A stretch of 41,494 nucleotides of DNA from Deltaproteobacteria bacterium RBG_16_49_23 (GTDB lineage: Bacteria; Desulfobacterota; BSN033; UBA1163), in the NCBI GenBank assembly GCA_001798855.1, contig MGQQ01000086.1:1-41494 (forward strand), read 5' to 3'. Numbering within the stretch: position 1 is the first letter of the stretch; the number at the start of each line of letters is the position of its first letter. The position numbers and the translations under genes were made by a program. Under the pieces are notes generated by a model, which did no database searches, was not told the DNA's origin, and saw only the letters and a list, made by a program, of their open reading frames with translations. Positions 1-41,494 of this stretch are shown here, piece by piece.

Positions 1-1
1 C

Positions 2-133
2 GGGTTCAATTTCGATAAATATCCGAATTTCGGGAGCGCTTTTCAGCAATTCATCCTGGAGCTTGACGAATACTATCTCGAGAGGAATCTCCTTAAGCCG
101 GAGACCTTTTTCGGCGTCTACAAAAAGAAATGA
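2..133 (+). CDS. C-terminal 43 residues of an upstream gene (5' end outside window)
   Basis: An open frame enters from the left edge and ends at TGA 131-133. The visible tail reads about 43 residues and ends in PETFFGVYKKK. It is rich in aromatic residues and ends in a basic run. Tails of this kind occur in class I SAM methyltransferases and other polysaccharide-locus enzymes, which would suit the methyltransferases that follow, but no diagnostic motif is visible. The function is left open. Confidence 0.5.
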   Translation, partial: GFNFDKYPNFGSAFQQFILELDEYYLERNLLKPETFFGVYKKK

Positions 134-235
134 TGAGAACATGATGGGATGTTCTACCCCAATTGAGTGAAAAATTATTGTTTGATTGAGCCGCAAACAT
201 GACAGTGAGGCTATTTAAAGGTTTGTTAAACCCTA

Positions 236-323
236 TATTAAAATCCCCCTTATTCCCCCTTTGCCAAAGGGGGATAATAATAAGTTCTCCCCTTTGGAAA
301 AGGGGAGTTAGAGGGGATTTTGT
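236..323. repeat. Intergenic CCCCTTTGCCAAAGGGG-type palindrome
   Basis: The 310-base gap between the partial first gene and the methyltransferase holds an imperfect inverted repeat. The left arm has CCCCCTTTGCCAAAGGGGG, and the outer arms are AAATCCCC and GGGGATTTT. The same core recurs near 22.0, 26.05, 30.1, 31.7 and 37.9 kb, so it is a dispersed genomic repeat and not a gene-specific terminator. Nothing else was seen in this gap. Confidence 0.75.
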
Positions 324-443
324 CAAAATATTTTCACTCGATTGGAGTTCCAAAGGGAAGAATTACCCCTCTTTGGCCAGGGGTGTGGGGAGATTTTCAG
401 AAGAGTATGTCTTTTCAATTATGGACTCCTTCATAAGTATTGG

Positions 444-1448
444 ATGATGAGGCAGAACGACGGGCAGGAGAAAAGGGTGCCAGGATTCAGATTTCGGTTT
501 AAGAGATGGATTAAAAATGTCGTTCCTTTAAGAAACAGGGGCCAAACAGGAGACCTGGACCTGAATGCATTGAGAGATAGGGTAAACGAATACATCGGAA
601 AAGGGAAGGAAAAATTGCTGGAGATGGAAAAGGCGGGCCTGCAAGCCGTCCCGTTCAACTATTATTCTCCCATTCCATCCGTCGACGAGATCGAAAAGGG
701 CTGGGAGACAAGAACGGCTCATCCCTTTTTTGAACCCGAGATCTACCATGAGGAAGAAATGAGAAGGTTTTTAGAGCGGGAGTTAATGCCCTATTCAAAG
801 GAGTTCAACCCCAAAAAAGACGGGAATGAGGAATCGCCAGGATTCTATTGGAATAATCCCGCCTATGGTTATAGTGATGCAATGTCTTTGTACTGCTTCG
901 TCAGATACTTGAGGCCCCGGAGAGTGCTTGAGGTCGGAGGCGGTTTTTCGACCCTGATCATTGACCAGGCGATGAAGAAAAACGGACAGGGTGAGATATG
1001 GGAGGTTGAGCCCTATCCCCGACCGTTCCTGAAGAAAGTTGGATCCATCAGCAGGTTCTTCGAGGTTCCCGTTCAAGAATTGCCACTCGATCTATTTGAT
1101 CAACTCGAGGCAAATGATATTCTGTTTATCGACTCAACCCATACCGTAAAAGCGAGCTCCGACTGCACCTTCATTTATCTTAAGGCTCTGGGCCTCCTGA
1201 AGCAGGGTGTTTATATTCATTCTCATGACATTTTTTTGCCGGACTCCTTACCGATCCGCTGGAACCTCGACTTCCAATATTACTGGACAGAACATTACCT
1301 GCTTCAAGCTCTGCTGATCGGCAACAAAAGATTCGAAGTGGTTTACGGCTCCCATTATCATTCCATTTATAACCGGGACCTGTTAGCGGAGTTCATGGAT
1401 AACAAGGCAGGCATAGGGGGAGGAAGTTTCTGGTATAAGCGAACCTGA
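444..1448 (+). CDS. Class I SAM-dependent methyltransferase (paralogue of 17018-17980)
   Basis: A 334-residue soluble protein. The glycine-rich SAM-binding motif I (VLEVGGGFSTL) starts near residue 161, followed by an acidic post-I strand (EIWEVEPYPRP) and a later DILFIDSTHTV segment. This order fits a Rossmann-fold methyltransferase of the Methyltransf_24-like type. The frame is open upstream to 342, but only the part after ATG 444/447 aligns with the paralogue, so 444 is preferred. No strong ribosome-binding site is visible. The gene is nearly collinear with the protein at 17018-17980: both share NYYSPIPSV, HPFFEPEIYH and a conserved C-terminal WYKR. It probably methylates a sugar or nucleotide-sugar intermediate of the surrounding pathway. 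The substrate cannot be read from sequence. Confidence 0.85.
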   Translation: MMRQNDGQEKRVPGFRFRFKRWIKNVVPLRNRGQTGDLDLNALRDRVNEYIGKGKEKLLEMEKAGLQAVPFNYYSPIPSVDEIEKGWETRTAHPFFEPEIYHEEEMRRFLERELMPYSKEFNPKKDGNEESPGFYWNNPAYGYSDAMSLYCFVRYLRPRRVLEVGGGFSTLIIDQAMKKNGQGEIWEVEPYPRPFLKKVGSISRFFEVPVQELPLDLFDQLEANDILFIDSTHTVKASSDCTFIYLKALGLLKQGVYIHSHDIFLPDSLPIRWNLDFQYYWTEHYLLQALLIGNKRFEVVYGSHYHSIYNRDLLAEFMDNKAGIGGGSFWYKRT

Positions 1449-1535
1449 TGACGTGACCCGCCCTCCGGACACCGGAAAGGATTCAAAGAGGGCGCCGTCA
1501 GGCCAGGAGATCATAGACCGGAGTACCCGAAGGGA

Positions 1536-2570
1536 ATGACCAGGAAATTCTCAAGAAACCTTATAGATTTTATTTCGAAAAGAATTCTCAGTGGAAGGCA
1601 ACCCCAAAAACAGAGGTCCCATTTTGAGGCACTCTTTAAGAAAAACTGGGGAGTAACCGACCTGAAGGAGATCACAGACCCGACGTCGGTCATGGGACTG
1701 AATTTTGCTCTCACTACCGTCGAACGGGGGGAGCGCATAAAAGACATCCTCCTGCAATATACGGAGATCAAGGGGAAAAGATGCCTCGACGTCGGGTGTG
1801 CGTACGGGGGGTTTCTTGTGGCCTTCAAGAGGGCAGGGGCGGCGGAAGCCATAGGGATTGATGTCGACCCGAACTTGCTTGAATATTGTCGGGCCCTTCT
1901 TAAAGATCATCGATTAAGGAAAATTTATCATCAGAAAGACATTTTGAAAGCAGAGGATATCTGCGCTCTTGGGACATTCGATATCATCACCTGCAATGAT
2001 GTCATTGAGCATGTCCGTTCTCCTTACACTGCCATGAAACATATGTCGAGTTTGCTCAGGGGAAATGGCTTGCTCTTTATGGAGATTCCAAACCGGTTCT
2101 GTGCCGCCTTCATCCGGGCGGATGGCCACTATAACCTGTTTGGAATTACCCTCCTGCCGAATTGGATGGCCGATACCTATCTGAAGCGATCCTTTCCCCG
2201 TATGAGCCATAGCATTCATTACCGGAGACTCAAATTTTACACGAACACGCTCAAGGGCCTCGGGTTACACCGCTTGAACATCGATACAGTGATAGGAGAC
2301 CGGGAAGAAAGATTGAGGGAAATCCGGAACATCTTCGAAGAATGCAAGCGCCGCGCGGCGGTGTTCGAGGGAGACATTCCGCTCCCGATCAAGGAAAAAA
2401 TCAGGGAAAGAGTGTTTAGAATAGCGGACCTGTTTGAAAGGAATTACGGGGTTTATTTGAAATGCAGAGAAAGGGATGCTGAGAAGGCTGAAGCGCTGGC
2501 AGAGAAACTGATCCTTACCTTTGGAGAGGGATTCTGGCGGATCATCGCAAGAAAGCGGATGGTTCCTTAA
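1536..2570 (+). CDS. Class I SAM-dependent methyltransferase
   Basis: A 344-residue protein with a central methyltransferase domain. Motif I (CLDVGCAYGGF) begins near residue 83, an acidic Gly-Ile-Asp-Val-Asp segment follows, and a post-II stretch FDIITCNDVIEHV lies near residue 150. This is the pattern of the UbiE/Methyltransf_11/23 families. About 75 residues precede the domain, and a basic alpha-helical tail of about 150 residues follows it. It starts at ATG 1536, 87 bases after the previous gene, and probably belongs to the same transcription unit. A role in methylating a glycan or its lipid-linked precursor is inferred from context. The long C-terminal tail is not assigned. Confidence 0.85.
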   Translation: MTRKFSRNLIDFISKRILSGRQPQKQRSHFEALFKKNWGVTDLKEITDPTSVMGLNFALTTVERGERIKDILLQYTEIKGKRCLDVGCAYGGFLVAFKRAGAAEAIGIDVDPNLLEYCRALLKDHRLRKIYHQKDILKAEDICALGTFDIITCNDVIEHVRSPYTAMKHMSSLLRGNGLLFMEIPNRFCAAFIRADGHYNLFGITLLPNWMADTYLKRSFPRMSHSIHYRRLKFYTNTLKGLGLHRLNIDTVIGDREERLREIRNIFEECKRRAAVFEGDIPLPIKEKIRERVFRIADLFERNYGVYLKCRERDAEKAEALAEKLILTFGEGFWRIIARKRMVP

Positions 2571-2687
2571 ACCCCATACCCGTCTGTCCCGGGTGTCATC
2601 AAAAGTCGTATCAAAAGGGAGCGTAACCTGTATCTTTCTGAAGAAACACCGTTCGGGATAAAAGGGCCGGAAAAATCCGGCTCACCG

Positions 2688-4265
2688 GTGAATGGTGACG
2701 AAAAGGAACTGGTTTCATGGGCCACTTTAGGCCTCACGGTCATTCCCCGGTTAGCCCTGGTAGTCTCCGCCGGCGCACGTGTCATCTTCAAGCCTGTTAA
2801 GGTGAGCGCCGGAGACATGGGTTTCATCACTTTTGGACCCACGCTGCCTGAGGCCATCCCTCATGGCTTGGAGATGATTGTCGGATGCCAGTTTGAGGAC
2901 GGGAGGATTCAAGCAGGAAGAGAAGATAACGAAATTCAATTATTCATCGAGCCCATCCCCCGGGTCGATCCACAGCGGCCCTGGATTGAGGTCCAATTTC
3001 CATTGGATCGTGCGGTTGATAGAATCGTATCGTTTTACGTGGAATACACTGCAGCATCAAAACCCGGTAACCACCAATCTAAGCTGGGGATTTATGAATT
3101 TGTCATCAGCGATAAGGAGTCATTAGAACTGAATCGTGCCAGGGCCTTCAAACAGCTGCGAATGCGCAATGAACAAGCCAATTTCGACGTCTATTATCAG
3201 CACGCCATATTTAAAGAGAATGCACCTTCGCAGGCCGGCCCTCCCCCCGATTTTCCTCCTCATTCCACAGGCCGGACGAATGCCCAGCCAGACCTCATCG
3301 GGCCAAAGAAAACATTTGGAAAGGCGTTAAAGAAAATGTATCGCGCTGTCCTGGGACAATGGACAACCAATCAGCCCAGGAAGTCCGAAGAATGGGCCCC
3401 GGACAAAATTCCAATAGTTAGTTCAACAAACGCTTTTACCTATTCTCATCATCTGCTTCTTCAAAAGCTTCAGCTCAAGCCCCCTACTTTTAGGATTCGG
3501 CTAGAACAGAAGCTAAGGGAATTCCCGGCTACAGGGGCTTTAGCAAGGTCCGGGAAGTTCCATGTTCTCTCCCTATGCAGTGGGGCTGCGCGGATAGAAA
3601 ATGATTTAATTCGCGGTCTTTCCACTGAGAATATGAAAATGACTCTTGTTGACATCAATCCGAATCTTCTGGATACGGCAAAACAGAGATTGTCTCAATG
3701 GTGTGAAGTAGAGGGCGTACTGGGCGATGTAAATGAATTAGATCTCCAGGATGAAACATACGACCTTATAATGTGCGTATCCGGTCTTCATCACGTGGTT
3801 GAGCTGGAGCATTTAATCAGGACCGTTGCGGATGGCCTGAACGATTCGGGTGAATTCTGGAGCATAGGGGAAACCGTGGGGAGGAACGGTGGCCGGCTTT
3901 GGCCGGAGTCTTACACGCTTGCCAATGACTTTTTTAGAAGACTCGATGAAAAATACCGGATCAATCGGAATACCGGATCCAATGTTGATGAATTTCTGCC
4001 CGACATGGACTATTCCATCGGCTGTTTTGAAGGAATCCGTTCAGAGGCGATTGAACCAAACCTCGCGCGTTATCTTAATCCTGCCGAAGTCTGCAGATAT
4101 AATTGCTTCCTGTGGAAACTCTTCAGTCTTTCTTACGCCGACAATTATGATATAAACCTTCCGGAGGATAGGACGATCATTGAGAAGGCGGTTGACCTTG
4201 AAATTCACCACTATCGCAACGGGGGCAGACCCGTTGGGTTGGATGGTATTTATAAACGCATATGA
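2688..4265 (+). CDS. Large two-part protein with C-terminal SAM methyltransferase domain
   Basis: A 525-residue protein from a GTG start. Residues 1 to about 150 are beta-rich (FKPVKVSAGDMGFITFGPTL and following) and resemble no domain I can name. Residues 150-230 are a proline- and charge-rich linker. From about residue 290 there is a methyltransferase core: HVLSLCSGAARIE (motif I), TLVDINPNLLDTA (acidic strand II) and YDLIMCVSGLHHVVE (motif IV). The reading frame is open without a stop from directly after the previous gene's TAA at 2568-2570, so a non-ATG start further upstream cannot be excluded. The neighbour at 4281 follows after 15 bases, consistent with co-transcription. A cell-surface glycan methyltransferase with an N-terminal recognition domain is plausible but unproven. 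Confidence 0.7.
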   Translation: MNGDEKELVSWATLGLTVIPRLALVVSAGARVIFKPVKVSAGDMGFITFGPTLPEAIPHGLEMIVGCQFEDGRIQAGREDNEIQLFIEPIPRVDPQRPWIEVQFPLDRAVDRIVSFYVEYTAASKPGNHQSKLGIYEFVISDKESLELNRARAFKQLRMRNEQANFDVYYQHAIFKENAPSQAGPPPDFPPHSTGRTNAQPDLIGPKKTFGKALKKMYRAVLGQWTTNQPRKSEEWAPDKIPIVSSTNAFTYSHHLLLQKLQLKPPTFRIRLEQKLREFPATGALARSGKFHVLSLCSGAARIENDLIRGLSTENMKMTLVDINPNLLDTAKQRLSQWCEVEGVLGDVNELDLQDETYDLIMCVSGLHHVVELEHLIRTVADGLNDSGEFWSIGETVGRNGGRLWPESYTLANDFFRRLDEKYRINRNTGSNVDEFLPDMDYSIGCFEGIRSEAIEPNLARYLNPAEVCRYNCFLWKLFSLSYADNYDINLPEDRTIIEKAVDLEIHHYRNGGRPVGLDGIYKRI

Positions 4266-4280
4266 GGTGAGAAAATTGAG

Positions 4281-5696
4281 ATGATGAGACTTTCAGTGGT
4301 CATTCCCGTATATAATGAAATAAACACGATTAAAGAAATTCTCTCTAGGGTTCTTGAGGTTGATATTGAGAAGGAAGTCATTGTGGTGGATGACTACTCC
4401 ACCGATGGGACGAGAGAATTTTTAAGAAGCTGGACGCCCCATGCGTTGGAGTCAAAGAACCACATACGGATTCTTTTTCAAGCAAAGAATATGGGGAAAG
4501 GCGCAGCCCTCCGGGAAGGATTCAAAGCTACGTCCGGCGACATCATTATCGTTCAAGATGCGGATTTGGAGTACCATCCCAGGGAGTACACCCGATTGAT
4601 CGAGCCTATTCTTGACGGGAGGGCGGATGTGGTCTATGGGTCCCGTTTTTTAGGATCGCCCAGGCGGGTCCTGATGTTCTGGCATACTCTGGGGAATAAG
4701 CTACTGACACTTTTCTCCAACCTTTTTACAGATCTCAATCTCACCGATATGGAGACATGCTATAAGGTTTTTAGAAAGGAAGTGCTGGATCATATTCATC
4801 TAAAATCAAATCGGTTTGGGTTTGAACCCGAGGTGACAGCGAAGATTGCCAAGATGGGCTGCCGGATCTATGAAGTTCCCATCTCTTACAGCGGGCGGGA
4901 CTACTGGGAAGGGAAGAAGATCAAATGGATCGACGGAGTGAAGGCAGTCTTTTCAATCCTCCGTTATAATTTGATCGATTCTGGAACGGAGGATATTGTT
5001 TATCAGACCCTGCAGCGGATGAAGAAGCTTGCTCGGTATAATCGATGGCTTTTTCTAAAATTCCGGCCTTTTTTAGGCCAAAGAGTTCTTGAGGTTGGCT
5101 CAGGAATCGGAAATATCACGAAGTATCTGATCGATCGGGAGCTTGTTATTGCGACGGATGTTGAGCCAAAGTACCTCGCCCTCCTCAAAAACACTTTTGG
5201 AAACTATCAGAGGATTCAGATTGAGAACTTTGACATCTCTTGCCCCGTTATGGAACGATACCAGCGCTGTCATATCGATTCAGTCATCTGTTTCAACGTG
5301 CTGGAGCATATTGAGGAAGAAGAAAAAGCTCTGAAGAATGTGTGGGATCTTTTAGAACCGGGGGGCCGTTTTCTTCTCTTTGTCCCCTCTCATCACTGGC
5401 TCTTCGGGACCTTGGACAAGAATTTAGGTCATCTTAGGCGGTATGACAGGGAGGAATTAAAGATAAAATTGGAAAACGCAGGATTCCAGGTCATGCTCCT
5501 AAAATACTTCAACCGATTCGGAGTCCCGGGTTGGTTTTTGAATGGTAAGATACTCAAGAAAAAAAGGCTTCCTTTCTTCCAACTCAGACTCTACAATTTT
5601 CTTGTTCCTTTATTCAAAATCGAAGAGATACTCCCTCTTCCTTTCGGGACATCCCTCATTGCCGTTGCTGAAAAACCACGGGGGGATAAACGGTGA
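4281..5696 (+). CDS. GT2 (DPM1-like) glycosyltransferase fused to a SAM methyltransferase
   Basis: A 471-residue fusion. Residues 1-240 form a GT-A glycosyltransferase of the dolichyl/polyprenyl-phosphate sugar synthase type: SVVIPVYNE near residue 5, VVDDYSTDGT near 36, and the metal-binding D93-A-D95. It has no membrane segments. From about residue 265, RVLEVGSGIGN, an acidic ATDVEP strand and DSVICFNVLEHIEEEE mark a class I methyltransferase. GT2-methyltransferase fusions of this kind are a known arrangement. ATG 4281 lies behind a GAGGTGAG Shine-Dalgarno-like sequence that overlaps the previous stop codon. It probably charges a polyprenyl phosphate with a sugar, and the GT-C-like membrane protein encoded next, with a 4-base overlap, is the natural user of such a donor. 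Confidence 0.85.
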   Translation: MMRLSVVIPVYNEINTIKEILSRVLEVDIEKEVIVVDDYSTDGTREFLRSWTPHALESKNHIRILFQAKNMGKGAALREGFKATSGDIIIVQDADLEYHPREYTRLIEPILDGRADVVYGSRFLGSPRRVLMFWHTLGNKLLTLFSNLFTDLNLTDMETCYKVFRKEVLDHIHLKSNRFGFEPEVTAKIAKMGCRIYEVPISYSGRDYWEGKKIKWIDGVKAVFSILRYNLIDSGTEDIVYQTLQRMKKLARYNRWLFLKFRPFLGQRVLEVGSGIGNITKYLIDRELVIATDVEPKYLALLKNTFGNYQRIQIENFDISCPVMERYQRCHIDSVICFNVLEHIEEEEKALKNVWDLLEPGGRFLLFVPSHHWLFGTLDKNLGHLRRYDREELKIKLENAGFQVMLLKYFNRFGVPGWFLNGKILKKKRLPFFQLRLYNFLVPLFKIEEILPLPFGTSLIAVAEKPRGDKR

Positions 5697-7339
5697 ATTC
5701 TATTGATTCAGCAACCCAAACAAGGATATCATTCCTCCATTCCCTCATCCTTTTGATTTTTGCCTTCCTCTTTTTTGGCGCGGTATCGGTTTATCTCGGC
5801 CAGGATGCCAATTGGGATTTAAAAAATTACCACTACTATAATGCCTATTCCTTCTTGAACGGCCGTTTGGGGTTTGATTATGGGCCGGCTCAGCTCCAGA
5901 ACTATCTGAATCCGATTCTCGATTTGCCATTCTATATCTTCGTCAAGTACTTGCCGCCGGTCTGGGTGGGCTTCCTGCTGGGCGGAATTCACGGGATGAA
6001 CTTTTGGCTCCTGTTTGAGATTTCACATCAAGTCTTTCTGTCTATGAAGACGATGGGACGCATTGGGCTATCGTTCGCTTGTGCCGCCGTTGGAATGTAC
6101 GGCCCTGGGGCCTTCTCCCTTTTAGGTACGACAACGAATGATCTGTTCGCCAGCATTTTTGTACTCGGTTCTTTACTGATCCTTGTTCGCGGTCTGGTAT
6201 CCCACCGGGGCCAGAACGGGGCCGTGCCGGCAAGCTCAATTCTTTATGCAGGGGTGTTGCTGGGCATAGGGATTGGTTTAAAGCTCACATTAGTGATTTA
6301 CGGAATTGGATTGGCCCTGAGCCTGTTAGTGATCAAAACGAATTGGATCATTCGGCTGAAACAACTCGTCATATGGGGTATTAGCCTATCAGTTGGAATC
6401 ATAGGATCATCCGGATATTGGATGTTACAGCTTTGGGAGAATTTTGGTAGTCCCTTATTCCCATTTTATAATAAAATCCTGCAATCCCCCTATTTCGAAT
6501 GTGTCAACATTGCAGGTATCACATATCTGCCTAAGAATCTCTGGGAGAAACTGTTTTATCCGTTCTATTTCATTAAATTCCATAACACGGTCATGGAGTT
6601 TCCATTCCGGGATATCCGGTGGGCGGTTCTTTATCTGCTGCTGATCTCTGCAGCGGTCATGATGTTATGGAGGAGGTTTGGGAGAAGAGTCCGGAGAAAG
6701 ACAGACCGACTCCTTCCTGTTCCTCCTGACAGTAAAAACGTTTTTGGATTTTTGATAACCTTTTTTTTAGTTTCTTATATCCTCTGGCAGGAGATCTTCG
6801 CTTATTACCGGTACATCATTCCGTTGGAGCTCTTAGGCCCAATCCTAATTGGGGTTTTACTTTCATTCACTATTTTTAGTGAGAAAAAAAGGATATTCCT
6901 TCAGTTTATCCTGTTTATGGCAATCGTCTTTGCAGTTCGATCTCCGAATTGGGTAAGGCTGCCGTGGTCTCATTCTTTCTTCGGAGTTAAAGTTCCTGCT
7001 TTAGAGGAGGCGACAAATCCTATCGTTGTGATGGTAGGTTATGAGCCAACTGCCTATGTCATCCCGTTTTTCCCGGAGCAGGTTCGGTTCGTTCGCGTTG
7101 TTAGCAATTTTACAAATCCCACATGTAAGAATAAGATGCAGGCGGAGATGCAGGAGTTACTTCGTGTGCACAGAGGTCCCCTTTATCTCCTGACCAGAAG
7201 GATTAATCTAAAAAACGACGCCTTAATGCTTGCGCCCATTGAGATTCATGTAAAGACGGAGGAATGCAGCACGATCCCTTCGAGATTGGATAATGATCTA
7301 ATGATCTGCCGTATAGAAAAAAATAGTGCCCAGCAATGA
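5693..7339 (+). CDS. Multi-pass membrane glycosyltransferase-like protein (GT-C type)
   Basis: A 548-residue protein with roughly ten hydrophobic segments and a short soluble C-terminus. After the first membrane segment comes an acidic loop, D38-ANW-D42, followed by LKNYHYYNAYSF. An Asp-containing first periplasmic loop is the hallmark of GT-C glycosyltransferases, which take sugars from polyprenyl-phosphate donors. The GTG start lies in GTGA and overlaps the stop of the preceding polyprenyl-phosphate glycosyltransferase gene, so the two are probably translationally coupled. It probably transfers a sugar on the periplasmic face of the inner membrane. The exact GT family (GT39/83/87-like) cannot be fixed by eye. 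Confidence 0.7.
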   Translation: MNSIDSATQTRISFLHSLILLIFAFLFFGAVSVYLGQDANWDLKNYHYYNAYSFLNGRLGFDYGPAQLQNYLNPILDLPFYIFVKYLPPVWVGFLLGGIHGMNFWLLFEISHQVFLSMKTMGRIGLSFACAAVGMYGPGAFSLLGTTTNDLFASIFVLGSLLILVRGLVSHRGQNGAVPASSILYAGVLLGIGIGLKLTLVIYGIGLALSLLVIKTNWIIRLKQLVIWGISLSVGIIGSSGYWMLQLWENFGSPLFPFYNKILQSPYFECVNIAGITYLPKNLWEKLFYPFYFIKFHNTVMEFPFRDIRWAVLYLLLISAAVMMLWRRFGRRVRRKTDRLLPVPPDSKNVFGFLITFFLVSYILWQEIFAYYRYIIPLELLGPILIGVLLSFTIFSEKKRIFLQFILFMAIVFAVRSPNWVRLPWSHSFFGVKVPALEEATNPIVVMVGYEPTAYVIPFFPEQVRFVRVVSNFTNPTCKNKMQAEMQELLRVHRGPLYLLTRRINLKNDALMLAPIEIHVKTEECSTIPSRLDNDLMICRIEKNSAQQ

Positions 7340-7397
7340 TAATTAGATACTTTCTATGATACTTGCGGACAAACTATCACTGTTTCAGGCAAATTTG

Positions 7398-8087
7398 TTA
7401 CCGCACAATTTCTATTTCAGAAACGAATGTCCAGTAAAGATGAGGATTGGAATTATTATAAAGTGTACCATACACATATTTACATGAGGCATTCAGTGGA
7501 GTGGAATTAGAAAATACATATTCACTATCCTCCCCGGCCCCAGCTTCAACCCCGGTGGGTCTAGCCCACGTGCCCAAATACTGCCAATCTCCTTCGTCGG
7601 GCCAACAAAAAAGTTTCAAGTAATCTGGGAATTTGATTGCTGCCCCAAAATAATTTAATACATGAAAAGCCACCCAATTAAAAGTTTTCTCCGTTAATCC
7701 CAGGTTGATAAAAACTGCTGCGGGGACCCCGGGGAACCCCACCCATCCGTCGGAGAAGTTGTTCGGGTTCCCTGTCCAGGTATCGAACATTTCATTGCCG
7801 GAATCGGGATAGTATGGAGAGGGTTGATTATTCACCCAAGAATAACCTATGGGAGTAATATACCCCCCTGTAAAGTAAAGTCCTTGAAATGCAGATTTTA
7901 GTCTTTGTGCTTCTTCGGCATGTGTTGGAGTACTAACGCCCATGTGATATTGTGGAAGCCATGCCACTTTTTTGTCCACAATTCCAACCGGCGGCGGTCC
8001 CGTTCTACTTGACCATGATTGCATATTAAGCTTAACCAGGCTTGTCGGCCGATATGCTCCTCCGGGATAGAGAAAGTAAAATTGGGG
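7398..8087 (-). pseudogene. N-terminally truncated beta-sandwich protein (discoidin/DUF4855-like fragment)
   Basis: On the minus strand the only in-frame ATG (8022-8024) gives 208 residues, but the frame stays open and protein-like further upstream (YPGGAYRPTSLVKLN) until a TGA at 8088-8090. That TGA lies inside the RAYT-type hairpin repeat at 8079-8150. The C-terminal half (WVGFPGVPAAVFINLGL, then LKLFCWPDEGDWQYLG, ending TLYNNSNPHLYWTFVSEIEI) resembles F5/8 type C carbohydrate-binding domains. The first half recalls DUF4855 proteins. No signal peptide or credible start is present. It appears to be the 3' remnant of a larger secreted protein whose 5' part was lost where the repeat sits. It is convergent with the upstream operon. 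Confidence 0.6.
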
Positions 8088-8150
8088 TCAGGCAATGGTA
8101 AGATGATATTGATCCTCATTTACCATGTTACCATTGCCTGACCCCAATTT
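8079..8150. repeat. RAYT-type hairpin (REP/MITE) with duplicated right end
   Basis: An almost perfect inverted repeat. The left arm is TTGGGGTCAGGCAATGGTAA and the right arm is its complement TTACCATTGCCTGACCCCAA, with a loop of about 26 bases. The arms match the two ends of the RAYT element at 15217-16292. Just beyond the right arm, GACCCCATTTTTGCGAA repeats part of that end a second time. It is a non-autonomous derivative of the transposase element. Confidence 0.85.
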
Positions 8151-8177
8151 TGCGAATGACCCCATTTTTGCGAAGAG

Positions 8178-9098
8178 TTAACTTCTCTTCTGAAGGAGAA
8201 TGATATCCTGGTGATCCAATCCGTCTGCGATCATTTTAAGTATGTCAAAATATTTTCTCCATTCCTTCCGGATATAATGATGAGAATGGTAAGCAACCTT
8301 GTAAAAAACGGGTAGCCCCTCGGTCTTTAGGCTTTCATCTTCATTATAATAGAAGCCTTTCTTCTTTATTATCGTTTGTTTCTCGGGAGGTAACTTCTCG
8401 TAGTATGTTTCACCATGAGTCGTAAGGATCAAATAACCTCCCGGCTTTGTAATGCGCCTCAGCTCCTCCAGCCAAGCAAATTGCATTTCCTCGGGTAAAT
8501 GGGTAAATATGCTGATGCTGTAAATGAAATCAAATGTCTCTTCCTTGTAGGACATGGGTGGCAGATACGGATTTACACCAAACTCAGCAATGTCCCGGTA
8601 GTTTGTTTTCAACCACTCAATCGCTTCGGGGTCGATGTCTGTTCCGTAAAGGTTTTGCGAAGGCAAAAAATGCCTGAAGGCTCTTACGATTCTCCCGCAA
8701 CCACATCCAAAATCAAGGATGGTTTTGAAGCCATCCAAATTTTTGTTTTCGGATTTCAACGCATCGTTTAATAGTTGATACGTCCTGGCTCCGCTCCGGA
8801 TGAAGTCGGGCACGTAAACGCCCGCAACCCTGATCTGAAGATGCTTGGGGGGAGGTGGAGGGATCGATTTCTCAACTTGAAGAATGGACTCCATCTGTTC
8901 TATGGCTATCTCTAACTCTTCAACTTTCTTTGAAAGGTCGAGCGCAGGTGCAGGATCTTGATGGGCTGTTGTTTCAAGCCCTTTATTTTGAGACAACGCA
9001 AGAAATTGATTCCTAACGATTTGTGATATTACCTCTATCATTCTTTGTTTAACCGCCGTCGGAATCAACCGAATAAGAAGATTGATCAACCTTTCCAT
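8178..9098 (-). CDS. Class I SAM-dependent methyltransferase, hairpin-bracketed
   Basis: A 306-residue protein from ATG 9098. The frame can be extended to TTG 9137, but that extension only translates the repeat. An N-terminal helical, coiled-coil-like region (KKVEELEIAIEQMESIL) and a short proline run precede the methyltransferase domain. The domain shows ILDFGCGCGRIVRAF near residue 125, an acidic GTDIDPEAIEWL strand, FDFIYSISIFTHL and a C-terminal LRRITKPGGYLIL. This is a Methyltransf_25/11-type enzyme. The gene points against the surrounding operons and lies between two RAYT-type hairpins (8079-8150 and 9125-9190), so it may have arrived or been isolated by repeat activity. Its substrate is unknown. 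Sugar or lipid-linked glycan methylation is only suggested by context. Confidence 0.8.
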   Translation of the reverse strand: MERLINLLIRLIPTAVKQRMIEVISQIVRNQFLALSQNKGLETTAHQDPAPALDLSKKVEELEIAIEQMESILQVEKSIPPPPPKHLQIRVAGVYVPDFIRSGARTYQLLNDALKSENKNLDGFKTILDFGCGCGRIVRAFRHFLPSQNLYGTDIDPEAIEWLKTNYRDIAEFGVNPYLPPMSYKEETFDFIYSISIFTHLPEEMQFAWLEELRRITKPGGYLILTTHGETYYEKLPPEKQTIIKKKGFYYNEDESLKTEGLPVFYKVAYHSHHYIRKEWRKYFDILKMIADGLDHQDIILLQKRS

Positions 9099-9124
9099 AT
9101 CCTTCCCCAATAATCTTGTAATTT

Positions 9125-9190
9125 TTGGGTCAGGCAATGGTAAGGTGGTATTGACTCCTTTTTACCAACGTTATTATTGCCCGACCCCAT
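9125..9190. repeat. RAYT-type hairpin (degenerate copy)
   Basis: The left arm GGGTCAGGCAATGGTAAGG and the right arm TTATTATTGCCCGACCCCA pair imperfectly around a short loop. The flank CCCCATTTTTGC is shared with the copy at 8079-8150. It overlaps the longest possible 5' extension of the methyltransferase at 8178. The 246 bases that follow, to 9436, show no gene or clear signal. Confidence 0.75.
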
Positions 9191-9436
9191 TTTTGCTCAA
9201 CTCGTTTCACCACAATAGACCCGCTTCCATGAATTGTCAAGTGGGCCACGCCAGGCCCTTGATCCATCATTTTTCACTGTGAAATTCGTTAATTCCATTA
9301 CCTCGGGGACAGTCACAAAGGGTCAGGTTTCAACATTCAACAAGGTTTTCAAGTGACTGGATCCATTGTTGGATTTTCCTTGACACACTATCACCTTTTT
9401 CTTATATTTAAACTGTCCAAGAGCAAGCTTCACATT

Positions 9437-9560
9437 ACCCTGTCAGAAAGCCCCGCTGCTCGCAGTCCTGCCTGTGGCGGGATTCCTTTTTCAGCGAACA
9501 AGGGGCTTAATGGCCTGTGTAAACCTTCCCGTTAGCAAGTAGAAGACTTTCTATGAGGGT
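9437..9560 (-). repeat. Degenerate copy of the ACCCCGTTAGAAA inverted-repeat element
   Basis: A 124-base element. Its ends are ACCCTGTCAGAAA on the + strand and, read from the other side, ACCCTCATAGAAA. Read on the minus strand it aligns along its length with the better preserved copy at 24916-25067, including AGAAAGTCT, AACGGGA, TTAAGCCCC, GTTCGCT, AATCCCG and CAGCGGGGCTTTCT. The third family member lies inside wecB at 21678-21797. Confidence 0.7.
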
Positions 9561-9597
9561 TTACTTTTCGTCCCACTAACGCCGGGGTGGAGGCCAC

Positions 9598-9915
9598 ATG
9601 AAAACCAAAGAAACATGCCGGTTACCCGGTTTTCTCAAGCAGTACTTTTGGGAAACGGATTTCACGCATCTCGATTCGCGGCAACACCAATTCTATCTTA
9701 TCGAGCGCCTGATCGAGTACGGCGACGATCGCGCCATTCGCTGGCTGCGGCAGAACTATACGCCCACGCAGATTGCGGCCGTGGTGCGGGACAGTCGTGC
9801 AATTTCGCACAACACGGCGAACCTGTGGGCCCTGATCCTAAACATCCCACGAGGCAGAATCCGATGTTTTTCAAAACCCTCCCTGCTTCCGCACAGGGCA
9901 TTTTCGCGCGGTTAG
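9598..9915 (+). CDS. DUF6922 family protein, putative antitoxin partner of AbiEii-like nucleotidyltransferase
   Basis: A 105-residue protein with LPGFLKQYFWETDF near the N-terminus, then ERLIEYGDDRAIRWL and NTANLWALILNIP. This is the DUF6922 pattern. Members are commonly encoded directly before an AbiEii/AbiGii-type nucleotidyltransferase and are taken as the antitoxin or regulatory half. ATG 9598 has a GGTGGAGG ribosome-binding site. The C-terminal 17 codons overlap the next gene in another frame, which suggests coupled expression. Base composition is more GC-rich than in the neighbouring glycan genes, consistent with horizontal acquisition. Confidence 0.7.
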   Translation: MKTKETCRLPGFLKQYFWETDFTHLDSRQHQFYLIERLIEYGDDRAIRWLRQNYTPTQIAAVVRDSRAISHNTANLWALILNIPRGRIRCFSKPSLLPHRAFSRG

Positions 9916-10514
9916 GCCACGATCCGTTCATTCGCGCATTTTATCTTGCCGGTGGTTCTGCCGCTGCGCTGCAGTTGGGACATCGCGTTTCGGCAGATCT
10001 GGACCTTTTCACTCCTAATGTGTACGATCCTGTTGCTCTGCTGTCCCGCCTTGAAAGGCTCGGTCAAGTGACCGTGCAGCAACAAGGCGAGGGAACATGG
10101 GTAGGGCTGCTGGCAGGAACTCGAATCAGTTTTTTTCACTACGGTTACCCGCTTATGCACCCTCCGGACACTTATCGAGGTCTGCGCATCGCCTCTCTGC
10201 TCGACATTGCTTTGATGAAGATTACGGCAATCAGTCAGCGGGGGCGCAGACGCGATTTCGTGGATCTCTACTTCATTTGCAAGAACCAGGAGTTTGAACT
10301 CGGGGATTTGCTCAAGCAAATCCCCGAGAAATACGGATCATTGTCCTATCCATCGTATCATCTCCTGCGTTCTCTCGCGTACTTTGATGACGCGGAACGA
10401 GACCCGCCACTGAAAATGTTAACGCGATGTAACTGGAATCGGATCAAGGTTTTCTTTGAAAAACAGGTGCGCGAATTGATGGGCGCTTCGATTCCAGGGG
10501 GTCCCAGGGCCTGA
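9864..10514 (+). CDS. AbiEii/AbiGii-type nucleotidyltransferase (putative toxin)
   Basis: A 216-residue protein from ATG 9864, which follows GAGGCAG. The frame is open further upstream, but that part only shadows the DUF6922 gene. FYLAGGSAAALQLGHR followed by S-ADLDLF is the nucleotidyltransferase signature: a G-G-S motif and paired Asp residues for metal binding. A helical tail includes RRRDFVDLYFI, typical of the AbiEii toxin family. Such enzymes inhibit growth by modifying a cellular target, shown to be tRNA for some MenT-type relatives. Together with the overlapping upstream DUF6922 gene it forms a probable toxin-antitoxin or phage-defence pair. The activity here is inferred. Confidence 0.75.
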   Translation: MFFKTLPASAQGIFARLGHDPFIRAFYLAGGSAAALQLGHRVSADLDLFTPNVYDPVALLSRLERLGQVTVQQQGEGTWVGLLAGTRISFFHYGYPLMHPPDTYRGLRIASLLDIALMKITAISQRGRRRDFVDLYFICKNQEFELGDLLKQIPEKYGSLSYPSYHLLRSLAYFDDAERDPPLKMLTRCNWNRIKVFFEKQVRELMGASIPGGPRA

Positions 10515-10786
10515 CTGAATAAAGATTCGTAATGTGAATAAATAGTGTCAGACAACGGTCATTCGGTATTAAAAGGATTAAAGATACTTTCATGATTTAA
10601 TCTAAGAACTTATCTTTAACATCAACCCCCTCCCCTGGGAGACTGTGTTGTACTTAGCCATTCGCCCCTCGACAGGCATGTCCCGATCGGACCGTACACC
10701 ACCTCCCCTGCCTAAAGGCAGGCAGGCTTTGTCAAAGTGAAGAGAAACATTTCCCCTTTTAACAAGGGGGGGAATTTTGAAAGAAA
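10515..10786. other. Intergenic stretch with degenerate repeat ends
   Basis: There is no coding potential. Positions 10545-10570 (GTGTCAGACAACGGTCATTC and following GGTATT) resemble the left end of the RAYT element with several mismatches. Positions 10705-10730 hold a GCCTAAAGGCAGGC hairpin, and 10752-10775 another CCCC/GGGG palindrome. No confident promoter was found for the glycosyltransferase that follows. Confidence 0.4.
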
Positions 10787-12247
10787 ATGGTTGACCAAGA
10801 ATCCATGACAGATAAGGCGTCTAAATATAAATTTCCCCCCGGGGCGCTGGTGGGGAATACCTATGATCTCTTTTTCTTCTCAATCGTCGATTTCTCCTAC
10901 CTCCGCCAGAGGCCTCAACAGCTCGCTTATCACTTTGCCAAAAGGGGGCACAGGGTCTTTTATCTTAGTATTTCTCAGTTCCTTCCAGCCGACTCCGGAG
11001 AAGATTTTGAAATCAAGGAAATCAAAAAGAATATCTACGAGGTCTTCCTGAAAAGTCCCTCTTTTCTCCGTGTCTATGAAGATTACATCGATTCCAAGGT
11101 TTTGGAAATTCTTTATCGTTCCCTGAACGGCTTAAGAAAAAAGTGGGGCTTGATCACAACCGTCAGCCTTGTCCACAACCCCTTCTGGTCGCCCCTCGTT
11201 TACAGAATGAGGGAGGAACATGGGTGGAAGATCATCTATGACTGTATGGATGAATGGGACACCTTCAAGGGCGTCGGAAGGCCTTTTCTGGACCAGGAAA
11301 ACATACTTGTGAGAAACGCAGACCTCGTCCTCGTGACAGCGGGATTACTTTATGAAAAATGGTCGAAGCAAGCCAGGCGTTGTATCCTGGTCAGGAATGC
11401 ATGTGATTACGAACATTTTGCAAGGATTTCGCCCAACACTCTGCTGGCAGATGTCCGGAAACCCATTATTGGTTTTTTCGGGGGGATCGCCGAATGGGTG
11501 GATATCGATCTGATCCGTTACGCTGCCCGCCGGAGAACGGATTGGTCTTTCGTCCTTCTTGGAGAAGTCTTCACCGACGTTTCAGCCCTAAAAAAAATGG
11601 ACAATGTTCATCTGCTTGGCCGCTGGCCTTACGAGGAGATGCCTTCCTATCTATTCCACTTCGATGTCTGTATTATCCCCTTCAAAAAGAACAAGGTCAC
11701 GGAAGCTGCCGATCCGGTTAAGCTATACGAGTTTCTCAGCTCCGGGAAACCCATTGTTGCAAGGGACCTGAATGAAATAAGGCAGTACGAAGACCTTCTC
11801 TACCTTTTCGATACAGAAGAAGGATTCGTTCAACGCATCGAGAAAGCTCTAAATGAAAAAGACGCCCGGATTCGGGAGAAAAGAAGACATACCGCCGCAT
11901 CCAACACGTGGGATGATCGAATCGACCGGATCGACCATGAGATACAGGAGATCTACAAGAAGGCATCGATTGTTATCGCTAATGTGTCCAGAGAAGGTCT
12001 GGAGGAAAAACTTCGCCAAAAAGATATCTCCCTTGAGGAACAGCAGAGAGAGCTGGCCCGTCTCTATGCTATTGAGAAGGGTCTGTTCTGGAAAATGGCA
12101 AAAAAGCTGATGGATCTAACCAACCAATGTATTTTCCCCCCCGACACAAGACGAGGGCGCCTTGCCTTCCGAATCGTCAACCGAATAAAAAGAAACCCCT
12201 ATAAATTGAATAAAAAGAAGGAAAGAAGGGAGAAACATTCTTGTTGA
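10787..12247 (+). CDS. GT4/GT1-like glycosyltransferase with C-terminal coiled coil
   Basis: A 486-residue protein. The N-terminal Rossmann-like part contains FSYLRQRPQQLAYHFAKRGH, and the C-terminal part contains FFGGIAEWVDIDL, then VCIIPFKKN and ADPVKLYEFLSSGKPIVA, the nucleotide-sugar-binding region of GT-B retaining enzymes. It resembles the TuaH-like glycosyltransferases of polysaccharide loci. From about residue 400 it continues as a charged coiled coil ending in the motif FWKMAKKLMDL, then PPDTRRGRL near residue 450. The same arrangement occurs at the N-terminus of the protein at 22567. The last codons overlap the start of a truncated methyltransferase gene at 12241, so the original operon continued beyond this point. 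Confidence 0.8.
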   Translation: MVDQESMTDKASKYKFPPGALVGNTYDLFFFSIVDFSYLRQRPQQLAYHFAKRGHRVFYLSISQFLPADSGEDFEIKEIKKNIYEVFLKSPSFLRVYEDYIDSKVLEILYRSLNGLRKKWGLITTVSLVHNPFWSPLVYRMREEHGWKIIYDCMDEWDTFKGVGRPFLDQENILVRNADLVLVTAGLLYEKWSKQARRCILVRNACDYEHFARISPNTLLADVRKPIIGFFGGIAEWVDIDLIRYAARRRTDWSFVLLGEVFTDVSALKKMDNVHLLGRWPYEEMPSYLFHFDVCIIPFKKNKVTEAADPVKLYEFLSSGKPIVARDLNEIRQYEDLLYLFDTEEGFVQRIEKALNEKDARIREKRRHTAASNTWDDRIDRIDHEIQEIYKKASIVIANVSREGLEEKLRQKDISLEEQQRELARLYAIEKGLFWKMAKKLMDLTNQCIFPPDTRRGRLAFRIVNRIKRNPYKLNKKKERREKHSC

Positions 12248-12300
12248 ATTTTAAGAAGATTTATACAACGATAAAAAACAGATCAAAAGAATTGGGTAGA
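12241..12300 (+). pseudogene. First 20 codons of a methyltransferase gene, cut off at a group II intron
   Basis: A TTG-TTG start overlaps the stop of the preceding gene and reads MLNFKKIYTTIKNRSKELGR. This matches the first residues of the intact methyltransferase at 17018 (MLNLKKICKTIKKR), including the unusual TTG-TTG start and the nucleotide run TTGTTGAATTT. The similarity stops where the group II intron's 3' end is predicted (about 12301). No continuation of the methyltransferase is visible on the far side of the intron, so the rest was deleted or rearranged. Any longer reading frame into the intron is not meaningful. Confidence 0.7.
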
Positions 12301-12301
12301 G

Positions 12302-12384
12302 TAGAGAGCTGGCGTAGTAGCGAGGGCTCTATCTCCAGCTCCCCCTCATCAAACCGTACGTGCGATTTTCCCGCATACGGCTTT
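12302..12384 (-). ncRNA. Group II intron domains V and VI
   Basis: Read on the minus strand, 12384-12351 is a 34-base hairpin beginning AAAGCCGTATGCGGG, with a GAAA-like loop and a closing CGCACGTACGG arm. It carries the catalytic AGC triad and the usual two-base bulge region of group II domain V. Positions 12345-12302 then form a GAGCTGG/CCAGCTC stem expected to hold the branch-point adenosine of domain VI. Confidence 0.75.
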
Positions 12385-12388
12385 CCGA

Positions 12389-13720
12389 TCATCTTCTTCC
12401 AGAAGCTTTCGCAGTCTGAGTCCACGGAGCAGTCGTCGGTATCTTGTATAATTTAAGATTGTCATAAAGATATCTGTAGGGATAAACTTTGTAACCTCTG
12501 CTTTTCTTCGCATGCTTCCGTCTCAGGTAGATTCGCACCCTCTCATCAAGAAAGTTCTTGAGTTTAGTCAGGTCTCGGCTACAGTTACCATAGTAAAAGT
12601 AACCCGTCCATCCTCGAACCAATGCATTGAGCTTCCCGATGAGCACCTCTTTGGGTAACTTAAGGTTATTCCGACAAGTAAGCGCTTTGATCTCCGCCTT
12701 GATCTCGGCCATGGCCTCCTTTGAGGGTATGATGAGTGGAAACCATCTCCCTGTCTTGGGGTTCTTCCTAACTTCCAGGGTAAAGCCAAGAAAGTCAAAT
12801 CTCTGCTTCTTGGCATCTATCACCCTCGTTTTGTCCTCGTTGAGACTTAACTCTAAATCCCTCAGGACCGCTTTGATTCCCTTCAGCACCCTCTCCGTCT
12901 GATCCTGACACAGAACCACAAAATCATCCGCATAACGGATCAATCTCGCCTTAAATCGCTCCTCTACCTTTCTCACTTTCCATATCCGATCCAGAACATG
13001 AAGATAGATATTGGCGAGCAACGGCGATATCACGCCCCCCTGCGGCGTCCCCTTCGGATTCCCCTCTGTCCTCTTCTTCCCATCTCTCCCTTCTTCTACC
13101 ACTGACGCCTTTAACCACAGCTTGATTAACCGCAGGATGTTCTTATCCACGATTCGCTTGGCCACCAATGCCAGTAGTTTGTCGTGGGGGATGGTATCAA
13201 AGTACTTCGAGATGTCGGCATCAATTACCTGAGTCTTTCCCATGCGAAGCTGTAAGGAAACATCATCCATCGCCTGATGCGCATTCCGCTTCGGCCTAAA
13301 CCCGTAGGAATTGCCCTCAAAATCCGCCTCAAAGATCGGCTCGATCACTATCTTGACAGCCATCTGAACCACTCGATCCTTGATCGTCAGGATTCCCAAC
13401 GGCCTCTGCCCCCCATCCGGCTTCGGTATGTTTACTCTCCTTACAGGCATCGGCTTGTAAACCTTACCCCTCAGTTCCTCTGCAATCTGATCAAGATACC
13501 TCTCTGCTCCTCCCGCCCTCTCCTCAACGCTCTCAAAGGTCAACCCGTCTACTCCACAAGCTCCCTTGTTCGCCTTGACAAGCCGGTAGGCGTGACTCAG
13601 GATGTCTCGCCGATACACCTTTTCATAGAGGAGATAAAACCTGAAGTTCGGCTCCTGCTTGGCCTTCCGGTATAGTTTCCTCTGAAGTTCCCGAATCCTA
13701 TCTGGAGTTTCCAGCGTCAC
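12389..13720 (-). CDS. ltrA: Group II intron reverse transcriptase/maturase
   Basis: A 443-residue multifunctional intron-encoded protein from a GTG start. Reverse transcriptase motifs are in order: IPKPDGGQRPLGILTIKDR, the GNSYGFRPKRNAHQA block, DADISKYFDTIPH (first catalytic Asp), GTPQGGVISPLLANIYL, and the active-site box RYADDFVVL. The C-terminal GIIM maturase domain is recognisable around GWTGYFYYGN. No Cys-rich HNH endonuclease follows, so the protein probably relies on a nascent strand for priming. It binds its own intron RNA, promotes splicing and copies the intron into new DNA sites. The complete, unbroken frame suggests recent mobility. Confidence 0.92.
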   Translation of the reverse strand: MTLETPDRIRELQRKLYRKAKQEPNFRFYLLYEKVYRRDILSHAYRLVKANKGACGVDGLTFESVEERAGGAERYLDQIAEELRGKVYKPMPVRRVNIPKPDGGQRPLGILTIKDRVVQMAVKIVIEPIFEADFEGNSYGFRPKRNAHQAMDDVSLQLRMGKTQVIDADISKYFDTIPHDKLLALVAKRIVDKNILRLIKLWLKASVVEEGRDGKKRTEGNPKGTPQGGVISPLLANIYLHVLDRIWKVRKVEERFKARLIRYADDFVVLCQDQTERVLKGIKAVLRDLELSLNEDKTRVIDAKKQRFDFLGFTLEVRKNPKTGRWFPLIIPSKEAMAEIKAEIKALTCRNNLKLPKEVLIGKLNALVRGWTGYFYYGNCSRDLTKLKNFLDERVRIYLRRKHAKKSRGYKVYPYRYLYDNLKLYKIPTTAPWTQTAKASGRR

Positions 13721-14232
13721 CGCAATCTCCTGCCCTTCCCTCCTTCAGAAACACGATGAAAGCATTGCCCCTTTCCTCTCTCAAGGTTCTGCTCTCCTTG
13801 AGATCCAAACGGTACTATGGGCAACTCCGATTCCCTTACAGACCAAGTGAATTTTCGTCTCCTTATATTCACCCGTTGCTGTCCTGTACAACATCTGCAA
13901 GGGCCTCCCGTGCTACCACCATATGGCTTCCCCTGCGTGTCGCCCCTGCTACCCCGGGAGTCCACCTATCGGTTATGGCAGTTTTTGTTAGAATAGGTGC
14001 TCCAGCCTTCTCCTCCTGACAATAGAATCGGCAACTCCGTTTTCGTTCACGAGGCTACGTATAGGTTCGCTTTCGCTGCAACCCGCAGGTTTGCTCGACT
14101 CACTTCCTGAGCCTTTGTTAGGGAACTTAGTGCTTCAGGTTACCCTTTACACCTCCCTCCAGCTACGTGGGCGAACTGCCGAAGTCCCACGGCCAGACTT
14201 TAACTGGCAAGTCATATGTTCTACACGGCATA

Positions 14233-14343
14233 CTGCCAGGCAACGGTAATTCAGTATTCTGTCAGGGAAAAGGTAAACCTCATGGAAGTAAATTTGGCCA
14301 GCGGAGGAAGAGAAAATACCATGTTACCAGTGGCTCCATTAAT
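14233..14343 (+). repeat. Degenerate RAYT-derived miniature element
   Basis: The left end CCAGGCAACGGTAATTCAGT resembles the RAYT left end (TCAGGCAATGGTAAGATGGT). Near the right, AAGAGAAAATACCATGTTAC is identical to the sequence before the right end of the deleted RAYT copy at 19110-19130. Only about 60 bases lie between, so this is an eroded internally deleted copy. It abuts the predicted 5' end of the group II intron. Confidence 0.5.
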
Positions 14344-14348
14344 CTTCT

Positions 14349-14711
14349 TCAATCGAGGGGGATGAACAGCGTACGATCCCTGTATTCTTCTGTGGCAGAG
14401 GCCAACCAGATCAAATGGAGTTCCTCTATAATACGCCCAACACCAGCGCCGGGACGGACCCAAAATAAACCCGGGATGTGCCGCCCGGAGGCAAAATGAT
14501 CGGACAAATGCGCCGGTATGGTGCTCCGATTTTCGGTCACGAGGAGATAGCTGTTCTCTTCAATCCAATTGAGAATGTCCGGATCAGAGGTTCCGGATGG
14601 CGGGGCTCCTGGATCTCCCACGGCAAGTACCTCAAGGCTTGGGTGCTGCCGACGTAGTTGCCGCTGAATAGCCCGGTTTATATTTTCATCGAGTAAGAAG
14701 CGAGGCTTCAT
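14349..14711 (-). CDS. DUF5615 PIN-like toxin
   Basis: A 120-residue protein that begins MKPRFLLDENINRAI, the acidic N-terminal strand of PIN-like DUF5615 proteins (LLDEN). It continues with an acidic SDPDILNWIEENSYLLVTENR block and ends in GRHIPGLFWVRPGAG. The conserved acids would form a nuclease-like active site. Its ATG overlaps the stop of the DUF433 gene by 4 bases, a typical coupled antitoxin-toxin arrangement with the antitoxin first. The C-terminus ends next to an eroded repeat but appears full length. Confidence 0.85.
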   Translation of the reverse strand: MKPRFLLDENINRAIQRQLRRQHPSLEVLAVGDPGAPPSGTSDPDILNWIEENSYLLVTENRSTIPAHLSDHFASGRHIPGLFWVRPGAGVGRIIEELHLIWLASATEEYRDRTLFIPLD

Positions 14712-15067
14712 CTCACTGCCGTGGAAGATGTTTCTGTCTTTCCTCGATCCAATTCGCGTCGTAGTCGATGGAGACGTTTGCGCAATTCCTGTAGAAATTC
14801 TGACGGATGACGCTGCTGCTCTTCCCAGGCATCTTCCTGGCGCTGTTTCACTTGCTGCAGGTAGGCACCCACCTTCTCCTCATTTGCAAGGCAGTAGGTG
14901 ATTGTAGCATGGATCTGTTCAAGGGTAAGCGTAGGGTAATGAAGGACGATCTCCTCGGGACTGGCCCCCTGATAGTAATCACGCAAAACCGTCTCAATCC
15001 CCATCCGTGTTCCAGCAATGCGTATGGCTTCATCACCGATGAATTCGAAATAAGACTCTAATTCCAT
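14708..15067 (-). CDS. DUF433 antitoxin
   Basis: A 119-residue protein. The N-terminal half shows the DUF433 pattern, a winged-helix-like DNA-binding fold: RIAGTRMGIETVLRDYYQGASPEEIVLHYPTLTLEQIHATITYCLAN. The second half is a charged helical tail that probably wraps the toxin. A GGAGGAAAAACG ribosome-binding site precedes ATG 15067. The promoter at 15102-15129 overlaps a perfect palindrome, consistent with autoregulation by this protein. It pairs with the DUF5615 toxin encoded immediately downstream. Confidence 0.88.
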   Translation of the reverse strand: MELESYFEFIGDEAIRIAGTRMGIETVLRDYYQGASPEEIVLHYPTLTLEQIHATITYCLANEEKVGAYLQQVKQRQEDAWEEQQRHPSEFLQELRKRLHRLRRELDRGKTETSSTAVR

Positions 15068-15094
15068 TCGTTTTTCCTCCGATCATCACAACTA

Positions 15095-15129
15095 TATATG
15101 TATTATACATATAATTCACGAGATAGCAA
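15095..15129 (-). promoter_or_regulatory. Promoter and palindromic operator of the DUF433/DUF5615 pair
   Basis: On the minus strand TTGCTA (15129-15124) and TATAAT (15107-15102) are separated by 16 bases, and an extended -10 TG precedes TATAAT. TATATGTATTATACATATA (15095-15113), with 9-base arms and a single central base, covers the -10. This is where an autorepressing antitoxin would bind. Confidence 0.7.
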
Positions 15130-15216
15130 AGGTTTTGATAAGCTTCGTAATCGTAACAGTTTAATCCTTATCTTAGCGGTTGCTGTATCAGCGGTGAGGA
15201 GGGTTTGCAGTTCAAG

Positions 15217-16292
15217 TTTTGGGGTCAGGCAATTGTAAGATGGTATTGACATGTATGGGATCGTTATGATACTGGAATCCCATGGCTCGCAAACCGAGAA
15301 TTCATTTTCCTGGCGCTTTGTACCATGTTATTTCGAGGGGTAACCACCAACAGGATATCTTTCTGGACGAAAGAGATCTAAAGAAGTTTCTCTCCTATCT
15401 TTCTGAATACAAGCTAAGGTTCCGTTTCCGTCTTTATGCCTATGCGCTTATGAAGAGTCATTTCCATCTCCTGGCAGAAGTGGAAGAGGCCCCATTAAGC
15501 AGAATAATGCAATCGCTCCTATTCCGGTATACACGCTATTTCAACTGGCGATACGGCAAAATAGGTCATCTTTTTCAAGGGCGTTACCGTGCCATCCTGT
15601 GTGACAAGGATGTATACCTTTTGGAATTGGTTCGCTATATTCATCTCAATCCGGTCCGGGCAAAATTAGTATCGCTGCCTGAAGACTATCGCTGGACAGG
15701 GCACTCAGAATACCTTGGAAAGGCAAAGAATGAACTTTTGGATAAGGATTTGATATTGGGCCAGTTTAGTAAGAATGAGCCTGAGGCAAGACGAAGGTAT
15801 CGTGAATTTGTATTGGATCGGGTTCAGGAGGGGCACCAAAAAAAATATTACGAGGTAATGGACCAGCGATACCTCGGGGCAGAAAGCTTTGTTGAGCAGG
15901 CGGAGGCTAAGATGGGGGTCCCAGAACGCATAGTTTTTAATATTCCATTAGAAACAATCACCCAGGAGGTGTGTCGCCACATAGGGATCGATCCAGACAG
16001 GTTATATTCCATGACCAGGGATAGGAAGGGAGTCTACGGAAGGAATATGGCGGCTTTTCTTGCAAGAGTATTATCAAATTATCTGGTAAAAGATGTTGCT
16101 CAACACTTCGGTCGGAGTCCGATAACGATGAGTCAGGGTGTGATTAAGTTTGAAGAGGGTCTTCGCAATAACGGAGGTTTGCGGGAAATGATAGAGGTAA
16201 TAAAGGCGGATCTTGCGAGAATGGGAAAGAGAAAATACAACATTACAATTGCCTGACCCCAATTACAACATTACAATTACCTGACCCCAATT
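15217..16292 (+). mobile_element. Complete REP-associated tyrosine transposase (RAYT) element
   Basis: The left end reads GGGGTCAGGCAATTGTAAG at 15221. The right end is its complement, ACAATTGCCTGACCCC, and supplies the stop codon of the transposase. The right end is present twice as a 28-base tandem duplication (16236-16263 and 16264-16291) differing by one base. Hairpins made of the same two ends occur at 8079, 9125 and 17984, and an internally deleted copy at 18833. This is the presumed source of those elements. Confidence 0.85.
15282..16256 (+). CDS. REP-associated tyrosine (HUH/Y1) transposase with DnaA-like C-terminal domain
   Basis: A 324-residue protein. The N-terminal Y1 transposase domain begins MARKPRIHFPGALYHVISRG and contains the metal-binding H60-F-H62 (MKSHFHLL). 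Tyrosines around residues 83-86 (FRYTRYFN) include the likely nucleophile, and RYIHLNPVRA is a RAYT hallmark. Residues 220-310 resemble the DnaA domain IV helix-turn-helix (VKDVAQHFGRSPITMSQGV), a known C-terminal extension in one RAYT group that probably helps bind DNA. It nicks single-stranded DNA at hairpin ends through a 5'-phosphotyrosine. The stop codon lies within the right-end repeat, so gene and element end are fused. The frame is intact. Confidence 0.9.
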   Translation: MARKPRIHFPGALYHVISRGNHQQDIFLDERDLKKFLSYLSEYKLRFRFRLYAYALMKSHFHLLAEVEEAPLSRIMQSLLFRYTRYFNWRYGKIGHLFQGRYRAILCDKDVYLLELVRYIHLNPVRAKLVSLPEDYRWTGHSEYLGKAKNELLDKDLILGQFSKNEPEARRRYREFVLDRVQEGHQKKYYEVMDQRYLGAESFVEQAEAKMGVPERIVFNIPLETITQEVCRHIGIDPDRLYSMTRDRKGVYGRNMAAFLARVLSNYLVKDVAQHFGRSPITMSQGVIKFEEGLRNNGGLREMIEVIKADLARMGKRKYNITIA

Positions 16293-16324
16293 ACCCTTCC
16301 GGACATGGAAAAGGAGATTACAAA

Positions 16325-16831
16325 TTGGAAGAAACCTTGAAAGAATTGAACCAACTTAAAAAAGCGGGGATTCTCCGCGACTATGCAATCGGGGGTGGCT
16401 ACGCGGTCAACTACTACCTTGAACCCATCCTCACCTACGATCTAGACATCTACGTGTTGATGTATAAGGATGAAGAGTTTTCCAACCTATACCGTTATTT
16501 AAGGGCGAAGGGATGCGAGATTGAAAACGTCCATATCATCATCGGACGAATGCCGGTCCAATTCCTACCCACCTACATCCACCCGGCCATTGATGAAGCC
16601 GTGAGAAAAGCGAGAAGAATCAGGTTCAGGGGAATACCCACCAAGGTCCTCACTCCAGAACATCTGATTGCAACGCTTCTCATGGCCTTTCGGCCAAAAG
16701 ACAGGATGGTGATTCCCTCCCTTTTGGAGTTTACGGATAAAAAAAAGCTCCAATCCACCTTAAGGAGGTTCAGTGATGAAAAAACTCCTCTTGATCAAAG
16801 ACTCCGTAGAATTTTGGAAAGTCTTCGCTGA
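16325..16831 (+). CDS. Nucleotidyltransferase-fold protein (AbiEii-like)
   Basis: A 168-residue protein from TTG 16325, chosen because AAGGAG lies 8 bases upstream. AIGGGYAVNYYLEPILTYDLDIYV is the nucleotidyltransferase signature: a Gly-rich motif, then Asp-x-Asp. The body ends with TKVLTPEHLIATLLMAFRPKDR, as in the minimal AbiEii/DUF1814-like nucleotidyltransferases. It is shorter than the protein at 9864 and not closely similar. A 56-residue ORF overlaps its 3' end and probably forms a two-gene module with it. It lies directly beyond the RAYT right end. A toxin or RNA-modifying role is inferred from the family. Confidence 0.75.
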   Translation: MEETLKELNQLKKAGILRDYAIGGGYAVNYYLEPILTYDLDIYVLMYKDEEFSNLYRYLRAKGCEIENVHIIIGRMPVQFLPTYIHPAIDEAVRKARRIRFRGIPTKVLTPEHLIATLLMAFRPKDRMVIPSLLEFTDKKKLQSTLRRFSDEKTPLDQRLRRILESLR

Positions 16832-16946
16832 GGAACGGAGAAAGAGAAGAACAAAGCTAAGGAAGCTTTCGTTCGAAGAGAAGGTTGAGATCGTAGAGAA
16901 AATGAAAACTTTGAGCCCTTTGAAGGTATACAGCAAATCCAAATAA
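16776..16946 (+). CDS. 56-residue basic protein overlapping the nucleotidyltransferase gene
   Basis: ATG 16776 follows a strong TAAGGAGG ribosome-binding site (16761-16768) placed inside the end of the upstream gene. The product reads MKKLLLIKDSVEFWKVFAEE, then a highly basic RRKRRTKLRKL stretch and SFEEKVEIVEKMKTL. It is all-helical and basic, with no membrane segment. The 56-base overlap, the strong ribosome-binding site and the module size suggest it is the partner (antitoxin or accessory subunit) of the nucleotidyltransferase, here encoded second. No family name is assigned. Confidence 0.7.
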   Translation: MKKLLLIKDSVEFWKVFAEERRKRRTKLRKLSFEEKVEIVEKMKTLSPLKVYSKSK

Positions 16947-17017
16947 AGGAAAGTGGTGGGACCAGGAAATCGCAATATGGTATTGTTTCTTAGATGTGTG
17001 TTCTATAGAGAGGATCC

Positions 17018-17980
17018 TTGTTGAATTTAAAGAAGATTTGCAAAACAATTAAAAAGAGATTGAACCCGGAGCCACCAGGACCCTCCAGCTTGGACGCCCT
17101 AAGCCGGCTGGCGGAGCTTTACATCGCTAAGGGGAGGGATAAGCTGCTTGAGCTTGAAAACAGGGGTTTACAAATGATGAGATTCAATTATTACTCTCCT
17201 ATTCCCTCCGTAGCCGATATCGAAAATGGATGGGAGACGAGAATCCCTCATCCTTTCTTCGAACCGGAAATTTATCATGGTGACAAGATGAAGGATTTCC
17301 TTGAGACGGCGCTGATGCCATATTCGAAAGAGTTTAGCCCAAGGAAAGACGGGGATGAGAATGATCCAAATGGGTTTTATTGGAATAACCCCTCATTCGG
17401 TCACTGTGATGCCATGGCGCTTTATTGTTTCATCAGGCATTTAAAGCCAAAGCGAATCCTCGAAATTGGCGGAGGGTATTCCACGCTCATCATGGATGAA
17501 GCGATTCGAGTGAATGGGATGGGTGAAATATGGGAAGTGGAGCCCTACCCGAGGCCCTTTCTGAAGAGATTAACTTCGATCACGCGATTCTATGAGCAGC
17601 CTGTCCAGGACCTTCCCCTTGCCCTTTTCACCGAGCTTGAGCCCAACGATATCTTGTTCATTGACTCAACCCACACCGTTAAAACGAGCTCAGATTGCAC
17701 ATTCCTTTATTTGAAAGTCCTCAAACACTTGCAGAAAGAGGTTCTTATTCAATCACACGATATTTTCTTGCCGGATCCCATGCCGAAGAACTGGAACACG
17801 GATTTCCAATTCTACTGGACGGAGCAATATCTTTTACAGGCCCTTCTAATCGACAATAACCGATTCGAGGTGGTCTACAGCTCCCGGTATCATTGCCTTT
17901 ATAACAAAGAGATCCTGGACAAGTTCATGGATCAGAAAGCAACCACCATCGGAGTGAGCCTCTGGTATAAGAGGGTTTAG
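17018..17980 (+). CDS. Class I SAM-dependent methyltransferase (paralogue of 444-1448)
   Basis: A 320-residue protein from a TTG-TTG start behind GAGAGGA. Motif I (ILEIGGGYSTLIMDEA) lies near residue 148, followed by GEIWEVEPYPRPFLKRL, NDILFIDSTHTVKTSSDC and a final SLWYKR. It is similar along its full length to the protein at 444-1448, and its first 14 codons closely match the remnant at 12241-12300, so three copies of this gene type once lay within 17 kb. It is now separated from the glycan genes by mobile and toxin-antitoxin material and is followed after 3 bases by a RAYT hairpin. The substrate is probably a glycan precursor. Confidence 0.85.
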   Translation: MLNLKKICKTIKKRLNPEPPGPSSLDALSRLAELYIAKGRDKLLELENRGLQMMRFNYYSPIPSVADIENGWETRIPHPFFEPEIYHGDKMKDFLETALMPYSKEFSPRKDGDENDPNGFYWNNPSFGHCDAMALYCFIRHLKPKRILEIGGGYSTLIMDEAIRVNGMGEIWEVEPYPRPFLKRLTSITRFYEQPVQDLPLALFTELEPNDILFIDSTHTVKTSSDCTFLYLKVLKHLQKEVLIQSHDIFLPDPMPKNWNTDFQFYWTEQYLLQALLIDNNRFEVVYSSRYHCLYNKEILDKFMDQKATTIGVSLWYKRV

Positions 17981-17983
17981 TAA

Positions 17984-18030
17984 TTTTGGGGTCAGGCAAT
18001 TGTACATGTTACCATTGCCTGACCCCTATT
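17984..18030. repeat. Solo RAYT end hairpin
   Basis: The left end GGGGTCAGGCAATTGTAC is joined almost directly to the right end ATGTTACCATTGCCTGACCCC, with a loop of a few bases. It lies just past the methyltransferase stop codon. It may act as a transcript-end hairpin but is the same mobile family as at 8079, 9125 and 15217. Confidence 0.8.
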
Positions 18031-18098
18031 CTTTTAAAAATGTCAAGGCCTTGCACTTCCCACTATTTTGGTGTATTTTTGAAATGTGGAGGAGACAA

Positions 18099-18329
18099 AT
18101 GAGAGGACAACATGCGGATGAGTTACTTGCCTTCGAGGGCGATCATGTGTGGGTGAATAAAAATATTGGGTTTCTGTTGGAGAAATATCCCGACCAATGG
18201 ATCGCAGTCAAGGATGGTCATGTTATTGCCAGCGACCCTGACTTAATGGGGTTGGCACAAAAGATTCCTGACCCACGGCGCACATGTATTGAATTTATTT
18301 CTACTGAATCTCTGGAGATGGTGCTGTGA
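18099..18329 (+). CDS. DUF5678-like small protein
   Basis: A 76-residue protein from ATG 18099, chosen because GGAGGAG lies just upstream. The frame extends to 18000, but that part is repeat sequence. The core VNKNIGFLLEKYPDQWIAVKDGHVIASDPDL, then MGLAQKIPD, matches the DUF5678 pattern (a 'W+A..++g+vva...dl..l' small alpha-beta domain). Such genes are often next to a retropepsin-like protease gene. Here the GTG of the protease overlaps this stop codon in GTGA, indicating translational coupling. The function of the pair is unknown. Confidence 0.7.
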   Translation: MRGQHADELLAFEGDHVWVNKNIGFLLEKYPDQWIAVKDGHVIASDPDLMGLAQKIPDPRRTCIEFISTESLEMVL

Positions 18330-18754
18330 TCATTCGAGGCCGTTATATAGGAGATACACCGTATCTGGCCGGATATTTAAGTATTGCCCATTTTCAGGGG
18401 ATGATCTGGTTCCTGGTTGACACTGGCGCATCTCGCACAACTCTTTTGGACCGGGATGCAAGGCTTTTGAGCATTGCACCTGATCTGTTAATCCCCTCTC
18501 AGCTACCTATTGTTGGCATTGGAGGCAGCGTGCGGTCTTTCTTATTGAAAGGGGCAGAGATTATTTTAACCTCGGATGAAGGTGATTTCGTGTTGCAGCA
18601 GGACCTGTGGGTTGTGCAACACGATCTGGAGCAATTGCCTCCTGAAGAGGTAGCGCGAATCCTAAGGCTTCCCTCTGTATTAGGACGTGATTTAATCAAC
18701 CGGTTTGTGTTGACTTGCGATTATCAGACTGGAGTTGTGCAATTGAGACGGTAA
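18326..18754 (+). CDS. Retropepsin-like aspartic protease
   Basis: A 142-residue protein from GTG 18326. It contains WFLVDTGASRTTLLDRDAR, the D-T-G-A catalytic motif of retroviral-type aspartic proteases. Further on, GIGGSVRSFLLKGAEI and a final LGRDLINRFVLTCDY form the second conserved block. It is a single-domain protein, so the active enzyme is expected to be a homodimer. It has no signal peptide or membrane segment and is presumably cytoplasmic. It is coupled to the DUF5678-like gene. Neither substrate nor role is known. Toxin-antitoxin-like or regulated-proteolysis roles are conceivable. Confidence 0.8.
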   Translation: MIIRGRYIGDTPYLAGYLSIAHFQGMIWFLVDTGASRTTLLDRDARLLSIAPDLLIPSQLPIVGIGGSVRSFLLKGAEIILTSDEGDFVLQQDLWVVQHDLEQLPPEEVARILRLPSVLGRDLINRFVLTCDYQTGVVQLRR

Positions 18755-18832
18755 TCAAGTCCCTCCTTTTGTTTCAATTAAACAGATCCTTGCCTAAAAG
18801 AAACCTTCCGGAATCTTCTTAACATTCGAACT

Positions 18833-19149
18833 CGGTCAGGCAATTGTAATATGTTATTGGCATATGCAGTATCGTTATGGTAATGGAATTCCATGGCCCG
18901 GAAAGTGAGGATTCATTTTCCTGGCGCTCTGTATTACGTCATCCCGAGAGACAAACAGCAGTAAAACATCTTTCTGGATGTTGCTCAACACTTCGGTCGG
19001 AGTCCAATAACGATGAGCCAGGGTGTGATTAAGTTTGAAGAGAAGTTTCGTAATGACGAATATTTGCGGGAAATGATAGAGGTGATAAAAACGGATCTTC
19101 TTAAGATGGGAAAGAGAAAATACCATGTTACCATTGCCTGACCCCAATT
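18833..19149 (+). mobile_element. Internally deleted RAYT element
   Basis: The left end GGTCAGGCAATTGTAATATG and the right end ACCATTGCCTGACCCCAATT enclose 317 bases. Both flanks align with the full element at 15217-16292, including the spacer before the ATG, but about 730 bases of the interior are missing. It is an intermediate between the full element and the solo hairpins. Confidence 0.85.
18893..19141 (+). pseudogene. RAYT transposase remnant (internal deletion)
   Basis: ATG 18893 reads MARKVRIHFPGALYYVI, as in the intact transposase, then meets an in-frame TAA. The sequence then jumps from the codons for IFLD straight into VAQHFGRSPITMSQG, the DnaA-like C-terminal domain, and ends at the TGA inside the right end. 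The junction falls at a shared GA, consistent with a microhomology-mediated deletion, and preserves frame. The HUH motif and catalytic tyrosine are gone. Confidence 0.85.
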
Positions 19150-19183
19150 CATATTGAAACCTCGGGGAATAAATGATATTATA

Positions 19184-19377
19184 AAACCTAAATTGAGCGA
19201 TTTATTATTTTAGGCCACCTCTAAAAATGTCATTCCTGCCCCGTAACAAAGTACGGGATAAACTCCAGCAGGAATCCACAAGCCCTTGAAATAACTGGAC
19301 TCCCGCCTGCGCAGGAGTGACAAATTGGGAATTATTAGAGGTTCCCTAAATTTATAACAATCGCTCAATTCAGGTTT
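19184..19377. repeat. MITE-like element with about 50-base imperfect terminal inverted repeats
   Basis: The left end AAACCTAAATTGAGCGATTT and onward pairs with the right end, whose complement reads AAACCTGAATTGAGCGATTG. The match continues inward through TTTAGG and ACCTCTAA, about 50 bases in total. The centre holds a hairpin with CATTCCTGC and GCAGGAGTGACA. The element fills most of the gap before gmd. No open frame lies inside. Confidence 0.6.
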
Positions 19378-19417
19378 GAGTTAGGGTGACGACGCTAAGA
19401 CTCAGCGGGGGGATAAC

Positions 19418-20398
19418 ATGACTCAAAAAGCTTTGATTACCGGCATTACCGGTCAGGATGGAAGTTATCTTGCCGAATTTCTTTTAGAAAAAGGGTATGA
19501 GGTCCATGGGATTGTAAGGAGAGTGGCTATTGAAGACCCTGAGCACAGGCTCTGGAGAATCAGGCACATCCTTGACAAGATCGTTCTCCATGCCGGCTCG
19601 ATGGAGAGTTATGCCAGCATTTTTAAAGTGATCGATCAAATAAAGCCGGCCGAATGCTACCATTTGTCCGCTCAAAGCTTTGTCAGTTATTCTTTTGAAG
19701 ATGAATTTTCTACGATTAACACCAACATCCATGGCACCCATTACGTCTTAGCCGCACTCAAGGAGAGGGCGCCCCAGTGCCGATTCTATTTTGCCGCCTC
19801 AAGTGAAATGTTTGGCAATCCGATCGAAACTCCGCAGACCGAGAAGACTCCTTTTTTTCCCCGATCCTCGTATGGCATTTCGAAGTTAGCGGGCTTCCAC
19901 TTTACCAGAAATTACAGAGAAGTATATCATCTGCCTGCTCTCAGCGGGATTCTTTTCAATCATGAATCCCCGCGAAGAGGGTTGGAATTTGTGACAAGGA
20001 AGATTACAAACACGGCGGGGAAGATTAAGCTGGGTTTGGAGAAGGAATTAAGATTGGGGAATCTGGAAGCAAAGCGGGATTGGGGATATGCAGGGGATTA
20101 CGTCAAGGCCATGTGGCTCATGCTGCAACAAGAAAAAGCGGAAGACTATGTGATCGCAACGGGGGAAACCCATTCTGTTAGGGAGTTTGTGGAGATTGCA
20201 TTCGGCCATCTTGACCTCGACTGGAAGGAGTATGTCGTGGTCGACGAGAAGCTCTTTCGCCCCGCAGAGATATATGAACTTCGAGGGGACTTCAGGAAGG
20301 CTCTGGAAAAACTGGGTTGGGAGCCTAAGGTATCTTTAAAAGAGTTGGTCAAGATGATGGTGGAGACCGACCTGAAGGCGCTAAAGAAAAATATTTAA
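19418..20398 (+). CDS. gmd: GDP-mannose 4,6-dehydratase
   Basis: A 326-residue extended short-chain dehydrogenase. It has the NADP-binding TGITGQDGSYLAE at residues 8-20, FAASSEMFG with the catalytic Ser region, the catalytic pair Y152-x3-K156 (YGISKLAG) and the GDP-mannose dehydratase signature NHESPRRG. KRDWGYAGDYVKAMWLML and RPAEIYELRGD are also typical. It converts GDP-D-mannose to GDP-4-keto-6-deoxy-D-mannose, the substrate of the GDP-L-fucose synthase encoded at 29041. It is slightly shorter than the usual 340-370 residues but has all catalytic elements. It starts at ATG 19418 after GGGGGGATAAC. Confidence 0.93.
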   Translation: MTQKALITGITGQDGSYLAEFLLEKGYEVHGIVRRVAIEDPEHRLWRIRHILDKIVLHAGSMESYASIFKVIDQIKPAECYHLSAQSFVSYSFEDEFSTINTNIHGTHYVLAALKERAPQCRFYFAASSEMFGNPIETPQTEKTPFFPRSSYGISKLAGFHFTRNYREVYHLPALSGILFNHESPRRGLEFVTRKITNTAGKIKLGLEKELRLGNLEAKRDWGYAGDYVKAMWLMLQQEKAEDYVIATGETHSVREFVEIAFGHLDLDWKEYVVVDEKLFRPAEIYELRGDFRKALEKLGWEPKVSLKELVKMMVETDLKALKKNI

Positions 20399-20570
20399 AA
20401 TTTCCCCCCTGCCTTCGCCGAAGCGGCTTCGCGCAGGCAGGTCACCTCCTCTTTGCCCTCCGGGCCAGCCGGGGGCCAAAGTAGCGCCCTAATTTACCTG
20501 CCTGCACGAAGCGTTTCGGCGAAGGCAGGTTGAGGGCGGAGTCCGTCGGCAATAAATGCCGACGCTACAA
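20399..20570. repeat. REP-like GC-rich palindromes
   Basis: CCTGCCTTCGCCGAAGCGGC, followed by TTCGCGCAGGCAGG (20408-20442), forms a hairpin. A related inverted copy, CCTGCCTGCACGAAGCG and following GTTTCGGCGAAGGCAGG, lies at 20498-20531. The first hairpin recurs inside the repeat at 21906-21942. This is a dispersed repeat that may also end gmd transcripts. No gene lies here. Confidence 0.65.
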
Positions 20571-20627
20571 CTGAGGGATTACATTGATGAATAACTCCAT
20601 GGAGAGGCTTGGGACCGATAACACCAA

Positions 20628-21875
20628 ATGAAGATACTCTTCTTTTTCGGGACGAGGCCGGAGGCCATAAAAGTTGCCCCTCTGATCAAAGAGCTTCAGA
20701 AGTTCCCTGACACCTTCGAGGTGAAGGTCTGTGTCTCTGCACAGCACCGGGAGATGCTCGATCAGGTCCTCACCTTTTTTGATATCGTCCCTAATGTGGA
20801 CCTCGGCCTGATGAGGCCAAATCAGGATCTCTATGGAATCACCACGAGGGGTCTTCAGGGAATCGGAAAGGTGCTAAAGGCCTATCGCCCTGACTGGCTC
20901 ATCGTTCAGGGGGATACCACGACGACGTTTGTAGGCGCATTGGCTGCCTTTTATGAAAAGATAAGCGTGGCGCATGTAGAGGCAGGCCTTCGGAGCTTCC
21001 ATCCATATGCTCCCTTCCCGGAGGAAGTGAACAGGGTTTTAACCACCCACCTTTCCACCCTCCATTTCGCCCCCACTTTGAAAGCGAAGGAAAATCTTCT
21101 GAAGGAATCCATTCCCAAGGATAAGATCTTTGTTGTCGGCAATACAAGCATTGACGCCCTCTTCCTCTGCTTGAAGAAAGTGTCCAAGAAAAAACCCTCC
21201 GAGTTCGAATCTTTTCAATCCATTCGATTTGAGAAGAAAATCATTCTCGTCACGGGACACCGGAGGGAGAGTTTCGGAAAACCTTTCGAGAATATCTGCC
21301 TTGCCCTGAAGGAAATTGCTCAAAAAGAAGAGGTGGAGATTGTCTATCCGGTTCACCTGAATCCAAATGTAAGAAAGCCCGTTTTTGACATTCTGAAATC
21401 CATCTCGAACATTCATCTGATCGAGCCTCTGGATTACCCCTCTTTTGTCTGGTTGATGAACAGAAGTTATCTTATTCTGACAGACTCGGGCGGCGTCCAG
21501 GAAGAGGCTCCGTCTCTTGGCAAGCCCGTTCTGGTGATGAGAGACGTAACAGAAAGAACAGAGGGCATTGACGCCGGGACAGCCAAAGTCGTTGGAACAG
21601 ATCGGGAAATGATCGTCCGGGAAACCCTTCGCCTCCTCCGGGATGAGAAGGTCTACAGGAGAATGGCAAGGGCGGTTCACCCCGTTAGAAATTCCAGTCG
21701 TTGCGACTCGAAACCGAGCGGGGCATTAAACCCCACCGGAATGATTCTTAAATCTAAGCCTGCTGCAGAGCAGCGGAGCATATTTTCTAACGGGGTTAAC
21801 CCTTACGGAGACGGCAAAGCAAGCGGAAGGATCGCCTCCATCTTGCAAGCGGAGAAGTTATTAACAGTCTCGTAA
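20628..21875 (+). CDS. wecB: UDP-N-acetylglucosamine 2-epimerase (non-hydrolysing), with an in-frame repeat insertion
   Basis: A 415-residue protein. GTRPEAIKVAPLI at residues 8-20, QGDTTTTF, HVEAGLRS, LVTGHRRE, VYPVHLNPNV and LTDSGGVQEEAPSLGKPVLVMRDVTERTE are the full set of WecB/MnaA signatures. The enzyme interconverts UDP-GlcNAc and UDP-ManNAc for surface polysaccharides. Residues 351-390 are not family sequence. They are the translation of a 120-base inverted-repeat element (21678-21797), after which the conserved NPYGDGKASGRI resumes in frame. Without it the protein would be 375 residues, the usual length. The last codons and TAA stop lie within the end of another repeat (from 21861). 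Confidence 0.93.
   Translation: MKILFFFGTRPEAIKVAPLIKELQKFPDTFEVKVCVSAQHREMLDQVLTFFDIVPNVDLGLMRPNQDLYGITTRGLQGIGKVLKAYRPDWLIVQGDTTTTFVGALAAFYEKISVAHVEAGLRSFHPYAPFPEEVNRVLTTHLSTLHFAPTLKAKENLLKESIPKDKIFVVGNTSIDALFLCLKKVSKKKPSEFESFQSIRFEKKIILVTGHRRESFGKPFENICLALKEIAQKEEVEIVYPVHLNPNVRKPVFDILKSISNIHLIEPLDYPSFVWLMNRSYLILTDSGGVQEEAPSLGKPVLVMRDVTERTEGIDAGTAKVVGTDREMIVRETLRLLRDEKVYRRMARAVHPVRNSSRCDSKPSGALNPTGMILKSKPAAEQRSIFSNGVNPYGDGKASGRIASILQAEKLLTVS
21678..21797 (+). repeat. ACCCCGTTAGAAA-type element inserted in frame in wecB
   Basis: The ends ACCCCGTTAGAAA (21679-21691) and TTTCTAACGGGGT (21784-21796) are perfect 13-base inverted repeats. A GGTT on each side (21674-21677 and 21794-21797) could be a target duplication. 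The insert is exactly 120 bases, or 40 codons with no stop, and removing it restores A-V-N-P-Y-G-D-G. The central CGGGGC/TTAAACCCC block is shared with the copy at 24916-25067. Confidence 0.85.
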
Positions 21876-22088
21876 TGGAGTTGACATAATCATTGGAAAA
21901 TCTCCCCCCTGCCTTCGCCGAAGCGGCTTCGCGCAGGCAGGTCACCCCTCTTTTCCCTCCGGGCCAGAGGCCCTATGGGCCGGCGGCCAAAGAGGGGTAA
22001 TCCCTCCCTTTGGTCTCCAACCCGGAGGGCAAAGGGAGGGCAGGAGGGATTTTACAAATTGATGTCGTTACTATTTTGAGACTGTTAA
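21861..22088 (-). repeat. TTAACAGTCTC-type MITE, copy A
   Basis: Ends TTAACAGTCTC (21861) and GAGACTGTTAA (22078-22088) are followed inward by TGACAT and ATGTCG arms and GGAAAATC/GATTTT arms. The interior contains a REP-like GCCTTCGCCGAAGC hairpin and the CCTCTTT/AAAGAGG palindromes. It is inverted relative to copies B (30034) and C (37870). Its left end carries the last codons and the stop of wecB. Confidence 0.8.
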
Positions 22089-22566
22089 TATCTTTATCAG
22101 TCGATGAGATACTGAATGCCTAATCAAAGATATTTGAAATTTCCCCATCTATTCCCCTCCCTCTTGGTGGAATAGGCTTCCAGCCTGCCATCATGGGCAA
22201 AATGCCCGTGCCACTTATGGGGAGGGTGAGGGTGGGGGTGACAAAGAAAAACATTAGGTCCCCCTCCCCTTTATCCCCTCCCGCCAAGGGAGGGGATATT
22301 CTTGGGGGGACATTTTAAAAATGTTAGAAGAAAATTCTCAGATTTAAACAAGTAAGAATCTACGCTTCATCCGGGACTTCGCCCGGAAGAGGTTGCCCCT
22401 TCGGGCAGTTATTTCCTGGTAGCCGCACCCTTTAGGTTGCGTTTCAGGGTCGGTATTACATTGGGAGCCGATACGCAGGCTAAAGCCTTCGGCTACCATT
22501 TGTTTTTCCCAAATCATCGACAATCTTTTGTTGATGTTGTTACGCTAAGGGCCTAACAATACAGAA
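22089..22566. other. Gene-free stretch of 478 bases with several repeats
   Basis: No open frame is credible. It holds a CCCCTCCC/GGGAGGGG palindrome cluster (about 22145-22315), a block ATGTTAGAAGAAAATTCTCAG with AGAATCTACGC (22322-22363) that recurs inverted at 30488-30545, and an 80-base hairpin repeat with ends GGTAGCCG (22419) and CGGCTACC (22491-22498). No clear promoter for the next gene was seen. Confidence 0.55.
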
Positions 22567-24915
22567 ATGGAGGAAGAAAAGATTCTGCCCGGACAAAAGG
22601 CTTCTCTCATTTCGGACCTTCAGGAGAGAATCGATTCAAGGGATGAAGAGATAAAGGCTCTCAGGAAGGGATTGGCTCAAAAAGATAAGGCCATTGGGGC
22701 TCTTGAACAGAGACTTCGTCAAGAGGAGACTCTCATTTTCAAGTGGCGTCAGGAGATTCTCCGGCTCAAGGGAATTGAGGATACCCTTGCCTGGAAAGCC
22801 GTGCGAAGATTCTTTAACTTTTTAGAAGACGTAGTCCTTCCTCCTCATACGAGAAGGGGCCAACTCTTTATTGAGATCCTGAGCCGATTACGAACCCATT
22901 CGGAAGGTCCGCCGAAAAGTGAAGAAGGGCAGAATCATCCTTTCCTGGGTTCCCGTCAGGAATTCGAATCGACAGACCCCTTCCCATGCCATGGCTCGGA
23001 GGCGCTCACCTTTCCGGTGGGGGTGGAGCCCCAGGTTTCAATCATCATCCCGGCATGGAACAGGTTTGGCTATACTTACAGATGCCTGAAGTCAATTCTG
23101 GAAAAGACCTCGGACGTTCAATACGAGATCATCATTGTTGACGACGGCTCGACCGATGAGACGAAAGGACTCTCCGGAAAAGTCAGAAACATCCGGCTGA
23201 TCCGCAGCGAATCCAATCTCGGATTTGTTCGGGCCTGCAACATGGGGGCGGAAAAGGCAAGGGGTGAATATCTCCTCTTCCTCAATAATGACACCGAGGT
23301 GACCGAAGGCTGGCTTAAGGCAATGGTGGGGCTCATGGAAAACGACCGGACGGTCGGTGTGGTGGGGGCCAAGCTCATCTTTCCGGAGGGCTGTTTGCAG
23401 GAAGCGGGATCGATCGTTTGGAGTGACGGGATGACATCGGGATACGGTCGGGGTGAAGACCCTGACAGCCCCCCCTTTTGCTACAGGAAGGAGGTGGACT
23501 ACTGCTCCGGGGCCTGTCTGCTTGTCCGTAAGCGTCTGTTCTTTGACCTTGGACGTTTTGACGAAATCTACTCCCCGGCTTACTTTGAAGATGCCGACCT
23601 GTGCCTGGGCGCTAAGAGGATGGGATACAAGGTCGCTTATCACCCCGAGGCCGCGATCAAACACCATGAACATGGAAGCGGCACAAGAGAAAAAGCGATA
23701 GATTTATATTACAAGAACCGACTCAAATTCGTGAAAAAATGGGGTCCTGTCCTCAAGAAACATCTCAAACCGAAGCCTGAGAATGTGCTCCGGGCAAGGG
23801 ATGCCCGGACGGGAAAAAGGATGCTCGTGATCGATGAGATCATTCCTGTGTCTTCCCTCGGTTCGGGGTATCCGAGGACAACGGTTCTTTTGAAGTATTT
23901 GGCAGAATTGGGTTACGTCATCACTTTTTTCCCGCTTACGGACGGGTTCCCTTATCAACCCGGGACGAAGGCCCTCCAGAGGATGGGAATCGAGGTTTTC
24001 TACGGAGAGGGCCTGAACCTTCATAGACATCTTGAAGAACGGCATGACTTTTACGATGTGGTCCTTGTCAGCAGGCCTCATAATGCAGACCGGGTGATGC
24101 AGCATCTGAGGAAGTTTTTTCCCAAGGCCCTGATCCTCTATGATGCCGAAGCCCTTTATTCGCTCCGGGAAATAGAAAGGCTGAGGTTGAGGGGGGTCCC
24201 TTTGAATCAGAGCGAAGAGAGCGAGATCATCCGAAGAGAATTGGGATCCATGAAGCAGGCCGATTCGATCATCGTTGTTTCAGAATATGAAAAAGAAAGG
24301 ATGGAAGCCTACGGGTTAAAAAATCTTTTTCGATGGGGTTATCCCTTCAGTCTGAGGCCCCCGCAAAAAGCCTTTGAGGAGAGGAAGGACCTGCTTTTCG
24401 TCGGAGGATTCCTCCAGTCCCCTTCTCCAAACGAAGATGCAATGCTTCATTTCGCTCAAGCGATTTTCCCCCGAATTCAAGAATCTCTGGGATGCGGTCT
24501 TCTCGTTGTCGGAACCAATTATTTGGAATCGGTTTCCCGTCTCCAGTCCGACCACATCACGGTCGTTGGCTTTGTGGAAGAGTTGACCGACTATTACGAA
24601 AGGTCCCGCATCTTTGTTGTTCCTACGAGATTTGCCGCAGGGATTTCACTCAAGCTCCTGGAAGCCATGGGGCATGGAGTGCCCGCCGTCGTCACACCCC
24701 TGATCGCCCGACAACTTGGATTGGCTGACGGGCAAGGCGTCCTGGTGGGAAAGGATGATGAAGATTTTGCCGCTAAGGTCGTGGAACTTTATGAGAACGA
24801 AAAACTCTGGCGTGAATTGCAGAGAGAAGCTTTAGATTTTGTCCGCCAACACTTCGATCCGGAAGAGATGAAGTCCCGTCTGGCAAATTTCTTTCGATCT
24901 TTCGATGCGAGATGA
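22567..24915 (+). CDS. Coiled coil-GT2-GT4 bifunctional glycosyltransferase
   Basis: A 782-residue soluble protein in four parts. Residues 1-75 form a charged coiled coil. Residues 80-105 contain AWKAVRRFFNFLE and PPHTRRGQL, matching the C-terminal end of the glycosyltransferase at 10787. Residues 155-400 are a GT2 domain (VSIIIPAWNRF, IIVDDGSTDET, FLNNDTEVTEGWL, AYFEDADLCLGAKRMGY), the rhamnosyltransferase-like pattern. Residues 418-782 are a GT-B/GT4 domain (LLFVGGFLQSPSPNEDAML, VGFVEELTDYYERSRIFVVP, ISLKLLEAMGHGVPAV). It probably adds two consecutive sugars to the growing glycan, the coiled coil serving assembly or membrane association. The start at ATG 22567 has no strong ribosome-binding site. 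Confidence 0.87.
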   Translation: MEEEKILPGQKASLISDLQERIDSRDEEIKALRKGLAQKDKAIGALEQRLRQEETLIFKWRQEILRLKGIEDTLAWKAVRRFFNFLEDVVLPPHTRRGQLFIEILSRLRTHSEGPPKSEEGQNHPFLGSRQEFESTDPFPCHGSEALTFPVGVEPQVSIIIPAWNRFGYTYRCLKSILEKTSDVQYEIIIVDDGSTDETKGLSGKVRNIRLIRSESNLGFVRACNMGAEKARGEYLLFLNNDTEVTEGWLKAMVGLMENDRTVGVVGAKLIFPEGCLQEAGSIVWSDGMTSGYGRGEDPDSPPFCYRKEVDYCSGACLLVRKRLFFDLGRFDEIYSPAYFEDADLCLGAKRMGYKVAYHPEAAIKHHEHGSGTREKAIDLYYKNRLKFVKKWGPVLKKHLKPKPENVLRARDARTGKRMLVIDEIIPVSSLGSGYPRTTVLLKYLAELGYVITFFPLTDGFPYQPGTKALQRMGIEVFYGEGLNLHRHLEERHDFYDVVLVSRPHNADRVMQHLRKFFPKALILYDAEALYSLREIERLRLRGVPLNQSEESEIIRRELGSMKQADSIIVVSEYEKERMEAYGLKNLFRWGYPFSLRPPQKAFEERKDLLFVGGFLQSPSPNEDAMLHFAQAIFPRIQESLGCGLLVVGTNYLESVSRLQSDHITVVGFVEELTDYYERSRIFVVPTRFAAGISLKLLEAMGHGVPAVVTPLIARQLGLADGQGVLVGKDDEDFAAKVVELYENEKLWRELQREALDFVRQHFDPEEMKSRLANFFRSFDAR

Positions 24916-25067
24916 ACCCCGTTAGAAAGTCTGCGACTTTCCAACGGGACGGCTCACTCGGGGCTTTAAACCCCGTGTTCGCTCAAACGGTAATAACTCG
25001 CCCCCGCTGCAATCCCGGTGAAAGCAAAGCTTCGCACGGGGCAAGCAGCGGGGCTTTCTAACGGGGT
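24916..25067 (+). repeat. ACCCCGTTAGAAA-type element between two glycosyltransferase genes
   Basis: A 152-base element with perfect 13-base ends, ACCCCGTTAGAAA (24916-24928) and TTTCTAACGGGGT (25055-25067). It begins on the base directly after the TGA of the preceding gene. Its right end, GGGGT followed by GAAG, lies in ribosome-binding position for the next ATG at 25072. The next gene's frame is open back into the element (25018). Confidence 0.85.
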
Positions 25068-25071
25068 GAAG

Positions 25072-26010
25072 ATGGCTACCTTTTCCATCGTGACTCCTTC
25101 CTATAACCAGGGACGTTTTATTGAAGAGACGATTAGCAGTGTTCTCTCTCAGGAAGGAGATTTTAAGGTCGATTTTGTTATCGTCGACGGAGGATCAACA
25201 GACCATACCCTTGACATCGTCATGAAATACGAAGAATTGGTCAGAAACAACAGATACCTTATCCGATGCAAAGGGATCGCCTTTCGATGGGTTTCCGAGA
25301 AAGACCGGGGGCAGTATCATGCTCTCAATAAAGGCTTCAGCATGACGAATGGGGAAATCATGGCCTGGATCAATAGCGATGACAAGTACACTCCCTGGGC
25401 CTTTAAAACGGCCTTGGAGGTATTTCAACGATTTCCTTCCGTGGAATGGATCACCGGGATCGGCACAAGCTGGAATTCGAAAGGGATGATGGTGGGGGTG
25501 AATCGGGAGATCTTTTTTACGAAACGGCTCATCCTGAATGGATTCTACCCGGTGATGAAAGATTCTTTTATTCAGCAAGAGAGCACTTTTTGGAAAAGAA
25601 GCCTCTGGGAAAAGTCAGGCGGGAAGATGGACGAAGCCATGGAACTGGCAGGAGATTTCAAACTGTGGGTCGATTTTCTGAACCATGCTCATCTCTACCA
25701 GGTGCACGCTGTCTTAGGCGGCTTTCGAACCCATTTTGACCAGAAAACGGCTTTCAAGAAAAAGGAATACAGGAAAGAGGTAAAACAGATCATCGAGAAA
25801 ACGAATAATTATTTTTCTCCCGATGATGATAAATCGTACCATATCCGGTATTCCCACTTGAAAGAGGATTGGGTCCTGCGAGAAATTCGAATCGATGAGA
25901 AGGACGCTCTTTCTCGAAGCGCGAACATTCAAAAAGTTGAAATCGGTCCCCTGCTTCACCGGCTCCTCAAGTGGCGAGCTCTGTTTTTACGGAAGTTGGG
26001 AAAAAAGTAA
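25072..26010 (+). CDS. GT2 glycosyltransferase
   Basis: A 312-residue protein from ATG 25072; the extension to 25018 is repeat sequence. FSIVTPSYNQGRFIEETI opens the GT-A fold, FVIVDGGSTDHTLDIV gives the nucleotide-binding Asp, and WINSDDKY is the metal-binding motif. AGDFKLWVDFL is the usual acceptor-side block of this WcaA-like subfamily. It is closely related to the protein at 28162. No membrane segments. It probably adds one sugar of the repeat unit. The C-terminal 60 residues are basic and may contact the membrane. Confidence 0.87.
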   Translation: MATFSIVTPSYNQGRFIEETISSVLSQEGDFKVDFVIVDGGSTDHTLDIVMKYEELVRNNRYLIRCKGIAFRWVSEKDRGQYHALNKGFSMTNGEIMAWINSDDKYTPWAFKTALEVFQRFPSVEWITGIGTSWNSKGMMVGVNREIFFTKRLILNGFYPVMKDSFIQQESTFWKRSLWEKSGGKMDEAMELAGDFKLWVDFLNHAHLYQVHAVLGGFRTHFDQKTAFKKKEYRKEVKQIIEKTNNYFSPDDDKSYHIRYSHLKEDWVLREIRIDEKDALSRSANIQKVEIGPLLHRLLKWRALFLRKLGKK

Positions 26011-26035
26011 GGGGATAAGAGGGGATTGTTGAAAT

Positions 26036-26086
26036 CATCATTCAAAAAATCTCCCCTAACCCCTCTTTGCCAAAGAGGGGAAGATG
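26036..26086. repeat. Dispersed AAATCTCCCC/CCTCTTTGCCAAAGAGG palindrome
   Basis: CCCCTCTTTGCCAAAGAGGGG (26059-26079) forms a hairpin preceded by AAAATCTCCCC. It belongs to the same dispersed family as at 236-323. It ends just before the FkbM gene and could be an attenuator or transcript-end structure. Confidence 0.7.
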
Positions 26087-26102
26087 AAAAGGACAGACCT
26101 GA

Positions 26103-26873
26103 ATGCGCTTAAGCAGTTTATTTTCAAAACTGGCCCCTGAGAGAATGACGCTCCAGGGGGCGTTGAGCCATATCAAAAGGTTAGGGTTTGAACCTGAAAC
26201 GGTATTGGATGTGGGAGCGGCCGGCGGAACCTATGAGATCTATGAAACGTTCCCGAAAGCCTTCCATGTCCTGATCGAGCCTCTGGAGGAATACAAGCCC
26301 TACCTGGATCGAATGGTCAAGCGATATGAGAGGGCGGAGGTCGTGATCGCTGCAGCGTATCATGCGTCGGGTGAGGTGACTCTTCACGTTCATCCGGACC
26401 TGATGGGCTCCTCACTGTACCTGGAAGGTGAGGATTCTGATGTGAATGGTCTTCCAAGGGTTGTGAAGGCCGTTACCTTGGACCACCTCTGCAGCAATCG
26501 CAGACTCGAAGGTCCCTACCTCATTAAACTGGACGCGCAGGGCGCGGAACTCGATGTCTTGAAGGGCTCGGAAAAGGTTCTTGAGAATTCGGAATATGTC
26601 GTGGTGGAGTCGTCGTTATTTCAGTTTTTTAAGAATGGCCCCCAATTGATCGATGTCATCCTCTTCATGAAGGACCGGGGTTTCGTAGTCTATGATCTAT
26701 TGGATCATCAGTACCGCCCCTTAGACGGGGCGATGTCTCAAATTGATCTCGCCTTTGTGAAGGAATCAGGGTTCTTTAGAAAATCTCATGTTTACGCAAC
26801 GAGAGCACAGAGAGAAATCCAAAATAAGAGATTGAAAAAAGGACGGATTGGGATGGGAGAGGGATCGAGATGA
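26103..26873 (+). CDS. FkbM family methyltransferase
   Basis: A 256-residue protein. TVLDVGAAGGTYEIYE near residue 33 is motif I, LIEPLEEYKPYL holds the acidic residue that binds SAM ribose, and PYLIKLDAQGAELDVLKGSE near residue 138 is the FkbM signature (K-x-D-x-Q-G-x-E). It ends in a basic tail. FkbM enzymes O-methylate sugars and other hydroxyls in natural products and surface glycans. A methylated fucose or rhamnose residue would fit here. Its stop overlaps the start of the next gene (ATGA), so the two are translationally coupled. Confidence 0.88.
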   Translation: MRLSSLFSKLAPERMTLQGALSHIKRLGFEPETVLDVGAAGGTYEIYETFPKAFHVLIEPLEEYKPYLDRMVKRYERAEVVIAAAYHASGEVTLHVHPDLMGSSLYLEGEDSDVNGLPRVVKAVTLDHLCSNRRLEGPYLIKLDAQGAELDVLKGSEKVLENSEYVVVESSLFQFFKNGPQLIDVILFMKDRGFVVYDLLDHQYRPLDGAMSQIDLAFVKESGFFRKSHVYATRAQREIQNKRLKKGRIGMGEGSR

Positions 26874-28075
26874 AAGTCCTTTACGATCACCAGGCCTTCA
26901 GCATGCAAACCTACGGCGGAGTCTCCCGTTATTTTTTTGAATTGATGAACCTTTTCAGCAAGGATGACAGGGTCGATGTGAGGCTGGCATTAAGATCATC
27001 AACCAACCTTTATCTCCGGAATTCTTCCCTGTCCGGGAGAAAGGCCGCCGGCGTCCATGAAGGGGATCGGGATGGGAAGAAGATTCGGAAAGTTCTTCAC
27101 TCGATGGGAGAGGCTTTCTCGAAGAACAGGGTTTTCAGCTCTCTTCTCTATCGTATGAACTTCAGGGAGAGCGTTCGCTCCCTTCAAGAACAGGACTTCG
27201 ATCTCTTTCACCCGACCTATTTCGCTCCCTATTTCTTACCCCGTTTAGGCAAAAGGCCCTTCGTCCTGACCCTCTTTGACATGATCCACGAACGATTCCC
27301 GGAAATGTTCTCACCCGGGGATAAAACTTCCTCGTGGAAGGAGGAGTTGGTTCAGAAGGCGGCAAAGATCATTGCCATTTCCCAAAGCACAAAGAATGAC
27401 CTCATGAGATACTATAACCTTCGGGAAGAAAAGATCGTAGTGACCCATCTGGCCTCTTCCATTTCACTTGAAGGGAGACCGGAGTCGTCAGGGCTGATGC
27501 TTCCTGAACGATACATCCTTTTTGTCGGCAACCGGGATAAACCTTCTCCCCTTAAAGAAAGGTATAAGAATTTCACCTTTTTTATCCGAAGCATCCATGA
27601 GTTGTTACAGGAAGATTGCGATCTGAATCTCATCTGCGCCGGAGGAGGAAGATTCCATCACCAGGAGAGGAGCCTGTTCAATGAACTCAGAATAGAAAAG
27701 AGGGTTTTCCAATATCCCGCCACGGACCGGACATTAGTCGATTTATATCGAAATGCAATTCTGTTGGTTCTTCCCTCTCTCTATGAAGGATTCGGCTTTC
27801 CTGTCCTGGAGGCATTCTCCTGCGGATGCCCCGCAGCGGTAAGTCGTACGGGCGCATTACCCGAGGTTGCGGGAGAGGGAGCCCTTTACTTTGATCCATT
27901 GGAAGGAGCATCGATCAGAGAAGCGGTCAGGAAGGTGATCGAAGATAAAGCCTTACAGGAACATCTGAGATCTGAAGGGTTTAAACAAGCCCGGAAATTC
28001 TCCTGGAGAAAGACAGCGGAAGAAACAAAATCGGTCTATGAAAGTGTGCTGGCTTGGTCAAATAAATTATTGTAG
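26870..28075 (+). CDS. GT4 glycosyltransferase
   Basis: A 401-residue GT-B enzyme. The N-terminal half begins MKVLYDHQAFSMQTYGGVSRYFFEL, a common start for mannosyl- or fucosyltransferase-like GT4 proteins that recognise lipid-linked acceptors. HPTYFAPYFLP and LTLFDMIHERFPEMF follow. The C-terminal half has YILFVGNRDKPSPLKERYKN and the donor-binding E-x7-E region LPSLYEGFGFPVLEAFSCGCPA. It is retaining and cytoplasmic. The ATGA overlap with the FkbM gene indicates a coupled pair. Given gmd and fcl, GDP-mannose or GDP-fucose is a plausible donor, but the sugar cannot be read from sequence. Confidence 0.88.
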   Translation: MKVLYDHQAFSMQTYGGVSRYFFELMNLFSKDDRVDVRLALRSSTNLYLRNSSLSGRKAAGVHEGDRDGKKIRKVLHSMGEAFSKNRVFSSLLYRMNFRESVRSLQEQDFDLFHPTYFAPYFLPRLGKRPFVLTLFDMIHERFPEMFSPGDKTSSWKEELVQKAAKIIAISQSTKNDLMRYYNLREEKIVVTHLASSISLEGRPESSGLMLPERYILFVGNRDKPSPLKERYKNFTFFIRSIHELLQEDCDLNLICAGGGRFHHQERSLFNELRIEKRVFQYPATDRTLVDLYRNAILLVLPSLYEGFGFPVLEAFSCGCPAAVSRTGALPEVAGEGALYFDPLEGASIREAVRKVIEDKALQEHLRSEGFKQARKFSWRKTAEETKSVYESVLAWSNKLL

Positions 28076-28129
28076 GGCATGATCCCCGATCATGCCTTTA
28101 AACGGTGCGTTCGGGGAACGCACCCTACA
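28071..28129. repeat. Three-stem palindromic repeat or terminator-like structure
   Basis: The outer stem TGTAGGG/CCCTACA encloses two hairpins, GGCATGATC-CCC-GATCATGCC and GGTGCGTTC-GGG-GAACGCACC. It begins within the stop codon of the GT4 gene. The cloverleaf-like fold is not a tRNA. It is a dispersed repeat type and could terminate transcription. Confidence 0.75.
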
Positions 28130-28161
28130 TTCCATTCAATTTTATTTATTGCGATTTATTA

Positions 28162-29019
28162 ATGCAAAATCCTTTACTGAAAACCTATCCTCTGGTATCC
28201 ATTGTAACCCCTTCCTATAATCAGGGGAGGTTTATTGAGGAGACGATTCAGAGCGTCTTGAATCAAGATTATCCGAACCTCGAATATATTATTGTGGATG
28301 GAGGCTCCACGGATGGCACCCTGGACATCCTTAAAACATATGGAGGGAGGATCCGGTGGATATCCGAACCCGACAGCGGACAGTCTGAGGCGGTCAACAA
28401 AGGGTTCAGGATGTCGAGGGGGGAGATATTAGGATGGCTCAATTCCGATGACACTTATATTCCAGGCGCCATCCGGTGCGCCGTGGAATATCTCGTCGGG
28501 CATCCGGAGGTTGCGATGATGTATGGGGACGGATATGAGGTCGATGGACAAGGGAGAAGAGTTAGGAAGTTTCCGACGCCGGAAAAGTTTGATCTCGACA
28601 GATTGATGTATCGATGGAATTATATCCAGCAACCTGCCGTATTTATGCGAAGGGATCCTCTTTTTGAGGTGACCCTTCTTGACCCGACCCTTCACTGGAG
28701 CATGGACTATGATTTGTGGATCAGGATCGGTCGGCAATATAAGATTGCCTATTTCCCTGTTCCCCTCGCAAACCTGAGGAATTATATGACGACGAAGACT
28801 GCCTCCGGAGGGCTTCCAAGGTTAAGAGAGATCATCAAGGTCATCAGAAGGCATGGAGGAAGGAGGTATCCTCCAGCCTTTTTCATCTACAGCTTATGGA
28901 TCCTGGAGAATATTCTGCGAAAGAAATCCCCAAGGTTAAACAGGCTTCTCTTGAAGTTGTCCTTGGGGAGGGTGAGGTATTGGATGAGAAGGACGATCTT
29001 AGGAAGCCGCGAATCTTAG
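28162..29019 (+). CDS. GT2 glycosyltransferase
   Basis: A 285-residue protein from ATG 28162. The frame extends to 28105, but that part lies in the repeat. VSIVTPSYNQGRFIEETI, YIIVDGGSTDGTLDIL, GWLNSDDTY (metal-binding Asp-Asp) and WSMDYDLWIRIG are the GT-A motifs of the same subfamily as the protein at 25072, with which it shares long stretches. The basic C-terminus lacks a membrane helix. The two GT2 paralogues probably arose by duplication and later diverged in specificity. fcl follows after 21 bases, probably in the same transcript. Confidence 0.87.
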   Translation: MQNPLLKTYPLVSIVTPSYNQGRFIEETIQSVLNQDYPNLEYIIVDGGSTDGTLDILKTYGGRIRWISEPDSGQSEAVNKGFRMSRGEILGWLNSDDTYIPGAIRCAVEYLVGHPEVAMMYGDGYEVDGQGRRVRKFPTPEKFDLDRLMYRWNYIQQPAVFMRRDPLFEVTLLDPTLHWSMDYDLWIRIGRQYKIAYFPVPLANLRNYMTTKTASGGLPRLREIIKVIRRHGGRRYPPAFFIYSLWILENILRKKSPRLNRLLLKLSLGRVRYWMRRTILGSRES

Positions 29020-29028
29020 GGGCATTGA

Positions 29029-29994
<966 letters not shown>

Positions 29995-30033
29995 TTTTTT
30001 TCTACTTCCCTTTGTCAATGAAGGGATTATTTA

Positions 30034-30211
30034 TTAACAATCTCAAAATAGAAAAGACATCGATTTATAAAATCCCTCCTGACCTCCCTTTTTCTAAGGG
30101 AGGGATTGCCCCTCTTTGGCCGCCGGCCCATAGGGCCTCTGGCCCGGAGGGAAAAGAGGGGCAAGAGGAGATTTTCCAATGCTTATGTCAATTCAATTGT
30201 AAGACTGTTAA
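30034..30211 (+). repeat. TTAACAGTCTC-type MITE, copy B
   Basis: Ends TTAACAATCTC (30034) and GACTGTTAA (30203-30211). AAAATAG, GACATCGATTT and AAAATCCC match copy C (37870) directly and copy A (21861) in inverse orientation. The centre is a CCTCCC/GGGAGG palindrome plus CCTCTTTGGCCGCCGGCCC, as in copy A. Confidence 0.8.
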
Positions 30212-30221
30212 TAATCCGGGC

Positions 30222-30319
30222 AAAATGACCGGGTGATAGGGCATTTTACCTATTTTTTATTTCACTTTTTTAAGAAATTGTATTAAAATTAAGGTAATTT
30301 AACTGGCATATTTATTGCT
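30222..30319 (+). promoter_or_regulatory. Putative sigma-54 promoter with upstream inverted repeat
   Basis: TGGCATATTTATTGCT (30304-30319) fits the -24/-12 consensus: GG and GC are separated by exactly 10 bases. About 70 bases upstream, AAAATGACC (30222-30230) and GGGCATTTT (30239-30247) form an inverted repeat in the place expected for an activator binding site. The AT-rich stretch between them would suit DNA bending. The NtrC-type activator at 36493 is a candidate regulator. Confidence 0.6.
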
Positions 30320-30687
30320 AGCTGTCAAAATGACTGCTGACCTCTTTCGGGTCAGGGGGGAACGGGGTTTTTGACTCGATCCGTCAAAAATACAGTATGT
30401 TTAACCAAAAAATAATAGGTTTCCCCCATTTAAATTCATAGACAAATAAATTATAAATATATTTGTGCAAGTTCAAAAGGGAGAAATCCATTAGGCGTAG
30501 ATTCTAACCCATGAATTCTGAGAATTTCCTTCTAACATTTAAAGAACACTCAGTTGTCATGTCCCGCGCTGCGCGGGATTCGGCATCTCGTTTTGGCTTG
30601 AACCCCAGATCCTGAAACAAGTTCAGGATGACAGGTCTTGGAAATTTCAAATATCTTTGGATAGGCTTATTCGAGGGGTTTGCTCCG
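30320..30687. other. Long leader with repeats before the GT2 gene
   Basis: There is no convincing gene. 30335-30362 holds a short GACC/GGTC hairpin followed by a T-run region. 30488-30545 is an inverted copy of the block at 22322-22363. 30560-30640 is a dispersed repeat with GCGCTGCGC and CCTGAAACAAGTTCAGG hairpins. The leader from the putative sigma-54 promoter to the gene is about 360 bases. Confidence 0.5.
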
Positions 30688-31647
30688 TTGAAAAATCAAG
30701 TAGATCTGAGCATCGTCATTGTCACTTACCATTCGGAAGACTATATTCGCGGATGTCTTCGATCCGTCGGGGAGGCGGCCCGGGGGCTCTCCTCTGAGGT
30801 CATCCTCGTGGAGAATGCGTCCGGAAATGGAACGCTTCGCATGGTCAATAGAGAGTTTCCGGATGTCGTTGTGATTGAGAACAAGAAAAACGAGGGATAT
30901 GCGCGAGGGGTCAACCAGGGGGCGAATATCGCCACCGGTCAGTATCTGTTGATCCTCAACCCTGACACCCAACTCAATCCGGACACCTTGAAGATTCTCT
31001 TAAATTTTTTAAAGAACCAGACAACGGATTGCATCGTTGGAGCTCACACCATAGATGGAACAGGCCGAAGGATTCCTTCTTGCCGATCCTTGCCCCATAT
31101 CGGGAATCTCACCCGATATCTCGTCGCTCCCCTGTTAAATGGGACAGGATTGCAAAACCCCAGACGGCGCCTGCTGGATATATGGGAACAGCATGAAACG
31201 GTAGATGTGACAAAATATGATGGATATATCTCAGGGGCCTGTATCTTAACAAGATTAGACTTCTTTAAACGCATGGGGATGTTCGATGATCGGTACTTCT
31301 TATATTATGAAGACGCCGATATGGGTTTCCGGATCAAGCAAGCGGGATACCGGGCCTTCCTTGTTGCGGAGGCTTCCTTGGTCCATTTTTCGGGACGAAG
31401 CGCAGCCCATTGCCCTTGGAGCAGACTTTATGCTGCAGAATCTTGCTTGCGCTACCTCCATAAAAATTTCACATTTCGCCACCGGATGGTTTTTCAGCCC
31501 AGTCTCTTCATCCTCCTTCTGAGCTGGGCTGTTCGGGCATGGTTGAAAGGAGACCAGACTGAAAAGAAGGTTCTACTGGAAAGCTTGAAGCGATTCATTC
31601 CTCCCTTCCTGGGCGGCACGCCTATGCAGGCCCGGGATCCTTCGTAA
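30688..31647 (+). CDS. GT2 glycosyltransferase (rhamnosyltransferase-like)
   Basis: A 319-residue protein from TTG 30688, which has GAGGGG 9 bases upstream. An ATG at 30628 gives 20 more residues but lies inside a dispersed repeat. LSIVIVTYHSEDYIRGCL, VILVENASGNGT and LLILNPDTQLNPDTL are the GT-A motifs of the WbbL-like subfamily, which often transfers rhamnose to lipid-linked acceptors. YFLYYEDADMGFRIKQAGY is its acceptor-side block. Around 290-310 a hydrophobic stretch (LFILLLSWAVRAWL) may associate with the membrane. It is the first gene behind the putative sigma-54 promoter. Confidence 0.85.
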   Translation: MKNQVDLSIVIVTYHSEDYIRGCLRSVGEAARGLSSEVILVENASGNGTLRMVNREFPDVVVIENKKNEGYARGVNQGANIATGQYLLILNPDTQLNPDTLKILLNFLKNQTTDCIVGAHTIDGTGRRIPSCRSLPHIGNLTRYLVAPLLNGTGLQNPRRRLLDIWEQHETVDVTKYDGYISGACILTRLDFFKRMGMFDDRYFLYYEDADMGFRIKQAGYRAFLVAEASLVHFSGRSAAHCPWSRLYAAESCLRYLHKNFTFRHRMVFQPSLFILLLSWAVRAWLKGDQTEKKVLLESLKRFIPPFLGGTPMQARDPS

Positions 31648-31679
31648 GGTGTATCAATTTAGCGGTTTGAAGTAAATCT

Positions 31680-31765
31680 TTTAAAATCCCTCCCCACCTC
31701 CCTTTGCCAAAGGGAGGAGAAAATATTTCCCCCTTTTGACAAAGGGGGATGAAGGGGGATTAGAT
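31680..31765. repeat. Dispersed CCTCCCTTTGCCAAAGGGAGG palindromes
   Basis: Two hairpins lie in tandem: CCTCCCTTTGCCAAAGGGAGG, then CCCCCTTTTGACAAAGGGGG. Both belong to the dispersed family and are flanked by AAAATCCCTCC and GGGGGATTA. They fill most of the gap between the two genes. Confidence 0.75.
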
Positions 31766-31840
31766 AACCTTTTTCAAAGAGCTAAAATGATATCGTAAGG
31801 TAAATCCGTCCGGTCCAAACGTAACCTTCGGCGACTGAAA

Positions 31841-33556
31841 GTGGCTTTATTGAAAAAGGAACAGAAGATTTCAATCGCTGCAGTCGCCCTCATCCTGATC
31901 CTTTCCGTTGTCCTTTATTTCAATTCTTTAAACAACTCCTTCCATTTAGATGATTATCCTGCCATTGTCGAAAATCCCTATATCCGGAATCTTAGCGATA
32001 CCTCTCTTCTTCTAAAGGGGATTCAGTCCCACATGGGTAATTTCAGGGCTCTGCCAACTCTCTCTTTTGCTATCAATTATCATTACCACGGATTGGACGT
32101 CTTCGGGTATCATCTGGTCAACCTGATGTTTCACATCCTTTCCGGCATCCTGGTCTATTTCATTTCAAGGAATCTCCTGGAACGGGATAGGAGAGGATTG
32201 GAGGGGGCGCCCGCTGGTGGAATGGGAGATGGAACGCTTCCTCTTTTTTCAATCCTGTGCGCACTCCTCTTTATCTCTCATCCTCTTCAGGTCAATACGG
32301 TCACCTATATTGCCCAAAGACATGAGGGATTATTGGGCTTCTTCTACCTTCTCTCTCTTTTCCTCTTTATGAAAGGTTCGCTCACCCGGGGATGGAAAAG
32401 AGCTCTTTTGCTATTAGGCTCCGGCTTCTCATTATTCTGTTCCATCTTTTCGAAGGAGGTGGGGTTTACAGCGCCCTTTGTCCTCATCCTGTTTGATCTT
32501 CTTTTTCTTTGTAAAAATAAAGGAGATCTCCGGAAAAGATTCAAGATCTATCTTCCCCTCCTGCTGATCCTTTACCTCTTCTTTCTCTTTAAGGGAGGAT
32601 TGCTCCGTCATCTGTTCAGCGAATCCAGGGGATGGCTGTGGACTCCGTGGGAAAACCTTTTGACCCAATCGAATGTGATCATTCAATATATTCGGCTTCT
32701 CTTCTTGCCCTTGCCGGGATGGCTGAACGTTGACCACGACTTTCAGATTTCAAAGGCCCTGTTCGAATATCCCACCTTCGCTTCTTTTGGGGCCCTATTG
32801 CTTCTTCTGGCTTTAGCCATCCTTCTCATCAAGAAAGGAAGAATGATCTCCTTCGCCATTCTCTTTTTCTTCATCGTCCTCGCGCCAAGCTCAAGTTTCA
32901 TTCCCCTCTGGGACGTGATGATGGAATACAGGCTCTATCTTTCTGTCTTCTCCTATAGTTTGATCCTCTCGACAGGATTTCTCTCCCTTGACCGGGTATT
33001 GAATCGCCGCTTCACCAGGAAAATGGCCCGGGGGGGAGTATGGGGGCTATCGATCCTTCTTCTCTCTCTCTATTCTCTGACCACGATAGAACGGAACCGG
33101 GTCTTCAGAGACGAAGTGACGCTTTGGGAAGACGCAGCAAAGAAATCGCCAAACAAGATGAGGGTTCGCCATAACCTGGGAAGGGCTTACTTTGAAAGAG
33201 GGTGGATCGATGAAGCCATTCGGGAAGGGGAGATGGCTTTGGCCTTAAGTTACCATCTTTATTCCAGGGACAGTCTGAAATTTGTCTTCAATCTGCTTGG
33301 GAGCGCTTATTTTGTTAAGGGAGAAACGGATAAGGCATTTCTTAGATTTCATCAATCTCTTGAGATTGACCCGAATTTCCCCCCTCCCCACTATAATTTG
33401 AGTTGCTTCCATGCCCAAAACAATGAAAAAAAGATGCTCATCCATCATTTAAGAAAAGCCATCTCTCTGAACCGGGAATATAGAGAGAGAGTCAGGGTAG
33501 AGAAGATCTTTGATCCCTTTAGAAATGAAAAGGAATTTAAAGAAATCATGGAGTGA
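31841..33556 (+). CDS. TMTC/GT-C-like membrane protein with C-terminal TPRs
   Basis: A 571-residue protein from GTG 31841. It has one N-terminal membrane helix, an acidic periplasmic loop with D37-D38 (NSFHLDDYPAIVENPYI), about ten further hydrophobic segments to residue 420, and a soluble tail. The tail contains TPR-like pairs (MRVRHNLGRAYFERGWIDEAI and NLLGSAYFVKGETDKAFL, each followed by LxLxP-type helices). This layout, a GT-C fold with Asp-Asp in loop 1 followed by TPRs, is that of TMTC/PMT-related O-mannosyltransferase-like proteins common in deltaproteobacteria. It could glycosylate proteins or lipids at the outer face of the inner membrane. The upstream ribosome-binding site is weak. 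Confidence 0.72.
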   Translation: MALLKKEQKISIAAVALILILSVVLYFNSLNNSFHLDDYPAIVENPYIRNLSDTSLLLKGIQSHMGNFRALPTLSFAINYHYHGLDVFGYHLVNLMFHILSGILVYFISRNLLERDRRGLEGAPAGGMGDGTLPLFSILCALLFISHPLQVNTVTYIAQRHEGLLGFFYLLSLFLFMKGSLTRGWKRALLLLGSGFSLFCSIFSKEVGFTAPFVLILFDLLFLCKNKGDLRKRFKIYLPLLLILYLFFLFKGGLLRHLFSESRGWLWTPWENLLTQSNVIIQYIRLLFLPLPGWLNVDHDFQISKALFEYPTFASFGALLLLLALAILLIKKGRMISFAILFFFIVLAPSSSFIPLWDVMMEYRLYLSVFSYSLILSTGFLSLDRVLNRRFTRKMARGGVWGLSILLLSLYSLTTIERNRVFRDEVTLWEDAAKKSPNKMRVRHNLGRAYFERGWIDEAIREGEMALALSYHLYSRDSLKFVFNLLGSAYFVKGETDKAFLRFHQSLEIDPNFPPPHYNLSCFHAQNNEKKMLIHHLRKAISLNREYRERVRVEKIFDPFRNEKEFKEIME

Positions 33557-33765
33557 GGGTGGTTCCAGAACCCGCATCGAAATTACTGATAAGTCCCAAT
33601 GCTGTCCAATTAAGCCGTTCATACTGAGCTCGTCGAAGTATGATCGGCTTAATTGTCCACCCTTCGACAGGCTCAGGGTGAACGGTTTTTTTGCATGTGA
33701 GAAAGAGAAATTTGTTGCCCGGTGTATATACAGACCATTTGACAAAGTGAAGATGATATGATTTG
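33557..33765. repeat. Intergenic dispersed repeat pair
   Basis: CCGTTCATACTGAGCTCGTC with GAAGTATGA (33612-33642) and CACCCTTCGACAGGCTCAGG with GTGAACGG (33658-33686) are two arms of a widespread repeat that can fold together. AAGCCG and CGGCTTAATTG also pair. Frames through it only translate the repeat. No promoter is evident for the kinase gene. Confidence 0.6.
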
Positions 33766-36285
33766 ATGGGTTCGCAGAATCGGACTCAGAAAATGAAACC
33801 CTTAAACGGCTCGCACTGGAAAGTTCGTCTCCTGTTTATTGTTGCCCTTTTGATTGCTCTCTATATCCTGAGAGATGTCTTCCTCTTCATGAATTCTCCC
33901 TATCTCCCCCTCTACGGAGAGTTTGACTCCAATGGATTCAAGATCAACCGGGCCTCAGGAGCAAAAAGCTCTGAACCATTGGCGGCAGGAACCTATATCA
34001 CAGCATTAGAGGGTATCCCTGTTGAAAAATGGCTTCTCTCATTTCTTCATCTCTCACCCCGGACAACCCCCTTCCCGCCTTTCGATAAACCTCTGACGCT
34101 GAGTATCGAGGATGAAACAAAAGTCTCCAAGATCATCTTTGTATTTCCAGGGCAGCCTTCGATGGAAGACCTTCTCCGGGATCCTCTTCGGCTCTGGTTA
34201 CTGGCCGCCCTCATTCTGTGTTGCGGCGTTTATCTCCTCTTTCGATATCCCGAACAACACCGGGTTCGGGTCTTGTCCCTCCTCCTCCTTGCAACGGTCC
34301 TAAGTATCTCCAATCATGCCGGGAAACATCTACTGATTCAGATCAGTCCACGTTTTATATGGATCATCATTCTCCGTTTTGGCACTCTTTCCCTGATCTT
34401 TTCTTCCTGGCTCTACCTCATTCTGGTCTTTCTTGAAAGGCGCGGCCATCTGAGATTACCTGCCTGGGCCTCCTGGATGACCTATGGCTTACCCCCATTG
34501 GCTGTAGGGATTGCCCTCTTGCTAACATGGGGAAATCCGCTTTTCTGGATTGAGATTTCATTCCGCATTCTCTACCTCACCGCGGCGGCAATCGTCTTCT
34601 TTACCTTCTGGATCCTCTTCCGCGCTTACCGCGAAACGAAAGACCCCATTTTCAAAACACAGCTCCGTTGGATCTTATGGGGCCATGCCCTGGGAATGTC
34701 TCCTTATATCCTTCTTTATAGCCTTCCAAAGGCGCTCTTCGGCGCTCCATGGATCAGTTATGGCTTCAGTCTGATGGCCTTCCCACTGATCATTTTCGCT
34801 TACCTCTTTGCCTTTTATCGATATCGGCTCATGGATGTGGACAGGATGATTCACAGCAGCATGGTTTATGGAACCTCGGTGGTTATCATTTTCGGAATCT
34901 ACCTCTTCATCCTGGGCTTTCTGTTAAACAGGCTCTCTCCCTCCACCCGTATGGAGTTTTGGCTTCGTGCCGATCTCTTAATCCTTCTGGGTGCAGTTCT
35001 GGTCTTCAATCCCCTTAAAAACATCGTTCAAAAAGGAGTTGATAGGGCCCTCTTTCCGGAAAGGATAGGGCTTCCCCTCCTCCTGATGGAAGGAAGCAAC
35101 CGGCTTGCTCAGGCTTCCAATTTAGAAGAGATCGAAACATTTCTTCTCAAACGTCTTCCCGAAGGGATCTCCATAGAACAGGCAGCCACGGTCCTCCGGG
35201 ACCAGTTCGGGAAGGGATGGGAGTTACGCTCGAGACCTGAAGGGTGGGTGGAAGAAAATGAGGCGATGATTTCGAGTCTCGATGCTTTATCAAGGGAGAA
35301 TCCTTCTCGGTTCTGGGACACTCTCTCCGAAGATGACTATATGAAAAACCCGGGTCCCCTGACTCATCTCAGGTCCCAGGGAGTGGTTCTTCTCTTTCCA
35401 ATGATCAGTGGAGATGATCTCTGGGGCTTCTACCTTCTTGGAAACAAGATCACCAACCGGCTTTTAAGCCTTGAGGAAATTCATGTGATCGAAACCCTCT
35501 GCACTCAAGCGGCCCATAAAATAGGGAATGCCCGTTTGCTTGAGGGTTTACAGAGGACCAATCGATCACTGGCCGACCTGTCTCACCGTCTGATGCAAGC
35601 AGAACGGATGGCGGATCTGGGTGAAGGGGCGGCGACTCTCGCCCACGAACTCAAAAACCCCCTTGGAATCGTTCGAGGCTCTGCAGAAGTCCTTCTTAAA
35701 GAAACGGAATCTTCAAAGAGAAATGAAATCCTGGGCTTCATCATTGAGGAAGCCGATCGTCTGGCGGGAACCGTTGATGAATTTCTCCAGTTTGCCCGTA
35801 TGGCTCCTCCCTCTAAATCAGAGGTTGACCTGAATAGCCTGGTTCAATCCGCCACCTTCCTTTGGGAATCGAGAAGGAAGAGCGCCATTCCCGTTTCTAT
35901 TCGATTTCAGTTCGATAACAGGGTAGGAAAGATTTCTCTTGATTCCCGTCAGGTCTATCAAGCGCTTCTCAATATCTTCATGAATGCCGAGGAAGCGACG
36001 CCTGAGGGAGGAGATATGTTCATCTCCACAGGAATAGATACAGAGAGCGGTCAGTCCTGGATATGGGTTAAAGATACTGGAAAAGGGATAACTCCGGAGC
36101 ATCTCAACAGAGTATTCGACCGGTTTTTTACAACAAAAGACTCCGGATTAGGGTTGGGCCTTACTGTCGTGAAAAAAGTGATGGAGGCTCATGGGGGGTC
36201 CGTGAGGATTGAATCCCATCCGGGAAATGGCACGAAAGTTGCTCTATTTTTTCCCTTGGGTAATAAAATGAACTCAGGCACATAA
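33766..36285 (+). CDS. Membrane histidine kinase with PDZ-like and ComP-like sensor region
   Basis: An 839-residue protein from ATG 33766. An N-terminal helix is followed by an extracytoplasmic PDZ-like domain (GFKINRASGAKSSEPLAAGTYITALEGIPVEKW, residues 50-90) and about eight more membrane helices to residue 410. The FKTQLRWILWGHALG segment is typical of ComP-like sensors. A GAF-like region (450-600) precedes the kinase core. Core motifs are LAHELKNPLG with His627, N-box NIFMNAEEA near 736, DTGKGI near 770, FDRFFTTK, and GLGLGLTVVKKV near 795. It would autophosphorylate and pass phosphate to the NtrC-type regulator encoded next. The signal is unknown. The order resembles the PrsK-type kinases of EPS/PEP-CTERM systems, but that identity is not proven. 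Confidence 0.85.
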   Translation: MGSQNRTQKMKPLNGSHWKVRLLFIVALLIALYILRDVFLFMNSPYLPLYGEFDSNGFKINRASGAKSSEPLAAGTYITALEGIPVEKWLLSFLHLSPRTTPFPPFDKPLTLSIEDETKVSKIIFVFPGQPSMEDLLRDPLRLWLLAALILCCGVYLLFRYPEQHRVRVLSLLLLATVLSISNHAGKHLLIQISPRFIWIIILRFGTLSLIFSSWLYLILVFLERRGHLRLPAWASWMTYGLPPLAVGIALLLTWGNPLFWIEISFRILYLTAAAIVFFTFWILFRAYRETKDPIFKTQLRWILWGHALGMSPYILLYSLPKALFGAPWISYGFSLMAFPLIIFAYLFAFYRYRLMDVDRMIHSSMVYGTSVVIIFGIYLFILGFLLNRLSPSTRMEFWLRADLLILLGAVLVFNPLKNIVQKGVDRALFPERIGLPLLLMEGSNRLAQASNLEEIETFLLKRLPEGISIEQAATVLRDQFGKGWELRSRPEGWVEENEAMISSLDALSRENPSRFWDTLSEDDYMKNPGPLTHLRSQGVVLLFPMISGDDLWGFYLLGNKITNRLLSLEEIHVIETLCTQAAHKIGNARLLEGLQRTNRSLADLSHRLMQAERMADLGEGAATLAHELKNPLGIVRGSAEVLLKETESSKRNEILGFIIEEADRLAGTVDEFLQFARMAPPSKSEVDLNSLVQSATFLWESRRKSAIPVSIRFQFDNRVGKISLDSRQVYQALLNIFMNAEEATPEGGDMFISTGIDTESGQSWIWVKDTGKGITPEHLNRVFDRFFTTKDSGLGLGLTVVKKVMEAHGGSVRIESHPGNGTKVALFFPLGNKMNSGT

Positions 36286-36446
36286 GCCGTCAAACCCCAC
36301 CCCCACCCTTTCCCTCCCCCTGAATGGGAGGGGAAGCGCTGTTTACCTCCCCCTTCAGGAGGGAAGGAAATCGCTGTTTACCTTTCCCTGAATGGGAGGG
36401 GAAGCGCTGTTTACCTCCCCCTTCAAGGGGGAGGTCAGGAGGGGGA
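36286..36446. repeat. Kinase-regulator spacer with a 38-base direct repeat
   Basis: A 38-base unit beginning CTGAATGGGAGGGGAAGCGC occurs identically at 36320-36357 and 36388-36425, with a diverged part-copy between (ATCGCTGTTTACC). CCCCCTT/AAGGGGG palindromes surround it. The stretch is not coding. It separates kinase and regulator genes that are otherwise expected to be co-transcribed. Confidence 0.7.
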
Positions 36447-36492
36447 TGGGGCTGAAATGTCATATGCCGGTTTTGATGGAGGGATTGCCTTT

Positions 36493-37854
36493 ATGTCCCG
36501 TATCCTCGTTGTAGACGATGAACTTCGCTATTGCCAAATCCTTGAGGCCATGCTTCATCATGAAAATTACGATGTGGTAACTACTACGGATAGCAAGCAG
36601 GCGGCTCGATTGCTCGACGAACAGGAGTTCGATCTGGTCATCTCCGACCTTCGCATGTCCCATTATGATGGGGCGGAACTCTTACGTCACCGGAATGTGG
36701 TGGCCCCGGATATTCCATTCATTGTCCTCACGGCCTATGGAACGATAAAATCCGCTGTCGAAATGGTTCGAGAAGGCGCGCTGGATTATCTCACCAAGCC
36801 ATTTAAAGAAGAGACCATTGTCACAGCGGTAAGAAACGCATTGAGAGTTGGAGCGTTAAACGAGGAAAACCGGAATCTGAGACAACTCCTCAAAGAGAGT
36901 CTGGGAGATATGGTTTTCCTCGGCGAGACTCCCTCGGTAAAAGCCATGATGGAGAGGGTGGTCAAGGTGGCCCCAACAGATTTCACCGTCCTCATTCTCG
37001 GAGAAACCGGCACCGGAAAAGATTTGTTGGCCCGTCAGATTCATGGATTGAGCAACCATAGAGATGGGCCCTTTGTAAAAGTGAATTGCGCCGCCATCCC
37101 GGCTTCTTTATTGGAGAGCGAGCTTTTTGGTTATGAAAGAGGCGCCTTCTCAGGAGCGAATCACCATCACAAGGGAAAATTTCAGATGGCTCATGGCGGC
37201 ACCCTCTTTCTCGATGAAATCGGTGAGTTGGATGCTTCCCTCCAGGCCAAAACCCTCCAGGCCATTGAGGAGAAACGATTCTATCCACTGGGAGGATCGA
37301 ATACCGTGGAGGTCAATTGCCGGATTCTGGCAGCAAGCAATCGCGCCCTTGAGCAAATGATGAAGACGGGCAGGTTCAGACAGGACCTCTACCATCGGTT
37401 GATGTCCTTTCCCATCCATATTCCTCCTTTGAGAGAGAGGAAAGAGGATATCAAAATTCTAGTCGATCATTATTTACAGGCATTTGGAATCGAGATGGGA
37501 AAGCCCGGACTCAAGATCGAACCTCGGGCCCTGGATTTTTTCACAGATTATGATTGGCCGGGAAATGTCCGGGAATTAATGAACGTGCTTCGATCTGCCG
37601 TTCTGATGAATCGCGGTGGGACGATAGGCCTGGAATCTTTTTCCTCACATCTCCTTTTTGGCGAGGAAACAGAGGCTGAAGATGCTCAGCCCGGATCAGT
37701 ACTTTTAAACAATCTTCCCACTCTTGCGCAAGCAGAACGCGAACTGATCCAAAAAGCCCTTCAGGCAAGCAGCGGCAACAAGAGCCAGGCCGCACGTCTT
37801 TTAGGAATAACTCGAAGCCATCTCCGCTACCGCATGATGCTCCACAATCTTTAG
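36493..37854 (+). CDS. NtrC-family sigma-54-dependent response regulator
   Basis: A 453-residue protein from ATG 36493, chosen because GGAGGG lies upstream and the receiver fold starts here. An ATG at 36457 would add 12 residues. Receiver domain residues 1-120: VVDDE, phospho-acceptor Asp52 (VISDLRM), LTAYGT and LTKPF. AAA+ domain 145-380: Walker A GETGTGKD near 170, sigma-54 contact loop GAFSGA (variant of GAFTGA) near 217, and Walker B LFLDEIGE near 238. A Fis-type helix-turn-helix ends the protein (GNKSQAARLLGITRSHLRYRM). Phosphorylated by the kinase encoded upstream, it should activate sigma-54 promoters such as the candidate at 30304. Confidence 0.93.
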   Translation: MSRILVVDDELRYCQILEAMLHHENYDVVTTTDSKQAARLLDEQEFDLVISDLRMSHYDGAELLRHRNVVAPDIPFIVLTAYGTIKSAVEMVREGALDYLTKPFKEETIVTAVRNALRVGALNEENRNLRQLLKESLGDMVFLGETPSVKAMMERVVKVAPTDFTVLILGETGTGKDLLARQIHGLSNHRDGPFVKVNCAAIPASLLESELFGYERGAFSGANHHHKGKFQMAHGGTLFLDEIGELDASLQAKTLQAIEEKRFYPLGGSNTVEVNCRILAASNRALEQMMKTGRFRQDLYHRLMSFPIHIPPLRERKEDIKILVDHYLQAFGIEMGKPGLKIEPRALDFFTDYDWPGNVRELMNVLRSAVLMNRGGTIGLESFSSHLLFGEETEAEDAQPGSVLLNNLPTLAQAERELIQKALQASSGNKSQAARLLGITRSHLRYRMMLHNL

Positions 37855-37869
37855 CTCCTAAAATAGAAA

Positions 37870-38014
37870 TTAACAGCCTCAAAATAGTAACGACATCGAT
37901 TTGTAAAATCCCTCCTAACCTCCCTTTGCCTAAGGGAAGAATTACCCCTCTTTGGCAAAGAGGGGGGAGGGGAGATTTTCCAATGCTTATGTCAATTCAA
38001 CTATGAGACTGTTA
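37870..38014 (+). repeat. TTAACAGTCTC-type MITE, copy C
   Basis: Ends TTAACAGCCTC (37870) and GAGACTGTTA (38005-38014). The inner arms AAAATAGTAACGACATCGAT and GATTTTCCAATGCTTATGTC match copy B. The interior is reduced to CCTCCCTTTGCCTAAGGG and CCTCTTTGGCAAAGAGG hairpins. It lies 15 bases after the regulator stop codon. Confidence 0.8.
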
Positions 38015-38584
38015 TAAAAAGAATTGGTTCATATCAACCGGCAGAGTGGCTGCAATGGTTGTTATCAACCATTGAACTGAAGTCATCAGAAAGATCTTTC
38101 CACTGCCTTCCTCCCTGTTCTTTCCTTAAAAATAGTCCTTTTAGCTTGTTCCTCAATGTTTTCCTGACAACTCGGGGCAATTTTTCAGAGGCCCATGGGT
38201 TTTTTCTCTTGTGGCATATGGGTTGCAACTGATTAGAGAAGAGACGAAATCCCCCATTCCCCACTAACCCTCCTCCCCTTTTGATGGGGGAGGATAAAGG
38301 TGGGGATGGAAAAAAGGAATTTGAGGATTTGTCTCTATCACTTATAAAATTGACTTTTCAAAAAATCTCCTTCCCTGGTTGGCATAAGCGCTAACTTAAA
38401 TATTCCCTCCCCTTCAAGGGGAGGGTTAGGGTGGGGATGGGAGAATGAGGTTCTTAAGGAAATAGAATCCCATCCCCCTCTCTCCGAGCCAGAGGCTCTC
38501 CGAGCCGGCGGCCCAACCTCCCCCTTGAAGGGGGAGGAATTAAGTTTTTGGATGTCGTCAATTATCTTTCCAAGGGGGTAAGTT
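38015..38584. other. Gene-poor stretch of 570 bases with clustered palindromes
   Basis: A 76-codon minus-strand frame (38034-38264) has no recognisable feature and is not called. From 38250 there are three CTCCCC-TT-GGGGAG-type palindromes with GGTGGGGATGG flanks, plus CCGAGCCAGAGGCTCTCCG. No -24/-12 or clear -35/-10 was found immediately before the surface-protein gene. AAGGGGGTAAG lies ahead of its ATG as a ribosome-binding site. Confidence 0.45.
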
Positions 38585-41494
38585 ATGAAAAAAATTGGGT
38601 TGGTTTTTCTTTTTTTAATCTTCCTGTCTGCGAATGCTTTGGCAACCGATTACTATGTAAAGACACCCGCAAACAATGGGAATGACACAAATGATGGATT
38701 GGCATGGACCACGGCCAAAGCCACCATCAGCGCGGCCATGGCCCTGGTCAACGGAAGCGATAACATCCATGTCGCTGCGGGGACCTACAATGAAAGAGTC
38801 ACTTTCCACGCCTCGAACAGCAATCAGCTCTTAGGGGGATATCCAGCCGCTGGCGAGGGAACGCGAGCGCCCTGGACCAATCCCACCATCATCAGTGGCA
38901 CGAGCCTCACCGGAAGCGTGATTTCTATTCCAGGTAATTTCTCCACAAGCGTTGGCTACAGCGGTATTGTCATCGATGGATTCACCGTTAAAAATGGATC
39001 GAAAAGCACGACCTACGGTGCCGGGATTGAAAGCTATTCCGTGGGCCTGACGATTAAGAACTGCATTGTTGAAAGCAACATGAGCACGGGCAGTGGGCAG
39101 GTAGGCGGAATCTATGCGTTGGCCTTGCTTAATGAACCTTCAACAAGTCTGCTCAGGATTGAAGCATGTATCATCAGAAATAACACCGGCCCCGTTGCAG
39201 GGGCCATCCTTATTGATGCGATTTCTCCTTTTCAGCTTCAACTGGTCAATAATCTCATTTACGGAAACAGTTCTTCGAATACGACGTTCCTCTTTGGTGT
39301 AGGAGGGGTTGCCATCGGGAGCGGCGCACAAACAATGGCATCTCCACCAAACAATCCTAAGATCATCAACTGCACCATTGCCAACAATACTGCTGCACAC
39401 CCCACAAAAAAGGTGGGTGGCATCGGTGTGAATTTGGATGTTGGAGAGACGGTTACCATAGCTAACAGCATCATCTGGCACCCGGGCGTAGGCGTAGATG
39501 ACATCTACGCTTATAACGGAGAGACGATATCCATCAGCTACAGTGATGTGAGGGATCCGGCGGATCCGGGGGAGTCAGGCCCCGGGGTGATCCACAGTGA
39601 TCCATCTTTTGTGAGCGTATCGGATTATCGCCTCAATGCAGGTTCTCCCTGCATTGACACAGGAAGCAACAGTGTTTCAGGCATTCCTTCAACGGACCTC
39701 GACGGCAATTCCAGGATTGCGGACGGCGATAGTAATGGCACTGCGACAGTAGATATAGGAGCCTATGAAAAAACAGCTCCTGCCGACACGACTCCGCCTA
39801 CGGGCTCAGTGGTGATCAACAATGGAGATACCTACACCAACACAACCAGTGTGACGCTTGCCCTATCCGCCACCGATCCCAGTGGAGTCACACATATGTG
39901 CATCAACAATACGAATTCGTGCTCGTTCTGGGAGACCTACTCAACCAGCAAAGCCTGGTGGTTGGATACCGGGGATGGAACAAAGACGCTTTATGTCTGG
40001 TACCGGGATGGCTTGGGAAATGAGAATGGCACGCCCTATTCAGACTCGATTATCCTTGATGGGACCAATCCTGTGGATGGGGGTCTTTCTGCAACGCCCG
40101 GAGTGAGCCAGGTCTCTCTGAGCTGGAGCGGGTTTTCTGATGCCACCAGTGGTATTGCGGGCTATACACTTGTTTTCGACACAACAGGCACACCAAATTC
40201 CTGCTCCGAAGGGACGGAGATCTATGCGGGGACTGCCACCGCGTTCCTTCACACAGGGCTGACGAACGGAACGACCTACAATTACAGGATCTGTGCAACG
40301 GATAATGCAGCCAACACGTCAACGGGTGCGACGGCGAATGCCACCCCTGCCGTGGTTTTGCCGGATACGGATACCGACGGGGTGCCTGATGCGGCAGAGA
40401 AGGGACCGGCTGGGAATGATCCGGCCTATGATGGAAACGGAGATGGCATCCCTGACGGCCAGCAGAACAACGTAGCCTCATTCTGGGCATTTGGAGGGCA
40501 GGGCTATGTGACCCTTGCTTCCCCGAATGGAACATCTCTCTCGGGCGTGACAGCCATAGATAATCCCTCCCCGGCTGATGCACCCCCCGGGGTGAGCTTT
40601 CCTTTTGGATTTATCGAGTTTGTAGTCCATGGAGTAACTGCTGGAGGAGCCACGACAGTGACCCTCTATCTTCCTCAAGGAGCCAGTCCAACCACCTATT
40701 ACAAATACGGTGCAACTCCAAACAACCCCACACCTCATTGGTATGAGTTCCTTTTCGATGGGACGACCGGGGCGTTGATCAACGGAAATGTGATTACTCT
40801 TCACTTTGTCGATGGCCAGAGGGGGGATGACGACCTTACGGCTGACGGCGTCATTATCGACCAGGGAGGGCCTGGCATTAGCCAGACGGTAATTGTTCCT
40901 GGCTACAAGAACTTTGGCAGCGTCAATCTGGGCAGTGTCTCCTCTCAGTTCTTTAGCCTTTCAAACAATGGGGTAACGGACCTTGTGATCACTCTCATCG
41001 AGTTCACAGGAGGTGATGCGGGGATGTTTATTCCGGCAGCAGGAGGACCCAGTGCCTGCTCGAGCCTGACGCCAACAATCATTCCAGGAGGCAGTTGCAC
41101 CTTCATTGTGAAGTTTTCCCCCACTTCGGAAGGAGTAAAGACGACTACCCTCCGGATCACCTCAAGTGATCCAGCCAGCCCGGGAGATGTAACGTTGGAC
41201 GGAACAGGGACATTGGCGCCCGTATTCAATGATTGTCCGGACAACATCCAGTGGGCGGAAAACTATATCAACTCTATCTACTATGGAGGGATCACTGCGG
41301 GATGCGGGGCTGGTATGTATTGCCCCGGCAATAATGTGACCCGTGAGCAGATGGCGGCCTTCATTGTGAGGGCAGTGGAGGGTGGCCAGCTCTATGAAGG
41401 AGCCTGTGCCGGTCCATCACCGTTTTCCGATGTGCTTGCAACCAGCCCCTTCTGCAGGAATATCGAGAGGCTTGTGGCTCTTGGGATCACTGCG
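38585..41494 (+). CDS. Secreted multidomain surface protein with SLH domain (3' end outside window)
   Basis: 970 codons are visible, open at the right edge. Residues 1-20 are a signal peptide (MKKIGLVFLFLIFLSANALA). Residues 20-395 form a parallel beta-helix of the pectin-lyase/DUF1565 type (WTTAKATISAAM, VAAGTYNERV, repeated IxNCTI/IxGN turns, ending DIGAYE). Next come an Ig-like stretch, an FN3-like domain (about 495-590), Ca-binding thrombospondin type 3-like turns (DTDTDGVPDAAEKG, DGNGDGIPDGQ, 593-630), a 'choice-of-anchor U'-like domain (633-762) and a 'choice-of-anchor D'/ASPM-SPD-2-Hydin-like domain (768-878). SLH repeats start near 881 (YINSIYYGGITAGCG, VTREQMAAFIVRAV). It is probably displayed on the cell surface, held by SLH binding to a cell-wall or secreted polysaccharide, possibly the glycan of this locus. 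Confidence 0.85.
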   Translation, partial: MKKIGLVFLFLIFLSANALATDYYVKTPANNGNDTNDGLAWTTAKATISAAMALVNGSDNIHVAAGTYNERVTFHASNSNQLLGGYPAAGEGTRAPWTNPTIISGTSLTGSVISIPGNFSTSVGYSGIVIDGFTVKNGSKSTTYGAGIESYSVGLTIKNCIVESNMSTGSGQVGGIYALALLNEPSTSLLRIEACIIRNNTGPVAGAILIDAISPFQLQLVNNLIYGNSSSNTTFLFGVGGVAIGSGAQTMASPPNNPKIINCTIANNTAAHPTKKVGGIGVNLDVGETVTIANSIIWHPGVGVDDIYAYNGETISISYSDVRDPADPGESGPGVIHSDPSFVSVSDYRLNAGSPCIDTGSNSVSGIPSTDLDGNSRIADGDSNGTATVDIGAYEKTAPADTTPPTGSVVINNGDTYTNTTSVTLALSATDPSGVTHMCINNTNSCSFWETYSTSKAWWLDTGDGTKTLYVWYRDGLGNENGTPYSDSIILDGTNPVDGGLSATPGVSQVSLSWSGFSDATSGIAGYTLVFDTTGTPNSCSEGTEIYAGTATAFLHTGLTNGTTYNYRICATDNAANTSTGATANATPAVVLPDTDTDGVPDAAEKGPAGNDPAYDGNGDGIPDGQQNNVASFWAFGGQGYVTLASPNGTSLSGVTAIDNPSPADAPPGVSFPFGFIEFVVHGVTAGGATTVTLYLPQGASPTTYYKYGATPNNPTPHWYEFLFDGTTGALINGNVITLHFVDGQRGDDDLTADGVIIDQGGPGISQTVIVPGYKNFGSVNLGSVSSQFFSLSNNGVTDLVITLIEFTGGDAGMFIPAAGGPSACSSLTPTIIPGGSCTFIVKFSPTSEGVKTTTLRITSSDPASPGDVTLDGTGTLAPVFNDCPDNIQWAENYINSIYYGGITAGCGAGMYCPGNNVTREQMAAFIVRAVEGGQLYEGACAGPSPFSDVLATSPFCRNIERLVALGITA

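Follow-up and report, generated by a model that had tools for sequence, protein, structure and literature searches.

The window, by which we mean the whole stretch of 41,494 nucleotides analyzed here, carries a gene for a non-hydrolysing UDP-N-acetylglucosamine 2-epimerase (wecB/mnaA). Its product matched TIGR00236 of NCBIfam above the cut-off (E=8.7e-143) and Epimerase_2 of Pfam, and a second, distant homologue is encoded in the same genome. A palindromic element lies in frame inside the gene, and another copy was found downstream; the features are as follows.

20628..21875, + strand: wecB/mnaA, 415 aa with the 40-residue insert included
21677..21678, + strand: left flanking dinucleotide TC of the wecB copy, a candidate target duplication
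21678..21797, + strand: net insertion in wecB, 120 bp, codons 351-390, present in no homologue aligned
21679..21796, + strand: palindromic element in wecB, 118 bp end to end, delimited by alignment of copies
21679..21691, + strand: left terminal inverted repeat of the wecB copy, ACCCCGTTAGAAA, 13 bp, perfect
21784..21796, - strand: right terminal inverted repeat of the wecB copy, reading TTTCTAACGGGGT on the + strand
21797..21798, + strand: right flanking dinucleotide TA of the wecB copy, read from the sequence
24916..25067, no strand assigned: second window copy, 152 bp, composite, with GA on either side, directly behind the TGA stop of ORF 22567-24915

A different palindromic repeat, CCTGCCTTCGCCGAAGCGGCTTCGCGCAGGCAGG, occupies intergenic positions on either side of wecB (20408-20441 and 21908-21941). 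The window also holds a RAYT-like Y1 transposase gene (PF01797, 15282-16256), which no element terminus adjoins.

The preliminary description of this DNA had reported perfect 13-bp terminal inverted repeats and a stop-free, in-frame insert of 120 bp, with the NPYGDG motif resuming immediately 3' to it, and both observations were upheld. It had also taken the segment for an insertion, and alignment with homologues bore this out. Among the WecB-family proteins aligned, the window protein is the sole carrier of residues 351-390 (HPVRNSSRCDSKPSGALNPTGMILKSKPAAEQRSIFSNGV), and the closest orthologue (G003, another species of the genus, 74% identical) has an empty site reading ARAV-NPYGDG, in DNA GCA GTC AAC CCT. 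The joined flanks of the window gene (GCGGTT-AACCCT) match this empty site (GCAGTCAACCCT in the G003 orthologue), indicating that a net 120 bp was gained in frame in wecB. Between the window species and the orthologue species, a pN of 0.168 against a saturated pS of 0.745 indicated that wecB is protein-constrained overall, with the time before and after the insertion pooled. All residues invariant in an alignment of 27 WecB-family sequences are retained in the window protein.

The suggestion that the insertion site is a loop agreed with an AlphaFold2 model of the window WecB (27 aligned family sequences), in which the mean pLDDT was 89.1 and residues 351-377 fell below 50. The fold itself was intact, with a target TM-score of up to 0.94 against solved WecB structures. 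In the model, the insert lies between a helix at 340-348 and the C-terminal helix at 398-414, and residues 378-385 are predicted to form a short helix. The 40 added residues are thus predicted to form, probably, a disordered or flexible loop before the C-terminal helix. We infer that the insert is expressed and tolerated and that the enzyme carrying it probably still works.

A search of the source genome (3.83 Mb, 171 contigs) for other copies confirmed that the element is a repeat. With at most one mismatch, 227 termini were found, compared with 6 for a reversed-pattern control, and the window held 7 matches at up to two mismatches against 1.15 expected; these counts indicated that the wecB termini are not due to chance. 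From the genome, 106 paired copies with shared ends (ACCCC...GGGGT) were collected and studied in the DNA stretches around them. Their lengths range from 30 to 251 bp, with 63, 42, 35 and 97 bp the commonest, and they have the terminal inverted repeats, the short length and the lack of an internal transposase gene that are characteristic of miniature inverted-repeat transposable elements (MITEs). The interior is modular: the wecB copy is a composite whose left module is that of the 63-bp form and whose right module is that of the 97-bp form. The larger copies hold a nested second palindromic repeat. This second repeat (CTCCGGGCCAGAGGCCC...type) was observed at L034:2985-3129, L011:1974-2157 and L125:12397-12574, and also near window positions 21957-21992; the in-gene copies at L011 and L125 keep the frame despite it. 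In place of the two further copies previously counted in the window, we found a single paired one (24916-25067), which includes, on the left, a shorter unit of 35 bp that may have been counted separately.

Identical dinucleotides flank 75 of the 106 copies, compared with 28 by shuffling, while 3-base direct repeats at the flanks occur at the chance level and inverted flanks below it. In 77 oriented copies, the element is preceded by (A)GT-RA and followed by RA-A, with R the same on both sides in 73 of them. Identical 2-bp flanks at GT-RA-A sites fit transposition with a 2-bp target duplication at GTRAA. Target-site duplication, as looked for in a MITE, is seen in most of the family and is imperfect at the wecB copy, where TC and TA differ by one base. 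The boundary triplet is TAA or TGA in 70 copies, and in 18 of these it is the stop of an ORF of 100 aa or longer, compared with 2-3% of TAA/TGA triplets generally and 7% for GTRAAC. Counter-selection inside genes may be the cause of this excess. In two species, a 103-bp copy lies over the 3' end of a gene, probably for a sigma factor (L249:560-910 and L267:1382-1732), and would furnish its C-terminal residues and stop codon.

A check proposed in the preliminary description, how often copies lie in frame in ORFs, showed that such insertion is not peculiar to wecB. Twelve in-frame copies were found in recognisable proteins of this genome, and at least nine of the hosts are clear, the insert being flanked on either side by homologous or conserved sequence.

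WecB: 40 aa, clear case
SdhA/FrdA flavoprotein: 14 aa, clear case
NuoG/FdhA-like molybdopterin enzyme: 33 aa, clear case
Radical SAM protein: 33 aa, clear case
MEMO1-family protein: 37 aa, clear case
Glycosyltransferase: 51 aa, clear case
LPG_synthase_C protein: 55 aa, clear case
PheT, after residue 18: 60 aa, clear case
Ppx/GppA: 62 aa, clear case
Nth-like, MazG-like and pilin-like ORFs: in-frame copies near the N-termini, possibly upstream of the true start

The copy length n equals 1 mod 3 (n+2 divisible by 3) in 12 of 12 in-frame copies and in 30 of 94 elsewhere (Fisher p = 5e-6), a count that is partly circular because the hosts were first recognized as ORFs running through the copy; L105 and L116 (n = 2 mod 3, apparent spurious reverse-strand ORFs) and small ORFs were excluded. 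The inserted peptide reads (N/H)P(V/I)R...SNG(V/A), that is, the NPVRNS...ISNGV type, in 11 of the 12, the exception being the pilin-like ORF. In that ORF (L147:1886-2539), the copy lies at the GF-TLIE prepilin cleavage motif, is read in another frame as TPLESS...LTGF and appears to duplicate the GF residues. PheT has one full-length copy in the genome and the insert is in it, so that the element sits in a presumably essential gene. None of the 35-, 42- and 63-bp copies, whose lengths would shift the frame, was in frame within a recognized gene. The earlier proposal that the element tolerates all-open translation thus held for the longer copies, in one orientation and frame, but not for these three forms. 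The insert had no match in Pfam or NCBIfam, and a literature search on the end sequence and the peptide found no relevant paper. Annotators should beware of the spurious local similarity that it causes among unrelated proteins, an effect that was observed directly in the analysis.

Several insertions are common to more than one species. Four species from two genera have the LPG_synthase_C insertion at the identical codon, and two species have the radical SAM insertion in common; where calculable, dN/dS of the hosts was 0.13-0.15. Third-position differences in LPG_synthase_C numbered 0/33 in the insert and 106/304 in the flanks for G003 versus G007, and 2/33 and 159/305 for G000 versus G014; for the radical SAM pair they were 1/33 and 213/516. 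Over 15 orthologous pairs, element identity was 91-98% in 12 and 79-88% in 3, and the flanking third positions were mostly 20-60% different. In most pairs, therefore, the orthologous element DNA is, unexpectedly, conserved far beyond nearby synonymous sites, and a passive relic should diverge more. In the LPG_synthase_C genes and in the 5'-leader group, orthologous copies have private departures from the family consensus in common, indicating that plain homogenisation to the consensus is insufficient to account for their conservation; local recombination between species is a possible source. The 5'-leader copy, of 97 bp, is strongly conserved in four species (L166, L224, L246 and L258; alignment A3) and lies downstream of a conserved promoter-like region and ahead of the ribosome-binding site of one and the same gene; a regulatory use is possible.

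Strict short copies occurred, among 58 relatives, in two of the family's genera and in one genome that is more distant. Of the relatives, G014 is PEUO01, G006 is JASEHH and G003 is VGSS01, with the record titles Deltaproteobacteria or Thermodesulfobacteriota. When 84,980 species genomes were scanned for exact 22-mer matches, 76 stretches were returned. The carriers, all genomes being metagenome-assembled (MAGs) and named by record title, are Deltaproteobacteria, Thermodesulfobacteriota, Syntrophaceae, Desulfobacterales, Nitrospirae, Nitrospinota, Patescibacteria and Berkelbacteria. Two Patescibacteria-titled genomes of ~1.1 Mb each contained 105 and 113 termini, a density too high for stray contamination. 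In-frame copies were also found in MurA and DnaX (Berkelbacteria-titled), MurD (Patescibacteria-titled) and an M16 peptidase (Nitrospirae-titled MAG), extending the in-frame habit to other phyla. The element had no match among viral contigs, plasmids and phages, and a vector of these kinds was rejected.

Taken together, these data make us fairly confident that the wecB copy is a small non-autonomous (MITE-like) palindromic element whose in-frame insertions survive as translational fusions. A putative trans-acting enzyme would move the element and duplicate 2 bp of the target; element and duplication would then add n+2 bp, and copies with n = 1 mod 3 would preserve the reading frame. As the longer copies also lack stops in one orientation, insertions inside genes would persist as fusions reading V-(N/H)PVRNS...ISNG-V-(K/N), and copies of other lengths or orientations would persist mainly outside genes, often right after stop codons. 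The loci examined yielded no transposase for the element and no autonomous copy, and no pair of ends 330-3500 bp apart, as expected of a parent transposon, was present in these loci, which are short and come from MAGs, which lose repeats. We hold more tentatively, and consider rather doubtful, a broader proposal: that a phylum-crossing and hitherto undescribed palindromic element, small Patescibacteria genomes included, seeds NPVRNS...ISNGV into essential proteins, its DNA being kept near-constant by a homogenising or selective process, and is a general source of loops outside Rickettsia.

The ~100 copies of short inverted pairs, mainly outside genes and in part vertically inherited, could instead be REPINs, inverted REP pairs that a RAYT (Y1 transposase) mobilises in single-stranded form with no target duplication. 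Binding of a RAYT to ACCCCGTTAG hairpins would fit, and Y1_Tnp genes were found in 16 of the 17 genomes of the family and in 6 of 6 other carrier genomes tested. We consider this improbable, as the 13-bp ends are not hairpins on their own and the flanking dinucleotides covary as in target duplications. Moreover, few of 40 Y1_Tnp loci hold a terminus, one (C154) being adjacent, so that a cognate RAYT neighbour is not the pattern seen, and Y1_Tnp occurs in G004 and G010, from which the strict short element is absent. Somewhat less probable still is that the copies are kept by selection on DNA or RNA, as terminators, protein-binding sites or mRNA structures, with the in-frame copies a by-product. 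The high identity of orthologous copies described above points that way, as do the many copies right behind stop codons or between promoter-like sequence and a start codon and their strong folding (z -5 to -9). However, inverted repeats fold strongly automatically, base-pair changes are uncompensated (double-change pairs, 2 versus 4.3 by shuffling), and the host-specific distribution and in-frame positions favor insertion over a fixed function. A selected hairpin structure was rejected for this lack of covariation.

That the 120 bp are removed from the mRNA or the protein, or that wecB is a pseudogene, we regard as very improbable. In its favor are the position of the segment beside the conserved NPYGDG motif, its stable RNA fold and the distant second homologue in the genome; yet every clear in-gene copy keeps the frame, which excision would not need, the invariant residues of the family are all present, and no Rfam family matched at gathering score. 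Inteins and self-splicing introns are far longer than 120 bp. A known RNA was rejected, the search of Rfam giving two chance-level matches, and so was an integron attC site, since the core sites stand in the reverse order and the copies are single and within ORFs.

Read as a MITE-like element that survives in frame, the wecB insertion bears on a phenomenon described so far mainly in Rickettsia. That protein-embedded palindromes of a second, unrelated family occur in free-living Desulfobacterota and in genomes titled as other phyla suggests that in-frame peptide seeding is more general. The shared insertions and their empty orthologues provide natural before-and-after pairs for the tolerance of sudden insertions of 14-62 residues.

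Rickettsia palindromic elements (RPE; Ogata et al. 2000, 2002, via reviews) insert in frame into unrelated genes, and at least one RPE-bearing product, a guanylate kinase, is both translated and enzymatically active (PMC10969869, PMC2229807). The likeness to RPE noted earlier was borne out: both are multicopy inverted-repeat elements, ~100-150 bp in RPE, that lie between genes and in frame in unrelated conserved genes, give a recurrent peptide per element (12 hosts here, 11 with NPVRNS...SNGV) and have no known transposase. The present element differs in its ends (ACCCCGTTAGAAA) and its peptide (NPVRNS...ISNGV), the sequence features that were compared, and the insert matches no Pfam or NCBIfam family. 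It is hosted by Desulfobacterota and by MAGs titled Patescibacteria, Berkelbacteria and Nitrospirae, whereas RPE are hosted by Rickettsia. It is also flanked by RA repeats of 2 bp at GTRAA, the target duplication of RPE being listed as unknown, and its copies, 30-251 bp long, have modular and nested interiors. With the bacterial MITEs that contain ORFs (Correia/NEMIS, ERIC and YPAL; PMC2229807), it shares terminal inverted repeats, the absence of an internal transposase gene, 2-bp flanking repeats and some in-frame gene fusions. However, the duplication is RA here and TA in those elements, the search gave no parent insertion sequence, and fusions within recognisable conserved proteins are frequent here. 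REPIN/RAYT systems (GTAG- and CGTC-tagged REPs; PMC3733652) likewise have many copies of short inverted pairs, largely extragenic, and Y1 transposases in the carrier genomes, but the ends here are not hairpins, the flanks resemble target duplications and the RAYT genes are unlinked. The element is best filed as MITE-like, working like RPE and belonging to a different family; it represents a known phenomenon in a new family, and its taxonomic spread is unexpectedly wide.
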